Below, piece by piece: positions 1-64,000 of a stretch of 64,000 nt of DNA; the stretch's first letter is position 1; each line of letters opens with the position of its first letter. Under the pieces are notes generated by a model that worked only from the letters and a program-made list of their open reading frames with translations, was not told the origin of the DNA and did no database searches. The DNA lies in assembly GCA_024742605.1 (NCBI GenBank), contig JANSYC010000003.1:1-64000 (forward strand), given 5' to 3'. The translations under genes were made by a program, and so were the position numbers. Source of the DNA: Alphaproteobacteria bacterium (GTDB taxonomy: Bacteria; Pseudomonadota; Alphaproteobacteria; Thalassobaculales; Thalassobaculaceae).

Positions 1-105
1 CGACCGGTACTGGCCGAGTGTGCGGCAGGCGCGGCGTTCGGATATGCCAAGGGTCTGACGTACGTGGTCGATGCATCTGCGACGGCGCGAAGGGCTCAGA
101 AGTTT
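1..105 (-). CDS. IS3-family transposase OrfB, N-terminal fragment (cut by window edge)
   Basis: In the frame shifted relative to orfA, the minus strand stays open to the window edge and reads LSPSRRRRCIDHVRQTLGIS followed by ERRACRTLGQYRS. This is the typical start of IS3-family OrfB, ahead of the DDE catalytic domain. It overlaps the end of orfA, as expected for expression by programmed frameshifting. The catalytic part is outside the window, so integrity cannot be judged. Confidence 0.7.
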
Positions 106-374
106 CCCCGTGCGGCCTCTGTCAGGATCATCTTATCGAGTGTGAGGTCTGATACCGCCCGGCGCAGCCGGCCGTTCTCCTTCTCCAGCTCCTTAAGCCG
201 CTTCAGCTGATCACGGTTCATCCCGCCATATTCGCGACGCCACCGGTAGTAAGTCTGCTGCGTCACACCGATCTGACGCACCGCTTCCGAAACGCTCTTT
301 CCTTGGCCCTGAAGTACTTCAACCTGCCGAAGCTTCAGGACGATATCTTCTGCCTTCTCTCGCTTGCCTGCCAT
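96..374 (-). CDS. IS3-family transposase OrfA (HTH_21-type)
   Basis: OrfA supplies the DNA-binding half of IS3-type transposase and is normally joined to OrfB by a -1 frameshift. The 92-residue product has a helix-turn-helix (about residues 20-45, containing the words SVSEAVRQIGVTQQTYYRWR), followed by a leucine-zipper-like coiled coil (LKRLKELEKENGRLRRAVSDL), the classic order for IS407-like OrfA. The ATG at 374 was chosen over an upstream one at 467 because it has a good GGAGG-type ribosome-binding site and because the upstream extension would run through the element's terminal repeat. The gene looks intact. Confidence 0.85.
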   Translation of the reverse strand: MAGKREKAEDIVLKLRQVEVLQGQGKSVSEAVRQIGVTQQTYYRWRREYGGMNRDQLKRLKELEKENGRLRRAVSDLTLDKMILTEAARGNF

Positions 375-569
375 CTCCTGGTCCTCCTCAAACGGGTCAA
401 ATCTAACCCAATGGGTGGACCACTTCATGGGGGGCAGACCAGGTCTCACTCGCCAGGCGTTGATCAAGATGTGGATCGCCGAACGTATGGAGAGATAAAG
501 GCTATGGCAAGGAACCAGCCTAGTATAGGCGCGGCGGGACCATGGAGGTCCCGCCTTTCTGCCAATTTA

Positions 570-1022
570 TTAATCAACTTGCTTCTTTTTAGAGGGTTTT
601 CGGCCTCTTGAAGCGCCCTTCGTTCCTAGGCCGATCGATTTGGCCAACTCACTCCGCTGGGCTGCATAGTTTGGTGCGACCATGGGATAATCGGACGCGA
701 GGCCCCACTTTGAACGGTATTCTTCTGGGCTCATATCATAAGAGCTCCGCAAGTGCCTCTTCAGCATCTTCAGCTTCTTGCCGTCTTCCAGACAGATGAG
801 TGCATCGGGGGTCACCGACTTCTTGATGGGCACAGCTGGCACCAGCGCTTCCGGCTCCATGTGTGGCTCACCACCTAAAGCAGCTAATGCCTCGTGCACG
901 GATTGGATGACCTCCTGGACCTGACCTGGCGATACCGAATTATTAGCGACAAAAGCTGAGACAATCTCGGCTGTGAGAGCTACCAGTTCATTTTTTTCTA
1001 CTACAGGCATGTCTTCAGACAT
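570..1022 (-). CDS. MucR/Ros-family transcriptional regulator with altered zinc ligands
   Basis: This 150-residue protein matches the Ros/MucR family end to end. An N-terminal helical segment (about residues 10-50) precedes the conserved core ALICLEDGKKLKMLKRHL, then MSPEEYRSKWGL, DYPMVAPNYA and a basic C-terminal tail. Family members bind AT-rich promoter DNA and act as nucleoid-associated global repressors. In the usual zinc site (Cys-x2-Cys or Asp, then two His) the second ligand here is Asp. The histidine pair is reduced to one, because the position after KRHL reads RSSYD. Such ligand loss is known in the Mesorhizobium Ml proteins, which fold without zinc. The gene has an AT-rich upstream region and stands next to the IS3 element. 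Confidence 0.85.
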   Translation of the reverse strand: MSEDMPVVEKNELVALTAEIVSAFVANNSVSPGQVQEVIQSVHEALAALGGEPHMEPEALVPAVPIKKSVTPDALICLEDGKKLKMLKRHLRSSYDMSPEEYRSKWGLASDYPMVAPNYAAQRSELAKSIGLGTKGASRGRKPSKKKQVD

Positions 1023-1233
1023 TTTGGTTTTTTCCTATTTTTACCAGATTCATTTTTCTCAAGTTCTCATATTGATAAAGTCCATGTTCTTCAAATGAAA
1101 TTAATATCAAAATGATTTAATTCGTTGCAGTGCCGAGGACCACAATCCGCATGGAAGTTGGCAGGGGACGGCCCGAATCGCCCTGCCCTATCCGACCTGA
1201 GCAGATGATTGAGGTGAAGACCTCCGAAAATGG

Positions 1234-2595
1234 CTATCGGCGCAGATCGGAGACTCCAAGTTCATGCCACATCCAGTCAAAACTGTATCGTGTCATGGGA
1301 TCAGCCTGGGGATCATCTGGGTCCATCCGCTTTGCCGATTGATTTTCGAGATATTTGAGCCATTCGGCGACCTTCTGGCGCCCCGGTTTTGATTTTGCCG
1401 CCTGGCGCGGGGACTTGTTTCCAAGCATGCCGATTGGTTGGTCGAGGGTTTCGCGGTAATGACGATCCATCTTCCGATGAACAATCTGCTCGGCGATTTC
1501 AGGCGGAATACCAGCGGACAATTCGGTGTCATCTTGAACAGGTTTTTCCGCCATCATCTGGTCAACCGTGCGGATCTGAGTGAGCGGTGAGCCAATGAGA
1601 TCGCCGAATGTCTGCTGGAGGAGGGTCTTTCCTTTTTGCGCGCGGGCGGACGAATTAGTTGAAAGATGCAGGACTCGTCCTTTGAGTTCCAGGTTACCGA
1701 GCACGTGCGAGCCGCCGTTCATGAGGGTGTCGAGCGAAAGGCCGGTGGTCTTCTTTGATGTGTTTTTGGTCGCATCCTCGAGCCAGTTCCAGAACTTTAT
1801 GTTTTCCTGCGACATGCCAGGGATGGTGTTCACCCGTGCGGCAATTTCCTTTTGCACCACACCCGGCGCCAGCGGAAACCGAACCTCGTGAAATTCGAGA
1901 TCATCTCCATCCACATTCTGCAGCGATGGCATGTTCATTGTTCGCTCAAGTGTGTCGACCAGCCATGAAAAGGTGAAAAGGAAACCTGCGGCCTGGAGGT
2001 CTTCATCCGCAAGGGACGGCATCTTCTTCACGTTCTTTTTGCCGAACATCTGGCGCAGATCGTCAAACAGCGCGTCGGTGGCCTCCAGCGTAAACGGCAA
2101 GAGACCACCGGCAAGGACGCTTTTGTTCATGACCGGCACGATACGAGCCGCAATCCGGTCCCATTGCCGGAGCGTTTTGGTGGCTGTTCCCTCACTAACC
2201 ATAATCGGGGTACCGCCTCGAATAAGGTCACGCGCTAAGAAAGACGTCCCCGGAACCACCTCAGTGACCTCATACAGGCTCATGACCGAGGTTCGCAGTG
2301 CCTTCATATAGGCTTTGGATTGAGGGTTTTCCCGCCATCCGCGGCGTTTGAGATATTCATCGACAATGTTCCCGCCCTCGATCTCAAAGTCACGGGTCAG
2401 AAAGTCCTCAAAGGCACAACCCCACAGCGTCATGGCCCAGTCATCGCCGAGAATGTCAGAGATGTCAGCGAATTCCATATCTCCGGAATCGAGGACAGCC
2501 CCGAAGTGATCCTCAAACACATCCTCAAAACATGCGCGCCATTCATCGCGCTCCATGAACTTCATCAGACCCTTCAGGTCATGGCTGCTCGGCAT
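1234..2595 (-). CDS. Uncharacterised protein, C-terminal region reminiscent of MbcA/ParS/Xre antitoxin C-termini
   Basis: A 453-residue soluble, acidic protein of unknown function with no signal peptide or membrane span. The C-terminal 80 residues carry the pattern HYRETLDQPIGMLGNKSPRQ, then a basic stretch, VAEWLKYLENQ and a final WMWHELGV. This recalls the toxin-binding C-terminus (DUF2384-like) seen in MbcA/ParS/Xre-type proteins and in some SEC-C-associated proteins. That resemblance is from memory and is not a firm assignment. The ATG at 2595 was chosen for its AGGA ribosome-binding site 7 nt upstream. An in-frame ATG at 2658 lacks one. The gene stands alone. Confidence 0.6.
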   Translation of the reverse strand: MPSSHDLKGLMKFMERDEWRACFEDVFEDHFGAVLDSGDMEFADISDILGDDWAMTLWGCAFEDFLTRDFEIEGGNIVDEYLKRRGWRENPQSKAYMKALRTSVMSLYEVTEVVPGTSFLARDLIRGGTPIMVSEGTATKTLRQWDRIAARIVPVMNKSVLAGGLLPFTLEATDALFDDLRQMFGKKNVKKMPSLADEDLQAAGFLFTFSWLVDTLERTMNMPSLQNVDGDDLEFHEVRFPLAPGVVQKEIAARVNTIPGMSQENIKFWNWLEDATKNTSKKTTGLSLDTLMNGGSHVLGNLELKGRVLHLSTNSSARAQKGKTLLQQTFGDLIGSPLTQIRTVDQMMAEKPVQDDTELSAGIPPEIAEQIVHRKMDRHYRETLDQPIGMLGNKSPRQAAKSKPGRQKVAEWLKYLENQSAKRMDPDDPQADPMTRYSFDWMWHELGVSDLRR

Positions 2596-2809
2596 GGGGC
2601 ATCCTTTCTGACGATACGTTGCGGCGGCCAGGCGCAGACAACCATCCACAGAAACCATCAGAACCTCAAATAGTAGGCCCTGAAGAATGGCTAAGGGATT
2701 GGGGTTGTTGGGCTGTTGATAGGCGATGAAGGGGACTGTTCCAAACGTGCCAGGTTGAAATCTTCACGTGTTCAGTATATTTCTTCCCTCATAAGGAAGA
2801 CATTTATCC

Positions 2810-3403
2810 ATGGCTGCTGAACTGACCGTCAATGAAGTTGCACACATCGCGGAGGTTCCGTCGCGCAGTGTGGAAAAAGCGATTGAAACCGGCATCATCA
2901 AGCCGGTAAAGCGCCTTGAGATGCTTACTAAGACGCGCACCCGGTTCCTTAATCTAGATGCGGTCTGCTACTTTGCGGTCGTTGGGCACTTGAGTTTTCT
3001 CAAGGAAATCCCGGTTAGCCGCAAAAAGATCCTGATGAAGGCCATTCGAAAGATGGCAGGCACAAACCTTGTGCCGATTGATCTTGAACCCGGGCTGCAC
3101 CTCGATCTGCCGATGATCGCGGGCACAAAACAAAAAAATGCGCGCGCCTATATCGCGAACAAGAAGCGTTACATCACCAGAGATCCTGAGATTTTCGGGG
3201 GTGTCCCGATTATCAAGGGAACGAGGATTCCGGTCTATTCGGTCTCCGGAAGGTTGGCCAATGGCGATACGATCAATGACCTTGTGGATGACTATCGTTC
3301 AATCCCGCGGGAAGCCTTCATCGCAGCCGATATCTTTGCACGGACCCATCCGGAACGGGGCCGCCCCGTGGCGGGCGGCCGACCTTGGAAGACTGCTGGA
3401 TAA
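2810..3403 (+). CDS. DUF433 domain protein with N-terminal HTH (putative VapB-like antitoxin)
   Basis: Residues 5-35 look like a MerR/excisionase-type helix-turn-helix (LTVNEVAHIAEVPSRSVEKA). Residues about 115-180 form a DUF433 domain with its hallmark IFGGVPIIKGTRIPVYSV and YRSIPREAFIAADIFARTHP. DUF433 proteins usually act as antitoxins for a downstream DUF5615 PIN-like nuclease. No intact partner follows here, only short in-frame scraps such as FFDECV near 3419. The reading frame also ends in an atypical tail after the normal domain end. The gene may therefore be an orphan antitoxin or the survivor of a decayed pair. Confidence 0.7.
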   Translation: MAAELTVNEVAHIAEVPSRSVEKAIETGIIKPVKRLEMLTKTRTRFLNLDAVCYFAVVGHLSFLKEIPVSRKKILMKAIRKMAGTNLVPIDLEPGLHLDLPMIAGTKQKNARAYIANKKRYITRDPEIFGGVPIIKGTRIPVYSVSGRLANGDTINDLVDDYRSIPREAFIAADIFARTHPERGRPVAGGRPWKTAG

Positions 3404-3458
3404 TCTTGCACGAATCTTTTCTTCGATGAATGCGTCTGAATCTGAATGCTCGTTCCGG

Positions 3459-3498
3459 TTCCAACCAACTCGCAGCCATAGCTGCGCATGGGTTGGAA
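3459..3498. repeat. Nested perfect hairpin behind the DUF433 gene
   Basis: TTCCAACC (3459-3466) pairs with GGTTGGAA (3491-3498). Inside it CGCAGC (3471-3476) pairs with GCTGCG (3481-3486). The 4-nt spacers on the two sides are symmetrical and the tip is a 4-nt loop. There is no T-run after it, so it is not a textbook terminator. It could be a transcript-stabilising structure or a protein-binding site. Confidence 0.55.
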
Positions 3499-3642
3499 GA
3501 CAGCCCATTCCATGAATTCAAAATCGCCGCGCGCAAATTTTTTTTCCGCCAGCCCAGCGCCCTCCTAGTTCTTGTTTGAGGACGGCGGTAAACGGCCTAC
3601 CGCTGATGCCGAGACCGCCCTCACATTGAGGAGTCACGCGCT

Positions 3643-4392
3643 ATGACAACACTTCACGAGCAACTCATCTCCGGTAACACCAGCCTCACCAACAATAGCT
3701 TCAGGGCCGGTTTGTACTCGTCTATCGGCGAAAATCGTCCGATGAAGCAGGTTGGGATCGTCGGAATTTGTCCGGTAGTCGACAGGAGCATCTTCGATAC
3801 CAATATCGCTCAATTTTGGAAGGAGAGGCTGGCACAACTCAACGCATGGCAATCCAAGCCTCCTGGTCTTGGAACAGCGCACCAGATCTCAGGCATTGGG
3901 AGCGAGATTGCCTGGCTTACTGGCAATTTTTCTTATCTCGCGAATCTCAACTCTGGCAAAATCTCCACCGCGCTCGAACGGCTGCGGCAGGCTGATGAGG
4001 TATTCCTCTCCATGCAGACAGGAATTCGGTTTCTGGATCCGGGGTACCCTGCGACCTACAGACACGATACTTTATGCTTCGGGAGCTTAATTCACAGCTA
4101 TGCCCATACAGGGCTGATTTTCCGAGAAGGCAAAAAATGGATATCCAGGCTGATTGATACGCCCCACATAATCTTGGCTACAACCGCGACGGAGCATCCG
4201 CGTGACTCGCTTTCGGCCTGCTTTGTCGGAACCGCGTCCGTCAGGCCCATGCGTGAAGTTCGTCTCCAGCGGCTTGTAGATATTTACAAGGTTGAATGGG
4301 AATGGGCGTATCAGATGCGCGAGAGTCTCCCGGCAGATTACCATTGTATCCCGCTGCCCGACGGGTTCGGCAGTGCCTCAAGAGCCACATAG
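3643..4392 (+). CDS. Hypothetical protein (249 aa)
   Basis: A 249-residue soluble protein that I do not recognise. It starts with ATG preceded by GAGGAG at a suitable distance. The middle contains long hydrophobic/aromatic stretches (IAWLTGNFSYLANLNSGKIS, LCFGSLIHSYAHTGLIFREG), and the C-terminus is WEWAYQMRESLPADYHCIPL. No membrane segment, signal peptide or known catalytic motif is apparent. The gene stands alone, convergent with the unknown gene at 4572-5234, and the two share a strong hairpin between them. Confidence 0.6.
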   Translation: MTTLHEQLISGNTSLTNNSFRAGLYSSIGENRPMKQVGIVGICPVVDRSIFDTNIAQFWKERLAQLNAWQSKPPGLGTAHQISGIGSEIAWLTGNFSYLANLNSGKISTALERLRQADEVFLSMQTGIRFLDPGYPATYRHDTLCFGSLIHSYAHTGLIFREGKKWISRLIDTPHIILATTATEHPRDSLSACFVGTASVRPMREVRLQRLVDIYKVEWEWAYQMRESLPADYHCIPLPDGFGSASRAT

Positions 4393-4540
4393 CGTCGTTG
4401 AGCGATCTTGAGCGCTTTTGGTCAAAGACGGTCGCAAAGAAACTTGGCGAGTTTGTTTGTGGCCGTTTTTGACGGTATCGGAAAAATGGCGGTTTTGAGC
4501 GGTTTTGAACGCTGTTGACTGCTGCGTCCAAAGAGGGCTC

Positions 4541-4562
4541 TGGGCGGCCCTCCGGCCGCCCA
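4541..4562 (+). terminator. Rho-independent terminator between convergent genes
   Basis: A perfect 9-bp stem, TGGGCGGCC (4541-4549) with GGCCGCCCA (4554-4562), closes a CTCC loop and is followed by GATTTT on the plus strand. It lies between the ends of the converging genes at 4392 and 4572. It probably ends the plus-strand transcript and may also act on the leftward recombinase operon, although there is no T-run in that direction. Confidence 0.7.
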
Positions 4563-4571
4563 GATTTTAAC

Positions 4572-5234
4572 TTAGGCGTAGACCGCATCCGGCAAAATTC
4601 TGATCGCCAGATCCATCCGGCGAACACCGCTGGATTGGAACCACGGCAGGACTGCCTCCATGAACTGTGCAATCTCAATCTCACAGTTCTGCAGACGAAA
4701 AGTCAGATCCGCCAGATGCTCATTGCTGAGCCTGCGTTCGACATCGCGATCCTCCAGCTGGATGTGGGCCTTGATCGAAAGTCCAGACCGGCGCTGCGAC
4801 TGAACGCGGAGTGAGAGGATCAGGCGGTCGATTTTCTTCACCTGAGTGGCCAGACCTTCTGGCAATGATCGGCGCATTATGTATGCCGACATCCCAAGAA
4901 CGAGCAGATCAAAATCCGTGTCGATCGGGGATTTGACACTACGGCCCCGCTCTGGAGCATGAGACGGCTCAAAAGCACCGTCGATACGTATCAGCGCCCA
5001 CGGCTTTATCGAAGCTCGCAGCTGTTTTATCCAACGAGACAATCCCTCGGCTACACACATATCGATGTCACCGGATTGGCTGGGGAAGAGCCCGATCGTA
5101 TCTTCGGGGTGGCCAATCTCAAACCGCAAGGGAGCGGCGGCTGCTCCGAGAAAATCGAGAAGCGACGGTATCTCGAGATGCACCTCATCAGGCGCAAGCC
5201 TCAGAATGTGGTTTACAAAAAAATCTTCATTCAT
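4572..5234 (-). CDS. Hypothetical protein downstream of the tandem recombinases
   Basis: A 220-residue protein of unknown function, last in a leftward gene series that begins with the HTH gene at 8800. The ATG at 5234 has a GAGGA ribosome-binding site. Longer in-frame readings would run back through the inverted repeat at 5261-5309. The protein is soluble and mixed in charge. It contains DTDFDLLVLGMSAYIMRRSL, and near its C-terminus SSGVRRMDLAIRIL, with no motif I can assign. Its position suggests an accessory factor of the recombinase module, which is inference from order only. Confidence 0.55.
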   Translation of the reverse strand: MNEDFFVNHILRLAPDEVHLEIPSLLDFLGAAAAPLRFEIGHPEDTIGLFPSQSGDIDMCVAEGLSRWIKQLRASIKPWALIRIDGAFEPSHAPERGRSVKSPIDTDFDLLVLGMSAYIMRRSLPEGLATQVKKIDRLILSLRVQSQRRSGLSIKAHIQLEDRDVERRLSNEHLADLTFRLQNCEIEIAQFMEAVLPWFQSSGVRRMDLAIRILPDAVYA

Positions 5235-5260
5235 GTGTTTGTATCCTCGTTTGCGAGCCG

Positions 5261-5309
5261 CACCCTTTGCGCCGCTCCGCAGAAAGCGGGGGGCGGTGCA
5301 AAGGGGGTG
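5261..5309. repeat. Imperfect inverted repeat between recombinase 2 and its downstream gene
   Basis: CACCCTTTGCGCCGC (5261-5275) faces GCGGTGCAAAGGGGGTG (5293-5309), giving a GC-rich stem with a two-base bulge and one mismatch. It lies in the 97-bp space between the second recombinase and the unknown gene at 5234. There is no T-run on the minus strand. It could attenuate or protect the polycistronic transcript, or be a DNA site for the recombinases. Confidence 0.45.
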
Positions 5310-5331
5310 TCGCATCGAGGAGTTTTTAAGG

Positions 5332-6369
5332 TCAGCGGCTGAGGGCTTTGGCGCGCGAGAGATGCAGAAGTGCCATTGCCTTTCTGGAGGCCGAGAGCGT
5401 GTTTGCACCCTCCAGATAAGGTGCTGTTGAGCGCGCGTCGCGGTGGTTTAGGATCACAGAGGCCAGACGTGCTTCAGAAGTCATTTCCTCAACGACGAAC
5501 CGTGCCGCACAATCCCGCAGCCGGTGGGGCGACAGGGCGATGCCGAAGCGAGTTTTCGTTATATCTCCGACCGCTCTGTAGAGGGTTTGAGAGCCGGCCG
5601 GGTCTCCGCCTTCGACGATCCAGAGACGATCATGGCTACCGGCATGAAGACTTCGGATTTCATCGAGATATCGCCGAAGGTGCGGTCGCAGAAAGTCTGG
5701 GATGAGACGCTTGATCGCTTCTCCAGTCTTCTGATGCTCGGCCGGAAAATCGATCGATGTCAGATCTGCAGATAGATCCTGCAGCCGGATCGATGTGAAC
5801 GCGCGCCGACGTTCGGGCATGCAGATCCACAGGGCTAAAATCAGGCCGTCGCGGTAGCGCTTGGAATCGTGCCAGGATCCAGACGCGAGATCGGCTTGCT
5901 CCATCTCAGCAAGACCGAGATTCAAGATGTCGTTGGCGGGCCGTTGCCGGCCCGCCTTCTTCTTTGGTGTGTTTTTTGCGGCCTTGTTCAGCGCGTTTGA
6001 AAGATCTCGCAGCCAGTCGAGGCGACGGGAACCTCCTGAGCGCAGCACTGAGAGCGCTTGCTCAATGCACTGAACGTAGTTGGCAACTGTGCGCAGCCCA
6101 CATCCTCTTGCCAAAGCGGCCGATGCGAAATCCTCAACACCCTCCGGTGTCACATCTGCGGCGAAGCCAAGATCCCGGACATGACGGATGTATTTCAGGT
6201 AAACCCAGGCAACCTGTCGTCGGGTGGCTTCTGCCCAATCGACCGAGAGCGCAAACCGAGCCTGCGAACCAAAGATCGCTTGCCAGCGGTTGCGGTCTTG
6301 TTCCGGCCATTCCGCAGACTCACGTTCGATGCGGCAAGCCTCATTAGGCCTTGAACTAAGATCGTTCAT
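5332..6369 (-). CDS. Tyrosine recombinase/integrase (345 aa), second of a tandem pair
   Basis: A site-specific tyrosine recombinase with all expected catalytic positions. These are an Arg-I region (CMPERRRAFTSIRLQDL), a box-II HRLR at about residues 282-285, NH at about 308-309, and the nucleophile in APYLEG at about residue 318. The N-terminal third is a SAM-like core-binding region (RRQVAWVYLKYIRHVRDLGF). The ATG at 6369 overlaps the stop of the larger recombinase as ATGA, so the two are translationally coupled. A longer upstream reading would lie entirely inside that gene. It probably acts with its neighbour in moving a mobile element. The usual second HxxH histidine is Asn-His here. Confidence 0.85.
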   Translation of the reverse strand: MNDLSSRPNEACRIERESAEWPEQDRNRWQAIFGSQARFALSVDWAEATRRQVAWVYLKYIRHVRDLGFAADVTPEGVEDFASAALARGCGLRTVANYVQCIEQALSVLRSGGSRRLDWLRDLSNALNKAAKNTPKKKAGRQRPANDILNLGLAEMEQADLASGSWHDSKRYRDGLILALWICMPERRRAFTSIRLQDLSADLTSIDFPAEHQKTGEAIKRLIPDFLRPHLRRYLDEIRSLHAGSHDRLWIVEGGDPAGSQTLYRAVGDITKTRFGIALSPHRLRDCAARFVVEEMTSEARLASVILNHRDARSTAPYLEGANTLSASRKAMALLHLSRAKALSR

Positions 6370-8603
6370 TTGCCTCGTTTCCTCCTGTTGACTGACGCAC
6401 GCGTGACCTTTGCCGACACCGATGCCAGCTTGGCGAGATAGGCTTGATGAGCCTGCTTTTGTGGTACGTCCGCATACCAATCTGAGGTTGTGCGCAACGA
6501 GCTGTGCCCAAGCAATGTGCTGACCAAGGGAAGCTGGTTGGGGTCCTCTTCGAGAACCAACCGCCCAACCACATGTCGGAATGCGTGGGGGTTCAGCTTG
6601 ATTCCAGCCACCTTTTCGGCACGTGCTTTCAGTGTCGTCGAGAAACTCCACGCGGATCTTGGTGAGCTTTCTTCTCCAGGAAACAGCCACACATTACAGG
6701 CGCTCGCGTCGACGCGCTTAGCCAACTGAGGGCGGATCTTCTCGATGAACAGCTTTAAAAGAGCTGTTGTCTCTTCAGAGAATTCCGCGACGACATCGAA
6801 CCTTTTGGTTTTGGTCTCTGCAGCAGGTATATGAAGCCGCGCCGGTCGTCCTTTGGCTGTCGGTAGAAAAAGAGTCTGCCGGTCACCAGAGATGCGAAGC
6901 GAGCCGGCCAGATTGGCGCGGCGCATCGGACATTCCATAAGAATCCGGCAGATCAGAGCGACGATCACGTCGACCTGCTCTGTTCGGGACAAAGAAACCC
7001 CTGCTCGGACCTTCGGCAAAACCGGCGCGATGAGCCGTTCCGGTAGCTGGAAAAACGCACTTTTCACTGCGTCTGCCGCATCTCCCGAAAACTGATCGAT
7101 CACACGCTGGTGGCGCGGGCCTGTCCGCCGGCGAGACTTGCTGTAGACGCATTTTAGCTTTCCTGTTTCCCGATCGATCTTCATCCGCTCGACCATAGGA
7201 TTGACCGCTCCCCGCATCCGAATGAGCGCGTCAATCAGATCAGGATCGCCATGTGTCGCACGCACAAGTGCGATCATTGCAGCCGTCTTACCAACCAAAG
7301 TCGCATTTTTCTGGTTGTGATTTTCTCCCTTGGTTGACGCACGAGCGATCTGATCGTTTTCGATATGCTCGAGCAATCGGGTGCAGCGATCGAGTGAGAG
7401 AACGTCGCCAACTTCGGCAACCGCCACACCTTCGTTGAGCGCCATATGCGCGAGCCGCAACCAGACCCCGCGATACTCATGCAAGGTCGTGCGCGAGTAC
7501 CGCGGCATCTCGTCTTCGATGGCATTGCTGAGGAGCAACAAAAAGCGGTTCCCATCGGCGGCAGGTTTCTCAGAGACAGAGCCCCCCTCCGCTTCTTCAA
7601 AGCGAAGGTGGCGGTCTTCGAAATCTTGCCAGAGGAGTTGGACCGCCGCCGGCAGATCGCTGAAGAACACGCGCGTCTGAGGCTGACCTTCCGGTCGATC
7701 CGGCGCTGTCAATTGAACCTTTGGCCAACCTGGTGCAGATTCGGCGAGCGAATTCCAACCCTGACAAGCGCGAACCGTCATCGCATGCGGTTTGTCTAAC
7801 TGGCGAGAGCAGGCTTCCTCAAAAACGGTGCACACCAGAAGCCCGTCTACCTCGCATGGTGCGAGATTGAGGCGAGCTGCGGTGCGGATGAAGACGTAGG
7901 CGCGACCGACCTGATGGCCCATTCCGGCTGCCTTTGCATCGGCGACCAACGCTGCCCAGTCCTTAGGAAGCACCACTCGCGGCATACGCCGGTCCAGAAT
8001 CCGTGCCAGCCGAAAAATCCGCGATCGAAAAGCTCCAAAAGACTTAGGTGTCATTCCCATTTCGGCGGGACTGATTTTGGGAAAGCGCTGGTTGAGCGCA
8101 GCGATAGCGACCGGCAATGACGCGAGGCCAGCGTCGGACTTGAAGAGGTGCTTCGAGAGGCGGCGGGCATCGCCGACGCATCGGTCCAACTCGGTTGTCC
8201 TCAGGCCTGCCGTCTTTGCAAGACCTACCACGGTGACCGAGTCGGCCAACGTGCAGACTTCAGCTGAAAAGCGCTCAGCCAAACCGGCAGGGAGACAATC
8301 AAGCTGATGGATGATTGGGAGCACCGAGTCTTCGCTCTGTTCCCGCTGGATGTCGTCACCAGAGTGGTGGGCCTCAAGCCGGTCCAGCTCTCCGGCCAGC
8401 GCGGATTTAACGTCCGTGCTGAGGAGTTTATCGAAGATATCGGCGATGATCTGAAGATGTTTGACGGTGTTCACAGGTGCCTCCCGGCTTCCGTTGCGTT
8501 CGTATTTGCGACGCAACGGAAGTCGTGAGGCGCGTTGCCTGACGCGTTGGGTCTCTTGCTCTGACACAAGGTTCGCGGTGCTCGACGCGGCTCGATCACT
8601 CAT
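6366..8603 (-). CDS. Large tyrosine recombinase (745 aa), first of a tandem pair
   Basis: The C-terminal third is a tyrosine recombinase catalytic domain: Arg-I in LMECPMRRANLAGSLR, box II HAFRH at about 673-677, LLGHSS with His at about 700, and Tyr in DWYAD at about 710. The N-terminal 450 residues are unusually long, with no recognised enzyme motif and probable helical DNA-binding content. The ATG overlaps the stop of the upstream HTH gene as ATGA, and its own stop overlaps the next recombinase the same way. Pairs of one long and one short tyrosine recombinase occur in Tn554 (TnpB about 630 aa, TnpA 361 aa), but the order here is reversed. Confidence 0.85.
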   Translation of the reverse strand: MSDRAASSTANLVSEQETQRVRQRASRLPLRRKYERNGSREAPVNTVKHLQIIADIFDKLLSTDVKSALAGELDRLEAHHSGDDIQREQSEDSVLPIIHQLDCLPAGLAERFSAEVCTLADSVTVVGLAKTAGLRTTELDRCVGDARRLSKHLFKSDAGLASLPVAIAALNQRFPKISPAEMGMTPKSFGAFRSRIFRLARILDRRMPRVVLPKDWAALVADAKAAGMGHQVGRAYVFIRTAARLNLAPCEVDGLLVCTVFEEACSRQLDKPHAMTVRACQGWNSLAESAPGWPKVQLTAPDRPEGQPQTRVFFSDLPAAVQLLWQDFEDRHLRFEEAEGGSVSEKPAADGNRFLLLLSNAIEDEMPRYSRTTLHEYRGVWLRLAHMALNEGVAVAEVGDVLSLDRCTRLLEHIENDQIARASTKGENHNQKNATLVGKTAAMIALVRATHGDPDLIDALIRMRGAVNPMVERMKIDRETGKLKCVYSKSRRRTGPRHQRVIDQFSGDAADAVKSAFFQLPERLIAPVLPKVRAGVSLSRTEQVDVIVALICRILMECPMRRANLAGSLRISGDRQTLFLPTAKGRPARLHIPAAETKTKRFDVVAEFSEETTALLKLFIEKIRPQLAKRVDASACNVWLFPGEESSPRSAWSFSTTLKARAEKVAGIKLNPHAFRHVVGRLVLEEDPNQLPLVSTLLGHSSLRTTSDWYADVPQKQAHQAYLAKLASVSAKVTRASVNRRKRGK

Positions 8604-8921
8604 GTGGCATCACCGCGGAGCAGAGACGCAAACGCACTTCGCTCGAGACGGGTGATTTCACTCGCTGGGATGAGCCAGGCCCGGGCAACAAGGTGACCCG
8701 CGAGGTCGCCACGCTGAATCATTCGCCTCACAGTCGCCGACCGGCAGTGGAGTAAGTCGGCGACCTCGGCAACGGTGTAAAAGCGCTGTGGTGATGCCAT
8801 GGCGCATCTCCCAGATTGTTGAAGATGCGTAAATGCTGCTGGATTCCGGATGCGAAAAACAATCCGGCGCGCCAAAAATTCGTGCTTGGACCGATATTTG
8901 AGAAACGGGAGCAACAAAATG
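8557..8921. repeat. Copy 1 of a 365-bp duplicated segment (HTH gene and upstream region)
   Basis: This segment matches 39779-40143 colinearly, with no indel seen. By eye the HTH coding part differs at about 27 of 220 positions, and the non-coding part upstream of the HTH start at about 9 of 121. Positions 8861-8910 are 50 bp identical to 40085-40134 and contain the palindrome GGCGCGCC. The match stops sharply after CAAAATG at 8921. Confidence 0.85.
8600..8800 (-). CDS. Excisionase-like small HTH protein (66 aa)
   Basis: A 66-residue protein of the helix-turn-helix 17/excisionase type, with FYTVAEVADLLHCRSATVRR followed by MIQRGDLAGHLVARAWLIPA. Such proteins bend DNA at recombination sites or regulate recombinases. 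The ATG at 8800 has GGGAG upstream. An in-frame extension back to 8917 was rejected, because the region is better conserved as DNA than as protein and has no ribosome-binding site. The gene overlaps the 745-aa recombinase by 4 bp (ATGA). A paralogous copy with a nonsense codon sits at 39824-40024. Confidence 0.8.
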   Translation of the reverse strand: MASPQRFYTVAEVADLLHCRSATVRRMIQRGDLAGHLVARAWLIPASEITRLERSAFASLLRGDAT

Positions 8922-9102
8922 CGCGCAGATACTCCGATACAATCAATTGATTTTAATAGAATTTTTCTTTATGATTTTTGTCTGACAGAATATCCACAGA
9001 CATTATTTAACAATTCGGTTTTATTTGTTTTGTCGGCTCTTCGGGCATTTTTTATTTTTGATCGACACCCAAACACGATGCCGTTTTGCCTCGAAAAGCC
9101 TC

Positions 9103-9225
9103 CACGTGCTGAAACCTCAGGACGAAATCTTCTGCCTTCTCTTATTCGTCTGCCATCTCACAGCATCTTTTAAAAACCGAGCAAATCTGACCAAATAGGT
9201 GGATCACTTAACAGGCGGTGGACCC
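9103..9225 (-). mobile_element. Degraded IS3-family end (orfA start and terminal repeat)
   Basis: The stretch aligns with the terminal region of the IS3 element at 1-441. CTCAGGACGAAATCTTCTGC (about 9117) matches CTTCAGGACGATATCTTCTGC around 335, and TAGGTGGATCACTTAACAGG (about 9196) matches the terminal repeat near 412-432. Many substitutions and stops show it is an old, inactive relic in the same orientation. Of the surrounding gap, 8922-9102 is AT-rich with no gene I can support. Confidence 0.7.
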
Positions 9226-9245
9226 GGCAGAAGGCCATTAAATTC

Positions 9246-10013
9246 TCATTTCAATACCTCGTTTTGAATAGCTTCACTAAAATCTAACTCAGGAAAATAT
9301 CGGGTTTCGATACCTTTGGTCTTAAGGTGATCTTTAAGTGTGACATAGGCGACTCTGAACAATTCGAATTCTGGCCCCCTCGAACTTGAAAATGGTCCGA
9401 AATGGGTCATCCAGATCCACTCTACGGGATTGTCCCGTTCCAACATTGTTTCAATTGCCGCTGTTCCACCGACGGTACGAGCTAAATCGAGAAAATCTGA
9501 CTGTATTTGAAGGACCACGTCTGGAAGCGAATTATAAGACTCTACGTCTAGAAGGTCATCATCATTGCCTGCATCATCTATCATGTCATCCCAATCAATT
9601 TGAGAGGTGCTGTTACAATCGTCGTCGATAGAACTACAATATCTATCATAAGTCAGGCCATATTTTATTCCCAGATCAAGTGGAACATAAAAAAACTTCA
9701 CATAATCATCGCCAGACAATTTTAAACCTTCGTGATTATAATCATGCTCGATGCCTGCTTCATCTAGCCAATATTTCATCGACAAACTAGCGGATTCAAA
9801 AATCAGCGACTTAACCCACGGCAAATAGGATGCAGTCGGCGTTGAGCATACTGAAAAATATTCGTACAGGCCCCATTCCAAGCGAATGTAATCAAACGCA
9901 ACTTCTGTGCCGACGCAGTCGACTATCCTTTCAAATGCCTCCAGCACCGTTTTCGAATTTTTAAGCGCCATATAAGGATTGGTCTTCAGGTTGGATGAAG
10001 AATTCGAAGTCAT
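9246..10013 (-). CDS. Hypothetical protein, AT-rich gene (255 aa)
   Basis: An uncharacterised, very acidic protein of 255 residues with an Asp-rich segment in the middle (SQIDWDDMIDDAGNDDDLLD). It is soluble and lacks any catalytic motif I know. The ATG at 10013 is preceded by AGGAGAG. An in-frame ATG at 10079 is less well placed. By eye the gene is much more AT-rich than the core chromosome, which fits recent transfer on the island. It stands alone between the IS3 relic and an intergenic region with two hairpins. Confidence 0.6.
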   Translation of the reverse strand: MTSNSSSNLKTNPYMALKNSKTVLEAFERIVDCVGTEVAFDYIRLEWGLYEYFSVCSTPTASYLPWVKSLIFESASLSMKYWLDEAGIEHDYNHEGLKLSGDDYVKFFYVPLDLGIKYGLTYDRYCSSIDDDCNSTSQIDWDDMIDDAGNDDDLLDVESYNSLPDVVLQIQSDFLDLARTVGGTAAIETMLERDNPVEWIWMTHFGPFSSSRGPEFELFRVAYVTLKDHLKTKGIETRYFPELDFSEAIQNEVLK

Positions 10014-10563
10014 AGCTCTCTCCTGTGAGATCTGGGTATCCTGAGTGGCTCGATAGCGCTTTGCCATTACGGCGATCACATCAGCGCCAACTTCGTCGCA
10101 CTGCCATATGCTGGTTTCTCAACATAAACAGCGCACAAGGACTGGCATGTCGCCCTCGCAATCAAGAACTAGAGGTGAGAGAAGTCGTCACAACAGAAAA
10201 ATTCGACCTGCTATAATTTTTTAACGGTTTGTTAATCATTGAAATATGGATTTTTAAAGAATCTCGATGGCTATTTCTGCCAGAAGCTTTTCGTGTCTCC
10301 GTTTATGCCTGGCTTCCCCACTCAACTCGGCCGCTGAGCGCGCTGACGCACAAGCGCAGAAGCACGTCAGCACGCCGAATCTGGATACTTTACGGGAGCC
10401 TGCTACGGCGCCTAGGCCTATTAGTCTGATATCGATGGCAGCGCCCATCGTTTTGCCGTCTACAGCAGAAGATAGTTCTTTTTTCTTTCCTTTTGATTTT
10501 TGAAGTTCATTTGGTGGCCTGGAATTGCTGTCTAGGGCGCTTTTCCTAGAATTTTTCTTCTGT
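10014..10563. other. Intergenic region without a supported gene
   Basis: About 550 bp separate the divergent unknown genes at 10013 and 10652. Two small overlapping open frames on opposite strands (10267-10503 plus, 10254-10448 minus) lack a convincing ribosome-binding site and were not called. The part near 10200-10260 is AT-rich with a TATAAT-like hexamer at about 10211 but no good -35 partner. Confidence 0.4.
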
Positions 10564-10624
10564 TTCCGGAGAAAAATCCGGAATTTCTAAGGCTCCTGGA
10601 ACGAGAAGTCCGTCTTCCAGGAGC
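10564..10624 (+). promoter_or_regulatory. Two consecutive hairpins in the leader of the 10652 gene
   Basis: TTCCGGA (10564-10570) pairs with TCCGGAA (10577-10583) across a 6-nt A-rich loop. GCTCCTGGAA (10592-10601) then pairs with TTCCAGGAGC (10615-10624) across 13 nt. They end 27 bp before the ATG at 10652. Such tandem stems suggest leader-level control or a transcript-processing site. No T-run follows either stem. Confidence 0.45.
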
Positions 10625-10651
10625 GTTCCTCGTCGTCGAAGGAGAGAACTG

Positions 10652-11611
10652 ATGGCTGGTTATGATTATGTTAACGGAATGAGTAATAACGCAGTTTCTG
10701 CATACAGGGGAGGCCTCTTCCCGTTATCAAAGTTAAATGCTACGCGGCTGAGGAGGTCTAAAGTTGAAATTACTGTCGACTTCGCAAAGTACCTGGCGCA
10801 CGTCGGCGCGTGGGACCCATCAGAGTGGCACCACAGCGGTGGCCGGTGGTATCGCAAAGTGGATTTTTATTCCGTAGACGATCTACGCGAACTTCTTGAG
10901 GCGGATACAGGATCTATCGAGGCGCATCGGCAAACCTACGTTGCGGCTCGCGCTGCCAAGCGTGAACGCAACAAAAATAAGCAAGATTTCGAGGAATATG
11001 GAGTGGCGTTGGTGAGCTGGACCAATTTTTCTCTGCGTTCAAGGTCCTCACGGCGGCGTAGCCGCGTCGGTACAAGTCCGGTCCAGGCGATCGACATGTC
11101 CTTCGATGGCTGGGTACGCGTGGTGCATATTGGAGCGAGGGTTAAGATCCATTTCCTCGAGACCGATGAATACATCGGAAAAATGTCTGAGAAGGTCGGC
11201 ATTGTATGGACGAGAAAGTCCTCGAAACGGGGCTGGGCCCAGCGCAAAGCCTATCTCCAACGCGAACGTGTAAAGGTTGCCGACGCCCTTGCTCGTGAAG
11301 CCAAGCTCCGCCACGAGAGAAAGCGAGAGAGTGCACAACAGATAGGGGCGGAGGCTCACGCCGAGAACAGAACGAAAAAGCGCAATCAAGCTCTCAGAAT
11401 GCACGATATCGGGGATAACGCGTTTACTCTGCGTAACCTCTTGGCTTCATCTGATGCAGACACGCTTGTTGAGGCACAAGGATGGGTAAAATCGGGATTT
11501 CCACATCCTGTTCGTGATGTTCCTGGTCGAATGCAGGTTTACGATCTGAAATGCCGATCCCAACTCAATTGGAAGCGATTTGAGGCGGCACTGCAGCTTG
11601 TCGTTTCGTGA
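10652..11611 (+). CDS. Hypothetical protein of mobile-element type (319 aa)
   Basis: A 319-residue basic protein of unknown function. The N-terminus reads MAGYDYVNGMSNNAVSAYRG, then a compact region with the word AWDPSEWHHSGGRWYRKVDF, a style I associate with plasmid- or phage-borne proteins of unknown role. A long Arg/Lys/Glu-rich helical stretch (about 205-260, possible coiled coil) separates it from a C-terminal domain. The ATG has AGGAGAG upstream. No enzymatic motif is visible. It is monocistronic, behind the two leader hairpins. Confidence 0.6.
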   Translation: MAGYDYVNGMSNNAVSAYRGGLFPLSKLNATRLRRSKVEITVDFAKYLAHVGAWDPSEWHHSGGRWYRKVDFYSVDDLRELLEADTGSIEAHRQTYVAARAAKRERNKNKQDFEEYGVALVSWTNFSLRSRSSRRRSRVGTSPVQAIDMSFDGWVRVVHIGARVKIHFLETDEYIGKMSEKVGIVWTRKSSKRGWAQRKAYLQRERVKVADALAREAKLRHERKRESAQQIGAEAHAENRTKKRNQALRMHDIGDNAFTLRNLLASSDADTLVEAQGWVKSGFPHPVRDVPGRMQVYDLKCRSQLNWKRFEAALQLVVS

Positions 11612-11719
11612 AATGCATTGTGTCGCCGCCAATGCGAATATGCATGCACTCGGCCTCACCGGATATCGCTCCCTCGGTACCCGCGTCATAAGCTGGCGGG
11701 ATAGTCGGTGCTTGTGTGT

Positions 11720-12091
11720 TTAATTTCCTCCACCGTCACAGTCCCCCCACTTCCAGCCTATGGCATGTTCAGACTTTTTCGAGGGCCTTACCCTCTGCCT
11801 GGGACGCCGTCGTGCGGCCATATGGTCGAGCGGGTTGATCTCGGCATTTGGTACGAGATCCAGAAATCTCTCCTCGATGTCGAGTGCCCGAAGGATGCGG
11901 AGAATCGTCTCGAGGGTAGCGCCGGAACCGCCCTCAAGGTTGGTCAGTGTTCGCCGTGAGATCCCTGCGCTTTTGGCCAAATCCTGCTGGCGAATTCCGC
12001 GTGCTATTCGATACCTTGAGATCCGATCACCAAGGTTCATGAGAATCACGTAGAGCGGCGGCGGTGTGGATGTCCTCGGAATCTTCTGCAT
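11720..12091 (-). CDS. XRE-family helix-turn-helix transcriptional regulator
   Basis: A 123-residue protein with a lambda-repressor-like HTH at about residues 20-75 (RISRYRIARGIRQQDLAKSA, then GISRRTLTNLEGG and LETILRILRALDIEERFLDL). The C-terminal tail contains the basic word ARRRPRQRVRPSKKSEHA. Similar short XRE proteins commonly control HipA-type kinases or conjugative-element genes, but no HipA or other partner follows. The start at 12091 has a GAGGA sequence. An internal ATG at 12040 starts the HTH directly but has no ribosome-binding site. Confidence 0.75.
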   Translation of the reverse strand: MQKIPRTSTPPPLYVILMNLGDRISRYRIARGIRQQDLAKSAGISRRTLTNLEGGSGATLETILRILRALDIEERFLDLVPNAEINPLDHMAARRRPRQRVRPSKKSEHAIGWKWGDCDGGGN

Positions 12092-12527
12092 TACATCCTC
12101 GTCCTGGTTGTCACATCATGGTTGTGGCGTCCCACGGACCGCCGGCCATTCATCTAATTAGGACCCGAATTCAAAGAGTCGGCCGGGCAAGCGACAGACA
12201 GCCATACCGAATGAGAACTTTGTTGCTCGCTATATCCAGAAGAAGCGTTACGGAGCATAACACTGCGCCTTAAAATAAGAACTCAGCCTGTCAAAATGCG
12301 AATAGAAGACGATGACACCACGCAGAGCAGTGACAGCCAGTTCATCATCACCAAGCACTCGCATCACTGACCCACTTCCTGCTCCGTTCAATCCGTACTC
12401 GGAAGCGAATCACATGAAGACCCTTGGGGTAGGTTTTTGCGAGTAGCCACCTTAAGGGCACGTTCGGCAGACTCTCCGAGAAGCTGTATTGCGCCTGTGC
12501 CCAGATCGAGAACCAGACCTTCGCCTC
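12092..12527. other. Intergenic region without a supported gene
   Basis: No intact gene is seen between the XRE gene and the AbiEii gene. On the minus strand, just past the AbiEii stop, about 35 codons stay open (words such as LVLDLGTGAIQLLGESAERA) before a stop, with no start or ribosome-binding site. This may be a fragment of a decayed gene, but I cannot name it. Confidence 0.35.
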
Positions 12528-13451
12528 TTATTCATCGTCACCAAGCTTGCGCTCCAGCTCCCTGACCAGATTGCCGCGCGCCTCCTGACTTAGCTTGTCC
12601 AGATTGAGCTGACGCCAACGGACTGCCGGGAGGTCGGACGCATGCTCCAGGCCGAGTAGAGGCCAGTCAGGCTCGCCCCGCTCGAAAGAGATCAGGAAGC
12701 GCCGGTGATCGTCCGGCATATTGCCGATGATCTCCCTGATCAACGCCTCCCGGGCTTCAAGCAGTTCATCAAGCGTGACTGGCCTATCCGTCATGCCCTC
12801 AAACCCGCGCTCGTAGTCTTTCCGGATATCCTTGCGGGTGGGGTCGACCACCTCGTGCATGGGACGACCATGGCTAAGCAGGTAGACGATGAACGCCTGA
12901 CGCAGCTCATCGCTGATACCTTCGTTCACCAAAAGATCGCGCACATCAAACAGGTCGCGCGGATGTTGGCGATCGAGTGCGGCGACGATTTTGCCGCCAT
13001 AAAGATCAGCGAACGAAACCACCTGTATTTCCGCAAACCCGAAACTCTCCTCGACAGCCGGCCGTACAGTTAGCTCTTTGGGCTCGAACACGCAGCCGCG
13101 CAACACCGGCGTGACCTCGATCTTGATCTGTACCCCCTCGCCCCGTGCGATCAGTTTTGTGACAGCCCCTTCTTTGTTCAGTGAAGCCGGGATGACCTCT
13201 TCCGCTGGCGAGCCTGAACCGGAATTCACGGCAATGCGTTTCATGGCAGCATCGATCTCTTTGAGCGATTCCGGTCGAGACTGGACCGGCAGATAGGTGA
13301 GATCGATATCCACCGAGAGGCGGGGCATATCGCGGATGAACAGGTTGATCGCCGTGCCACCCTTAAGCGCGAAGCACTTCTCACGGGCAACGAAGGGTAG
13401 AACGCGCACGAGCAGTGAGACCTGACGCCGGTAGATATCGCTAAACGGCAT
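12528..13451 (-). CDS. abiEii: AbiEii/AbiGii-type nucleotidyltransferase toxin
   Basis: The toxin half of an AbiE-type (type IV) toxin-antitoxin and phage-exclusion system. The nucleotidyltransferase core is visible near residues 28-55: ALKGGTAINLFIRDMPRLSV followed by DIDLTYL, giving the GG and D-x-D motifs. The central LYGGKIVAALDRQHPRDLFD is the second conserved block. The length of 307 residues is normal. Its start overlaps the antitoxin gene by 11 bp, so the two are co-translated with the antitoxin first. Family members are thought to inactivate tRNA by adding nucleotides (for example MenT-like enzymes), with GTP preference shown for AbiEii. Confidence 0.85.
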   Translation of the reverse strand: MPFSDIYRRQVSLLVRVLPFVAREKCFALKGGTAINLFIRDMPRLSVDIDLTYLPVQSRPESLKEIDAAMKRIAVNSGSGSPAEEVIPASLNKEGAVTKLIARGEGVQIKIEVTPVLRGCVFEPKELTVRPAVEESFGFAEIQVVSFADLYGGKIVAALDRQHPRDLFDVRDLLVNEGISDELRQAFIVYLLSHGRPMHEVVDPTRKDIRKDYERGFEGMTDRPVTLDELLEAREALIREIIGNMPDDHRRFLISFERGEPDWPLLGLEHASDLPAVRWRQLNLDKLSQEARGNLVRELERKLGDDE

Positions 13452-14289
13452 CCAGATCCTCCGGCACAGTGATGCGGTAGGTGGGGTCCAGCCGCCCGCC
13501 CTTCACCAGCATCCGGTCGCCGCTGCCGAGATCGAATTCCTCGCTGTTCAGACGTTTACGCCAGGCCGGGTTGTGACGATCGGCGAAGAAGAAGAAGAGG
13601 CGTTTAACCTTAATGCTCCGGCAGTCCGCCAGGAGTTTAGATAAGCGGTTCGGGCTCAGGCTCACCAACCCCTCGAAAAGCTTGTCTACCATGTGAAAGC
13701 TTTCCTTGGCGGGCAGCTCATCGAGCAGCTCGAAGATCGCTCGCTCAGGGGTGGAGACCAGAAGCGGCCAGTCCCAGTGCCCCCAGGGCATCACACTGAA
13801 GCTGGGTCCGTGTATTGGATCGGTGTTTTTGAGCACATGGCTCTTTACGTTCAGGCTGAGATTGCTCAGTGCCCTGGTGATCGGGTCATTCAAAAATAAT
13901 CGCCGGCTGCGGTGAAGTATGAATTTCTGCCGGATCGGGAGCTTGTTCATCCACCCGGGCAGGGTCTCCTCGCCATAGAGGTGAACCTCACGGGGCTCCT
14001 GGGAGAGAAAATGGGCAAAGCCTTGCAGCTCAAGCGCTGTGCGGCCACCGACCACGAGCGGGATCTGCATGATGTTCTGCAACGAGATCACCACCAGCTC
14101 CCAACGGAGATCGCCGCGGGGACGCCAGAACACACCGCGTGCCGGCTGGCTTAGCCATCCCGCATCGACATACTGCGATCGCAGCGAACTGGAATATCCA
14201 CGTTCTGTCAGACAGGCTGCCGAGATGAGCAGTCCCTCGGGGACAACCTCCTCAAGCTTCTTTAACTTCGATCTTTTTTGCACATTCAT
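13441..14289 (-). CDS. abiEi: AbiEi-family antitoxin
   Basis: The upstream partner of the AbiEii toxin. The N-terminal 90 residues form the winged-helix AbiEi DNA-binding domain (ISAACLTERGYSSSLRSQYV, then DAGWLSQPARGVFWRP). The rest is the AbiEi C-terminal antitoxin domain, beginning around GGRTALELQGFAHFL. AbiEi proteins bind inverted repeats in their own promoter and repress it. Here a perfect 9-bp inverted repeat surrounds the start codon. ATG at 14289 was preferred to an upstream TTG at 14298. No clear Shine-Dalgarno sequence precedes it, which fits weak or regulated initiation. Confidence 0.8.
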   Translation of the reverse strand: MNVQKRSKLKKLEEVVPEGLLISAACLTERGYSSSLRSQYVDAGWLSQPARGVFWRPRGDLRWELVVISLQNIMQIPLVVGGRTALELQGFAHFLSQEPREVHLYGEETLPGWMNKLPIRQKFILHRSRRLFLNDPITRALSNLSLNVKSHVLKNTDPIHGPSFSVMPWGHWDWPLLVSTPERAIFELLDELPAKESFHMVDKLFEGLVSLSPNRLSKLLADCRSIKVKRLFFFFADRHNPAWRKRLNSEEFDLGSGDRMLVKGGRLDPTYRITVPEDLDAV

Positions 14290-14300
14290 GCTGTGCAAAA
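14276..14300 (-). promoter_or_regulatory. Perfect inverted repeat over the abiEi start codon (candidate operator)
   Basis: TTTTGCACA (14276-14284) and TGTGCAAAA (14292-14300) form a perfect 9-bp dyad with a 7-nt spacer that contains the ATG (14289-14287 on the minus strand). AbiEi autorepression through inverted repeats is established for other AbiE systems. The position also means the RNA hairpin would hide the start codon. Confidence 0.65.
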
Positions 14301-14451
14301 TATAACCATCTCAAAGAAAACGCAATTTAAAACTTCGGGGAATTAGAAAATCACAAAGCCGGGCTACACAAAACTGGTATTAAATAAAGTGCGGCTCGGG
14401 GTTTCCGTACCGGATTTCCCCAAAGTAGCGGGACTGATTGGAACGTGGGGG

Positions 14452-14625
14452 TCATGCCGCGTGCCGGTTTGTTGTTGGCATTTTGTGCGAGGCTTCCATC
14501 ACCTTCTTGACGTCGCCGTTCGTGCGCGCCGCCACCTCCGTGGCCACGCCGCGGCGGAGCGAGTGCCCGGCTATCCGCATCGGCTCGGGGCCCTCCCGCT
14601 TTTGTACGCGCACTGCAGAAATAGT
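14452..14625 (-). pseudogene. Tyrosine integrase C-terminal remnant
   Basis: The minus strand reads VQKREGPEPMRIAGHSLRRG, then VATEVAARTNGDVKKVMEAS and HKMPTTNRHAA before a stop. RIAGHSLRRGVATEVA is the box-II H-x-x-R region of phage-type integrases. The nucleophilic Tyr region and most of the protein are missing, so this is a relic. It sits directly upstream of the higBA promoter, whose insertion or exchange may have truncated it. Confidence 0.6.
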
Positions 14626-14675
14626 CTGTTGTCTTCGGTTCAAGCGAGAATGTTCCCCTTGTTGGTACTTTCTGC

Positions 14676-14703
14676 TTGTTCCCCTTTTGGGAACGACTAT
14701 ATT
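14676..14703 (+). promoter_or_regulatory. higBA promoter with built-in operator
   Basis: A -35-like TTGTTC (14676-14681) and a -10-like TATATT (14698-14703) are 16 bp apart. The dyad GTTCCC (14678-14683)/GGGAAC (14689-14694) lies between them. A second TGTTCCCCTT lies upstream at 14651-14660. Transcription would start about 7 nt after the -10 hexamer, at the A of the ATG at 14710, which predicts a leaderless mRNA. An operator between -35 and -10 fits HigA autorepression. Confidence 0.55.
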
Positions 14704-14709
14704 CACCGC

Positions 14710-15015
14710 ATGAGAATCATCGCCCGTCAGACGCTTGTGAACTTCTGGTCTCAGCCCAACCAAAGGGATGCCGAAGCGGATTTGACGGCGTGGTTCAATG
14801 CCGTGAACGGAAAGACCTGCGACTGGGCCACACCGGCCGATGTGAAGGCTGCCTACCGCAACGCCAGCATCGTCAGGGACAATCGCGTCGTCTTCAACAT
14901 TCACGGAAACAAGTATCGGCTGGTGGTGAAGATCAACTATCCGCACCGGGTGGTCTACATCCGCTGGATCGGAACCCACGCCGCGTACGACAGGATTGAC
15001 GTCACCGCCGTGTGA
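14710..15015 (+). CDS. higB: HigB-family toxin (type II, RelE-like mRNA interferase)
   Basis: A 101-residue protein with the layout of the HigB toxin family: MRIIARQTLVNFWSQPNQRD, then DWATPADVKAAYRNASIVRD, NRVVFNIHGNKYRLVVKINY and YIRWIGTHAAYDRIDVTAV. The latter parts form the beta-sheet core and the C-terminal catalytic edge (WIGTHAxYD). HigB toxins cut mRNA on the ribosome. The antitoxin gene follows 18 bp downstream, the toxin-first order typical of higBA. The ATG was chosen because it fits family length and sits at the predicted transcription start. There is no Shine-Dalgarno sequence. Confidence 0.85.
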   Translation: MRIIARQTLVNFWSQPNQRDAEADLTAWFNAVNGKTCDWATPADVKAAYRNASIVRDNRVVFNIHGNKYRLVVKINYPHRVVYIRWIGTHAAYDRIDVTAV

Positions 15016-15033
15016 CCTCGAAAGGAGACAGTG

Positions 15034-15420
15034 ATGGACATCCGTCCGATAAAGACCGAAGCCGATCACGCCGCTGCCCTGGAGCGGATCGAGATGCTTA
15101 TGGATGCGGAGGCAGACACGCCGGAAGGTGACGAACTCGACGTCCTCGCCACCCTGGTCGAGGCCTATGAAGAGACGCACGCCCCGATCGCCCCTGCCGA
15201 CCCGCTGAGCGCCATCCGGCACACCATGGCCGCTCAGGGCTTCACCCAGGCCGATCTTAGCGCGCTGTTGAACTCCAGGTCGCGGGCCAGCGAAATCCTG
15301 AAGGGTGCTCGCGAGCTGTCCAAATCCGCCATGTGGCGCCTTCACTCCGAATGGGGTGTGCCGGCGGAATGCCTGATCGCCCCAAAGCGGGAGGACGAGG
15401 ACCGAACCGCTGGAATGTAG
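15034..15420 (+). CDS. higA: HigA-family antitoxin
   Basis: A 128-residue partner of HigB. It has an acidic N-terminal half (TEADHAAALERIEMLMDAEA, GDELDVLATLVEAYE) that would bind the toxin. A C-terminal XRE-type helix-turn-helix follows (IRHTMAAQGFTQADLSALLN, then SRSRASEILKGARELSKSAM). The ATG at 15034 follows AAAGGAGA at a 6-nt spacing. A GTG directly before it is less likely. HigA normally represses its own promoter alone and together with HigB. Confidence 0.85.
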   Translation: MDIRPIKTEADHAAALERIEMLMDAEADTPEGDELDVLATLVEAYEETHAPIAPADPLSAIRHTMAAQGFTQADLSALLNSRSRASEILKGARELSKSAMWRLHSEWGVPAECLIAPKREDEDRTAGM

Positions 15421-15535
15421 GCGCTTCCGAGTTGAAAACTCCCACCCCGGCAAGCGATCGGAGGCGACGTATCAGCAAAGACATGCTGCCGATTGTGCCG
15501 CAATGGACATTGAAGGACGGTAGCTAGAACGGAGT

Positions 15536-15565
15536 GCGTCGACACGGAAGATGCCGCGTCGACGC
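15536..15565 (-). terminator. Possible stem behind the solute-binding protein gene
   Basis: GCGTCGAC (15536-15543) pairs with GTCGACGC (15558-15565) over a 14-nt loop. It lies 25 bp past the stop of the solute-binding protein gene on the minus strand. There is no T-run, so termination is uncertain. It could protect the 3' end of the operon transcript. Confidence 0.35.
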
Positions 15566-15589
15566 CCGTTTGTCGTCGGATCGTGTCGC

Positions 15590-16852
15590 TTACTTCATGC
15601 CGAGCTTGGCGCGGACCGTCTCGGCTAGAGTGTCGAGAGTCGTCTTCGGATCCGCTCCTTCAGAGATCTCCACAAGGGCGGCACCGATCAGGTCGGTGAC
15701 CGCCACGCCCTCGTCACCCGGATAGGCGTACCAAGGACCGGCATGGTCGGCAACCTGCCGGTGCGCCACGCGGGCGTTCGGGTTGGCCTCGTAGAAGGCA
15801 CCGAGGTAGCTGTCGTCTTCCAGAACAATGGTGTTGGTTGGCGCGTAGCCGGTATTCTCGACGATGATCTTCGCACCTTCCGGACCGGTCACGAAGCGCA
15901 TGTAGTCCCAGACCGCTTTCTGCTTCTCGGCGTCATCGGTCAGCATCACCAGGGCCGAGCCGCCGGTCGGGAAGTAGGCCTTGGAATCGTCCTCGACGAC
16001 CACGGGGGTTGGCAGCACGGTGACCTCGAAACGATCGCCGGCGGATTCGGTGAACTTGTTCAGCAGGGAAGAGCTCTCGAAGAAGATGCCGAGCGTGCCG
16101 GCCGGATAGGCCTGACGGGCGTCGCTCTGGCCATATATCGGCATGCCGCCTTCCTTGTAGAAGCGGCTGTACAGGGTGGCGGCAGCGATGCCGGCGTCGC
16201 TGTCGAAGGTGATGTCGCTCTCGTCCTCGTTCAGCGGACGGCCGCCATGAGAGCCGAGCAGGCCCTGGAAACGCCAGTCATGCCGACCGATCCAGATACC
16301 CTCCACATCGTCGCCCAGGGCGTCGATCTTCGCGGCTAGTTCGATAATGCCGTCGAAGGTGGTCGGGAAATCCGCCATGGAGCCTCCGGCGCGTGCGATC
16401 AGGTCCGGATTGACATACATGACCATGGTCGAGGCCGAGGTGCCCAGGGCGTGCTGGGCGCCCTGGTACTGGCCGAGCGAGCGGATCGCCGGCGAGTAGC
16501 CCGCCTTCTCAAAGGCGGCCGCGTCGTCGATGAACGGATCCAGCGGCTTAGTCAACTCGCGGGCCTCGAGGATACGCCAGCGGTTGAGGCCGACATACGC
16601 GACGTCGGGCAGATTGCCGGCCACCGCCTCGCGCAGCAGGCGCTGGACCCCGTTGGCATAGCTCTCCGCCGGCCCGTCGATAGTGACGGTGACGTCAGGA
16701 TTGGACTTCATGAAGGCCTGGGCGAGCTGCTCCTGGGTGTCGGCCCAGATCGTCGGGATCGCATAATGGACGCGGATGTCGGTCGCCTGTGCCTGGGTCG
16801 CTGCCAGCGTCAGGCCGAGGGCCGCCAGGGCGGTCTTGAAGATCGATTTCAT
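15590..16852 (-). CDS. ABC transporter extracellular solute-binding protein (carbohydrate type)
   Basis: The periplasmic binding protein of the ABC importer, 420 residues, with a Sec signal peptide (about residues 1-23, hydrophobic AALGLTLAATQAQA before TDIRV). It is of the family-1 (UgpB/MalE-like) type, with AFMKSNPDVTVTIDGPAESY near the start and GPWYAYPGDEGVAV near the C-terminus. The ligand cannot be read from the sequence. Candidates include sugars and glycerol phosphodiesters, because UgpB-like proteins share this style. It is the last gene of a leftward operon of ATPase, two permeases and binding protein. The ATG at 16852 has a GGAG ribosome-binding site. Confidence 0.85.
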   Translation of the reverse strand: MKSIFKTALAALGLTLAATQAQATDIRVHYAIPTIWADTQEQLAQAFMKSNPDVTVTIDGPAESYANGVQRLLREAVAGNLPDVAYVGLNRWRILEARELTKPLDPFIDDAAAFEKAGYSPAIRSLGQYQGAQHALGTSASTMVMYVNPDLIARAGGSMADFPTTFDGIIELAAKIDALGDDVEGIWIGRHDWRFQGLLGSHGGRPLNEDESDITFDSDAGIAAATLYSRFYKEGGMPIYGQSDARQAYPAGTLGIFFESSSLLNKFTESAGDRFEVTVLPTPVVVEDDSKAYFPTGGSALVMLTDDAEKQKAVWDYMRFVTGPEGAKIIVENTGYAPTNTIVLEDDSYLGAFYEANPNARVAHRQVADHAGPWYAYPGDEGVAVTDLIGAALVEISEGADPKTTLDTLAETVRAKLGMK

Positions 16853-16923
16853 CTGAGATGCTCCATCTGGTTGGTCTCGGTTACGGTGATCGAACCTCTT
16901 GGTGTGGCTCTCTTATTGTTGGG

Positions 16924-17775
16924 TCATCCACGCAGTCCCCCGGAGGCGACACCGCGCATGAATGTCCGTTGGGCGAGCAGGAAGAGGATGACGAGCGGGG
17001 CGGTGACGAGCGTCGCCCCGGCCATCAGTGGGCCGAGATCGGTGCCGGCCTCCTCGTCGCGGAAATACAGAATCCCCCGCGGCGGCGTGGCAATCTCCGG
17101 CGAAGTCGTCGCGACCAGCGGCCAAAACAGGTCGTTCCAATGGGCGGTGACCGAGAACACGGCGAAGGCGGTCGCTGCCGGCCAGGCCAAAGGCAGGGCG
17201 ATACGCCAGACGATTGCCGCTTCGGACAGGCCATCGACCCGAGCGGCGTCGAACAACGCCGTCGGCAGGCGCGCAAAGAACTGCCGGAACAGGAAGATGC
17301 CGAAGACCGAACCGATGAAGGGCAGGATCAGGGCGGTATAGCTGTCCAGCAGCCGCAGCTTGGCCAGTCCAATGAAGATCGGGATCGCGGTTACGTGGAA
17401 CGGCACCAACAGCCCGGCGAGCACGCAGCCGAACAGCAGGCTGCGGCCGGGGAAGCTGCGCTGGGCCAGAGCATAGGCGCAGGGTACGGTGAATAGGATC
17501 TGGAAGACTAGGATGCCGCCGCAGACGATCACCCCGTTCAGCAGGAAGCGACCAAGCGGCACCGTGGTCACCGCCGTGACGTAGTTCTCCCAGGCGATGC
17601 GGTTCGGGATCAGGTGGACGTCAGAGGTGAAGATCTCGTCCGCCGGCTTCAACGACACCGAGAGCATCCACAGGAACGGGGCTAGCACCACCAGCGCGCC
17701 CAGGAGCAGTAACGCGGTGCCCAGGATCCGGCCGGTCAGATGCCGGGGGAGCCTCCGGGGGAACCGCCCGCTCAT
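16924..17775 (-). CDS. Carbohydrate ABC transporter permease (MalG/UgpE type)
   Basis: An inner-membrane permease of 283 residues with about six transmembrane segments (for example ILGTALLLLGALVVLAPFLW and LLFGCVLAGLLVPF). The cytoplasmic EAA loop that docks on the ATPase reads FDAARVDGLSEAAIVWRIAL followed by PLAW. The start at 17775 overlaps the preceding permease stop as ATGA. A longer in-frame reading is inside that gene and was rejected. With its partner it forms the translocation pore for the binding protein's ligand. Confidence 0.85.
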   Translation of the reverse strand: MSGRFPRRLPRHLTGRILGTALLLLGALVVLAPFLWMLSVSLKPADEIFTSDVHLIPNRIAWENYVTAVTTVPLGRFLLNGVIVCGGILVFQILFTVPCAYALAQRSFPGRSLLFGCVLAGLLVPFHVTAIPIFIGLAKLRLLDSYTALILPFIGSVFGIFLFRQFFARLPTALFDAARVDGLSEAAIVWRIALPLAWPAATAFAVFSVTAHWNDLFWPLVATTSPEIATPPRGILYFRDEEAGTDLGPLMAGATLVTAPLVILFLLAQRTFMRGVASGGLRG

Positions 17776-18677
17776 CGGTAATGCACCCGCTTCTGCAGCA
17801 GCCCGTACTGGATGAAGGTCAGCAGGGCGACGAAGACGAAGAACACCACGGTGATCGCCGAGGCGTAGCCGACCTTGAAATAGACGAAGCCCTCTCGGTA
17901 GAGCGCATAGACCAGGGTGTCCGAAGCGAAGGCTGGGCCACCGCCGGTCAGGGCCGCGACGGTCTCGAACACGCGGAAGCCCGCAGTCGCCGTTATCACC
18001 GCCACGAAAAGGGTGGTCGGGCCGAGCATCGGCCAGGTGACGGTCCAAAACCGGCTCCACGCGGAGGAGACGCCGTCGACCTCGGCAGCGTCGTAGAGAT
18101 GGCGCGGGATCACAGCCAGCCCTGCGAGGAACAGCACCATGTTGTAGCCGATGGTCTGCCAAATGCCGATCAGCGCCAGAGTGTAGATAACCAGCCCGCG
18201 GTCGGAGAACCAGGCCGGTGCCGGCAGGCCGAGCCTCACCAGGGTCATGTTAACGATGCCGATCGAGGGGTGCAGCATCATCTGCCATGCCAGGGCCATG
18301 GCTACCAGGGTCGCGGCGACCGGCAGGAAATAGGCGGCGCGCAGAAACCGCGAGAGCCCCGGTGACCACTGGGCCATCCCATGCAGGCGGGTGGCGACCA
18401 GCAAGGCCAGCAGGATCGAGGACGGGACCATGACCGCGACGTAGATCAGCGTGTTGGTGATCGCGCGCCGGCCGATCGGATCGGTGAACAGGGCCACATA
18501 CTGGTCGAAGCCGACGAAGGTGACGCTGCGATCGCCGAGTTGGTAGTCGGTGAAGGACAGCACGAAGACGATCAGCACCGGCACGAAGACAAGCGCTGCC
18601 AGCACCAGTACCGTCGGGCCGACCAGATAGAGGTCCGTCAGCCCTTCGCGCCATGCCCGAGAGATGGGGGCCATCAT
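17772..18677 (-). CDS. Carbohydrate ABC transporter permease (MalF/UgpA type)
   Basis: A 301-residue permease with six predicted membrane segments (for example LVGPTVLVLAALVFVPVLIV) and an EAA loop reading YDAAEVDGVSSAWSRFWTVT before WPMLGP. The conserved GGGPAFASDTLVY follows the loop, as in the MalF/UgpA class. The double ATG at 18677/18674 overlaps the ATPase stop (ATGA), so coupled translation is likely. It partners the permease at 16924-17775. Confidence 0.85.
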   Translation of the reverse strand: MMAPISRAWREGLTDLYLVGPTVLVLAALVFVPVLIVFVLSFTDYQLGDRSVTFVGFDQYVALFTDPIGRRAITNTLIYVAVMVPSSILLALLVATRLHGMAQWSPGLSRFLRAAYFLPVAATLVAMALAWQMMLHPSIGIVNMTLVRLGLPAPAWFSDRGLVIYTLALIGIWQTIGYNMVLFLAGLAVIPRHLYDAAEVDGVSSAWSRFWTVTWPMLGPTTLFVAVITATAGFRVFETVAALTGGGPAFASDTLVYALYREGFVYFKVGYASAITVVFFVFVALLTFIQYGLLQKRVHYR

Positions 18678-19831
18678 GTCCCCCCGCCCGGTGTGGGGTG
18701 GAGGCGCCCCCCGGTTTCCGCGTCGAACAGGTGAACGTCGGTGCTGCGGCAGGCCAGACCGACCCAGTCGCCGGGATTGAGCGACGACGCCTGTGCGTTC
18801 TGCAAGAGATCCACGGCGGTTTCCAGGCCGTCGAGGCGTAGGGTCACCATGGTGTCGCGGCCGTGATACTCCAGGCGCTCGACCCTGCCCTTGAGAAAGC
18901 CGTCGGCCGCGGCCGTGGCGCACCGCAGGTGTTCCGGGCGCAGCCCGACCGTGATCCGACCCCGGTGGTTCGGCAGGGCGAGACCGAGCCTGGTGAGCGG
19001 ATGATCCGCATCCCCGGCGGGCGACGGCAGATCGATCAGGTTCATCGGATGGGCGCCGATGAAGGCGGCGACCTCCCGGGCGGCCGGCCGCTCGTAGAGC
19101 TCCCTGGGCCGGCCGTCCTGGATGACCCGGCCCTCCAGCATCAGCAGCACCCGATCGGCCATTGTCATGGCCTCGGTCTGGTCGTGGGTGACATAGACAA
19201 ACGGTTTGCCGGAGCGGCGGTGCAGGGCGGAGAGTTCGGTCCGCATCTGGATGCGTAGCTTGGCGTCCAAGTTGGACAGCGGCTCGTCGAGCAGGAACAG
19301 CGCCGGGTCTCGCACCAGGGCGCGACCGACGGCCACCCGCTGCTGCTGGCCTCCCGACAAGGCGCCGGGCTTACGCTCCAGCAGTGGCTCGATCTCCAGC
19401 ATCGCCGCGATCCGCCGCACCCGCTTTCCGATATCCCGGAGCTTGTCCCGGGCACCGGGCAACAGCGCGCCCAGGAAGGGCACCCGTTCGGTCGGCTTGC
19501 ATTCCCGCATGACAAGCGGCAGGGCGATGTTCTCCGCGACGGTCAGGTGTGGGTAGAGCGCGTAGGACTGGAACACCATGGCGATGTTGCGCATCGCCGG
19601 CGTGTCGTCGGTGACATCCCGGCCGCCCATATGCACCGTTCCCGCGTTTGGCCGGTCGAGGCCGGCCATGAGACGCAGGGTTGTGGACTTGCCGCAGCCC
19701 GACGGGCCGAGAATCGCGGTGAACTCGCTAGGCGCTACGCCGAGCGACAGATCGTGCAGAATCCGATTGCCGCCAAGGGTCTGGCTGACATGGCGCAGGT
19801 CGAGAATGTGGCTGTCTCCGAGGGAGGCCAC
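18674..19831 (-). CDS. ABC transporter ATP-binding protein (MalK/UgpC type)
   Basis: A 385-residue ATPase of the carbohydrate-importer class. It has Walker A GPSGCGKST (about residue 44), signature LSGGQQQRVAVGRALV, Walker B LFLLDEP with D-loop SNLDAKLR, H-loop VTHDQTEAM, and a C-terminal TOBE/regulatory domain (GLRPEHLRC) typical of MalK and UgpC. There is a slightly longer than usual insert between the Q-loop and the signature (around ECKPTERVPFLGALLPGARD). It heads the transporter block and is followed by the two permeases and the binding protein. Confidence 0.88.
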   Translation of the reverse strand: MASLGDSHILDLRHVSQTLGGNRILHDLSLGVAPSEFTAILGPSGCGKSTTLRLMAGLDRPNAGTVHMGGRDVTDDTPAMRNIAMVFQSYALYPHLTVAENIALPLVMRECKPTERVPFLGALLPGARDKLRDIGKRVRRIAAMLEIEPLLERKPGALSGGQQQRVAVGRALVRDPALFLLDEPLSNLDAKLRIQMRTELSALHRRSGKPFVYVTHDQTEAMTMADRVLLMLEGRVIQDGRPRELYERPAAREVAAFIGAHPMNLIDLPSPAGDADHPLTRLGLALPNHRGRITVGLRPEHLRCATAAADGFLKGRVERLEYHGRDTMVTLRLDGLETAVDLLQNAQASSLNPGDWVGLACRSTDVHLFDAETGGRLHPTPGGGT

Positions 19832-19949
19832 GGCCGCTCCTTCCGACCGCCCGGCTGGGCGGCACTGACGAATATCGATGTAAGGTCTTGGTCATTTAGC
19901 ACAGGACGATGTAATATTTATGACGTGCCTGTGCGCCGGTCACGACTGG

Positions 19950-20603
19950 TCAATGGCCTCCGCTATGGGCGCTGCCGGAGAGCAGATGCTGCGCGACCAG
20001 CTCAACGGCGGCCTCCGCATCTTCCGCGCGGACCACGCCGGGCAAGGTGGCGGTGTCGTGCAGCGCGACCACCAGCCGACCGAAATGCAGGCCGAAGGCG
20101 ATTTCCGTCATCGTGCCGGTCGAGCCACCGACCGCTATCAGGGCGGTCGACGACCGGGCGATGACGACGTTGCGGGCCTCACGCAGGCCTGTCGCGATCG
20201 GCACCAGGATGTCTGGGTTGGCGGCATGCCATTCCGAGTCCGGCAGCAGTCCGATGGTCAGGCCGCCCGCTTGGCGGGCGCCGGCCGCTGCTGCCGCCAT
20301 CACCCCGGTCTTGCCTCCGCAGACCGTGGTCAGGCCGAGGCGGGCGAGAGCCGCTCCCACCGCGAAGGCCGCGCGCTGTTGTAGATCCGTCGCCTCGCGC
20401 GGGCCAATGACGCCGACCGGTAGAGGTCGGAGCGCTCCGACCTGGGCAAGGCGTGCCAGAGCATCCGCCGCGGTGGCGGGACTCAGGGAGTTTTTCGTCG
20501 CTGCTTGGGCGTCCTGCCAGGTCCAGGTCCATGGATCGAAAAGGCGGCCGGTCTCGTCGGACAACACGCCGTTACGCTCGTCATACAAATAAGGGGTCGT
20601 CAT
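19950..20603 (-). CDS. LOG-like/TIGR00725-type Rossmann protein
   Basis: A 217-residue protein with the fold signature of the lysine-decarboxylase-like LOG superfamily. A Rossmann start (VGVIGPREATDLQQRAAFAV) is followed by CGGKTGVMAAAAAGARQAGG and the loop AVGGSTGTMTEIAFGL, corresponding to the GG-x-GT-x-x-E active-site motif. LOG proteins hydrolyse nucleoside 5'-monophosphates, and the TIGR00725 subgroup is uncharacterised. It is transcribed towards the ABC operon 118 bp away and is divergent from the DeoR regulator. The ATG at 20603 was chosen because the upstream extension would run through the putative operator. Confidence 0.75.
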   Translation of the reverse strand: MTTPYLYDERNGVLSDETGRLFDPWTWTWQDAQAATKNSLSPATAADALARLAQVGALRPLPVGVIGPREATDLQQRAAFAVGAALARLGLTTVCGGKTGVMAAAAAGARQAGGLTIGLLPDSEWHAANPDILVPIATGLREARNVVIARSSTALIAVGGSTGTMTEIAFGLHFGRLVVALHDTATLPGVVRAEDAEAAVELVAQHLLSGSAHSGGH

Positions 20604-20626
20604 TGCTGGGCTCCGGCCTGAGAGTA

Positions 20627-20644
20627 CTGTAAGATAATTTACAG
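20627..20644. promoter_or_regulatory. Candidate DeoR operator between divergent genes
   Basis: CTGTAAGATAATTTACAG has perfect 6-bp arms (CTGTAA/TTACAG) around a 6-nt AT-rich centre. It occupies the 50-bp space between the LOG-like gene (start 20603) and the DeoR-family gene (start 20654). A dyad here could control both promoters. Confidence 0.55.
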
Positions 20645-20653
20645 ATAGCTTGG

Positions 20654-21388
20654 ATGAGTTACGGAAAGATGACAAACGTCACCATCGACCTGCCGGTCTC
20701 GGAGCGTCAGCGTGAGATTCTGTCCCTCGCTGAGTCCCAGGGCTTCGTTACCATCGAGAACCTGGCGCAGCGGTTCCAGGTCTCGGCTCAGACCGTGCGC
20801 CGCGATATCATCGCCCTGGACGAGGCGGGGCTGTTGCAGCGGTTCCATGGCGGCGCGGGCAGCAACGAGCGCGTCGAGACCATGCGGCTCGGCCACGCCC
20901 ACAAAAAGGATCTCAGCCCGGACGCGAAGCGACGGATCGCGGAGCGCGCGGCCGCCCTGGTGCATGATGGAGCCACCCTGTTCCTCGATGTCGGCACCAC
21001 GATCGAGGCGGCGGCGGAGGCCCTCAACCGGCGTAAGGCGTTGCGTATCTTCACGAACAATCTGCGGGCCGCCCTGCGGTTCGAACCGGCTCAACACGAC
21101 GTCCATGTGCTTGGCGGCACCCTTACCGGGCGCGACGGATCTCTTACGGGTGGTCGGGTGGTCACCGCACTATCCGGGTTGAATCTCGATTTCGCCCTGA
21201 TCGGCTGTTCCGGGATCGAACCCTCCGGACGGGTCATGGATTTCGACCTGAACAAGATCGAGGTGAAGAAGACCGCGATGCGGATCGCCAGAACCTCGCT
21301 ACTGCTTGCCGATGCCAGCAAACTAGGCCGCAGCGCGCTAGCCGAGATCGCAGCGCGCTCAGCTTTCGGTGAGGTGATCATCGAGTAA
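20654..21388 (+). CDS. DeoR/GlpR-family transcriptional regulator
   Basis: A 244-residue regulator. The N-terminal DeoR winged helix is clear (RQREILSLAESQGFVTIENL, then AQRFQVSAQTVRRDIIALDE and LLQRFHGGA). The C-terminal DeoR sensor domain has the sugar-phosphate isomerase-like fold, with FLDVGTTIEAAA and LGGTLTGRDGSLTGG. Such proteins sense phosphorylated sugars and repress neighbouring transport and catabolic operons. It is divergent from the LOG-like gene and the ABC operon, its probable targets. Two start codons (20654, 20669) are possible and neither has a strong ribosome-binding site. Confidence 0.85.
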   Translation: MSYGKMTNVTIDLPVSERQREILSLAESQGFVTIENLAQRFQVSAQTVRRDIIALDEAGLLQRFHGGAGSNERVETMRLGHAHKKDLSPDAKRRIAERAAALVHDGATLFLDVGTTIEAAAEALNRRKALRIFTNNLRAALRFEPAQHDVHVLGGTLTGRDGSLTGGRVVTALSGLNLDFALIGCSGIEPSGRVMDFDLNKIEVKKTAMRIARTSLLLADASKLGRSALAEIAARSAFGEVIIE

Positions 21389-21397
21389 GGGAAAGAA

Positions 21398-21480
21398 CTT
21401 GCTTACTCCAGCACCTGCATATAACCGCCGTCGACCCTCAGCGACCGGTCGCGCGGCACTGACATATGGGCGCTGTCCGC
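21398..21480 (-). pseudogene. Short-chain dehydrogenase C-terminal scrap in a 439-bp gap
   Basis: Between the DeoR and LysR genes no intact gene is seen. Minus-strand 21398-21480 encodes HMSVPRDRSLRVDGGYMQVL and ends in Glu-stop. RVDGGYMQVL resembles the C-terminal end of SDR-family oxidoreductases. The rest of such a gene is not recognisable to the right. An 82-codon plus-strand frame at 21466-21714 has no supporting feature. Confidence 0.4.
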
Positions 21481-21827
21481 CCAATCGCAGCCGTCGCGTA
21501 TTCTTCACCGTCAACCCTAGAGCCGTCGCTCGGGAACTTGAGCGAGGCGACGATTGCCAGCGAAGGCGACATCCGGGTCACATTTCGAACCGCACAGATC
21601 GCTGAATTTGACGCTTTCGTGGGAATCAGACGGTTTTTTGATACTCGCGGCAAGGATAGTTATCGGCAATTTGTGGAAACGAACGGCAACTCGCAACCCA
21701 AAGCGGACGTTTAGCTTTGACGCCAGTCGGCGATCGGAATTACGAACAATGAGCTTTAGCCAATGCTGCTGTAAGCAGGACTGGGGGCGACGTCACCAGA
21801 AAATCAAGACCGAGGGCCAGACATTCC

Positions 21828-22733
21828 ATGGATCGTTTACAAGCGCTTCAGCTCTTCGCCCGCGTTGTCGAGCGGGGGACGATCTCGGCGGCCGGTCGCT
21901 CACTAGGGTTGTCGAAGACGGTGGCTTCGAAACGTCTTCAGGATCTAGAGGCCAACCTGAACATAAGTTTGCTCAACCGCACCACGCGTCATGTCTCCGC
22001 GACCGAGGCGGGTCAAGCGCTCTATGACCGGATCGTACCGATGATCCGGGAAATGGACGCCATTATCGAGCAGATATCCGAAAGCACCGAGGCGCCATCG
22101 GGCGTGCTCCGCATTCTCGCCAGGCGGTCCTTTGGGATGCTGCATATCGTGCCGAGCCTGCCATCCTTCCGGGCGGCGTATCCCGAGGTCTCGGTCGACC
22201 TGCATTTGACCGAGACTTTGGAAATTGCCCCGTCGCATGGGGTTGATATCGCCATCCGCCTGGGCCAACCAGCGGAGAAGTCCCTCGACTGGGAGCGCCT
22301 GACGACCGACCGGCGCATGCTCTGCGCCAGTCCGGAATACCTTCACCAAAATACGCCTCCCACTGGTCTCAGCGACCTAGACCGCCACAATTGCCTTGCT
22401 TATGGCCAAGAGGCGGAACCGGCGGTCTGGGTGTTCGAGCATCTCGGCAAACGCCAGGACATCGTGGTCACGGGTTCTCTGCGCTCCAACAGCGGGGAGG
22501 TTCTGCGCCAGGCGGCCTTGGATGGCCTCGGCTTAGCACTCCTACCGGAATGGATGATCGCCTGGGACGTCGCGGAAGGACGCCTGCAAACCTGTCTCGA
22601 CGATCTGCGGCTTTATCCAGCCCGCTACAGTGCGGAGATCTATGCGGTCTACAGACGCGATAAGCGTCTGCCTGGAAAAGTCGAAGCTTTCCTCGGCCAT
22701 CTCCAGCGGCATCTGGGCACCCATCTCGACTAA
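21828..22733 (+). CDS. LysR-family transcriptional regulator
   Basis: A 301-residue LysR protein. The N-terminal winged helix is clear: LQALQLFARVVERGTISAAG, RSLGLSKTVASKRLQDLEAN and LLNRTTRHVSATEAG. The C-terminal effector-binding domain begins around GVLRILARRSFGMLHIVPSL. The layout fits the group that often controls neighbouring aromatic or short-chain catabolic genes. It lies upstream of, and in the same direction as, the dioxygenase operon. A LysR-box-like dyad is located in the 110-bp gap between them. The inducer is unknown. Confidence 0.85.
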   Translation: MDRLQALQLFARVVERGTISAAGRSLGLSKTVASKRLQDLEANLNISLLNRTTRHVSATEAGQALYDRIVPMIREMDAIIEQISESTEAPSGVLRILARRSFGMLHIVPSLPSFRAAYPEVSVDLHLTETLEIAPSHGVDIAIRLGQPAEKSLDWERLTTDRRMLCASPEYLHQNTPPTGLSDLDRHNCLAYGQEAEPAVWVFEHLGKRQDIVVTGSLRSNSGEVLRQAALDGLGLALLPEWMIAWDVAEGRLQTCLDDLRLYPARYSAEIYAVYRRDKRLPGKVEAFLGHLQRHLGTHLD

Positions 22734-22744
22734 TTATCCTGATA

Positions 22745-22765
22745 TTCGGGAAAACATTTCCTGAA
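22745..22765 (+). promoter_or_regulatory. Candidate LysR box upstream of the dioxygenase operon
   Basis: TTCGGGAAA (22745-22753) and TTTCCTGAA (22757-22765) form a near-perfect dyad with one mismatch and a 3-nt spacer. It contains a T-N11-A core and lies about 79 bp before the TfdA-like start codon. A further half-site, TTTCGGGA, follows near 22779. This placement fits a LysR activation site. Confidence 0.55.
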
Positions 22766-22843
22766 TTACCCTGCTTTTTCGGGAGAGCATGTTGCGGCAC
22801 AGTTCGGTCAACAAACAAACGCTCTGAGAATTGGGGAAACGCC

Positions 22844-23707
22844 ATGATCGCTATCAATCAGTTGCATCCGCTCTTCGCGGCCGAAATCACCGGACTGGAC
22901 GTATCCGCGCCGATCCCGGAAACCGTATTCTCCGAAATAGAGGCGGAATTCCGCCGGCATTCGGTTCTGATCTTCCGTGACCAACCGATCACCGATGACC
23001 ATCAGGTCGCCTTCAGCGAGCGCTTCGGGGATCTGGAGACAACGAAGGTCGGAACCGTGGGAACGGGCAGCAAGCTGATCGTGCTGTCCAACATGGATGC
23101 GGACGGCACCGTCGCGCCGCCGAGCGACCGGCAGGTCCTGAACAACCGAGCCAACCGTCTCTGGCATGCCGACAGCTCCTTCAAGGCGGTGCCGGCCAAG
23201 GCCTCGATGCTGTCCGCCCGGATCATTCCGGCCAAGGGTGGAGATACCCAATACATCAGTATGAGGGCGGTCTACGCAGAGTTGCCCACACGGTTGAAGC
23301 GGGCGGTCGAGGGTAAGGTCGTCGTCCATGACTACGCCTATTCCCGCTCCAAGATCGACCCGAACCTGGTGACCGACGAGGAGCGTGCGGCGGTGCCGCC
23401 GGTCCGCCAGGCAATGGTGATCGATCACGGATCCGATCTCGGCAGGTCGCTGTATCTCGGTGCCCATGCCGCGCGGGTCGAGGGCCTGCCGGACGACGAG
23501 GGGCGGGCGCTGATCGACGAGCTGATGGTATTCGCCACGCAGGAGCATTTCGTCTACGCGCACAAATGGCGGCCCCACGACCTGATCCTGTGGGACAACC
23601 GGGCTGTCATCCACCGGGCGACACCGTTCGAGAGCGCGACCGAGAAGCGTCTAATGGTGCGCACGACCATTGCCGGCGACGCGCCGACCTTGGCGGCGGC
23701 CGCATGA
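22844..23707 (+). CDS. TauD/TfdA-family 2-oxoglutarate-dependent dioxygenase
   Basis: A 287-residue Fe(II)/2-oxoglutarate oxygenase of the TfdA type. The iron triad is visible as WHADSSF (His about 108, Asp about 110) and the distal NRAVIHRATPF (His about 257). The 2-oxoglutarate-binding Arg follows in RLMVRTTI. The family includes 2,4-D and taurine dioxygenases, but substrate residues cannot be read. It is the first of three overlapping or closely spaced genes with a GMC oxidoreductase and an HpcH/HpaI aldolase. The ATG has GGGGA upstream, and its stop overlaps the next start (ATGA). Confidence 0.88.
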   Translation: MIAINQLHPLFAAEITGLDVSAPIPETVFSEIEAEFRRHSVLIFRDQPITDDHQVAFSERFGDLETTKVGTVGTGSKLIVLSNMDADGTVAPPSDRQVLNNRANRLWHADSSFKAVPAKASMLSARIIPAKGGDTQYISMRAVYAELPTRLKRAVEGKVVVHDYAYSRSKIDPNLVTDEERAAVPPVRQAMVIDHGSDLGRSLYLGAHAARVEGLPDDEGRALIDELMVFATQEHFVYAHKWRPHDLILWDNRAVIHRATPFESATEKRLMVRTTIAGDAPTLAAAA

Positions 23708-25305
23708 CCGAAACCGCCGACTACGTGATCGTCGGGGCCGGCACGGCCGGTTGCGTCCTGGCGAACCGGCTGAGCGCCGATCCCAATATGCGCGTGCTCC
23801 TACTGGAGGCCGGCGGCAGCGACCGCCATCCGTACATCCAGGCCCCGGTCGGATTCCTGAAGACGTTCCAGGAACCGCGATTCAACTGGTGCTTCTCGAC
23901 GGCGCCTGGAGCCGGTGTCGACGGCCGCGAGATCTTCTTTCCGCGCGGCCGCGTTCTCGGCGGATCGAGTTCGATCAACGGCCACCTGTACGTTCGCGGC
24001 CAGCACCGGGATTTCGACACCTGGGCTCAACTGGGCAATCGTGGCTGGGGATATGAGGATGTCCTGCCGTATTTCCGCCGGGCGGAGGACCGCTCGACCG
24101 GCGGCGACGCCTACCATGGCGTCGGTGGACCGCAGCACGTCTCCGACATCCATGAGCGGCACCCGATCTGTGAGGCCTTCATCGACGGGGCAGAGACCCT
24201 CGGACTCCCGCGCAACTCCGACTACAACGGTGCGCGTCAGGAAGGCGTTGCGTATTACCAACGCACGATCCGCAACGGCAAACGCCACAGTGCGGCAAGC
24301 GGCTACCTGCACCCGGTGCGCAACCGGTCGAACCTTCAGGTCGTCACCCATGCTCACGTGGAGCGCGTGGTGTTCGCGGGACGCCGGGCGGTTGGGGTGC
24401 AGTATCGCCGGTACGGTCAATCGCATACCGCGACCGCGACGCGGGAGGTCATTCTGGCGGCCGGGGCGATCGGCAGCCCGCAGGTGCTGCAGGTCTCGGG
24501 CATCGGCGATCCCGCGCACCTGCGTGGGATCGGCGTCGACATCGTCCATGCCCTGCCGTCGGTAGGCCTGGGTCTCCAGGATCACTACGCAGTCAGGGTC
24601 GTGCATAGGGTCACCCGGCCGATCACGCTGAACGAGCGCGCCCGTGGGCCCCGCCTGCTTTGGGAGATTGGGCGGTGGCTGGCGACCGGCAAAGGTCTGC
24701 TCGCCTTCAGCCCAGCCCATGTCGGCGCCTTCGTGCGTTCATCCGACGACCTTGAGGAGCCCGATCTTCAGTTCGTTTTCACGCCGGCAAGCTACTCTGA
24801 CGGTGTCATCGGGCAGTTGCAGCGCGAGCCGGGGATGACCATCGGCGTATGGCAGATGCGCCCCCACAGCACCGGGCATGTCCGGGCGCTGTCTTCGAAC
24901 ACGGATGATGCGCCGGAAATACAGCCGAACTATCTGACGGACCCGGCCGATCAGCGAGCCCTCGTACAGGGGATCCGTTGGTGCCGAAAGCTGCTGTCGA
25001 GCGACGATCTCGCGACATACCGCGGACCGGAGGCCCTGCCTGGTCCGGACATTCAAACGGACGACGACTTGCTTGCATATGCCCGGACGAAGGGCGCCAC
25101 AGTCTACCACGCAGTCAGTACCTGCCGGATGGGCACCGATGCGGCCGCGGTTGTGGACCCGGCGCTGAGGGTCCGCGGTCTCGAGCGGCTGCGCGTGGTC
25201 GACGCGTCGGTCATGCCGACGATGGTTTCGGCCAACACCAATGCCGCCACTATGATGATCGCCGAGAAGGCGTCCGATCTGATCCTGGGAAAGGCCGCGC
25301 CATGA
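23704..25305 (+). CDS. GMC-family FAD oxidoreductase (choline dehydrogenase-like)
   Basis: A 533-residue flavoprotein. The FAD dinucleotide fold is at the N-terminus (YVIVGAGTAGCVLANRL, LLLEAGG). The GMC signature GRVLGGSSSINGHLYVRG is present, as is the C-terminal catalytic region with the active-site His in TVYHAVSTCRMGTD and the closing VVDASVMPTMVSANTNAATM. GMC enzymes oxidise primary or secondary alcohols. The start overlaps the dioxygenase stop. In this operon it probably oxidises an alcohol made by, or remaining after, the dioxygenase step, which is inference from order. Confidence 0.88.
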   Translation: MTETADYVIVGAGTAGCVLANRLSADPNMRVLLLEAGGSDRHPYIQAPVGFLKTFQEPRFNWCFSTAPGAGVDGREIFFPRGRVLGGSSSINGHLYVRGQHRDFDTWAQLGNRGWGYEDVLPYFRRAEDRSTGGDAYHGVGGPQHVSDIHERHPICEAFIDGAETLGLPRNSDYNGARQEGVAYYQRTIRNGKRHSAASGYLHPVRNRSNLQVVTHAHVERVVFAGRRAVGVQYRRYGQSHTATATREVILAAGAIGSPQVLQVSGIGDPAHLRGIGVDIVHALPSVGLGLQDHYAVRVVHRVTRPITLNERARGPRLLWEIGRWLATGKGLLAFSPAHVGAFVRSSDDLEEPDLQFVFTPASYSDGVIGQLQREPGMTIGVWQMRPHSTGHVRALSSNTDDAPEIQPNYLTDPADQRALVQGIRWCRKLLSSDDLATYRGPEALPGPDIQTDDDLLAYARTKGATVYHAVSTCRMGTDAAAVVDPALRVRGLERLRVVDASVMPTMVSANTNAATMMIAEKASDLILGKAAP

Positions 25306-25327
25306 CGACAAACGAGGGGAAGACTCG

Positions 25328-26128
25328 ATGATCGAGATCAAGAATCACGCCTTGGACCGGCTGCGGGCTGGCGAGTTGTCGCTCGGCGTGGGGCTGCGCC
25401 AGGCACGGACCGTGGACATTGCCAAAGCGATGAAAACCGCAGGGTTCGACTGGTTGTTCATCGACATGGAACACAATTCCATGAATGTCGATATGGCGGT
25501 GCAGATCAGCGTGGCGGCGCAGGATGCCGGGATCACGCCGATCGTCCGCGTGCCCGGCTTCCAGCACTTCCACGCCACCCGTGTGCTCGACGGCGGTGCC
25601 CAGGGCATTGTGGTGCCCCATGTAGACGACGCGGAGACCGCTGCACAGATGGTCAGCAACGTCCGCTATCCGCCGCTCGGGCACCGGTCCGTGACCGGGG
25701 CGCTGCCGCAGCTCGACTTCGTCTCCCATTCAATGGGCGAAACCGCGGAAGCCGTGAACCGCGAGACCCTGCTGGTGCTGATGCTGGAAACGCCGAAAGC
25801 GATCGCCAATGCCGACGCCATCGCGGCTGTGCCCGGCGTCGATGCCCTGCTGATCGGCACCAGCGACCTGACGATGGAGATGGGGATCCCCGGCGAGTTC
25901 GAGCATCCGGACGTGATCGCGGCCTACGAAATCATGATCGCCGCCTGCCGGAAGCACGGAAAACACCCGGGCATGGGCGGCGTCTACGATCCGGCGGTCA
26001 TGCAGCGCTATATCTCGATGGGCGCGCGTCTAATCCTGGCAGGTAGCGACTTCGGTTTCCTGATGGCGGGTGCGCGGGCGCAAGCGTCAGCCGTGCGGGC
26101 GATGAGCGGATTGGAGAAGCAGAAATAA
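25328..26128 (+). CDS. HpcH/HpaI-family class II aldolase
   Basis: A 266-residue protein of the HpcH/HpaI (2,4-dihydroxyhept-2-ene-1,7-dioate aldolase) family. It shows DWLFIDMEHNSMNVDMAVQI near the N-terminus, RVPGFQHFHATRVLDGGAQG in the middle, and LMLETPKAIANADAIAAVPG followed by LLIGTSDLTMEMG for the metal-binding Glu and Asp. These enzymes cleave or form carbon-carbon bonds giving pyruvate or glyoxylate. It follows the GMC gene by 22 bp with GAGGGGA ahead of its ATG, and completes a three-enzyme operon. Confidence 0.87.
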   Translation: MIEIKNHALDRLRAGELSLGVGLRQARTVDIAKAMKTAGFDWLFIDMEHNSMNVDMAVQISVAAQDAGITPIVRVPGFQHFHATRVLDGGAQGIVVPHVDDAETAAQMVSNVRYPPLGHRSVTGALPQLDFVSHSMGETAEAVNRETLLVLMLETPKAIANADAIAAVPGVDALLIGTSDLTMEMGIPGEFEHPDVIAAYEIMIAACRKHGKHPGMGGVYDPAVMQRYISMGARLILAGSDFGFLMAGARAQASAVRAMSGLEKQK

Positions 26129-26140
26129 TACGACCGAGAC

Positions 26141-26173
26141 TAGATCCGGTTTGATGAGGAAAAACCGGGATCT
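26141..26173 (+). terminator. Probable terminator of the dioxygenase-GMC-aldolase operon
   Basis: AGATCCGGTTT (26141-26151) can pair with AAACCGGGATCT (about 26162-26173), leaving a single-base bulge, 12 bp past the aldolase stop. No T-run follows. The 170 bp beyond it, up to the integrase fragment, hold no gene I can support. Confidence 0.45.
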
Positions 26174-26378
26174 GCTCGCCCGCACCGTGAAGGAGGTGGT
26201 GCATCCGCTGGCTCTAACAGACAGCGGTTATAATTTGGGAATCCAATCGCCGCTGTGCTGCGGCGAACGACCGCTCCCCACCCGAAGCGGCCCAACAAGT
26301 TAGGGTTCAACCCCAATATCCCTGTTCGCATTTGACGCTCAGGCTTTGCAGATTGTCAGCAGAGCCAGGACACCGCTC

Positions 26379-26590
26379 ATGGATACCAAACACCAGCAGA
26401 AGATCATCCTCCGCCAGAGCAAGCTCATGGTGTTCACCCGTGCAGCGTCCCCCTTCTTCCAATGCCGAATCAAGCTGTCCGCCAAACCCTACGTCTACAA
26501 ATCCCTTAACACGGTTGATGAGGCGGAGGCCCGGCAATTGGGCGAAGACCTCTACGCGGAAGCCAAGTTCAACGCGGAGAGTGGCATGTC
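26379..26590 (+). pseudogene. N-terminal fragment of a phage-type integrase
   Basis: From the ATG at 26379 the frame reads MDTKHQQKIILRQSKLMVFT, then RAASPFFQCRIKLSAKPYVY and KSLNTVDEAEARQLGEDLYA. This is the typical N-terminal arm of tyrosine integrases that act on tRNA-type sites. After about 70 residues the similarity ends and an unrelated tail runs into the end of the convergent DmdA-like gene. The SAM-like and catalytic domains are missing, so it is inactive debris marking an old insertion boundary. Confidence 0.6.
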
Positions 26591-26601
26591 CATTTGTTCA
26601 G

Positions 26602-27744
26602 CTAGCCTTTTGCGTGAAGTTTTTTCGGATCATAGAATGGCGTTTCAACAATAGTTGCCTCGACGGTTCGCAGCTCCGTTTCGGCTTCCACTTTGGTGCC
26701 TGTCTCAGTGTGCTCAATGTCAAGCATCGCAAGTGCAATATTTTTTTCGAGTCTAGGCGAATAAACAGCAGATGTGACTTTGCCAATCACCTCACCGTTC
26801 CGGGACACGGGCCAAAACGAGCTGTTCGAACCTGCTAACGGCTGGATGTCGAGCTCCATTCCGACCTGCTTGCGCTTGATACCTTCCTCCTTGATACGGC
26901 GGAGAGCGCTCTTGCCGATAAAGTCCACACCCGACTCCAAGTTGACCAGGCGATCCAATCCCAGCTCAAACGGGTTTGTATTTATGTCCGCGTCGGCGTG
27001 ATACGAAAGCATTGCCCCTTCAATGCGTCTAATAGTCGACGTATGGCCCGGCTGCAGTCCGAAGCGCTGGCCGGTTTTCATGATTGTTTCCCACAACTCC
27101 GCGCCACGGGACCCGTCGCGAAGATAAAGCTCATAGCCAAGCTCGCTCGACCAACCCGTTCGGGAAATGATCAGAGGAATGCCATTCAATTCGGCTTCCG
27201 TGAGCCAATAATAACGCAGGTCCTTGATCGAAACTCCAAATAACTCGGTCATGATTTTTCCCGAGATCGGCCCCTGCAATTGTAGTGGAGAAACATCAGG
27301 CTCGCATATCGAGACATCCATGCCACTGTTGATGGCAACTCCCTGCGCCCACAACAAAATGTCGCTGTCGGCCAAAGAAAACCAGAAATGATTTTCTCCT
27401 AATCTCAGCAAGATCGGATCATTCAGAATACCACCATCGGCATTCGTGATGAGCACGTATTTACATTGGCCAACTGCCATTTTTGTCAGGTCTCGCGGCG
27501 TCAGGAGCTGGACAAACTTGAACGCATCCGGTCCGGTTATCTCCACTTGTCGCTCTACGGCAACATCACAAAGAATGGCGCTATTGATCAAATTCCAAAA
27601 ATTATGCTCTGAATTCGTAAAATTTCTTGGTATATACATATGATTATATACCGAAAACTCCTGTGCACCCCATTTTACTGTCGATTCGAAATAGGGTGAT
27701 TTTCTGATCTGCGTACCGAATCGAAACAATCCAACGCTGTTCAT
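26602..27744 (-). CDS. DmdA-like GcvT-family aminomethyltransferase (DMSP demethylase-like)
   Basis: A 380-residue tetrahydrofolate-dependent GcvT-fold protein. It closely follows the layout of DMSP demethylase DmdA: SVYNHMYIPRNF, CDVAVERQVEITGPDAFKFV, QLLTPRDLTKM, GQCKYVLITNADGGILNDPI, FSLADSDILLWAQGVA, RTGWSSELGYELYLRDG and IRRIEGAMLSYHAD. It lacks some words I remember from true DmdA, for example GWSKQGG, where GWSSELG is found instead. It may therefore belong to a DmdA-related clade with another methyl donor. GC content is visibly lower than in the neighbouring operons, which suggests transfer. It lies alone between an integrase fragment and IS6 debris. Confidence 0.75.
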   Translation of the reverse strand: MNSVGLFRFGTQIRKSPYFESTVKWGAQEFSVYNHMYIPRNFTNSEHNFWNLINSAILCDVAVERQVEITGPDAFKFVQLLTPRDLTKMAVGQCKYVLITNADGGILNDPILLRLGENHFWFSLADSDILLWAQGVAINSGMDVSICEPDVSPLQLQGPISGKIMTELFGVSIKDLRYYWLTEAELNGIPLIISRTGWSSELGYELYLRDGSRGAELWETIMKTGQRFGLQPGHTSTIRRIEGAMLSYHADADINTNPFELGLDRLVNLESGVDFIGKSALRRIKEEGIKRKQVGMELDIQPLAGSNSSFWPVSRNGEVIGKVTSAVYSPRLEKNIALAMLDIEHTETGTKVEAETELRTVEATIVETPFYDPKKLHAKG

Positions 27745-27883
27745 CTTTTCATCCTCCCCACATCATTAAATTTTGACGGTTATAATCTTGAATCCCATGA
27801 GCCCATGCCGTGTTTCCGACCCGTGGTGTCGGAAAACGTCTTCACGCGCCATCTGTCGATTATCCGGGCTGGTGCCGCGGCAA

Positions 27884-28064
27884 GGTTCTGTCGCAAACTT
27901 TTCTGAAAATTGGGCACTGCCGTTCTCTGAGGACGGCACTGTCACACCAACGAATCTCCCGGGTAGTATCCGGTCTCAGAGAAATTTTCCGTTGCGAAAT
28001 TTCAATGGGTTATCGTTTCTCAATTCCCCGAAGATAGTCCCTTCTTTCATTGATGTGACAGTGC
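27884..28064. mobile_element. IS6-family terminal sequences and a 130-bp inverted-repeat element
   Basis: GGTTCTGTCGCAAA (27884-27897) is the kind of terminal repeat found on IS6-family elements. From 27935 to 28064 lies a 130-bp unit flanked by inverted copies of GGCACTGTCACA that extend imperfectly to about 20 bp. Its right arm joins directly to the broken IS6 transposase gene. It has no gene of its own, so it is either a MITE-like derivative or a deleted IS. Confidence 0.55.
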
Positions 28065-28303
28065 CTTTCATCCAGATGCCACGTATCACAGGGCTTCGGC
28101 CGCCTTGATCGAAGCCGACGGGCGTAGGCCGGTCCGAACCTCGCCACCCAACGCCGCACCGTCTCGTAGCTCACGTCGAGCCCCCGCTCCGCCAACAGGT
28201 CTTCGACGTCGCGCAGGCTGAGGTTGAAGCGCAGATACAGCCAGACGACGTGCTGGACGATCGATGGCGGATAATGCAAGCGAGCGTATGAGATCGGTTT
28301 CAT
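28065..28303 (-). pseudogene. IS6-family transposase, N-terminal remnant
   Basis: The minus strand encodes YPPSIVQHVVWLYLRFNLSL, RDVEDLLAERGLDVSYETVR and RWVARFGPAYARRLRSRRPK, and ends in CDTWHLDE. This is the HTH region and first catalytic Asp of IS6/IS26-type DDE transposases. The reading frame is cut right after WHLDE at the junction with the 130-bp element. The IS end GGCACTGTCACATGAACCCA lies upstream, ending at 28358. About two thirds of the enzyme is lost. Confidence 0.75.
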
Positions 28304-28450
28304 ATGGCAAAGCTAATGATCTCGTCGGACATCCGCCATGGGTTCATGTGACAGTGCCCTTCGAAGCGTCTGATTTCTGTCTCGTGAGTATTAACAACAA
28401 ACAACTTGTTCTAATCTGACCGAGTTTCGTTGCTCATTCATCGTTCTGAT

Positions 28451-28462
28451 TGACGTACCTCA
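28451..28462. promoter_or_regulatory. Operator-like motif at the LacI gene start
   Basis: TGACGTACCTCA (28451-28462) has arms TGA/TCA around GTAC. Its reverse complement TGAGGTACGTCA shares TGAGGTACGT with the palindrome upstream of the solute-binding gene (31836-31853). It suggests a common LacI-family binding site and autoregulation. Confidence 0.45.
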
Positions 28463-28485
28463 TGATGGCAACCAGACTTTCTCGT

Positions 28486-29514
28486 ATGACAAGGCCAACA
28501 GTACATGACGTGGCACGGGTCGCTGGCGTCAGCCTGGCGACCGTTGATCGAGTTCTGAACGCGCGGCCCGGCGTTCGACAGGCGACCGTGTCCAAAGTTT
28601 TGGAGGCGGTTGAGCAGATTGGATACTCCCGTGACATTGCGGCTGCAAATCTGGCGCGCCAACGGGGATATACCTTCGCGTTCGTACTGCCGGAGCCGAC
28701 GAACTCCTTTCTCATTGGCTTGCACGAGGCCATTCGGGATGCGATGCCAACCGCGATGGCGGACCGGGTCTCGATCCGTGTATGCACGCCGACTGCGCTG
28801 GATCCACATGCGGTCGCCCGCACGGTCGTCGAGCTCCAGGACCAGGCTGTCGACGGCATTGCCATCATGTCCGCTGAAACCCCGCAGATTCGGGATTCCT
28901 TGATCCGGGCCGCGCATGCCGGCATCCGGACGGTTGCCATGATCTCTGATCTGCCAAGCACGGCACGCTCGCACTTCATCGGCATCGACGGTGTTGCGGC
29001 GGGACGAACTGCGGGACGTTTGATGGGGCAATTCATCGGACGTCCATCTGGCAATATCCTGACCGTCGCGGGCTCGATGATGGTGCGCGATCATCTGGAA
29101 CGGCGGCTCGGCTTTGATCAGGTGATCGGCGAGGACTTTCCTGGGCTTCAAACCCTTGCCTCGCTCGAGGGGCGGGACGACGCCGAGGCCGTCTACCAGG
29201 TGGTCAGCAACGCGTTTCGAAAAAGCCGGGACATTGTCGGTGTCTATTGTTTCGGCGGTGGTGCCTCCGGACTGTTGCGCGCGCTCTCCGATCTCGATGT
29301 CGGGCGCGAGGTTGTCGTGATCGCACACGAACTCACCCCGCCCACCCGGACGGCCCTGCTCGAGGGTCGCCTGGACGCGGTCATTTCCCAGGATGTCAGC
29401 CATGTGGTCCGCAGCGCGATCCGTGTGCTTCGTGCCGATTGTGACGGACGCGAGATCATCGCGTCTCAGGAGCGCATCCGCATCGAAATCATGCTCAAGG
29501 AGAATCTCATTTAA
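28486..29514 (+). CDS. LacI-family transcriptional regulator
   Basis: A 342-residue repressor. The N-terminal LacI helix-turn-helix with hinge is clear (RPTVHDVARVAGVSLATVDR, then VLNARPGVRQATVSKVLEAV). A type-1 periplasmic-binding-protein-like sensor domain follows (FAFVLPEPTNSFLIGLHEAI, FIGIDGVAAGRTAGRLMG). The VDRVLN variant is frequent in LacI proteins that sense sugar acids, polyols or inositol-like ligands. Earlier in-frame ATGs at 28462 and 28465 are possible, but 28486 gives the standard family N-terminus. It is the first gene of the polyol/sugar cluster and is followed 51 bp later by the isomerase. Confidence 0.87.
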   Translation: MTRPTVHDVARVAGVSLATVDRVLNARPGVRQATVSKVLEAVEQIGYSRDIAAANLARQRGYTFAFVLPEPTNSFLIGLHEAIRDAMPTAMADRVSIRVCTPTALDPHAVARTVVELQDQAVDGIAIMSAETPQIRDSLIRAAHAGIRTVAMISDLPSTARSHFIGIDGVAAGRTAGRLMGQFIGRPSGNILTVAGSMMVRDHLERRLGFDQVIGEDFPGLQTLASLEGRDDAEAVYQVVSNAFRKSRDIVGVYCFGGGASGLLRALSDLDVGREVVVIAHELTPPTRTALLEGRLDAVISQDVSHVVRSAIRVLRADCDGREIIASQERIRIEIMLKENLI

Positions 29515-29565
29515 CGATCCCGCAATCCCGGGAACACGGGGTGCGGCAACAGGGAGGACATCATC

Positions 29566-30639
29566 ATGAAAACCATCAAGGGCCCCGGCCTTTTCCTGGC
29601 CCAATTTGCGGGCAATGAGGCGCCATTCAATTCCTGGGACTCGATTACAAAGTGGGCAGCCGAATGCGGCTACGCGGGCGTTCAGGTTCCGTCCTGGGAT
29701 GCCCGTCTGATCGATCTCGCGACCGCGGCGGAGTCCAAGGATTATTGCGATGCATTCCTGGGAGTGGCCCTGGCGAACGGCGTCGAGGTCACGGAGCTGT
29801 CCACCCATCTTCAGGGCCAATTGGTCGCCGTTCATCCGGCCTTTGACGATGCGTTTGACGGGTTTGCCGACCCGTCCGTCCATGGCAATCCGAAGGCGCG
29901 TCAGGTGTGGGCCGTCGATCAGGTGAAGAAGGCGATTTCCGCCTCGCGCAACATGGGGATCGGCGCGCACGCCACCTTCTCAGGTGCGCTGGCGTGGCCG
30001 TTCGTCTATCCGTGGCCGCAGCGCCCGGCCGGGCTGATCGAAACCGCGTTTGACGAGTTGGCGGCGCGGTGGCGACCGATCCTGGATCACGCCGACGAAA
30101 ACGGCGTCAATGTTTGTTATGAAATTCATCCGGGCGAGGATCTGCACGACGGCGTCAGCTTCGAGATGTTCCTGGAACGGCTGGGTGATCATCCACGCTG
30201 CATGATGCTGTACGACCCCTCGCACTATGTGCTCCAGGCGCTCGACTATCTTGATAACATCGATATTTACCATGAACGGATCGGCATGTTTCACGTCAAG
30301 GACGCGGAGCTGAATCCGACCGGCCGACAGGGCGTTTACGGCGGATTCCAGGCCTGGATCGACCGGGCCGGCCGCTTCCGGTCGCTCGGCGACGGCCAGG
30401 TCGATTTCAAATCGATCTTCTCAAAATTGACCCAATACGATTTCAACGGCTGGGCGGTGGTCGAATGGGAGTGCGCGATGAAACACCCCGAAGATGGCGC
30501 ACGAGAGGGAGCGGCTTTTGTACGCGACCACATCATCCGGGTGACCGAGCGGGCCTTCGACGATTTCGCCGGGGCAGGGACGGACGAAGCAGCCAACCGA
30601 CGCATGCTGGGGTTGCTGCCAGAGGGGACGGGACGATGA
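29566..30639 (+). CDS. Sugar phosphate isomerase/epimerase (AP endonuclease 2-type TIM barrel)
   Basis: A 357-residue xylose-isomerase-like TIM barrel protein. Metal-binding positions expected for the family are present: CYEIHPGEDLHDG (Glu, His), MLYDPSHYVLQALDY (Asp, His), FHVKDAELNP and the final VVEWECAMKHPEDG (Glu). Members isomerise or epimerise sugars, keto-sugars and inosose. The start follows AGGGAGGA. Its stop overlaps the next gene by ATGA, making a pair with the Gfo/Idh/MocA oxidoreductase, a very common partnership in polyol and inositol catabolism. Confidence 0.85.
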   Translation: MKTIKGPGLFLAQFAGNEAPFNSWDSITKWAAECGYAGVQVPSWDARLIDLATAAESKDYCDAFLGVALANGVEVTELSTHLQGQLVAVHPAFDDAFDGFADPSVHGNPKARQVWAVDQVKKAISASRNMGIGAHATFSGALAWPFVYPWPQRPAGLIETAFDELAARWRPILDHADENGVNVCYEIHPGEDLHDGVSFEMFLERLGDHPRCMMLYDPSHYVLQALDYLDNIDIYHERIGMFHVKDAELNPTGRQGVYGGFQAWIDRAGRFRSLGDGQVDFKSIFSKLTQYDFNGWAVVEWECAMKHPEDGAREGAAFVRDHIIRVTERAFDDFAGAGTDEAANRRMLGLLPEGTGR

Positions 30640-31778
30640 GCCGGATCAGATTGGGGATGGTTGGCGGCGGCCGCGACGCCTTCATCGGGGCCGTCCACCG
30701 GATCGCGGCGCGGCTCGATGATCGGTTTGAGCTGGTGGCGGGTTGTTTCGCGTCAACAGCCGAGAAATCAAAGGCCTCAGGAGCGGATCTGGGGCTGGCC
30801 GACGACCGGGTCTACGGCGACTTCACCGAGATGGCCAAGCGTGAGGGGCGGCTGAAGGCGGGGATTGAGGCCGTCGCCATCGTTACCCCTAACCATCTGC
30901 ACTTTCCGGCCGCACGCGAATTTCTCAAGCGCGGCATCCATGTGATTTGCGACAAGCCCCTGACGTCGACGCTCGCGGACGCGCGCAAGCTGGTGCGGGC
31001 TTCAGAACGGTCGGGTGCTGTGTTCGTGCTGACCCACAACTACACCGGATACCCGATGGTTCGTCAGGCCCGCGCGATGGTCGCCGACGGCGCCGTCGGC
31101 GCGATCCGGGTGGTGCAGGTCGAATACCCTCAGGACTGGTTGACCACGGCACTGGAGGATACCGGCCAGAAGCAGGCCGGTTGGCGCACCGATCCCGCCC
31201 GGTCCGGTGCCGGCGGCTCAACCGGCGATATCGGCACCCATGCCTTCAATCTGGCGCGGTTCGTGACCGGGCTGGAGCTGGACAGCCTGGCAGCGGATCT
31301 GCAGACCTTTGTTCCCGGTCGACGGGTCGATGACAACGCCCATGTGCTGCTTCGGTTCAAGGATGGCGCGCGCGGCATGCTGTGGTCGAGTCAGGTGGCG
31401 CCGGGCAACGAGAACGGTCTCCGAGTTCGGGTCTATGGCGCTGTGGGTGGGCTCGAATGGGCGCAAGAGGATCCGAACAGGCTGTGGTTCACGCCTTTCG
31501 GCGAGGCCACGCGGGTGTTAACCCGCGCCGGACCGGGGGCAAGCGAGGCGGCCGCCCGGGTCAGCCGGATACCGGCCGGTCATCCAGAGGGATATCTCGA
31601 GGCCTTCGCCACGATCTACACCGAGGCGGCCGATGCGATCTCTGCGCAGAGAGACGGATCGTCAACCGGACTCGCGCTCCTCCCCGGCGTGCAGGATGGC
31701 CTCGAGGGCGTGGCCTTCGTGGACGCCTGCGTCAGGTCGTCCAAAAAGAACGGCGCCTGGGTCTCGCTCGCGCTCTGA
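30636..31778 (+). CDS. Gfo/Idh/MocA-family oxidoreductase
   Basis: A 380-residue NAD(P)-dependent dehydrogenase. The N-terminal Rossmann motif is LGMVGGGRDAFIGAVHRIAA. The conserved CDKPLTSTLADARKLV, a variant of the EKP motif, follows AIVTPNHLHFPAA. The catalytic-region DIGTHAFNLARFVTG is present. Substrates in the family are sugars, inositols and their derivatives. The ATG overlaps the isomerase stop, so the two are translated together. Its residue pattern does not point to a single substrate. Confidence 0.86.
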   Translation: MSRIRLGMVGGGRDAFIGAVHRIAARLDDRFELVAGCFASTAEKSKASGADLGLADDRVYGDFTEMAKREGRLKAGIEAVAIVTPNHLHFPAAREFLKRGIHVICDKPLTSTLADARKLVRASERSGAVFVLTHNYTGYPMVRQARAMVADGAVGAIRVVQVEYPQDWLTTALEDTGQKQAGWRTDPARSGAGGSTGDIGTHAFNLARFVTGLELDSLAADLQTFVPGRRVDDNAHVLLRFKDGARGMLWSSQVAPGNENGLRVRVYGAVGGLEWAQEDPNRLWFTPFGEATRVLTRAGPGASEAAARVSRIPAGHPEGYLEAFATIYTEAADAISAQRDGSSTGLALLPGVQDGLEGVAFVDACVRSSKKNGAWVSLAL

Positions 31779-31835
31779 CGTCTACCGGCCGAGGCGATTT
31801 GGAAATTTTCGTGCGCCAAGGTCTTTTTTCTCGAC

Positions 31836-31853
31836 ATGAGGTACGTACGTCAT
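31836..31853. promoter_or_regulatory. Near-perfect palindrome upstream of the ABC operon (candidate LacI operator)
   Basis: ATGAGGTACGTACGTCAT is palindromic at 16 of 18 positions and lies about 75 bp before the ATG of the solute-binding protein. It shares TGAGGTACGT with the inverted site beside the LacI start at 28451-28462. Confidence 0.55.
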
Positions 31854-31928
31854 TTACGGTTCAAGACAGAAAGCGCAGTGATAATTCACCTCAGATGTGA
31901 TGGGCGCATTTCGGTAAGGGAGAAAGCC

Positions 31929-33245
31929 ATGAAAAAACAATTACTTGCTTTGACGACAGCATCTTTTGTCGTGGTCGGTGCGGCGGGACACGCCAAGGCC
32001 GAGGATTTGACGCTCTGCTGGGCGGCCTGGGATCCGGCCAATGCCCTGGTGGAGCTGTCCAAGGAATTCGAGGCGCAGTCCGGCCACAACATGAGCTTCG
32101 AGTTCGTGCCCTGGCCGAATTTCGCGGATCGGATGCTGAATGAGCTGAATTCCGGCGGCAAGCTCTGCGATCTGCTGATCGGTGACAGCCAGTGGATCGG
32201 AGGCGGCGCCGAGAACGGCCATTACGTCAAGCTGAACGAGTTCTTCGACGCCAACGATATCTCGATGGATGACTTCGCACCTGCCACGGTCTACGCCTAT
32301 TCCACTTGGCCGAAGGGCACGCCGAACTATTACGCGCTGCCGGCGATGGGCGACGCCAATGGATGGTTTTACCGCAAGGACTGGTTCGAGCGGGACGACA
32401 TCCGGGCCGAGTTCAAGAAGGCGACCGGCAAGGAATTGGGAGAGCCCAAGACCCAGCGCGATCTGATGGAAATCGCCAAGTTCTTTCAGGGACGCGAGAT
32501 CGACGGCAACACTGTCTACGGCGCCTCGATCTTCACCGAGCGTGGGTCGGAAGGGATCACCATGGGGGCGACCGGCGCGCTCTACACATTCGGGTTCAAA
32601 TACGAGAACACCCCTGGAAAATACGACATGGAAGGGGCGGTGAACTCGCCTCAGGCGGTCGAGGGGCTTGAGTTCTACAAGGAGCTCTACGATTGCTGTA
32701 CCCCGCCGGGCTATACCAACTCGTACATGTCGGCGTCGCTCGACGCGTTCAAATCCGGCCAGGTGGCGATGGCGATGAACTGGTTCGCCTTCTTCCCAGG
32801 GCTCTATGCTGATCCGGTCACCGGCGGCGACAAGATCGACTTCTTCGTGAACCCGCCGCAGTATCAGGCTGGCTCGACCTTGGGCGGGCAGGGGATTTCG
32901 GTCGTCAGCTACTCCGACAAGAAGGACGCGGCCCTCGAGTACATCAAGTGGTTCGCGCAGCCCACGGTCCAGGCCCGTTGGTGGTCGTTGGGCGGTTATT
33001 CGGCGCATAACTCGGTGCTCAATGATCCTGGCTTCAAGGACAGCCAGCCGTTCGCCGGGGACTTCCTGGTTGCCATGCAGGACGTGCAGGACTTCTGGCA
33101 GGAACCGGTCTATGCCGAGTTGCTCCTGGCCATGCAAAAGCGTCTGCATGACTATGTCGTTGCCGGTCAGGGGACTGCGAAGGAAGCGCTCGACAAGCTG
33201 ATCGCCGATTGGACCGAGGTCTTTGAGGACGAAGGCAAGCTCTAG
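31929..33245 (+). CDS. ABC transporter extracellular solute-binding protein
   Basis: A 438-residue periplasmic binding protein with a clear signal peptide (MKKQLLALTTASFVVVGAAG, cleavage near HAKA-ED). Mature features are of the family-1 carbohydrate-binding type: ELSKEFEAQSGHNMSFEFVP, LLIGDSQWIGGGAENGHYVK and GQVAMAMNWFAFFPGLYADP. Closely similar layouts occur in binding proteins of polyol-type importers that use two ATPases. The ATG has GGGAGA upstream. The gene begins the transport part of the cluster and is followed by a strong intercistronic hairpin. Confidence 0.86.
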   Translation: MKKQLLALTTASFVVVGAAGHAKAEDLTLCWAAWDPANALVELSKEFEAQSGHNMSFEFVPWPNFADRMLNELNSGGKLCDLLIGDSQWIGGGAENGHYVKLNEFFDANDISMDDFAPATVYAYSTWPKGTPNYYALPAMGDANGWFYRKDWFERDDIRAEFKKATGKELGEPKTQRDLMEIAKFFQGREIDGNTVYGASIFTERGSEGITMGATGALYTFGFKYENTPGKYDMEGAVNSPQAVEGLEFYKELYDCCTPPGYTNSYMSASLDAFKSGQVAMAMNWFAFFPGLYADPVTGGDKIDFFVNPPQYQAGSTLGGQGISVVSYSDKKDAALEYIKWFAQPTVQARWWSLGGYSAHNSVLNDPGFKDSQPFAGDFLVAMQDVQDFWQEPVYAELLLAMQKRLHDYVVAGQGTAKEALDKLIADWTEVFEDEGKL

Positions 33246-33259
33246 AACCCAGATCTCGC

Positions 33260-33289
33260 GAAACCCCGGATTCTGGCATCCGGGGTTTC
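33260..33289 (+). promoter_or_regulatory. Intercistronic hairpin behind the solute-binding protein gene
   Basis: GAAACCCCGGAT (33260-33271) and ATCCGGGGTTTC (33278-33289) form a perfect 12-bp stem with a 6-nt loop, 15 bp after the stop codon. No T-run follows and the operon continues 80 bp later. The structure probably stabilises the binding-protein mRNA or partly stops transcription, giving more binding protein than membrane components. Confidence 0.65.
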
Positions 33290-33368
33290 CGCACCCTCCT
33301 CGTGTCCTGCCATTCTGGTCTCACCGGCGCGTCCGCATCGCGGAACCGTAGCAAGCGGATTTTGGGTC

Positions 33369-34316
33369 ATGACCGACACCCCGATCGACAAGGCTGCCAG
33401 GGCGACACCACGCCGCGTCGCGCGCGTCATCAAGGGCGTCAGTGACCGCACGATCGCATGGATCTTCGTCGCACCGACTATCTTCCTGCTCCTGGCGATC
33501 AACATCTTTCCGCTGATCTGGACGATCAATCTGAGCCTGACCAACTACCGGGCCAATCGGGTGAACCGTGAGGTCGACTATATCGGTCTCCGAAATTACG
33601 AACGTATCTTGACGGACACCGATATCTGGTTGTCCATGCAGGCGACCGCGCATTTTCTGGTCTGGACCATCGTCCTTCAGGTGTTGATCGGATTCACCCT
33701 AGCTTGGCTGATCAATCGCAAGTTCAAGGGCAACGATCTCTGGACCACCATCATCGTGTTGCCGATGATGCTATCGCCTGCGGTGGTCGGGAATTTCTGG
33801 ACGTTCCTGTACCAACCGCAGATCGGCCTGTTCAATTACGTGGTCTCCTTTTTCTCGGGGGTCGATCCGTCCAGCTTTGAGATGCTCGGTTCCGTCACAT
33901 TGGCGCCCTGGTCGATCGTGATCGTCGACACCTGGATGTGGACGCCCTTCGTGATGCTAATCTGCCTCGCCGGACTGCGGTCGATCCCCGATTACATCTA
34001 CGAGGCGGCGGAGATCGACCGCGCCTCGAAATGGCGGCAGTTCTGGACCATTACCGTGCCCATGGTGCTGCCGTTTCTGATGCTGGCCGTGCTGTTCCGG
34101 GGGATCGAAAACTTCAAGATGTTTGATCTGGTGGTTCAGCTGACAGGCGGTGGGCCCGGCTCGATCACCGAACTCGCGTCCATCAATCTCAAGCGTGAAG
34201 CGTTCGAGAAATGGCGGACGGGATACTCCTCCGCCTTCGCGATCATTCTGTTCGTCACGGTTTTCGGGCTGGCCTCGATCTACGTGAAGGCCCTGAACAA
34301 GGTGAAGGAACGATGA
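33369..34316 (+). CDS. Sugar/polyol ABC transporter permease 1
   Basis: A 315-residue inner-membrane permease with about six spans (first WIFVAPTIFLLLAINIFPLI). The EAA loop reads YEAAEIDRASKWRQFWTITV before PMVLPF. The usual Gly after Asp is Arg here. GGGPGSITELASI follows as in MalF-type permeases. Its stop overlaps the next permease start by ATGA. It forms the import channel with the permease at 34313-35251. Confidence 0.85.
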   Translation: MTDTPIDKAARATPRRVARVIKGVSDRTIAWIFVAPTIFLLLAINIFPLIWTINLSLTNYRANRVNREVDYIGLRNYERILTDTDIWLSMQATAHFLVWTIVLQVLIGFTLAWLINRKFKGNDLWTTIIVLPMMLSPAVVGNFWTFLYQPQIGLFNYVVSFFSGVDPSSFEMLGSVTLAPWSIVIVDTWMWTPFVMLICLAGLRSIPDYIYEAAEIDRASKWRQFWTITVPMVLPFLMLAVLFRGIENFKMFDLVVQLTGGGPGSITELASINLKREAFEKWRTGYSSAFAIILFVTVFGLASIYVKALNKVKER

Positions 34317-35251
34317 GCACCTCCGTCACCGACCCGTCGTCCTCCCAGAAGTGGATCGCAGGCACGCTGGTCATCGCGTATGCGCTGATCACGATCGCGC
34401 CGCTGATCTGGATCTTCATGACCGGTTTCAAGACGCCGCCGGACAGCATCAGTTATCCGCCCAAGGTTGTGTTCGAGCCGTCTCTGGAAGGCTATGTGAA
34501 CCTGTTCACCACCCGAACACGCCTGTCGGAGGCGGAGCTGCAGGCCTTGCCGGCACCTGACAACTTCGCGGACGAGATCGTGCGCAATCGCGGCATGGTG
34601 ATCGTCGGTCCGTCGCGTTTCGGCGAACGCTTCCTGAACTCGGTCATCATCGGCTTCGGCTCCACCTTTCTCAGCATTTTTCTGGGCACCCTGGCGGCCT
34701 ATGCGTTCAGTCGCTTCAAGATCCCGTTCACCGACGATCTGATGTTCTTCATTCTCTCGACCCGAATGATGCCGCCAATCGCGGTCGCCATACCGATCTT
34801 CCTGATGTATCGCGAGCTGGGTCTGTCCGACACCCATCTCGGTATGATCCTGCTCTACACGGCCGTGAACATCTCGCTGGCCGTCTGGCTTCTGAAAGGG
34901 TTCATCGACGAGATCCCGCGCGAATACGAAGAAGCCGCGTTGATCGACGGCTACACGCGATTCCAGGCGTTTTACAAAGTGGTGCTGCCGCAGGCGGCGA
35001 CCGGCATCGCGTCGACCGCGATCTTTTGTCTGATCTTTGCCTGGAATGAATACGCCTTCGCGGTGCTCCTGACCTCGGGAACCGCCCAGACAGCCCCGCC
35101 GTTCATTCCGACCATCATCGGTATCGGCGGCCTTGATTGGCCAGCGGTGGCGGCGGGCGCCACGGTGTTCCTGCTGCCCGTGATGATCTTTACGATCATG
35201 CTCCGCAAGCATCTGCTGCGCGGCATTACATTCGGGGCGGTGCGCAAATGA
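34313..35251 (+). CDS. Sugar/polyol ABC transporter permease 2
   Basis: A 312-residue MalG-type permease with six predicted membrane segments (for example GTLVIAYALITIAPLIWIFM). The EAA loop is EEAALIDGYTRFQAFYKVVL followed by PQAATGI, the canonical form with Gly. Both ends overlap neighbours by ATGA, so translation with permease 1 and the small membrane protein is coupled. A longer periplasmic insert than usual (around TRTRLSEAELQALPAPDNFA) follows the first membrane segment. Confidence 0.86.
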   Translation: MSTSVTDPSSSQKWIAGTLVIAYALITIAPLIWIFMTGFKTPPDSISYPPKVVFEPSLEGYVNLFTTRTRLSEAELQALPAPDNFADEIVRNRGMVIVGPSRFGERFLNSVIIGFGSTFLSIFLGTLAAYAFSRFKIPFTDDLMFFILSTRMMPPIAVAIPIFLMYRELGLSDTHLGMILLYTAVNISLAVWLLKGFIDEIPREYEEAALIDGYTRFQAFYKVVLPQAATGIASTAIFCLIFAWNEYAFAVLLTSGTAQTAPPFIPTIIGIGGLDWPAVAAGATVFLLPVMIFTIMLRKHLLRGITFGAVRK

Positions 35252-35436
35252 CCAGGTTTCTGCAAGGCCTCATCGGTTTCCGGCGCGGGGCTTGGGAGAT
35301 ATTGGCGACCCTCCTGATCGCGGTCGGGGTGGTGATGTTGATGCAGCCGTTCTTTCTGGCTGCCTTCACCTATTCCTTTATCGTCACATTGATCGGCACG
35401 GTGATGTTCATCATCGTCAGCCACTTTCCAGATTAA
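35248..35436 (+). CDS. Small membrane protein of the transporter operon (62 aa)
   Basis: A 62-residue protein with two predicted membrane helices (WEILATLLIAVGVVMLMQPF and TYSFIVTLIGTVMFIIVSHF). The ATG overlaps the permease stop (ATGA), and the ATPase gene starts 3 bp after its stop, so it is firmly embedded in the operon. Small membrane proteins at this position are known in rhizobial polyol importer operons, for example in the glycerol system with two ATPases. Their role is not established. It may be an accessory transporter subunit. Confidence 0.7.
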   Translation: MTRFLQGLIGFRRGAWEILATLLIAVGVVMLMQPFFLAAFTYSFIVTLIGTVMFIIVSHFPD

Positions 35437-35439
35437 CCC

Positions 35440-36528
35440 ATGGCAGAGATCGTCATCAAGAATCTGCGCAAGGAATTCGGCGACTTCACCGCCGTTCAGT
35501 CCTCGTCCTTTATCATCGCCGACGGGGAGTTTTTCATGCTCCTTGGGCCGTCCGGCTGCGGCAAGACCACCACCCTGCGCATGATTGCGGGTCTGGAGCT
35601 GCCCACCTCCGGTGAAATCTGGTTGGATGGCGAGGAAGTCTCGCAACTGCCGGCCTCGAAACGCGACATCGCCTTCGTGTTCCAGATGTTCGCGCTCTAT
35701 CCTCATATGAATGTCCGCAAGAACATTTCCTACCCCTTGGTCAGCCAGGGCATGAGCGCTTCGGCCGTGAAAGCCAAAGTGTCGGAGATCGCGGATATTC
35801 TGGGGATCCAGGACATTCTGGACCGGCCGGTCAGCGGCCTGTCCGGCGGCGACCGCCAGCGGGTGGCTCTGGGACGGGCCATCGTCCGGGATCCCAAGGC
35901 CTTCATGATGGATGAGCCTCTCGGTGCGCTTGATGCGGAATTCCGGGAGCGGATGGCCGAGGAGCTCCGCGCATTGCATGACCGAATGGGCGCGACGACC
36001 GTGTACGTGACTCACGACCAGCTCGAGGCGATGCAGATGGGCGACAAGATCGTGGTCATGAACCACGGTGTCGTCGAACAGTTCGGCAAGCCTCAGGATA
36101 TCTACGACAAACCGGCGACCATGTTCGTGGCGGATTTCATCGGCTCTCCGCCGATGAATTTTCTGCGGTTCGAGGGGGCGATCGCGGCTGGAGCCACTCA
36201 GGTACAGGTCGGTGATCAGAGTATCGATGTGCCAGGGGCTCTTGAGCCGGCCGACGGAAAGCTCGTTCTCGGTGTCCGTCCGGAGCATGTCTCGTTTTCC
36301 GATGACGGGGTTTATCGGGGCCGGGTCATCGCCACGGAATATCTGGGCACCACCCAGATCATTACGCTTGAAACGTCCCATGGCGAGGTGAAGGCCCGGA
36401 TCGCTTCCGACACCTCTATGAGGATCGGCGAACAGGTCGCGCTGCAGTTCGACCGGTCCACCTTGACCGTATTCGACGCGGATTCCGGCCGGGCTCTACG
36501 GTCCGAGTTGAACGACGGGGAGATCTGA
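35440..36528 (+). CDS. ABC transporter ATP-binding protein 1
   Basis: A 362-residue MalK/UgpC-class ATPase: Walker A LGPSGCGKTTTLRMIAGLEL, signature LSGGDRQRVALGRA, Walker B AFMMDEPLGALDAEFRERM, H-loop VTHDQLEAMQMG, and a C-terminal TOBE-type domain (GVRPEHVSF). It lies immediately before a second, different ATPase, an arrangement seen in polyol importers where the two form a heterodimer. The two stops and starts are separated by a single base. Confidence 0.87.
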   Translation: MAEIVIKNLRKEFGDFTAVQSSSFIIADGEFFMLLGPSGCGKTTTLRMIAGLELPTSGEIWLDGEEVSQLPASKRDIAFVFQMFALYPHMNVRKNISYPLVSQGMSASAVKAKVSEIADILGIQDILDRPVSGLSGGDRQRVALGRAIVRDPKAFMMDEPLGALDAEFRERMAEELRALHDRMGATTVYVTHDQLEAMQMGDKIVVMNHGVVEQFGKPQDIYDKPATMFVADFIGSPPMNFLRFEGAIAAGATQVQVGDQSIDVPGALEPADGKLVLGVRPEHVSFSDDGVYRGRVIATEYLGTTQIITLETSHGEVKARIASDTSMRIGEQVALQFDRSTLTVFDADSGRALRSELNDGEI

Positions 36529-36529
36529 G

Positions 36530-37540
36530 ATGGCCGACGTCTCTCTCGACGGCGTAACCAAGCGCTTCGGCAAGGACATCGGGGTCAGCGATGTGCGCCT
36601 GGATATCCCCGATGGCAGCTTCGTCGTTCTGCTGGGCCCGACCGGGGCCGGGAAGACCACCACCCTGCGCCTGATCGCCGGTCTTGAGCGGCCTGATGCG
36701 GGAGATATCCGGATCGACGGGCGTTCCGTGATCGGCGAGACCCCGGCTCAGCGCGACGTGGCCATGGTGTTTCAGCAATACTCGCTCTATCCCCATCTCA
36801 GCGTGCGGGAAAATCTGTCGTTTCCGCTCCGCTCTCCGATCCTGAGGACGCCTGAGGCTGAGATCGCCCGCAAGGTGGCGGAGGTCGCGGAGGTTCTGCA
36901 CATCTCGCACAAGCTGGACAACAAATCGACGGCCCTGTCCGGCGGGGAGATGCAACGGGTCTCGATTGGCCGGGCCCTGGTGCGGGACCCGGCGATCTAT
37001 CTCATGGACGAGCCGTTGTCCTCGCTCGACGCCAAATTGCGCGGGGACCTGCGGGTCGAACTCAAGCGGATCCACGCGGATTTGGGAGCGACCCTGCTCT
37101 ACGTGACCCATGACCAGGTCGAGGCCATGACCATGGCCAGCCATGTCGGCGTGCTCGACAGCGGACGTTTGGTGCAGGTCGGGACGCCGCGCGAGATCTA
37201 CGAAACCCCACTGAACACGTATGTCGCCTCCCGGCTGGGTCTGCCGCGCATCAACTTGCTGCCGGCAGACCTGTTTCCCGGAGCGCCCACCGGCGCTCGA
37301 ACAATCGGATTGCGCCCGGAACACATGATCCAGACGCCGGGGCCGGACGGAGATGGCCAGGATGCCTCGGTCACGCGGGTCGAGCACCTCGGAGACCAGA
37401 CCCGTCTGCACCTGGTGTGCGGCAGGCACGACATGATCACCTTGACGGACCCGCACACCAATCTGGTGCGCGGAGACGCCGTCAGGCTACAGCCGCGCGC
37501 GCCCCTGTACTTCGACGACCGGGGGATGCGGATTCCATGA
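36530..37540 (+). CDS. ABC transporter ATP-binding protein 2
   Basis: A 336-residue second ATPase of the operon: Walker A LGPTGAGKTTTLRLIAGLER, signature LSGGEMQRVSIGRALV, Walker B IYLMDEPLSSLDAKLRGDL, H-loop VTHDQVEAMTMA and a C-terminal regulatory domain (IGLRPEHMIQ). It differs from ATPase 1 in the signature region and in length, which is consistent with a heterodimeric motor. The kinase gene follows after 10 bp. Confidence 0.87.
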   Translation: MADVSLDGVTKRFGKDIGVSDVRLDIPDGSFVVLLGPTGAGKTTTLRLIAGLERPDAGDIRIDGRSVIGETPAQRDVAMVFQQYSLYPHLSVRENLSFPLRSPILRTPEAEIARKVAEVAEVLHISHKLDNKSTALSGGEMQRVSIGRALVRDPAIYLMDEPLSSLDAKLRGDLRVELKRIHADLGATLLYVTHDQVEAMTMASHVGVLDSGRLVQVGTPREIYETPLNTYVASRLGLPRINLLPADLFPGAPTGARTIGLRPEHMIQTPGPDGDGQDASVTRVEHLGDQTRLHLVCGRHDMITLTDPHTNLVRGDAVRLQPRAPLYFDDRGMRIP

Positions 37541-37550
37541 GGAGGGTCCC

Positions 37551-39167
37551 ATGAGCCAATTCATCAATGCCAAGGATGCCATCGTCACCGAGGCGATCGA
37601 CGGGCTGTTGCACATGTCCGGCGGCACGCTATGTCGACTGGACGGCTATCCGCACATCAAGGTGGTCATGCGGACTGACTGGGATCGCTCCAAGGTGGCA
37701 CTGGTCTCGGGCGGTGGGTCTGGTCACGAACCGTCGCATGCGGGATTGGTCGGCCGAGGCATGCTCACCGCCGCGGTCTGCGGCGAAGTCTTCGCGTCCC
37801 CCTCGGTCGATGCGGTGCTGGCGGCGATCCTGTCGGTGACCGGAAGCGCCGGATGTCTGTTGATCGTCAAGAACTACACCGGGGATCGGCTGAATTTCGG
37901 CCTCGCCGCCGAACGGGCGCGGGCGTTCGGCCACAAGGTTTCGATGGTGGTGGTCGACGACGATATCGCGCTCCCTGATCTGCCGCAGCCGCGCGGCGTC
38001 GCGGGTACCCTGTTCGTTCACAAGATCGCGGGCGCTTTGGCGGACCAGGGCCGGGACCTGCATGCGGTCACTCGGGCGGCCGAGCGTGTGATCGACGGGG
38101 TCGCCTCGATCGGCATGTCGCTGGACACCTGCACCATTCCGGGGTCTCCAAAGGAGGACCGCATCGCGCTCGACAAAGCGGAGCTGGGTCTGGGAATTCA
38201 TGGTGAGGCCGGGGTGAGCCAGGTCACGTTCGAAGGCGCGCGCCACGCCATGGAGATGGTGACCGAAAAACTGGTTCCCTATGCCGGAAAGGGACCGCAC
38301 GCGGTCTTGTTGAACAATCTGGGCGGAGCGACGCCGCTCGAGATGTCGATCTTGGCCGAAGAGCTGATGCGCTCGCCCCTGGGAAACCGTGTCAAGCTGA
38401 CGATCGGTCCGGCGCCGCTGATGACCTCGCTCGACATGCGGGGATTTTCTGTCTCGATCCTGCCTCTGACACCCGAAGACGAGGCCGCCCTGATGGCGCC
38501 GGTCGAGCCGATTGCCTGGCCGGGCGCGACAGCGCCATCGGAGGTGCGCGCGTTGCCGTTGCCAGACGGTCTGACGCCGATCAAGCCGATGCCGTCCGAG
38601 CATTCGCAGCGGCGGGCCTTCCTTAAAAAATGCTGCGAGCTGATGATCGCGGCGGAGGCGGACTTGAATTTGCTGGATGCTAAGTCCGGCGATGGCGACA
38701 CAGGCTCCACCCTGGCGACAGCGGCCCGGGCCTTGATCGCAGCGCTCGACCGGTTGCCGCTTGCAGATATGACCCAGCTTTATCGCGCGATTGGCCTCGA
38801 ACTCAGCCAGACCATGGGAGGGTCTTCAGGTGTATTGCTGGCGATCTTCTTTTCTGCAGCCGGCGATGGGGCAGCCGGCGGCGAGGATGCGGCCGGAGCA
38901 CTGGTCAGAGGGTTGGAGCGGATTCAGCAGGTGGGTGGCGCGCGCCTGGGCGACCGGACGCTGATCGACGCCTTGGCGCCCGCGCTGGAAGCGCTTCCAG
39001 ATGGCATGCCCGCCGCTGCGAAAGCAGCCCGAGCCGGCGCGAATGCGACAGCCGAAATGCGGAGGGCCAAAGCGGGTCGGGCTGCCTATGTGCCGGAGAC
39101 CAGTCTCATCGGAAACAACGATCCCGGCGCAGAAGCGGTGGCGCGGCTGCTGGAAGGGCTGACCTGA
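37551..39167 (+). CDS. DhaK-DhaL fusion kinase (dihydroxyacetone kinase family)
   Basis: A 538-residue ATP-dependent kinase. The N-terminal DhaK domain carries SGGGSGHEPSHAGLVGRGML and the covalent substrate-binding His in LGIHGEAGV. The C-terminal DhaL domain has LLDAKSGDGDTGSTLATAAR with the Asp cluster for Mg-ATP, and QTMGGSSGVLLAIFFSAAGD. The family phosphorylates dihydroxyacetone, L-erythrulose and similar short keto-sugars. With the LacI, isomerase, oxidoreductase and importer genes this suggests uptake, oxidation and phosphorylation of a polyol or tetrulose. The exact substrate is not shown. Confidence 0.85.
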   Translation: MSQFINAKDAIVTEAIDGLLHMSGGTLCRLDGYPHIKVVMRTDWDRSKVALVSGGGSGHEPSHAGLVGRGMLTAAVCGEVFASPSVDAVLAAILSVTGSAGCLLIVKNYTGDRLNFGLAAERARAFGHKVSMVVVDDDIALPDLPQPRGVAGTLFVHKIAGALADQGRDLHAVTRAAERVIDGVASIGMSLDTCTIPGSPKEDRIALDKAELGLGIHGEAGVSQVTFEGARHAMEMVTEKLVPYAGKGPHAVLLNNLGGATPLEMSILAEELMRSPLGNRVKLTIGPAPLMTSLDMRGFSVSILPLTPEDEAALMAPVEPIAWPGATAPSEVRALPLPDGLTPIKPMPSEHSQRRAFLKKCCELMIAAEADLNLLDAKSGDGDTGSTLATAARALIAALDRLPLADMTQLYRAIGLELSQTMGGSSGVLLAIFFSAAGDGAAGGEDAAGALVRGLERIQQVGGARLGDRTLIDALAPALEALPDGMPAAAKAARAGANATAEMRRAKAGRAAYVPETSLIGNNDPGAEAVARLLEGLT

Positions 39168-39252
39168 GCCTCGGCTCGTCTCGTTTAGGTAAGAGCCAGA
39201 CCCGACAGCCGTTGCGACTCTCTGTTTGGCATCATGCCGGTCTAGAGGTTTA

Positions 39253-39343
39253 CGTACCAGTTTTGCAGTGAGTGCCGAGACTGATTGGAACATAAACGTC
39301 CCGCAATGGTTGCGGTCTCGGCAAAAACTGCAAAACCGGTACG
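39253..39343. repeat. 29-bp inverted repeat pair upstream of the Tn3-family fragment (res-like)
   Basis: The left arm 39253-39281 (CGTACCAGTTTTGCAG onwards to GCCGAGAC) and the inverted right arm 39315-39343 match at 25 of 29 positions, with 33 bp between. They lie about 190 bp before the Tn3-type transposase start, where res or resolution sites occur in this family. The rest of the gap 39168-39534 holds no supported gene. Confidence 0.55.
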
Positions 39344-39534
39344 GGAACCCCTTACAGAACGAACTCAACGGGTCCAATTGGGGTCACCTCAAGGTTTGTT
39401 CGCCAGACCACGTTTTCCCGGACAAATCGTGAACATTCTGCCGAGCCGATTTGATTGAAGAGCCACCGGTCGCTCTGGTGACCGGTTCTTGATGCTGCGC
39501 AAGGTTTTCCGACTGCACCAGACAGGAGGGAACC

Positions 39535-39780
39535 ATGGCGCGCCGGAGACTGCTGAACGATGCCGAGCGGCGCGAGATGTTCGAAGTTCCCCGCCATGAG
39601 GCGGGCTTGATCCAGCACTACACCCTTTCGGCAAACGACATCGAGGTGGCCATCGGACGATACGGTGCCGCGAACCGGCTCGGTTTTGCGGTGCAGCTAT
39701 GCCTGCTCCGGCATCCGGGCTTTGGTCTGCGGGTGGACGAGGAGGTTCCGGAGGAACTGGTCGCCTACATCGCCTACCAG
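39535..39780 (+). pseudogene. Tn3-family transposase TnpA, N-terminal remnant
   Basis: The frame opens with MARRRLLNDAERREMFEVPR, then HEAGLIQHYTLSANDIEVAI and GRYGAANRLGFAVQLCLLRH followed by GFGLRVDEEVPEELVAYIAY. This is the N-terminal (DUF4158) region of Tn3-family TnpA, normally about 1000 residues. Similarity ends near 39780, where the sequence joins the duplicated HTH/recombinase segment. Only about 8 percent of the protein remains. The ATG has AGGAGGG upstream and the start is intact. Confidence 0.8.
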
Positions 39781-40143
39781 TGCTCTGACACTCTGTTTGC
39801 AGCACTCGAGGCCGCTCGATCAGTCATGCCTCATCACCGCGGAGCAGAGAGGCAAAGGCACTCCGCTCGAGGCGGGTGATCTCACTCGCTGGGATGAGCT
39901 AGGCCCGGGCAACCAATCGACCCGCGAGGTCGCCGCGCTGAATCATTCGCCTCACAGTCGCCGACCTGCAGTGAAGCAAGGCTGCGACCTCGGCACCAGT
40001 GTAAAAGCGCGGTGATGATACCATTGCGCATCTCCCAGATTGTTGAAGATGCGTAAATGCTGCTGAATCCAGGACGCGAAATACAATCCGGCGCGCCAAA
40101 AATTCGTGCTTGGACCGATATTTGAGAAACGGGAAGAGCAAAA
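39779..40143. repeat. Copy 2 of the 365-bp duplicated segment
   Basis: Colinear with 8557-8921. It holds the first codons of the large recombinase (MTDRAASSAAN, compare MSDRAASSTAN), the HTH gene copy and its upstream region. On its left it abuts the Tn3 TnpA remnant and on its right unrelated sequence. Confidence 0.85.
39824..40024 (-). pseudogene. Excisionase-like HTH gene copy with a nonsense codon
   Basis: The copy starts at 40024 and reads FYTGAEVAALLHCRSATVRR, then MIQRGDLAGRLVARA, where TAG (39901-39899) replaces the TGG codon of the intact paralogue. Downstream the frame continues unchanged (LIPASEITRLERSAFASLLR) to a stop at 39824. A single substitution therefore inactivated an otherwise complete gene. 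Confidence 0.85.
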
Positions 40144-40492
40144 TGGAGTGCTCTGATTGCAGGGGCTTGATGCCACCGATTGCAAGCGGACTTCAGGTTT
40201 TGATTAGCTGTGCAGTCGGCCTTGTCTGCGGCCCAAATCAACCTTACCCGAAAAGTCGCATAGTCGCCGGACTAAAAATGGGCATGACTAAAGTTTTTTA
40301 CTGGCCTTGATTTTGTCGGAGGCTATCTATGGGTGCATGAGGCAAATATGCAACCAAAACAGACCCTCTCTTACTCAGTTCCAGAAGCGATTTTGGATTG
40401 ATCTTCTCTCCGCACAGTACCTTCTAAACAAGCGATGGCTGATCGGTTTTCAATGCACAGAGTGTGGCAGTCACTGAAGGAAGTTTTGAATA
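40144..40492. other. Intergenic region without a supported gene
   Basis: About 350 bp between the duplicated segment and the excisionase-like gene. Short open frames are present but lack ribosome-binding sites and recognisable content. The region carries moderately AT-rich tracts, and the promoter for the xis-int pair presumably lies near its right end. Confidence 0.4.
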
Positions 40493-40726
40493 ATGCCTGC
40501 TCGCTTACCACCTCACGTCTTGCCGGGCTGGCCGCGTCTGATGCGCGCCGATATGGCAGCGGCGTATCTGGGGATGGGGAGCGGCACCCTTAACAGTCTT
40601 GAGATACCTCGCGTCAAGGCAAAATCTATTATGCTTTATGACCGTTACACCCTCGACGAGTTTGCTAATAGTCTTTCGCGGCGGATTATCGAATCTGATG
40701 ACGAGTTGGTTGGGAGGCTCGGTTGA
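40493..40726 (+). CDS. Excisionase-like small protein preceding the integrase
   Basis: A 77-residue protein with a predicted HTH (LMRADMAAAYLGMGSGTLNS) and a C-terminal part (DRYTLDEFANSLSRRIIE) typical of small proteins encoded just upstream of tyrosine integrases in tRNA-targeted islands. It probably directs excision or regulates the integrase. AAGGAAG precedes the ATG. Its stop overlaps the integrase start (TTGA), so the two are co-translated. Confidence 0.65.
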   Translation: MPARLPPHVLPGWPRLMRADMAAAYLGMGSGTLNSLEIPRVKAKSIMLYDRYTLDEFANSLSRRIIESDDELVGRLG

Positions 40727-41745
40727 GACAGAACCTTAGGAACATTCATCGGGTGCGCCGGCGCGGCAAGCTCTACTATTACCACCGCAAGACCAAGGTG
40801 CGGCTTCCTGGGGATCCTGGGTCAACCGAGTTCATGCGGGCATGGACCGCCGAGGAAGAGTCACTAGGCGGCCCAACCACCATTGAGGGCACACTAGGCG
40901 GGCTCATCGCCCACTATAGGGCATCGGACAAATTCAAGATGCTAGCACCTCGATCGAGGGCCGACTATCAGGGGGTGCTGGATTATCTGTTCCCGATCCG
41001 CGATACGCCACTCGTACGGCTCTCGCTCCTTCTGGTGGTCAAGATTCGAGATAAGGCAAACAAAGCCAAAGGCCGCACGTTCGCGAACAAACTGCTTTCC
41101 GTACTGTCCGTCATGTCGAACCACGGCAGGCTGTATGGCTTGATGACTGAGAACCCAGTCGAGGGTGTGCCACATATTCAGCGACCGAAAGGGATGCCAG
41201 AAGCGAACCGGCCTTGGTCTGACATTGAGGTCGCGGCGTTCCTTAAAGCCTCACCGCCCGGCGTTCGTACTGCCGTTGCCCTTGGGGCATATGCCGCGAT
41301 CCGTGAGGGCGACGCGCTGAAGCTCACATGGTCTGCAATCAGGGATGGCGCGATCGAGGTGCGGCAAGCGAAGACTGGTGACGTGATATGGCTTCCGTTG
41401 CGGTCTGAACTAATAGCGGTCCTTGATTCGATCGCTAAGGTATCGCCACAGATCGTAACGGGGCTGCGCGGCAAGCCCTACACCGGCGACGGCTTCCGAA
41501 CGATGTTTCAGCGTATTCGGGCGGAACTCGAAGCATCTGGCGAAGTTGACCCCGGCCTGACGTTCCATGGCCTTCGTCACACGGCCGCCACGAACCTTGC
41601 CGATGCAGGCTGCGATGATCGCGACATTATGGCCGTCACGGGTCACAAGTCGCTCGCAATGGTTCAGAAATACACAAGTCGGGCAGACCGAAAGAGACGA
41701 GCAACTTCTGCCATCACTCGGATGAATCGCGAACAAGAACTGTAA
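40723..41745 (+). CDS. Tyrosine-type site-specific integrase (island integrase)
   Basis: A 340-residue integrase with a full catalytic set. Arg I is in AAIREGDALKLTWSA, the box-II H-x-L-R in LTFHGLRHTAATNLADAGCD, His in MAVTGHKSLA, and the nucleophile in VQKYTSRADR. The N-terminal arm and SAM-like domain (residues 1-140) are present. A TTG start overlapping the upstream stop was chosen because the arm would otherwise be truncated. It lies 35 bp from the 3' end of tRNA-Thr, so the tRNA is the probable attachment site and this enzyme the probable island integrase. Confidence 0.88.
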   Translation: MRQNLRNIHRVRRRGKLYYYHRKTKVRLPGDPGSTEFMRAWTAEEESLGGPTTIEGTLGGLIAHYRASDKFKMLAPRSRADYQGVLDYLFPIRDTPLVRLSLLLVVKIRDKANKAKGRTFANKLLSVLSVMSNHGRLYGLMTENPVEGVPHIQRPKGMPEANRPWSDIEVAAFLKASPPGVRTAVALGAYAAIREGDALKLTWSAIRDGAIEVRQAKTGDVIWLPLRSELIAVLDSIAKVSPQIVTGLRGKPYTGDGFRTMFQRIRAELEASGEVDPGLTFHGLRHTAATNLADAGCDDRDIMAVTGHKSLAMVQKYTSRADRKRRATSAITRMNREQEL

Positions 41746-41780
41746 AACATCTGTGAAAGTGTAAAACATTTCCGGAAAAA

Positions 41781-41856
<76 letters not shown>

Positions 41857-41983
41857 ACCGGACCCGACTCGGTGGCGATCCATGCGATCACCGCCTTTGG
41901 GAGCGCCCTAAATACGTTTGCTGACTTCGGATTGCAAGTCAGTCTTGCCCGCCAAGCCGAGTGCCGCTGCCGAGCGTCTGACT

Positions 41984-42784
41984 TCAGGCGTCGATGCTGA
42001 TGGCGCCACGGCTGGGGAGGAGAGAAGTCAGGGAGCCGAGCGGGTTCGCGACGCCGGATCCTCCGGACTCGAAGAACTTCTGCAAGGGCGCGATATCGCC
42101 ACCCCGATAGGCCTTCAGGGCGTCCTGAACCTGGGTAACGCGATCCAGGCTGGCTTGCGCTGCTTCCAGCCGTTTGGTCGCCCGTTCCGAGGACTGGGTT
42201 CCGGTGTCGCGCCGTTCGAAATTCGGCTTGCTCAAGCCGGCACGGATCTGCTCGGCCGTGAGGCCTACCGATTGGCCGGCCAGATCGAGGACCTTGGTAT
42301 CCGCCGCTTCGACCTTGCCGTCGCGGGCAACCGCGATCTCGAGGCCGAGTTGGCGGATCGAGGCGAAACCTCCGTCTTGATCGCCTTCCTCCGCCAAGGT
42401 CACCTCGACCGAGGTGACGCGAAATTGCACGAAGAACGGCTCCCCGCTCTGTTCAGCGGCCGACACGGAGTCTTCAATGGAGGCAAGCGCGCGTTGAGTC
42501 TGTTCCTCGGAATTGGCCTGGAAGGTGTCAAAGAACCCCTTGATGGCCTGCAGCAAACGGTCCCGGAAGGTCACGTCGTCGCGTCCGTCGGGCTCGACCG
42601 TGATGTAGCCTGGGTCGTTCACCGCAGCCGGGCGGCTAGTCGGAAGTATCGAAGGTTTCGGTGCCGCGCGGGAGAGGGAGGCACTTGACAGAGTCGTACC
42701 GAGAGATCCGGCAGTCTTCGACGTGTCGGAGGTCGACAGTGACGGTGCGGCCGCGAGGCCGTAGCTCAGAGAAGCAAAATCCAT
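41984..42784 (-). CDS. Hypothetical protein (266 aa)
   Basis: A 266-residue cytoplasmic protein of unknown function. The N-terminal 70 residues are Ser/Ala/Thr-rich and probably disordered. The middle has a helical stretch (FRDRLLQAIKGFFDTFQANS, EEQTQRALASIEDSVSAAEQ) and then a beta-rich part (FFVQFRVTSVEVTLAEEG). The C-terminus (ALKAYRGGDIAPLQKFFESG) looks ordered. The ATG at 42784 follows GGGGA. An upstream in-frame reading is less likely. It sits between the tRNA and hemY and is probably monocistronic. Confidence 0.65.
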   Translation of the reverse strand: MDFASLSYGLAAAPSLSTSDTSKTAGSLGTTLSSASLSRAAPKPSILPTSRPAAVNDPGYITVEPDGRDDVTFRDRLLQAIKGFFDTFQANSEEQTQRALASIEDSVSAAEQSGEPFFVQFRVTSVEVTLAEEGDQDGGFASIRQLGLEIAVARDGKVEAADTKVLDLAGQSVGLTAEQIRAGLSKPNFERRDTGTQSSERATKRLEAAQASLDRVTQVQDALKAYRGGDIAPLQKFFESGGSGVANPLGSLTSLLPSRGAISIDA

Positions 42785-42921
42785 GGCACATCCCCTTCTG
42801 GGAAGAAGCCGTTCGCTTCCAGAAACAGCTTCCCGTAGCTCGGCTTTATTGCCGACGCTTAAAATTATACCCAACTTTATGCCAAGAGTCTCAGAAAAAA
42901 ATCAGTTCTCAGTTTCGCATC

Positions 42922-44328
42922 CTATGCCGCCGTGCGTTCTGAGGCGCTCGGCCCGACCGGGGCTCCGTCCATATCGATGACCGGCCCATCGCTGCCGTGC
43001 TGACCGGACCCGTCGTGAGGGAGCGGAATCATAACTGTGACATGGGCCGGTGTGCTCCAGCTCAGTGTGTTGAAACCGTCGCAATTCCCACAGATCGCCG
43101 ACCACCGGTCCGAGATCGCGCCGCAGGTTCCACAGGTCCAACTTGGATCCCGGTCCATGGTGGCGGCCCGTTCCAGCCAAATACGGGTCGCTTTGACGTC
43201 GCCCTGGTCATGCTCCTCGAGCGCCGCCCACAATCGGCAGGCCCGCGGCGATAGCTCGGATTCGGAAACTGCCTCCAACTGAAGCCGCGCCTCGGCGTAG
43301 TGCTCGGAGGCCAGGCCCGCAGCCGCGACCATCAATTTGCTTTCGACATGATCGGGGGCCTTGCGTGCGAGTTCGGTCACCCGGCGATAGGTTGCGTGCG
43401 GCGTCTCGTCCGGAACCAGGGCGATGAAAGCTTCGGCCAGGTCGGGATGGGCGACCCGGGCCCAATTGTCCTCGACCAACCGGTTCGCCCGCTTCGGTTT
43501 GCCGGCTGCCATCTCCGCGTGCACCTTTTCGATCAAGGCGGGGACGAAGTCCGGTGCGCTGTCGACGGCGTTGCCGGCATGGCTGATCGCGGCATCGGAA
43601 TCGCCCTGCTCGATCGCGTCCCGCGCCCGCTCCACCAGGATGGCGGATCGGTGCCCCAAGGCGACGTCTTCCGGCAGAATCTTGGCGCGGACGGCTTCGT
43701 AAACGGCTCTCTGCGCGTCAACCCATCGCCGGGCCCGGGCCAGGAGGAAGACCCGCGTGGTCGCAACATAGGCTGCGTCCGGACGCAGTTTAAACGCCTC
43801 TTCCGCCAGTTCCAGCGCATGCTCGTCGTCGCCGCGCGAGACCGCCTGCCGGAGTAGGCCTGAGAGGCCGATGAAAGCGGTCTCCGGGTTCTCCCGCAGG
43901 GCCGCAAAATACCGTGCGGCTGCGGCGTGGTCGCCGGCAAGCGCCGCGGCCTGAGCCGAGAGCAGCCGGGTCAGCTCCGGGTCCTGCAACTGTTGATCGG
44001 CACGCCTGGCCTGACGGCGGGCTTCCTCGGCGTCTCCGGCGGCCACTGCGGCAAGGCCGAGCGTGAGCGCGCGGTAGCCCCGGTGCTTGCGTTTGTCGGC
44101 CCGGCTTCGGAACCAGGACCCTGGTGCGGACAAGATGGCATCCAGCATCCGCCAGCCCCGGGCGGTCAGGAAGATCGCCACCACCACGAGGAGCGCGAAC
44201 AGCCCGAAATTGGTCTGCAATTCCCAGCCCAACCAATTGACCGTGACTGATCCGGGGTTCTCGACCAGCCAGATCGCTATCCCGACGAAGATCGCGAGCT
44301 TGATGAAGAAAAAGATCGTGCGTCCCAT
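42922..44328 (-). CDS. hemY: HemY-like TPR membrane protein with zinc ribbon
   Basis: A 468-residue inner-membrane protein. Two membrane helices (FFFIKLAIFVGIAIWLVENP and FGLFALLVVVAIFLTARGW) form the HemY N-terminal domain. TPR-like helical repeats follow, with a C-terminal rubredoxin-like zinc ribbon (CGTCGAISDRWSAICGNCDG). HemY accompanies tetrapyrrole synthesis genes in proteobacteria, though its exact reaction is unsettled. The gene starts 3 bp after the stop of the hemD-Mic60 gene, so it is the third member of the hemC operon. Confidence 0.88.
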   Translation of the reverse strand: MGRTIFFFIKLAIFVGIAIWLVENPGSVTVNWLGWELQTNFGLFALLVVVAIFLTARGWRMLDAILSAPGSWFRSRADKRKHRGYRALTLGLAAVAAGDAEEARRQARRADQQLQDPELTRLLSAQAAALAGDHAAAARYFAALRENPETAFIGLSGLLRQAVSRGDDEHALELAEEAFKLRPDAAYVATTRVFLLARARRWVDAQRAVYEAVRAKILPEDVALGHRSAILVERARDAIEQGDSDAAISHAGNAVDSAPDFVPALIEKVHAEMAAGKPKRANRLVEDNWARVAHPDLAEAFIALVPDETPHATYRRVTELARKAPDHVESKLMVAAAGLASEHYAEARLQLEAVSESELSPRACRLWAALEEHDQGDVKATRIWLERAATMDRDPSWTCGTCGAISDRWSAICGNCDGFNTLSWSTPAHVTVMIPLPHDGSGQHGSDGPVIDMDGAPVGPSASERTAA

Positions 44329-44331
44329 CGA

Positions 44332-46758
44332 TCAGCCCCCGGAAATGTTGGCGATCGCCGCCGATTGCAGCACACCGACAGCTTGATCCACGGCGAGCCG
44401 GTCCTTCGCATCCGCAAGCCACCGGGCCGCCGCTTGTGCAGGAACGCCCTCCAGGCGGGACAGCGTATCCACCGCGGCCTGCAGATCGCCAGCGCGGACC
44501 GCGTTCTCGGCAGAGGTGACCAGTTCGTCCAAGCTGTCGCCGCCGGTCGAGGTGGTCCGACGGACGCTCACAAGTGCTGCCACATTTCGGAGCGCCGCGC
44601 CGACGAACCCCTCATTGATACCAACCAGGTCCGCGTCCAGGATGTCGGTCGCCACCCTTGGATAGGTGTCGCGCAGGACGGTGCGCGACGGCACGCCGCC
44701 GGAAAATGTCTTCAGGGTGTCGAGTGCGGATGCCACGTCGGCACCCGCATCGCCACCCGCCACCGCCGCAGCTTCGAGCTCGGCGGAGAACCCGCCCGAC
44801 CGGCTGCTCGCCAGGGCCAGTTGGTTGGCGGCGATCAGAAACGCCCCGGCCTGCTCGCTGTCGCTGCGGGTGTCGGCGATCGCGGTGCTGAGTTTGCCGA
44901 CCTCCGCCTTGATCCCGTCGAGCTTCGCGGACAACGTCCCCCGAGCTGCGGCCTCCTCCTGGAGGGCCCGGTCCAGCCGACCGGACAGTTCGGACACCGT
45001 TCCGGACAGTTCCGCAAAGTCCTCGGGCGAGACCGCGCGCGCGGGTGTCTTGGTCTCGAGCGCCTCCAGGCGTGTCCCCATGTCGGCGAGTTTACTGGAA
45101 AGTTCGGCGGCCAGCGGCCCGATCCCGTTGCCGTCCGAATCCCCACCCAGATTGTCTCGCAGGATGGCGAGTTCATCCCCGAAGGTCGAAAGCGTGCGCT
45201 GGGTATCGTCGATCTGGGCCTGCAACCCGGTCACCTGACCAGTAACATCACCGTCGGGGGCCGCTGAAGCAGGGGCTGCCTTCAACGCTGCGATGTCCTG
45301 CGCCATCGTGTCCAAGCGTTCAGTGAGTGCGTCAATATCGCTGTCCGACGCGGCGGGCGCGGTCGGTTCTGGGGCCGGTTCCGGCTCGGCCTTTGGCGCC
45401 GGTGCTGCAACTTCCGCATCTCTGGTGGCTGTCGGCGTCGCCTGCGTCGCCTGAGCACTGTCGGGGACCGCCGGTGCGGCCGTGTCCGAGGCTGCTGCGG
45501 CCTGTTCTGGGGCCTTGTCTGCGGCGGTCTCGACCGGGGGCAGTGTCACGCCCACCTGTTCGGCGTAGGGGAGCGCGTGCTGGCGCCATACCGGATAGGT
45601 GGCGTACAGACCGACGCCGATCAGCGCGATCAGGATCAGGGTCACCAGGAACCGGCCGCCGCCGCTGCTTTTCACGGTCGTCGCGGTTGGGCGGGTGGTG
45701 TCCGCGTCGGAGCTGTCCTCGCGCACCACATCCTCGGTCCGATCGTTGCCGTCGCCCCCGATCAGGCTGTCGTCGCCGCTTTCCGCTGCGACCGTATCTG
45801 CACCCCAGGGGCCCGAGCCGCTATCGTCCGCGCCGGTAGCGGACTCCGCATCGATCTTGTCCGGATCGGCGCCGGTCACGCTGCTGTTGTCCTTCTCGGT
45901 CATACGACCGTCTCCTTCTTCATCATGTCCGTCCCGAGCGGTTCGGGTTGGGGCTGGGGGATCGTCCCCGATCAAGGCCGTCAGCAGCGCAACTCTTGTC
46001 GGCGCCTCGGCGGCGGTCACCGAAGACCACCGGGCCGGATCGCCGGAAACCTCAGCTTGCGCCAACGCGGTTTCCTCGACCAGCGCGTCGGCGATCGATG
46101 CGCTGAAACAAACCGCCCGCCATCGAGTTATATGGGGCAGCCCCAGCGTTTCGCCCAGCACCCTAACAAAGTGACGGGCGCTGCGGGGAGAGAAAAACAC
46201 GATATCGGCGTCCGTCGTGGCCCGCAGACGGGTGCATAGATCCGCGTCGAACCGCTCCACCTCCACGGCGGCATAGGCGACCCGCCGTTCGACCGAGATC
46301 GTGCTGCCGGAAAGCGCGGCGCTCAGATCAACCCGAATGTCCCGGCCGCTTAGCCAAAGCAGATGTCTGCTGGCGCTTCCGAGTTCCGCGCGCAGGTCTT
46401 CAACCAGATCGGCGGCGGTCCCTGCGCCGTCCCGCACATCGGTGAACCCCGCCGCCCGCGCCCGCTGTCCCGTTGCTGTCCCAACAGCCCAGACCGTCGC
46501 GTCGCGCCGGATCTGCAATCTGGCCAGCGCATCGGCCCCGTTGGCGCTGGTGACGATCATACCGTCCAGATCTTTCGGCACCGAGGGATCGAAGTCGACC
46601 GGCCGGATCTCCAGCACAGGCGCCAGGATGACCTCGCGGCCGCGTGCCCGAAGCGTGTCTGCAAGCACCCGCGCGTCCTCGAGGGGACGGGTGATCACGA
46701 CCGGCACCGCTACGATCGGTTTCGTGCCGGCTGGCCCCCTATGGTCGGGCCGCGCCAT
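44332..46758 (-). CDS. hemD: Uroporphyrinogen-III synthase (HemD) fused in frame to a Mic60/mitofilin-like protein
   Basis: A single 808-residue reading frame. Residues about 14-270 are HemD (VVITRPLEDARVLADTLRAR, IVTSANGADALARL, FFSPRSARHFVRVL), which closes hydroxymethylbilane to uroporphyrinogen III. After an acidic linker comes a membrane helix (GGGRFLVTLILIALIGVGLY), an Ala/Pro-rich stretch, a coiled coil and the mitofilin C-terminal domain (QAGAFLIAANQLALASSRSG onwards, COG4223-like). In most alphaproteobacteria these are two adjacent genes. Here no stop separates them, but an internal ATG at 45903 has a GGAG ribosome-binding site, so a separate Mic60 could also be made. It begins 3 bp after the hemC stop. 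Confidence 0.8.
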   Translation of the reverse strand: MARPDHRGPAGTKPIVAVPVVITRPLEDARVLADTLRARGREVILAPVLEIRPVDFDPSVPKDLDGMIVTSANGADALARLQIRRDATVWAVGTATGQRARAAGFTDVRDGAGTAADLVEDLRAELGSASRHLLWLSGRDIRVDLSAALSGSTISVERRVAYAAVEVERFDADLCTRLRATTDADIVFFSPRSARHFVRVLGETLGLPHITRWRAVCFSASIADALVEETALAQAEVSGDPARWSSVTAAEAPTRVALLTALIGDDPPAPTRTARDGHDEEGDGRMTEKDNSSVTGADPDKIDAESATGADDSGSGPWGADTVAAESGDDSLIGGDGNDRTEDVVREDSSDADTTRPTATTVKSSGGGRFLVTLILIALIGVGLYATYPVWRQHALPYAEQVGVTLPPVETAADKAPEQAAAASDTAAPAVPDSAQATQATPTATRDAEVAAPAPKAEPEPAPEPTAPAASDSDIDALTERLDTMAQDIAALKAAPASAAPDGDVTGQVTGLQAQIDDTQRTLSTFGDELAILRDNLGGDSDGNGIGPLAAELSSKLADMGTRLEALETKTPARAVSPEDFAELSGTVSELSGRLDRALQEEAAARGTLSAKLDGIKAEVGKLSTAIADTRSDSEQAGAFLIAANQLALASSRSGGFSAELEAAAVAGGDAGADVASALDTLKTFSGGVPSRTVLRDTYPRVATDILDADLVGINEGFVGAALRNVAALVSVRRTTSTGGDSLDELVTSAENAVRAGDLQAAVDTLSRLEGVPAQAAARWLADAKDRLAVDQAVGVLQSAAIANISGG

Positions 46759-46761
46759 GGA

Positions 46762-47728
46762 TCAGACCGCGAGGAAGTCGCGGCCGCATTTCGCCAGGAT
46801 CGCTTCCCCGATCGTGGTTCCCAGGTCCTCCGGGCGCTGCGGGTCGCCGGAACCGGCATCGTCGAACCGGTGCTGGCCGTCGAGCGATAGCACGGCGCCT
46901 TCCAGTATCAGTTTTCCATCCACCAGCCGGGCATGGCCTGAGATCGGTGTCCGGCAGGATCCGTCGAGCGCCCGCAGCATGGCCCGTTCGGCCCGAACAA
47001 CGGTGTGGCTGTCCGGATGATCGAGAGTCGACACCCAGTCCCGGATCTGCGAGTCGCGCGCGGAAGCCTCGCCGTCGCGGGTCTGGATGGCGATTGCGCC
47101 CTGGGCCACCGGCGGCGGCATCTCGTCCCGTTCAAGGATTTTGGTGATAACATCCGCCTTGCCAAGCCGTTTCAGCCCGCAGGTCGCCAGCAGGGTGGCC
47201 ATGGCATCGCCCTCTGCCAGCTTGCGCAACCTCGTGTCTACATTGCCTCGGAACAGCACCACGTCCAGATCGGGCCGCCGGTTCAGCAGCAAGGCGCGCC
47301 GCCGCACGGACGCGGTCCCGAATCGCGCGCCCTTCGGCAAATCCTCGATGGCGCTCACATGGGGAGAGACAAAGGCGTCGCGGGGATCCTCGCGCGGCAG
47401 CACGGCGGTGATCGTCGTGCCCTCCGCCACGCTGGTCTCCATATCCTTCATGGAATGGATGGCAACATCGATCCGCCCGCTGAGCAGTGCGTCCTCGACC
47501 TCCTTGATGAACAGGCCCTTGCCGCCCACGTCGGCCAGGGGTCGGTCGCGGACCATGTCCCCGGTCGAGGTGATTTTCTCGATCCCGATCGCACCCGGGG
47601 CACCCAGCTCCGGGAAGGCCGCGATCAGCCGGTCCCTGGTCTCGTGGGTTTGCGCTAGGGCCAGTAGGGACCCGCGAGACCCCAGGATGACCTTGGGCGT
47701 TTCTGAAGACGAACTGTTTGCGCTCATG
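46762..47728 (-). CDS. hemC: Hydroxymethylbilane synthase (porphobilinogen deaminase)
   Basis: HemC joins four porphobilinogen units into hydroxymethylbilane. The 321-residue product shows KVILGSRGSLLALAQTHETR near its start, then GGKGLFIKEVEDALLSGRID and VAIHSMKDMETSVAEG. The cofactor-binding Cys lies in RALDGSCRTPISGHA. The ATG at 47728 matches the usual family start. An upstream extension would overlap tsaD. It heads the hemC-hemD/Mic60-hemY operon and is divergent from tsaD, an arrangement common in alphaproteobacteria. Confidence 0.93.
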
Positions 47729-47753
47729 GGTCTTTCGTGTAGACGGCGGTTGA

Positions 47754-48860
47754 ATGATCGTTGACGTGGCGATCCTAAAGAGGAAACGCACGAGAGTGAA
47801 ACCCATCCTGGGCATCGAGACCAGTTGTGACGAAACGGCGGCTTCCGTGGTGGCCGCGGATCGCACAATTCTGTCCAATGTCGTGCTCAGCCAGCTCGAC
47901 GAGCACCGGGCATTCGGCGGGGTGGTTCCGGAGATCGCGGCGCGGGCGCATCTGGATCATCTGGACCGCATCGTTGCTCAGGCGCTGGGCGATGCTGGGC
48001 TGAAGCTGGGCGATCTCTCGGCGATCGCCGCCACCGCCGGGCCGGGGCTGATCGGCGGCGTGCTGGTGGGGGCGACCACGGCAAAGGCCCTGGCCATGGT
48101 TGCGGGGCTGCCGTTTCTGGCGATCAATCATCTTGAAGGTCATGCATTGACGGCGCGGCTGACCGACAATGTGGCCTACCCCTATCTGCTGCTGCTGGTC
48201 TCGGGCGGGCACTGCCAGGTGCTGGCGGTGGAAGGTGTCGGGCGCTACCGGCGTCTGGGCACCACGATCGACGACGCTGCGGGCGAGGCCTTCGACAAGA
48301 CAGCCAAGCTGATGGGACTTGGCTATCCCGGTGGACCCGCGTTGGAGCGGGCGGCAAAGGCAGGTGATTCCAAGCGGTTCGCCCTGCCGCGTCCGATGCT
48401 GGGACGGCCTGGATGCGATTTCTCGTTCTCCGGTCTGAAGACCGCCGTGCGCCGTCGGGTCGATGAACTGGGCGAGGCGCTCGATCCCCAGGCCACGGCC
48501 GATCTCGCGGCCTGTTTTCAGGCGGCGGTGGCGGCCTCACTGGTCGACCGGTCGCGCCATGCGATCGAGATGTTCGAGGTCGACCATGGTGCGGGCCATG
48601 CCTTTGTGGTCGCGGGTGGTGTGGCCGCGAATCAGAGCCTGCGCGCTGCCCTGTCCGAACTGGCCGGGAGCCGGGGGATGCCGTTCATCGCCCCGCCGAT
48701 GGCTCTTTGCACCGACAACGCCGCGATGATCGCCTGGGCCGGGCACGAGCGGATGGCGGCAGACCCACAGGGTGACGGCCTCGACTTCAAGCCCCGCCCC
48801 CGCTGGCCACTCGATCCCGGCGCTGCCAGATCCATTGGTGCAGGTGCCGTGAAGGCGTAG
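47754..48860 (+). CDS. tsaD: tRNA N6-threonylcarbamoyladenosine transferase TsaD
   Basis: TsaD transfers the threonylcarbamoyl group to A37 of ANN-decoding tRNAs, working with TsaB, TsaE and TsaC. Family landmarks are [16 protein letters not shown] at the N-terminus, the metal-binding [41 protein letters not shown] and [12 protein letters not shown]. The length is normal. The ATG at 47754 gives a 14-residue extra N-terminus. GTG at 47796 (VKPILGIE) could be the true start, with GAGGA before it. Divergent from hemC. Confidence 0.93.
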
Positions 48861-48944
48861 GCCCGTCCGCCGCGTCTTCCCCGTCGCGATCGGTTGGGGT
48901 AGCGTCCGGTCCTCGGATCAATCATGACTTTTGGGGAGAAACCC

Positions 48945-49238
48945 GTGCTGTTTTCCATTGTCTGCGTCGACAAGCCGAACTCGGTCCAGCTGCGCATGGA
49001 CACCCGCCCGGAGCATGTGGAGCACCTGAAGGCCCATGCCGACCGTCTGTTGCTGGCGGGCCCAAATCTGGCCGAGGACGGGACCACGCCGATCGGCTCG
49101 ATCCTGGTGTTCCAGGCGGAGACCGCTGCCGAGGCCAAGGCGTTCGCGGACGCCGATCCCTATACCAAGGCCGGCCTGTTCGAGAGTGTGACCATCAAGG
49201 GCTTCCGCAAGGTCCTTGTTAAGCCGGAGCTCGAATAG
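48945..49238 (+). CDS. YciI-family protein
   Basis: A 97-residue ferredoxin-like alpha-beta protein of the YciI/muconolactone-isomerase type: FSIVCVDKPNSVQLRMDTRP, EHVEHLKAHADRLLLAGP, IGSILVFQAETAAEAKAFAD and DPYTKAGLFESVTIKGF. The family has a conserved His-Asp pair with unclear catalytic role. GTG at 48945 was chosen because GGGGAG lies 6 nt before it. The in-frame ATG at 48924 has no such signal. It ends 2 bp before the EVE-domain gene, so the two are probably co-transcribed with tsaD. Confidence 0.82.
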   Translation: MLFSIVCVDKPNSVQLRMDTRPEHVEHLKAHADRLLLAGPNLAEDGTTPIGSILVFQAETAAEAKAFADADPYTKAGLFESVTIKGFRKVLVKPELE

Positions 49239-49240
49239 TC

Positions 49241-49663
49241 ATGGCGTATTGGCTGTTCAAGTCGGAGCCGGGCACCTGGTCCTGGGATGATCAGGTCCGG
49301 AAGGGCGATGAGGGCGAGGGCTGGGACGGGGTCCGGAACTATCAGGCCTCGAACAACATGAAGGCCATGAAGGTCGGTGATCGCGGGTTCTTCTATCACT
49401 CGGTCAACGAGAAGCAGATCGTCGGCATCGTCGAGGTGATCGAGGAATATCATCCTGATCCGACCGACGCCTCTGCCCGGTTCGGGATGGTCACGGTCAA
49501 GGCGGTCAAGCCGGTCAAGCGGCCTGTCACCCTGGCCGAGGTCAAGGCGACCGAGGCCCTGGCGGAGTTTCCGCTGATCCGCCAGTCGCGGCTTTCGGTG
49601 GTGCCGGTGACCGAGGATCAATGGAAACTGATCTGCAAGATGGCGGAGACTGACCCGGCGTGA
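49241..49663 (+). CDS. EVE domain-containing protein
   Basis: A 140-residue protein that is essentially one EVE (PUA-like) domain: AYWLFKSEPGTWSWDDQVRK, GWDGVRNYQASNNMKAMKVG and DRGFFYHSVNEKQIVGIVEV. EVE domains bind modified nucleobases in DNA or RNA. The stop overlaps the next start (GTGA). Association with YciI and tsaD-type genes is common in alphaproteobacteria. Confidence 0.88.
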   Translation: MAYWLFKSEPGTWSWDDQVRKGDEGEGWDGVRNYQASNNMKAMKVGDRGFFYHSVNEKQIVGIVEVIEEYHPDPTDASARFGMVTVKAVKPVKRPVTLAEVKATEALAEFPLIRQSRLSVVPVTEDQWKLICKMAETDPA

Positions 49664-51156
49664 CCGACAAGCCCGGTGCCGAAGCCGACATCCCCTCCCG
49701 GTTGCGCATCGCCAGCGGGCTGGTCGCCTCGGGAGACTTTGCGGCGGCGAAGACCAAGGCGGATCAGGTGCTGGTGGAGGCGCCGGATCATCCGGGCGCG
49801 CACGCGTTGGCCGGGATGGCGGCCCTGGGGTTGGAGCACGGGGCGGATGCTATCCGGCATCTGTCGGTTGCGGCCAAACGTCTGGCCGGAAACCCCGCGA
49901 TCCAGGGCAATCTGGCGACCGCCCTGCGGCGTAGCGGTCTGGGGCGGGACGCGCTGATGCCGCAGCGGCGCGCGATCTTGTTGGATCCGAAATCGGCCGG
50001 GGCGGCCCTGGCCTTGGCGCAGATCCTCTCGGACCTGGGCGAGCGATCCAGTTCGGAACGGGCGCACGCCCGGGCGGCGGTGCTGGACCCGACCAATCCG
50101 GAGATCTGGTACAATCTGGGCGTTCTCCGGATTCAGCTCGACCAATTGGAGCGGGCCGCCCAGGCCTACCTGCCTTATGCTCGACTGCTGCATGGACGGC
50201 CCGTAAACCAGGCCGCCACCGACCCGATGCCGAGCCTGCCGGTCGAGCCGGTCCGGCCGGTCTCACGGGTCTGCTGCCTGCATCGTCTCACCCATGACCG
50301 GGATCAGTTCGCGCACCTGCGGGACCAGGATCTGCTGCCGCGCGCCATGGACGACGAGCCGGAACGTTATCAGGCGCTGATCGACGGCCTGTCCGAGGAG
50401 GAGCGCACGGCGATCACCTTTCCGCTCGATGGTCGACGGTATCTGACCATCGCCCGCAGCTGGAACCGCTATGTCCATCTGGAACAGACCGGCTGGACAC
50501 TCGATCGCCCGGCGCTCAACCCGGATCTCGATTGGCCGGGGTTGCAGGCGGCGTTTCTGGGTGGCGACCCGCGCTGTCTTGCGATCGATCGACTGGTCAC
50601 GCCCGAGGCGCTGGAGGCGTTGCTGCGGATCTGCCGGAACAGCACCTTCTGGCATCAGATAAAGGGGGCTGGATATCTCGGCGCCTATCTTAGGGAAGGG
50701 TTTTCCGACCCGCTGATCCTGGCGATCGCCGGGCAGTTGCGGGAGCGGCTGTCGGCGGTTCTGGGAGACCAGCCGGTGCGGATGATCTGGGCCTACAGCT
50801 ATGATCAGGGCATGGTCGGCATCAATCCCCATGCGGATTTCGCGGGCGTCAACATGAACTTCTGGATCACCCCCGACGCGGCCAATCTGGACCCAGACAG
50901 TGGCGGGCTGGTGGTGTATCGGAAGGCTGCGCCCGCGGCCTGGGATTTCCGGGCCTACAACTCCGCGTCGACCGATTTCATCTACGATTTTCTGGGTGAG
51001 GACCGGGCGGACTTCATCCGCATCCCGCACCGGTCGAACCGGGCGGCCCTGTTCGACAGCCGGCTGATTCACGAGACCGACAGCGCCCGTTTCACGCCGG
51101 GATTTCTCAACCGGCGGATCAACATCACCATGCTGTTCGGCGACGGCGGCTCCTGA
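49660..51156 (+). CDS. TPR-containing 2-oxoglutarate/Fe(II)-dependent oxygenase-like protein
   Basis: A 498-residue two-part protein. The N-terminal 170 residues are TPR helices (ASGLVASGDFAAAKTKADQV, NPEIWYNLGVLRIQLDQLER). The C-terminal part has a 2OG-Fe(II) oxygenase core: NPHADFAGVNMNFWITPD (His-x-Asp), the distal His in SRLIHETDSARF and an Arg in LNRRINITMLFG. Such TPR-oxygenases often modify proteins or glycans. The partner is unknown. The GTG start overlaps the EVE stop (GTGA), and no ATG is available in a better position. Possibly the end of the tsaD operon. Confidence 0.8.
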   Translation: MTDKPGAEADIPSRLRIASGLVASGDFAAAKTKADQVLVEAPDHPGAHALAGMAALGLEHGADAIRHLSVAAKRLAGNPAIQGNLATALRRSGLGRDALMPQRRAILLDPKSAGAALALAQILSDLGERSSSERAHARAAVLDPTNPEIWYNLGVLRIQLDQLERAAQAYLPYARLLHGRPVNQAATDPMPSLPVEPVRPVSRVCCLHRLTHDRDQFAHLRDQDLLPRAMDDEPERYQALIDGLSEEERTAITFPLDGRRYLTIARSWNRYVHLEQTGWTLDRPALNPDLDWPGLQAAFLGGDPRCLAIDRLVTPEALEALLRICRNSTFWHQIKGAGYLGAYLREGFSDPLILAIAGQLRERLSAVLGDQPVRMIWAYSYDQGMVGINPHADFAGVNMNFWITPDAANLDPDSGGLVVYRKAAPAAWDFRAYNSASTDFIYDFLGEDRADFIRIPHRSNRAALFDSRLIHETDSARFTPGFLNRRINITMLFGDGGS

Positions 51157-51168
51157 AGGTTCTGCCCG

Positions 51169-52344
51169 TCAATCTCCGCCCAGTACCTGGAACAATCCGT
51201 CCGCGACCGCATCCGCGACCGCCTGATTGCCGGCGGGGGACATGTGGGAGCGCAGGAACATGCGCGACAGGAACGCGCTCTGATTCCGAGCCGCCGGCTC
51301 GGCCCAAGCGTCATAGGTGTCGATGGTGGCAAGACCCTGGGTCTCGGCGCAATCGAGCAGTTGGCGGGAGCCGGCCAGCTCGCTCTGGGTCGCGGGCGAG
51401 GTCGGATCGGTGAAGGCGCGGGCGACGTATTGCGCCACCACCAGCACCCGCGCGCCGGTCGCCTCCTCCAAGGCCCTCAGGCGTCGCATCAGCAGGCAGG
51501 AGACCGAGGCGCCGTCCTGATGCGCTCGGACCTCGGTCAGGCCGCCCGCATACCACCAGTCGGTAAACCCGAAGCCGCGCATCGCGACATCGGCCAGATA
51601 GCTGTAGCCCGCCGCCGTACGCAGCACGCCGAGCTGGGCAATGCGGGGATGGAATTTCTGAGGTGGCGAGTTGCGCAGCTGCAGCTGCCCCTCGACCAGC
51701 TCGAAATACGGCTTCTCGACCCCGGCCCGCTGCACCAGTTCGGTGCGCAGGATATCCTCGTGTTTGAACGCCACCACAATCGCCCAGGGCGAGAGGGCCG
51801 GGGCCAGGCGCTCGGCCCGCAGCACGCTCTGGTCGAGCCCGTAGCCGAAGACGCCCGCATTCGCCACCGGAGCTTCCAGCATCTCGGACAGTCGTGCCGG
51901 CCAAGTCTCGGAATCGGAAACCTCCCCGCCGAAGGTGAACGAATCCCCGACCGCCAGGACGGCGACCGAGTCCGGAGCTATGGCGGGTGGCTTCTGGGTG
52001 GTGCGGAGCCCGAGGTCGTCGGTCGTGACCTGAACACTCCAGGGGTTCGCAGAGCTCGAATAGGACGGCTCCGGGATGTAGCCCAAATCGGGATCGTAGA
52101 CGGTCGGATAGGCCGATTTCAGAAGCGATAGCCGCTCCGCCACATAGTTGCGGGACACGAACGGGATCGTATCAAGCAGGCGCGCGCCGATTTCGAGGGT
52201 TCCGACGGCAATCGCCAGGATCAGGGCAGGCTTCACAAACCGACCGGCGGCCGTCCTGCGCCCGTCGCGCCGCCCTCCGCTCCCCAGGGTCGGGCTGCCG
52301 AGTGACGGATCCTTGAATTTCGACTTTCCGCGTCCGCTCGCCAT
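51169..52344 (-). CDS. SGNH/GDSL hydrolase-like membrane-anchored protein
   Basis: A 391-residue protein. After a basic N-terminus a single membrane helix (FVKPALILAIAVGTLEIGAR, about residues 32-52) anchors an SGNH-type hydrolase domain facing the periplasm. The nucleophile block is VAVLAVGDSFTFGGEVSDSE, and the C-terminal catalytic region reads FLRSHMSPAGNQAVADAVAD with an SHxSxxG-like His. The family includes acyltransferases and esterases acting on exported polysaccharides. The ATG at 52344 has GAGGAG upstream. It is convergent with the TPR-oxygenase and alone. Confidence 0.8.
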   Translation of the reverse strand: MASGRGKSKFKDPSLGSPTLGSGGRRDGRRTAAGRFVKPALILAIAVGTLEIGARLLDTIPFVSRNYVAERLSLLKSAYPTVYDPDLGYIPEPSYSSSANPWSVQVTTDDLGLRTTQKPPAIAPDSVAVLAVGDSFTFGGEVSDSETWPARLSEMLEAPVANAGVFGYGLDQSVLRAERLAPALSPWAIVVAFKHEDILRTELVQRAGVEKPYFELVEGQLQLRNSPPQKFHPRIAQLGVLRTAAGYSYLADVAMRGFGFTDWWYAGGLTEVRAHQDGASVSCLLMRRLRALEEATGARVLVVAQYVARAFTDPTSPATQSELAGSRQLLDCAETQGLATIDTYDAWAEPAARNQSAFLSRMFLRSHMSPAGNQAVADAVADGLFQVLGGD

Positions 52345-52499
52345 CTCGGCACTCCTCACCCATAACTTAGGTGAGTCGGGCAGAATCCCGCAAGGACCGT
52401 GCGCTTCGCAACGTCTGCACTTGCGTGTATAGGACATTGGTGCGGGTTGCGGTGGCGTAAGGATTTGGGTGGCGATTCCGCTGACGGTGGAGAACGCGC

Positions 52500-53003
52500 A
52501 TGACCGAAACCGGCCTCTGGATCTCCGACGAGTCGGATCTCTCCCCGATTGCTCCGGCCCAGCGCGCGGCGCTTCTTCATTGGCGGTCCGCGCGGGTCGC
52601 GTCAGGCGAGGTCCCGTGTCGGAACGCGATTGATCCACCGCTGGCGCTGCCGGCCGTCCTTCCCGTCATGATCATGTTCGAGATCGACCGTCCCGACGGC
52701 CCGGAGTCGCCGACACGGGGTTACCGGTATCGGCTGATCGGAACCGAACTTGTGGCCCGCGCCGGCCGCGACCTGACCGGGCTCCTTTTGCACGAGGTCT
52801 TCGAACCGGAGGCGATAGAGGCAGATCTCGAACTCTATTGGGAACTCGAACAACGCCGCTGTCCATATTTCGGATCCCGCATCTCGTTGATCCCGAAACG
52901 CCAGGCATTTGAGACCTATCGGCGTCTGCTGTTGCCCTTGCGCGCCACCGAAACGGATCGTATCGACCGGATTTGGTGCGTGCTCGACTTCAACGACATG
53001 TGA
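52500..53003 (+). CDS. PAS-domain-like protein
   Basis: A 167-residue soluble protein. It resembles small PAS-fold proteins common in Rhodospirillales (PAS_5-like): LHWRSARVASGEVPCRNAID, PALPAVLPVMIMFEIDRPDG-type core (here AVLPVMIMFEIDR), RGYRYRLIGTELVARAGRDL and FETYRRLLLPLRATETDRID. No output domain is attached. The role is unknown, possibly a sensor or adaptor. Single gene between two intergenic spaces of about 150 bp each. Confidence 0.7.
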   Translation: MTETGLWISDESDLSPIAPAQRAALLHWRSARVASGEVPCRNAIDPPLALPAVLPVMIMFEIDRPDGPESPTRGYRYRLIGTELVARAGRDLTGLLLHEVFEPEAIEADLELYWELEQRRCPYFGSRISLIPKRQAFETYRRLLLPLRATETDRIDRIWCVLDFNDM

Positions 53004-53155
53004 TACGGGAGGCGTGTTTCGGACCATTACCGCTTATTGGTCACTAAGGGTGGAATAAACCGCAGGAAAGCCGTCGGATTGGAAAGACTATTGACGCGGT
53101 CCCATCGCTCGGGGAACCCTGACGATCCTCTTCGGCCCTTTCTCCGGACACAGCC

Positions 53156-55243
53156 ATGACCTCAGAGACGACAGCCCCTCGCCTTGCCGTGGACGTAGGT
53201 GGCACCTTTACCGATGTCGCGATCGAGATCGGGGACCGCCTGATCACCACCAAGGTTCTCACCACACCTGCGGCACCCGAGGAAGGGGTGCTGACGGGGG
53301 TGGCGAAGGCGGTGGAAGAGGCCGGAATCAAGCCGGGTGATCTGGGACTGTTCATCCACGGCACCACCCTCGCCACCAACGCGCTGATCGAGCGCAAAGG
53401 GGCGAAAACCGCTCTGATCACCACCGAGGGCCATCGGGATTCGGTCCAGATGGCGCAGGAAAACCGGTTCGATCAGTACGACATCAACATCGACCGGCCG
53501 GATCCGCTGGTCCCGCGTCATCTCCGCTGGTCGGTGACCGAGCGGATGAACTTCAAGGGGCAGGTGCTGCTGGATCTTGACGCGGACTCGGTCCGGGCGC
53601 TGATTCCTCGGATCCAGGACCACGGCATCGAAGCCGTCGCCATCGGCCTGCTGCATTCCTACGCCAACGGCGCGCATGAGCGTCGGGTGGCCGAAATCCT
53701 GGCGGAGGCCTACCCCGAGCTGTCGGTCACCCTGTCGAGCGAGGTCTGCCCCGAGATCCGGGAATACGAGCGTCAATCGACCGCCAGCGCCAATGCCTAT
53801 GTCCGGCCAAAGATGGCGGGCTATCTGACGGCCCTGTCCGCCCGCATGACGGCACTGGGCTACACCTGTCCGATCCTGCTGATGACCTCGGGCGGAGGGC
53901 TCACCGATCTGGACACCGCCATCCGGTTCCCGATCCGCTTGGTTGAGTCCGGCCCGGCCGGCGGCGCCATTCTGGCGACCGAGATCGCCAAGGAATGCGG
54001 GCTTGACCGGGTGCTGTCCTACGACATGGGCGGGACCACCGCGAAAATCTGTCTGATCGACGATTTCAATCCGCTGTCCAGCCGCACCTTCGAGGTCGCA
54101 CGGGTCTACCGGAATATGAAGGGCAGCGGCCTGCCGGTGCGCATCCCGGCGATCGAGATGGTGGAGATCGGCGCCGGCGGCGGCTCGATCGCCAAGGTCG
54201 ACGGCATGGGGCGTCTGCAGGTCGGACCGGAAAGCTCGGGCGCAGATCCGGGACCCGCCGCCTACGGGCGGGGCGGGCAGCAGGCTACCGTGACCGATGC
54301 CGACGTGGTCCTCGGCAAGGTCGACCCGGAGCGGTTCGCCGGCGGATCCTTCGGGCTCCGGCCGGATCTGGCCGAGCAGGTGGTCCAGGCGGATATCGGC
54401 AAGCCGATGGGGCTGGAAGGGCGCCTGGCCGGTTTTGCGATCGCCGAGATCGTCGACGAGAACATGGCGAACGCGGCCCGTGTGCACGCGATCGAATGGG
54501 GCAAGGACGTGGCCGCCCGCTCGATGATCGCATTCGGTGGTGCCGCCCCGCTGCACGCGGCCCGGATGGCCGAGAAGCTGGAGATCGGTACCATCGTGGT
54601 GCCGACCGGCGCGGGTGTGGGGTCTGCCATCGGTTTCCTGCGGGCGCCGATTTCCTACGAGGTGGTGCGGTCCCGCTATCTGCGGCTGAGCGATTTCGAG
54701 GCCGGTAGCGTCAACGATCTGCTGGGCGAGATGGAAGCGGAGGCGCGGGCGATCGTGCAACATGGCGCGGGAGATGCCGAGCTCAGCGTCCATCGGGTCG
54801 CCTATATGCGTTATATGGGCCAGGGCCACGAGATTACGGTCGACCTGCCGGCGGGTGATCTGACGGACGGTCATGCGGACAGCATCCGCACCTTTTTCGA
54901 GACGGAGTATGCAGCACTTTATGGCCGCACCATTCCGGGCCAGGAGCCGGAGATCCTGTCTTGGACCCTGACCGTATCCGCGCCGATCGTTGCGGCTGCG
55001 GAGGCCGTCGGCGACGTGCCCGCGATCGAGGCCGCCAAACCGGTCGGCAGCCGACAGGTGTTCGACCCGGATCTGCAGGAAACCGTCGACTACGCGATCT
55101 ATCTCCGCGCCGATCTCACGCCCGGCATGAGCGTCACCGGTCCGGCCCTGATCGTCGAGGATCAGACGACCACGGTGGTGACCTCGCCATTTGACCTGTC
55201 GGTCAATGGGATCGGCTATCTCATCCTCACCCGCACCCGCTGA
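53156..55243 (+). CDS. hyuA: Hydantoinase/oxoprolinase family protein, subunit A
   Basis: A 695-residue ATP-binding subunit of the N-methylhydantoinase/oxoprolinase/acetone-carboxylase-like family. The N-terminal actin-like motif is LAVDVGGTFTDVAIEIGDRL. HGTTLATNALIERKGAKTAL and SYDMGGTTAKICLIDDFNPL are further nucleotide-binding blocks. The central EIGAGGGSIAKVDGMGRLQV is conserved. Such enzymes hydrolyse ATP to open cyclic amides (hydantoins, 5-oxoproline). The partner subunit begins 12 bp downstream. The substrate is not predictable. Confidence 0.9.
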   Translation: MTSETTAPRLAVDVGGTFTDVAIEIGDRLITTKVLTTPAAPEEGVLTGVAKAVEEAGIKPGDLGLFIHGTTLATNALIERKGAKTALITTEGHRDSVQMAQENRFDQYDINIDRPDPLVPRHLRWSVTERMNFKGQVLLDLDADSVRALIPRIQDHGIEAVAIGLLHSYANGAHERRVAEILAEAYPELSVTLSSEVCPEIREYERQSTASANAYVRPKMAGYLTALSARMTALGYTCPILLMTSGGGLTDLDTAIRFPIRLVESGPAGGAILATEIAKECGLDRVLSYDMGGTTAKICLIDDFNPLSSRTFEVARVYRNMKGSGLPVRIPAIEMVEIGAGGGSIAKVDGMGRLQVGPESSGADPGPAAYGRGGQQATVTDADVVLGKVDPERFAGGSFGLRPDLAEQVVQADIGKPMGLEGRLAGFAIAEIVDENMANAARVHAIEWGKDVAARSMIAFGGAAPLHAARMAEKLEIGTIVVPTGAGVGSAIGFLRAPISYEVVRSRYLRLSDFEAGSVNDLLGEMEAEARAIVQHGAGDAELSVHRVAYMRYMGQGHEITVDLPAGDLTDGHADSIRTFFETEYAALYGRTIPGQEPEILSWTLTVSAPIVAAAEAVGDVPAIEAAKPVGSRQVFDPDLQETVDYAIYLRADLTPGMSVTGPALIVEDQTTTVVTSPFDLSVNGIGYLILTRTR

Positions 55244-55254
55244 GGGACCACGAC

Positions 55255-56925
55255 ATGGCGTCCAATCTGACCGCACTCGACAAGATCCAGACTCAGATCC
55301 AGTGGAACCGGCTGCTGTCGGTGGTGGAGGAACAGGCCCAGGTCCTGGTCCGCACCGCCTTCTCGACCTCGGCACGCGAGGCGGGGGACATCTCCGCCGG
55401 TGTGTTCGATATCGAGGGCCGCATGCTGGCACAGGCCGTGACAGGGACTCCGGGCCACGTGAACGCGATGGCCGCTTCGGTCGGCTTCTTCCTGGAGCGG
55501 TTCCCGATCGAAACCATGTCCGACGGGGACGTGTTCATCACCAACGACCCCTGGCTCGGGACCGGGCACCTCAACGACTTCACGGTCGTCACCCCGACCT
55601 TCCTGGACGGCAAGCCGATCGGCCTGTTCGCCTGCACCAGCCATGTGGTCGATGTGGGCGGGCGGGGCTTCGGGCCGGACGGGCGGCAGGTCTTCGAGGA
55701 AGGCATTCGCATCCCGATCATGCCTCTGGCCCGCGCTGGCGTGCTCGACGAGGGCGTGCTGTCGATCATCCGGGTCAACGTCCGCAATCCGGTCGAGGTC
55801 GAGGGCGATCTCTACTCGCTGATGGCCTGCAACGATGTGGGCGGCAAGCGGCTGGTCGACATGATGCGGGAGTTCGAGCTGACCGATCTCGACGATCTGG
55901 GCCGCCACATCATCGAGATCTCGCGCGCCGGCATGCTGGAGGAATTCTCCAAGCTGCCGAAGGGCACCTATCGCAACGCCATGACCATCGACGGCTTCGA
56001 ATCCGAGATCGAACTGGTGGCGGCCCTGACCGTGACCGATGACGGGGTCGATGTGGACTTCGCGGGCACGTCGGGCACCTCGCGCTACGGGATCAATGTG
56101 CCGCTGACCTATACCCAGGCCTATGCGTCCTTCGGGGTGCGCTGCGTGATCGGCGGCAAGGTACCGAACAATGCGGGCTCGCTCGGTGCGGTGCGGGTGA
56201 CGGCCCCGAAGGGCTCGATCCTGAACGCGCCCGATCCGGTGGCCGTGGCGGCCCGGCATGTGATCGGCCAGATGCTGCCGGACGTGGTATTGGGGTGTTT
56301 GAACCAGATCATGCCGAACCAGGTGCCTGCCGAGGGGACCAGCTGCCTCTACAATCCGGTTCTCTTGGGCGGGCAGGGCATCACCGATGAGGATTACGGC
56401 GATGGCACCCCGTTCGCCATGAACACTTTCCACGCGGGCGGCACCGGTGCGCGCCCGGGCAAGGACGGGATGGACGCCACCGCCTTCCCCTCGGGCGTGC
56501 GCAACACGCCGGTCGAGGTGAACGAGACCATCGCGCCGCTTGTGATCTGGCGGAAAGAATACCGCGAGGACAGTGGCGGGGCCGGCACCCATCGCGGTGG
56601 CATCGGCCAGGTCATGACCATCGCCCATTCCCAGGGGAAAGCGTTCGCCATGAACTGCATGTTCGATCGGGTGAAGAACCCGCCTCGCGGCCGCAATGGC
56701 GGTGGTGATGGGGTGGCCGGCCGGATCCAGCTCGACAGCGGGCCAGACTTCAACGGCAAGGGCCGGCAGACGATTCCATCCGGCGACCGGGTCACGGTCT
56801 ACATGCCGGGTGGCGGTGGTCTGGGTGATCCGAAAAAACGGGACAAAGCCGCCGTGGCGCGTGACGTGCTGGAAGGCTATGTCAGCGAGAAGACCGCGCG
56901 CGGGGTCTACGGCTGGGAGGGGTGA
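55255..56925 (+). CDS. hyuB: Hydantoinase/oxoprolinase family protein, subunit B
   Basis: A 556-residue subunit of the same enzyme. Family motifs are STSAREAGDISAGVFDIEGR, DGDVFITNDPWLGTGHLNDF, TVVTPTFLDGKPIGLFACTS and a C-terminal GGGLGDPKKRDKAAVARDVL. It forms a complex with subunit A for ATP-dependent hydrolysis of a cyclic imide or amide. AGGGA precedes the ATG. Length and order are normal. Usually paired in operons with transporters, but no transporter is present here. Confidence 0.9.
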   Translation: MASNLTALDKIQTQIQWNRLLSVVEEQAQVLVRTAFSTSAREAGDISAGVFDIEGRMLAQAVTGTPGHVNAMAASVGFFLERFPIETMSDGDVFITNDPWLGTGHLNDFTVVTPTFLDGKPIGLFACTSHVVDVGGRGFGPDGRQVFEEGIRIPIMPLARAGVLDEGVLSIIRVNVRNPVEVEGDLYSLMACNDVGGKRLVDMMREFELTDLDDLGRHIIEISRAGMLEEFSKLPKGTYRNAMTIDGFESEIELVAALTVTDDGVDVDFAGTSGTSRYGINVPLTYTQAYASFGVRCVIGGKVPNNAGSLGAVRVTAPKGSILNAPDPVAVAARHVIGQMLPDVVLGCLNQIMPNQVPAEGTSCLYNPVLLGGQGITDEDYGDGTPFAMNTFHAGGTGARPGKDGMDATAFPSGVRNTPVEVNETIAPLVIWRKEYREDSGGAGTHRGGIGQVMTIAHSQGKAFAMNCMFDRVKNPPRGRNGGGDGVAGRIQLDSGPDFNGKGRQTIPSGDRVTVYMPGGGGLGDPKKRDKAAVARDVLEGYVSEKTARGVYGWEG

Positions 56926-56934
56926 GGGGCGTCC

Positions 56935-57153
56935 CTACGCCGCGCAACACTCGCCGCCGGTCTGAATCGGCGGACACGGGACCGTTCCGTACGAGCAGAA
57001 CACACAACAGTCGCCCGCCTTCGGCTTGAGGACCTCACCGCAACCGGTACAGTCGTAGAAATACTGACAGGCATTGGTCGGCATGGTCTCGACCGCCGAG
57101 TGGCCGCACTCCGGGCAGGTGATCTCGGAGCGGAGGACTGTCTCTGCGTTCAC
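56935..57153 (-). CDS. GDCCVxC domain-containing cysteine-rich protein
   Basis: A 72-residue protein with nine or so cysteines: a rubredoxin-like ITCPECGHSAVETMPTNACQ, YFYDCTGCGEVLKPKAGDCC, then VFCSYGTVPCPPIQTGGECC. The GDCCVFC word defines a small family of putative metal-binding proteins often near mercury or redox genes. GTG at 57153 overlaps the glutathione peroxidase stop (GTGA), so it is co-translated as the last gene of a redox operon. The length is normal. Confidence 0.8.
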   Translation of the reverse strand: MNAETVLRSEITCPECGHSAVETMPTNACQYFYDCTGCGEVLKPKAGDCCVFCSYGTVPCPPIQTGGECCAA

Positions 57154-57695
57154 TTCGGCAGCACTTTCTCGACTGCTGCGGCCAGCTCCGGAGCGTCCGG
57201 TTTGGTCTGGCTGGGGAACAGCGCGACCACATGGCCCCCGGGGTCGATCAGATACTTGTAGAAGTTCCATTGCGGGGCTTTGCCGCCCGCCTGCTCAGCC
57301 ATCCAGCGGTACATCGGATGCGCAGCGCTACCGACCACGTCGACCTTTTCGGTCATCGGGAAATCGACCGAGAAATTGACCGCGCAGAACTCCTTGATCT
57401 CGGTCTCGGTGCCCGGCTCCTGGCCGCCAAAATTGTTGGACGGCACGCCTAGCACCACCAGGCCCTTGTCCCGGTAGGTCTGCCAGAGCGCCTGAAGCCC
57501 CTCGTACTGATAGGTGAAGCCGCAGCGTGAGGCGGTGTTCACCACCAGCACGGCTTTGCCTTTGTACTGGTCCATTGCCAGTGGGCCGCCGTCGATCGAG
57601 GTGAAGCTGTAGTCATAGGCGTCGTTGCTTGCCATTGCCGGGGCTCCAAACGCGACCGCCAGGATCGCCGTCAATCCGCAGAAAAATCTAATCAT
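57150..57695 (-). CDS. Glutathione peroxidase family protein, exported
   Basis: A 181-residue thiol peroxidase. The N-terminal signal peptide (MIRFFCGLTAILAVAFGAPA) sends it to the periplasm. The catalytic Cys lies in VNTASRCGFTYQYEGLQAL, followed by GVPSNNFGGQEPG, NFSVDFPMTEKVDV and QWNFYKYLIDPGG, with the expected Trp and Asn. It reduces hydroperoxides with thioredoxin-like or glutathione donors. Its start overlaps the end of the sulfite-oxidase-like gene by 8 bp and its stop the GDCCVxC gene. Confidence 0.9.
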   Translation of the reverse strand: MIRFFCGLTAILAVAFGAPAMASNDAYDYSFTSIDGGPLAMDQYKGKAVLVVNTASRCGFTYQYEGLQALWQTYRDKGLVVLGVPSNNFGGQEPGTETEIKEFCAVNFSVDFPMTEKVDVVGSAAHPMYRWMAEQAGGKAPQWNFYKYLIDPGGHVVALFPSQTKPDAPELAAAVEKVLPK

Positions 57696-58350
57696 ATCGC
57701 TGCTCCCTCCAGGGGTCACCCAGCATGTGATAGCCACGGCTTTCCCAGAACCCTTTCACGTCGCGGTCGACCAGGCGGATCGACCGGATCCATTTCGCAC
57801 TCTTCCAGAAGTAGAGCGACGGAACGACGAGTCGAACCGGCCCGCCATGCTCGCGGGTCAGCGGCGCGTCGTTCCAGTGTGTGACCAGCAGGCTGTCCGG
57901 CTCCTGCAGGTACTCGAGCGGCAGGCCGGTGGTGTAGCCGTCATAGGATTTGATCAGCGCGAACCGGGCCTCCTCCCGTGGCCGGGCCTCCGCCAGCAGA
58001 TCCAGGGTCGCAACGCCGCGCCACCTGTTGTCCAGCCGGGACCAGAAGGTCACGCAATGGATATCGCTCACCCGCTCTGTCTGCGGGATCGCCTGGAGAT
58101 CCGTATAGGCTAGTTTCATCGGGCCGTGCACCAGACCCTCAACGCTCAGCGCCCAGTCCTTGGCGGAAATGTTCGGATGGGTGCCCAGATCCAGCACCGG
58201 CCAGTCCCGCACCAGATGTTGGCCTGCCGGCATCCGCCCGCCGGTCGGCACGATTGTCGGCCTCGCGGCGGGGGGCTGCCGCCGGTCGCGGGCCCAACGC
58301 TCCTTCTCGGCGATCAGCTTGTCCCGGCGCGGGATCACGGTGTCGGACAT
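57688..58350 (-). CDS. Sulfite oxidase-like molybdopterin oxidoreductase (YuiH/YedY-like)
   Basis: A 220-residue molybdopterin enzyme with the sulfite-oxidase fold. The Mo-ligand Cys is in SDIHCVTFWSRLDNRWRGVA. Further conserved parts are SYDGYTTGLPLEYLQEPDSL, LTREHGGPVRLVVPSLYFWK and SAKWIRSIRL. No signal peptide is present, so it appears cytoplasmic, unlike MsrP/YedY. GAGGAG lies before the ATG at 58350. It leads a three-gene redox operon with glutathione peroxidase and the GDCCVxC protein. Confidence 0.85.
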   Translation of the reverse strand: MSDTVIPRRDKLIAEKERWARDRRQPPAARPTIVPTGGRMPAGQHLVRDWPVLDLGTHPNISAKDWALSVEGLVHGPMKLAYTDLQAIPQTERVSDIHCVTFWSRLDNRWRGVATLDLLAEARPREEARFALIKSYDGYTTGLPLEYLQEPDSLLVTHWNDAPLTREHGGPVRLVVPSLYFWKSAKWIRSIRLVDRDVKGFWESRGYHMLGDPWREQRYD

Positions 58351-58491
58351 GATTTTCAGCTCCTCGCAAGCAGACATGGCATCGACGATGCCGGCTTGCC
58401 AGCGTGATCACGAGAATGTTGCCGACCCGGCGCTGGCGGGCAGGCGTATCCGATGCAATCTTCTCGGGACACGCGCACCGGAGGATCCGTC

Positions 58492-59148
58492 ATGAGCACC
58501 CTCGCAGAACAGTTGGCGGCCAATACCGCCGCCCGCCGGAAGGTGCTTGCGGCGGAGGACTGGAAGACGATCGACGGCTCCATCGCCGCGCTTGGGGCCA
58601 CGGGGATTCGCTCCTCGGTCCTCAAGACCGGCGAAACAGCGCCTGATTTCGTCCTGCCCAATTCCGATGGCGTCCCGGTCAGCTCGATCGAACTGCGCGC
58701 TAAAGGACCGCTGGTGGTGAAGTTCTACCGCGGATCCTGGTGTTCCTACTGCAATGTCGAGGTGCGGGCGCTGATGGGCGTGCTGGAGGAAATCCGGAGC
58801 TTGGGTGGTGACATGGTCGGGATCACCCCGGAGCTGCCCGACGAGGCCGCAAAGATGACCGAAAAGCATGGGCTGGAGTTTGAGGTGCTGTCCGATCGCG
58901 GCAACACGATCGCGCGCGCGTACGGGCTGGTCTGGACGCTGCCTGATCATGTGCGCGAATTCTACGGAAAGATCGGCCTGGATCTGGAACGCTCGAATGG
59001 CGACGACAGTTGGGAGCTGCCGATCCCGGGAAATTTCGTGCTGGCGCCGGACGGCATCCTGCTCGACGTGTTCGCCGATCCGGACTACCGGGTGCGGCAG
59101 GAACCCGCAGATGTGGTGGCAGCGATACGGCGCTGGCGGGGCGGCTGA
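58492..59148 (+). CDS. AhpC/TSA-family peroxiredoxin-like protein
   Basis: A 218-residue thioredoxin-fold protein. The active-site motif is KFYRGSWCSYCNVEVRALMG (Cys-x2-Cys), followed by GITPELPDEAAKMTEKHGLE, DRGNTIARAYGLVWTLPDHV and IPGNFVLAPDGILLDVFADP. It is of the AhpC/TSA type that reduces peroxides or acts as a redoxin. ATG at 58492 was preferred to an earlier in-frame ATG at 58453 because the family starts here. Divergent from the sulfite-oxidase-like gene and close to it, which extends the redox cluster. Confidence 0.85.
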   Translation: MSTLAEQLAANTAARRKVLAAEDWKTIDGSIAALGATGIRSSVLKTGETAPDFVLPNSDGVPVSSIELRAKGPLVVKFYRGSWCSYCNVEVRALMGVLEEIRSLGGDMVGITPELPDEAAKMTEKHGLEFEVLSDRGNTIARAYGLVWTLPDHVREFYGKIGLDLERSNGDDSWELPIPGNFVLAPDGILLDVFADPDYRVRQEPADVVAAIRRWRGG

Positions 59149-59242
59149 AAATCAATATTGATCGTATCAATCAACCTATCGGAAGATCGGGTGGGGCGGG
59201 CAGTCTTCCGGCTCTAATCATCACCGCTTGAAAGCGCTTCCG

Positions 59243-60646
59243 ATGTCCGCTCCTGCCGCTCCGTCGACCCATCATATCGTCTCCGATATCTGGCGGCATG
59301 GTCTGCCGACGCCAGCGCCGCTGGAGGCCCTGTCCTTCACCGGCGCGGAGCCGGGCCTTCCCAGCAGTTTCCGCCTCGGCGCGGCGGGTCAGGCCGCGAT
59401 CGCGGCGGCGGCCCTGGCGGCGGCCGAGGTCTGGCGCGCGCGTACCGGGCGCGGCCAATCGGTGGCGGTCGACATGGCGCATGCGATGGCCGAGATGCGG
59501 AGCGAGCGGCATTTCAGCGTCGCCGGCGCCGAGACGCCGGATCTCTGGGACCCGCTCAACACCGTCTACGCGACCGGGGACGGCGGCTGGCTGCGCATGC
59601 ACACCAACTCCGCCCATCACCGGGCCGGTGTGGTGAAGATCCTGGGCTGTGCCGACACCCGTGAGGCGGTCGCGGACGCGATGCTGGGCTGGCGCGCGGA
59701 GGATTTCGAGACCGAGGCCTCCGCGCGGGGCCTGGTTGTTGCCAAGGCCCGAACCTTCGCCGAATGGGATGCGCATCCCCAGGCCCACGCGCTCGCGGCG
59801 CTTCCGTTGATGGAGGTTCGGAAAATCGGCGAGGCGCCGCCGACGCCTCTGCCGGGTCTCGGAGACCGGCCGCTGAGCGGGGTGCGGGTGCTGGATCTGA
59901 CCCGGATCATCGCGGGACCGGTCGGCGGTCGCACATTGGCGGCGCACGGGGCGGAGGTGCTTCTGATCACCGCACCGCATCTGCCTGCGGTGCCGGGGCT
60001 GGTGAAAGATACCGGGCGCGGGAAGCGATCGGCCCGACTGGATCTTCGCCAGTCGGTGGACAAGGACCGGCTGCGGGATTTGGCGAAGGACGCGGACGTC
60101 TTCCTGCAGGGCTACCGCCCCGGCGGGCTCGACGATCTGGGATTCTCTGCCGAGGCGATGGCGGCGGAGAAGCCCGGGCGGATCCGGGCCGATATCTGCG
60201 CCTATGGCTTCGATGGACCCTGGGCGCCCAAGCGTGGCTTCGACTCCCTCGTGCAATGCGCGACCGGCTTCAATCTCGCGGAGGGGGAGGCGGCCGGAAC
60301 CGGCGGACCGAAGGCGTTTCCCTGCCAAGCCCTCGACCATATCTCAGGTTATCTTCTGGCGTTCGGGATCATGGCGGCGCTGCTCCGTCGCGCGGAAGAA
60401 GGCGGCAGCTGGCAGGTGCGGGTGTCCCTCGCGCAGACCGCTCTCTGGTTGCGCGGGCTCGGGCGTCTGTCGGACGGCCTGTCCGCACCCGATCCGGGTG
60501 CGGCGGAGGTGGCGCCCTTCCTCGAGGCGACAGAGTCCGGTTTCGGCCCGCTGCGCGCGGTCCGGCACAGCGCCGTTCTGTCCGAAACCCCCGCCCGATG
60601 GGAACAGCCCTGCGTGCCGCACGGGACACACAAGGCGGAGTGGTAG
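59243..60646 (+). CDS. CoA transferase, family III (CaiB/BaiF)
   Basis: A 467-residue formyl-CoA-transferase-like protein. The N-terminal half has GQAAIAAAALAAAEVWRART, GRGQSVAVDMAHAMAEMRSE and an unusual VSDIWRHGLPTPAPLEALSF. The C-terminal half shows RVLDLTRIIAGPVGGRTLAA, GKRSARLDLRQSVDKDRLRD, GYRPGGLDDLGFSAEAMAAE and PAKRGFDSLVQ-like RGFDSLVQCATGFNLAEGEA. The order and length suggest two CaiB-type halves, with the conserved regions mainly in the C-terminal half. The substrate is unknown. ATG at 59243 is a better start than TTG at 59228. Confidence 0.8.
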   Translation: MSAPAAPSTHHIVSDIWRHGLPTPAPLEALSFTGAEPGLPSSFRLGAAGQAAIAAAALAAAEVWRARTGRGQSVAVDMAHAMAEMRSERHFSVAGAETPDLWDPLNTVYATGDGGWLRMHTNSAHHRAGVVKILGCADTREAVADAMLGWRAEDFETEASARGLVVAKARTFAEWDAHPQAHALAALPLMEVRKIGEAPPTPLPGLGDRPLSGVRVLDLTRIIAGPVGGRTLAAHGAEVLLITAPHLPAVPGLVKDTGRGKRSARLDLRQSVDKDRLRDLAKDADVFLQGYRPGGLDDLGFSAEAMAAEKPGRIRADICAYGFDGPWAPKRGFDSLVQCATGFNLAEGEAAGTGGPKAFPCQALDHISGYLLAFGIMAALLRRAEEGGSWQVRVSLAQTALWLRGLGRLSDGLSAPDPGAAEVAPFLEATESGFGPLRAVRHSAVLSETPARWEQPCVPHGTHKAEW

Positions 60647-60839
60647 TCTCCGACTCGGCGCATTCGAGCCGGAAACCATCCGCACCGCGTCGGATTTTCC
60701 CCGATGAGAGGCGCGCTTGTCAGGGCCGCGTGCCGTTTTCCTTGCCCCGACCACCCTTGGGGCGGTATCAGGGCGTCCTTTCGTCCCGATATCGCCACCG
60801 TGATGCGCCGGAGCGCGCGCCACACGCCAAGGAAGGCCC

Positions 60840-61610
60840 GTGCCGGAGTCCAAACCCATCCCGGCCGAGAGCACAGCATCGCCGTTGATTTCGGTTGTGG
60901 TTCCGGTCCTGAACGAACAAGACAACGTCGCCCCCCTGATCGGGGAGATCCGCGCGGCGCTCGGGTCCGCCTGCGCGTATGAGATCGTCTATGTGGACGA
61001 CGGCTCGACCGACGCGACCCTGGCCAATCTGCAGGCGACCCGGTTGACGGCGCCGGAGCTGCGGATCCTCCAGCACGGGGAGAAGCGCGGCCAGTCGGAA
61101 GCCTTGCGCTCCGGCATCCTGGCGGCGCGGGGCCGTCTGATCGTGACGCTGGACGGGGACCGGCAGAACGATCCCGCCGATATACCGAGGTTGATCGAGG
61201 CGCATGAGAAGCTCGAGCGCTTGGGGAAATCGTCGATCATGATCACCGGTCATCGGATCAACCGCCGTGATACCGTCGCCAAGCGCCGCGCCTCGCGGGC
61301 GGCGAACTGGCTGCGGTCCCGTGCCCTACGGGACGACAATCCGGATACCGGATGTTCGCTGAAGCTTTTTGAGCGGGATCTTTATCTCCGGATGCCGTAT
61401 TTCAGCCACATGCATCGGTTCCTTCCTGCCCTGGCCCAACGTGAAGGGGCGAGCGTCGAGGTGGTGCCGGTCAACCATCGGGCACGCGAGCAGGGCGTGT
61501 CAAAGTACAGCAATCTCGGCCGCCTGAAGGTCGGGGTGATTGATCTGTTCGGGGTGATGTGGTTGATGCGCCGCGCGCCCAAGGGCGGTCAGGCCCGTGA
61601 AGTGGAGTAG
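60840..61610 (+). CDS. Family 2 glycosyltransferase (dolichol-phosphate mannosyltransferase-like)
   Basis: A 256-residue cytoplasmic GT-A enzyme. Motifs are ISVVVPVLNEQDNVAPLIGE, YEIVYVDDGSTDATLANLQA, GQSEALRSGILAARGRLIVT, LDGDRQNDPADIPRLIEAHE and the C-terminal NHRAREQGVSKYSNLGRLKV. It resembles DPM1/ArnC-type enzymes that charge polyprenyl phosphate with a sugar. GTG at 60840 is the start. A LAB_N membrane protein follows after 5 bp, a frequent pair that suggests modification of a membrane lipid or lipid A. Confidence 0.88.
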   Translation: MPESKPIPAESTASPLISVVVPVLNEQDNVAPLIGEIRAALGSACAYEIVYVDDGSTDATLANLQATRLTAPELRILQHGEKRGQSEALRSGILAARGRLIVTLDGDRQNDPADIPRLIEAHEKLERLGKSSIMITGHRINRRDTVAKRRASRAANWLRSRALRDDNPDTGCSLKLFERDLYLRMPYFSHMHRFLPALAQREGASVEVVPVNHRAREQGVSKYSNLGRLKVGVIDLFGVMWLMRRAPKGGQAREVE

Positions 61611-61615
61611 CGCTC

Positions 61616-61966
61616 GTGCTGCAGGGAATTCTCGATAACTTTCTGAATCTCACGGTCGAAGAGAAGGTGATGCTGACGGTCGGGTTCGCCGGTCAGTTCC
61701 TGTTCGCCATGCGGTTCATCATCCAATGGCTGAAGAGCGAGATCAGCCGGAAGAGCGTGATTCCGATCGCCTTCTGGTACTTTTCAATCCTGGGAGGCGC
61801 TACTCTGTTCGTCTACGCTCTGTGGCGCCAGGATCCGGTGTTCATCCTGGGACAGGGAACGGGCTTGTTCATCTACAGCCGCAATCTGTTCCTGATCCAC
61901 CGGGAGAAGCGGGAGGCACAGGAAGAATCGGTGCGCCTTGCCAAAGAGCCCGCCGCCGAGTCGTAA
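61616..61966 (+). CDS. Lipid-A-disaccharide synthase N-terminal domain (LAB_N) membrane protein
   Basis: A 116-residue membrane protein with about three helices (LTVGFAGQFLFAMRFIIQWL, VIPIAFWYFSILGGATLFVY, GTGLFIYSRNLFLIHREKRE). This is a stand-alone LAB_N domain, often encoded beside a DPM1-like glycosyltransferase and thought to act in flipping or modification of a lipid-linked sugar. The GTG start lies 5 bp after the glycosyltransferase stop. Confidence 0.85.
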   Translation: MLQGILDNFLNLTVEEKVMLTVGFAGQFLFAMRFIIQWLKSEISRKSVIPIAFWYFSILGGATLFVYALWRQDPVFILGQGTGLFIYSRNLFLIHREKREAQEESVRLAKEPAAES

Positions 61967-62000
61967 GTCTTTTTCCGCCCGCGATCCCAGGAGAACTTTA

Positions 62001-62924
62001 TTGGCCGGTCCCCGCATCGTCTCGCTGCTTCCCAGTGCCACCGAAATCGTGGCCGCCTTGGGCATGCGACCGAATTTGGTCGGCCGCAGCCACGAATGTG
62101 ACTACCCCGAGGATGTGCAGCGGGTCCCGGTGATGACCCGCCCCCGGGTCGATCCCCTGAAGCCGTCGCGCCGGATCCACCGCGATGTCCAGGAGATGAT
62201 CCGGAAGGCCCTGTCGGTCTTCGAGGTCGATGTGGAACGCCTCAAGGCGGCCAAGCCGGACATCATCCTGACCCAGAATCAATGCGCCGCCTGCGCGGTC
62301 CATGAGGACCAGCTCGCCGAGGCGGTCAACAGCTGGACCGGCGCGAAACCGGTGATCCTGTCCCTGGCTCCGGCCCGCTTGGCCGATGTGTGGGCGGATT
62401 TCGGACGGGTGGGCGACATTCTGGATATCGGATGGGCCGGACGGGAGCTGAGCAACCGCGCCAAGGAACGGGTCGAGATCCTGGGCGAGCGGATGCCCGA
62501 GATCGAGGTTCGGCGGCGGATCGCCTGCGTCGAATGGTTTGACCCGCCGATGCTGGCCGGGAACTGGATTCCGGAGCTGCTGACCGCCATGGGCGCCGAT
62601 CCGGTGGGTGTGAAGCCGGGCGTGCATTCCGAAGCGACCAAACTAAAGGACATCGTCGCCCTCGACCCCGACGGTATGATCCTGATGCCCTGCGGCTTTG
62701 ACCTCGCCCGGACCGCCGAGGAGGCGACGCCTTTTCTCACGCGGAACACGGTCGCCCGTATGCGGGCGGTCCGCACCAAGCAGATCTGGCTTGCCGATGG
62801 CAGCGCCTATTTCAACCGCCCTGGCCCGCGCCTGATCACCTCGCTGGAGATTCTGGCCGAGATGCTGCATCCCAGTGCCTTCAACTTCGGGCATGAAGGC
62901 ACAGCTTGGACCAAGCTGGTCTAG
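62001..62924 (+). CDS. BtuF-like cobalamin-binding protein without signal peptide
   Basis: A 307-residue protein of the helical-backbone metal/cobalamin receptor fold: [80 protein letters not shown] and [20 protein letters not shown]. The pair of Cys (NQCAACAV) and CDYP are typical. There is no signal peptide, in contrast to BtuF, so it is probably cytoplasmic. TTG at 62001 has AGGAG upstream. It overlaps by a few bases, tail to tail, the last gene of the window. Confidence 0.82.
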
Positions 62925-64000
62925 AACCTTCGATAGGTTTCAAGTTTCTGCCAATCGAATCGTACCCCGGTGCCGGGAAGATCGGGCGCGACGGCGAGCC
63001 CGTCTTTCAGGACGACCTGGTCTTGCGCGTAGGTATCGATATCGAAGGAGTGGGATTCCACCCAGCCCGCGTTGGGCTGTCCGGAGACCAGGCTGACCGC
63101 CAGTTCCTGCATCCCGTGAGAACAGACCGGAATGCCATGCCGGTCCGCCAGACGGGCAGCGCGGAGCCATCCGGTGATACCGCCGCAGTTCGACGGATCG
63201 GGCTGCAGGAAGGATAGTTTCGACAGCCGCATGGCGCGCTCGAATTCGTGGATGGTGTGCAGATTTTCGCCCATCGCCAGCGGGAACCCAGTCTGCTCCG
63301 AGATCCGTCCGTAGCCCTCGAAATCGTCGGGTTCGATGGGTTCCTCGAACCAGAGCAAACCGAAGGGCCTGAATGCTTCGCAGGCGGCGAGTGCCTGCTC
63401 GACCGTCAGCGCGTAGTTGGCATCGACCATGAACGCGATGTCCGGCCCAACCGCGTCCCGTACGGCGGCCACCCGCGCCACATCCTCTGCCAAATCGTCC
63501 TTGCCGACCTTGATCTTGACCGCGTTGAAGCCGTGCGCGATGTGCGCCTCGACTCCCTCAACCAGTTTCTCGACCGGATAGTTCAGATCTATGCCACCCC
63601 GATAGATCTTGGCGCGACGGCCCGCGCCACCGGCCATTTTCCATAGTGGCTGGTCGGTCGCTTGACCGCGCAGGTCCCATAGGGCGATATCCACTGCCGA
63701 CATGGCGAAGGCCAGGATGCCGCCGCGTCCGACATAGTGGAAATGGCCTTCAAGGTCATCGTGGATCTGGTCGATCTCGGCCGCGTCGCGCCCAATCAGA
63801 TACGGTGCCAGATCGCGGGCGATCATCGCATGAATCGCGTGCCCGCCCCGACCGCCGGTATAGCTGTAGCCGGTGCCTGTGCTTCCGTCGGTCAGAGTTA
63901 TCCTGCAGGTAATCAGTTCGAAATCCTTATGGTCGCCGTGCTTGGCGTCCGACATGACCTCCGGTAAGGGAAGGACATAGAGATCGGCCTGGATGGAGCG
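62921..64000 (-). CDS. Mandelate racemase/muconate lactonizing enzyme-family protein, N-terminus cut by window edge
   Basis: At least 359 residues of an enolase-superfamily enzyme. The barrel has [28 protein letters not shown] and [20 protein letters not shown], then AMGENLHTI for the metal-binding Asp and Glu residues. [11 protein letters not shown] supplies the seventh-strand His. The frame stays open to 64000 ([15 protein letters not shown] before the internal Met at 63955), and the capping-domain start is missing, so the true start lies beyond the window. The substrate is likely a sugar acid or mandelate-like acid. The sequence does not decide. Confidence 0.88.

Follow-up and report, generated by a model that had tools for sequence, protein, structure and literature searches.

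A HemD-Mic60 reading frame one base away from two genes, and recurrent alphaproteobacterial fusions with an internal mic60 start

Introduction

When two neighbouring genes of an operon appear joined in one reading frame, is the join an established protein architecture, a recent mutation or an error in the sequence, and does the downstream protein still arise on its own? The hemD-mic60 locus of the window, the whole stretch of 64,000 nucleotides of alphaproteobacterial DNA analysed here, raises all of these questions. The mitochondrial crista organiser has its bacterial relative in the membrane-shaping protein Mic60, and the reasons for the place of the mic60 gene in a heme operon are, to our knowledge, not understood. 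In Alphaproteobacteria, an operon of hemC, hemD, mic60 (IMMP/mitofilin) and hemY has been described, divergent from tsaD-(gpsA)-yciI-EVE (PMC7641849).

Results

In the assembly sequence, hemD and mic60 form a single uninterrupted frame on the minus strand, running from the ATG at 46758-46756 to the TGA at 44334-44332 and translating into 808 amino acids (808 codons; 44332-46758 with the stop codon counted in). Pfam searches of the translation found two domains within this unbroken frame, both above their curated cut-offs: the HemD domain (HEM4, PF02602) at residues 32-228 (46075-46665, minus strand; E = 1.8e-29, 103 vs. 27.5 bits, profile positions 3-212 of 231) and the Mitofilin C-terminal domain (PF09731) at residues 686-801 (44356-44703, minus strand; E = 9.9e-14, 51.6 vs. 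27.4 bits, profile positions 495-613 of 614). The N-terminal membrane anchor of Mic60 is present as a single strong hydrophobic segment from about residue 370, the hydropathy maximum (2.2) marking a transmembrane helix at approximately residues 370-390 (45589-45651, minus strand), and the disordered linker between HemD and this helix is about 110 residues long. The original prediction of one 808-codon HemD-Mic60 frame is borne out by the assembly, and the order of the domains agrees with its placing of HemD ahead of the membrane helix, where the enzyme would be expected on the cytoplasmic side. The HemD of the fused gene is the sole HemD in the genome; if the assembly is right, the enzyme must work within the fusion, its activity being presumed from the single copy.

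The frame also contains a well-formed internal start for mic60. Eight nucleotides upstream of the ATG at 45901-45903 (minus strand) lies a strong Shine-Dalgarno sequence, AAGGAG (45912-45917, minus strand), and the GGAG site and ATG at 45903 that had been predicted to allow a separate Mic60 were thus both seen. Initiation there would give a protein of 523 residues (44332-45903, minus strand), in line with the separate mic60 of the congener described below (L033). In the window's other frame, the TGA at 45902-45900 is the HemD stop that the congener uses.

The surrounding operon is compact. Upstream, hemC, encoding porphobilinogen deaminase (46762-47868, minus strand; Pfam Porphobil_deam, E = 9e-71), ends in a TGA followed by TCC and the hemD ATG; its real start is probably downstream of the listed TTG. 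Downstream, the ATG of hemY (42922-44328, minus strand) comes three bases past the mic60 stop, and its product is, by Pfam, a TPR protein with a HemY_N domain and not a protoporphyrinogen oxidase. The order is hemC, hemD-mic60, hemY, with both remaining junctions three-base gaps, and tsaD, yciI and an EVE-domain gene adjoin the operon in head-to-head orientation. At 47754-49663, yciI and the EVE-domain gene directly follow tsaD, and gpsA, reported elsewhere between tsaD and yciI, is absent there. The source genome encodes a second protein with a mitofilin C terminus (407 amino acids with a membrane helix; Pfam E = 1.6e-10), whose gene stands solitary beside a ParA-like gene at G000:C56:130508-131101 (L169 1435-2658, minus strand).

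The only other genome of the genus compared, G001, is a metagenome-assembled genome (MAG) of an uncultured Rhodospirillaceae bacterium, and in this congener the genes are separate: they lie in different frames, and the HemD TGA overlaps the mic60 ATG as ATGA. From the linker through the mic60 start, the DNA of the two genomes is nearly identical save for one base added in the window at about position 45961, which in the alignment shifts the minus-strand HemD tail into the mic60 frame; the added base adjoins a run of five Cs. The congener HemD ends in GDRPRTQPDPIGTDMMKKETVA and its stop, and the window without the extra base would read GDDPQPQPEPLGTDMMKKETVV with the identical overlapping stop. 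A check of the 45.9-46.0 kb stretch for a frameshift, suggested with the original prediction, has a divided outcome, as the fused frame stands but differs from the congener by one base; likewise, a close relative with separate genes and an identical linker, proposed as the case against the fusion, exists in part, the G001 linker being almost identical.

The rest of the family sides with the congener. The junction could be read in 27 other members of the family, and in every one hemD and mic60 are separate and the HemD stop precedes mic60, so that conservation of the fusion in close relatives was found neither in the congener nor in these 27. As the rest of the family has separate genes, parsimony indicates that the fused state arose in the window's lineage or is an error. 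The ATGA-type overlap of the congener also occurs in four other families. Among separate pairs, mic60 lies in the frame of hemD in 27 of 44 (counts from related genomes that are not independent), and in many of these only one stop separates the two genes, so that losing it would fuse them.

We then surveyed alphaproteobacterial families beyond the window's own in which hemD and mic60 were found side by side. A single-frame HemD-Mic60 gene occurs in 8 of approximately 25 such families (G063, G070, G072, G076, G079, G087, G088 and G091); Pfam confirmed HEM4 in all eight and Mitofilin above its cut-off in seven, the G070 match falling below it. Counted apart is G055 (L088), where HemD and a membrane helix share a frame and a Mitofilin domain was undetected. 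For G018, G011 and G075, the open-frame listing suggested fusions, but the stops show separate genes, and they were rejected. On a tree of HemD and Mic60, the fused or separate state changes about seven times, a rough figure given the short alignment and branch support left unused. The G072 family is fused in all 16 genomes with a match, spanning seven genera; the G063 family is mixed, with both fused and separate genes. In G063 itself, the fused gene is present in three identical copies (L192, L204 and L214, one inverted; G063:C1 85-2652, 3192-5759 and 4596528-4599095) close to the termini of a chromosome assembled as one contig, a pattern that resembles an artefact of assembly at the contig ends.

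Were a fusion simply to replace both genes, the old mic60 start would be expected to decay. Among the nine other fused frames (G055 included), however, eight carry a Shine-Dalgarno-like motif together with an in-frame ATG or GTG between HemD and the helix, where codon shuffles give an expectation of 2.6 (P ~ 6e-5, a value to be taken only as a guide since the motif set and the HemD-helix search interval were our choice). In the G072 family, 10 of the 16 genomes have the internal start 35-36 residues past the HemD domain, amid a variable peptide, and 6 have no start there; the Shine-Dalgarno pairing of this start is much stronger than that of other in-frame ATGs (Mann-Whitney P = 6e-7, with independence overstated because the genomes are related). 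Many fused genes may thus still produce free Mic60, and some lineages may have given it up.

Discussion

Whether the one-base event behind the window's own fusion is real is uncertain: it is either a recent insertion or a sequencing or assembly error. We consider it probable that, in a coupled hemC-hemD-mic60-hemY operon, a one-base insertion at about 45961 in the tail of hemD removed the HemD stop and created the fusion. According to this model, the four genes would be translationally coupled and, as in the congener, ribosomes ending hemD could restart on mic60 at the ATGA. A single base inserted in the disordered hemD tail would abolish the TGA overlapping the mic60 ATG; hemD ribosomes would then run on into mic60 and make a protein of HemD, linker, transmembrane helix and Mic60, in which the helix would tether a presumably cytoplasmic HemD to the inner membrane through the disordered linker. 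With the mic60 Shine-Dalgarno sequence and the ATG at 45903 intact, new initiation could supply free Mic60 in addition, and the likely output of the window would be two products, HemD-Mic60 and free Mic60. Stable fusions in other families indicate that such a protein is tolerated and the architecture viable.

The most serious alternative, which we regard as unlikely though far from negligible, is that the contig is one base too long and the organism has the arrangement of the congener, with the TGA overlapping the mic60 ATG. The difference is a single base beside the C5 run, the other frame yields GDDPQPQPEPLGTDMMKKETVV and a stop where the congener has GDRPRTQPDPIGTDMMKKETVA and a stop, all 27 of the other readable family members keep the genes separate, and the assembly is a draft in 187 contigs; the same draft is, however, rated 100% complete. 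Over about 52 kb of sequence and approximately 42 gene pairs, alignment of the window's genome to the congener showed no further frameshift inside a real gene: the pairs match to the last codon, the few exceptions being contig ends or overlapping frames, and every other indel that changes a frame lies between genes, at a gene edge or in overlapping frames of low identity, or is compensated. Indel errors are thus not abundant in the assembly; natural frameshifts in gene tails are uncommon too, and the absence of others favours a real insertion only mildly. By our judgement, a real insertion is about twice as probable as an error, and we infer that it exists in the organism. Within the aligned genomes, the stretch at 18639-21500 (an ABC transporter ATPase, a SLOG protein and a DeoR regulator) matches a contig of the congener MAG at 99.9% identity, against 81-91% for the other DNA common to the two, and reflects either DNA transferred recently or a contig foreign to one of the two assemblies.

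That the fusion is older and was selected in the genus as a membrane tether, the congener MAG having lost it or carrying an error, is improbable: fusions recur in eight sampled families and are fixed in one (16 of 16), but the other genomes of the window's family are separate, which by parsimony places the change in the window's lineage, and the congener overlap is of the clean ATGA type shared with four other families. The settled, purposeful tether of the original prediction thus finds no support, with the congener separate by one base and no other readable family member fused.

The window's own lesson is narrow: a single base separates one gene from two. It is the wider pattern that merits further study, namely the recurrence of fusions in which an internal mic60 start is kept. 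We put forward, tentatively and as a possibility short of even odds, that Alphaproteobacteria have a recurrent two-product design, in which one frame would yield a membrane-tethered heme enzyme fused to the crista organiser and a conserved internal start would yield free Mic60; the window would then show a case that arose only recently. Repeated fusion of HemD with the internal start kept suggests joint action at the membrane, with free Mic60 still needed. In the literature searched, which did not extend to the main papers on Mic60 evolution, looking for HemD-Mic60 or HemD-HemX fusions yielded only the operon paper (PMC7641849) and no description of recurrent HemD-Mic60 fusions with a kept internal start, and the novelty of the recurrent pattern is not established.

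Compared with the published operon (PMC7641849), the window has the same gene order, orientation and head-to-head tsaD, yciI and EVE-domain gene, but differs in having hemD and mic60 in one frame. The single-frame genes of other families resemble that of the window in their HEM4 domain, linker, membrane helix, Mitofilin C terminus and, usually, Shine-Dalgarno-led internal start; the G072-family fusion is nevertheless fixed across seven genera, whereas that of the window is either a new one-base change or an error, in a family that otherwise keeps the two genes apart. HemD-HemX fusions are annotated in some beta- and gammaproteobacteria, and there HemD is likewise joined to an adjacently encoded membrane protein, although the partner is HemX and not Mic60.
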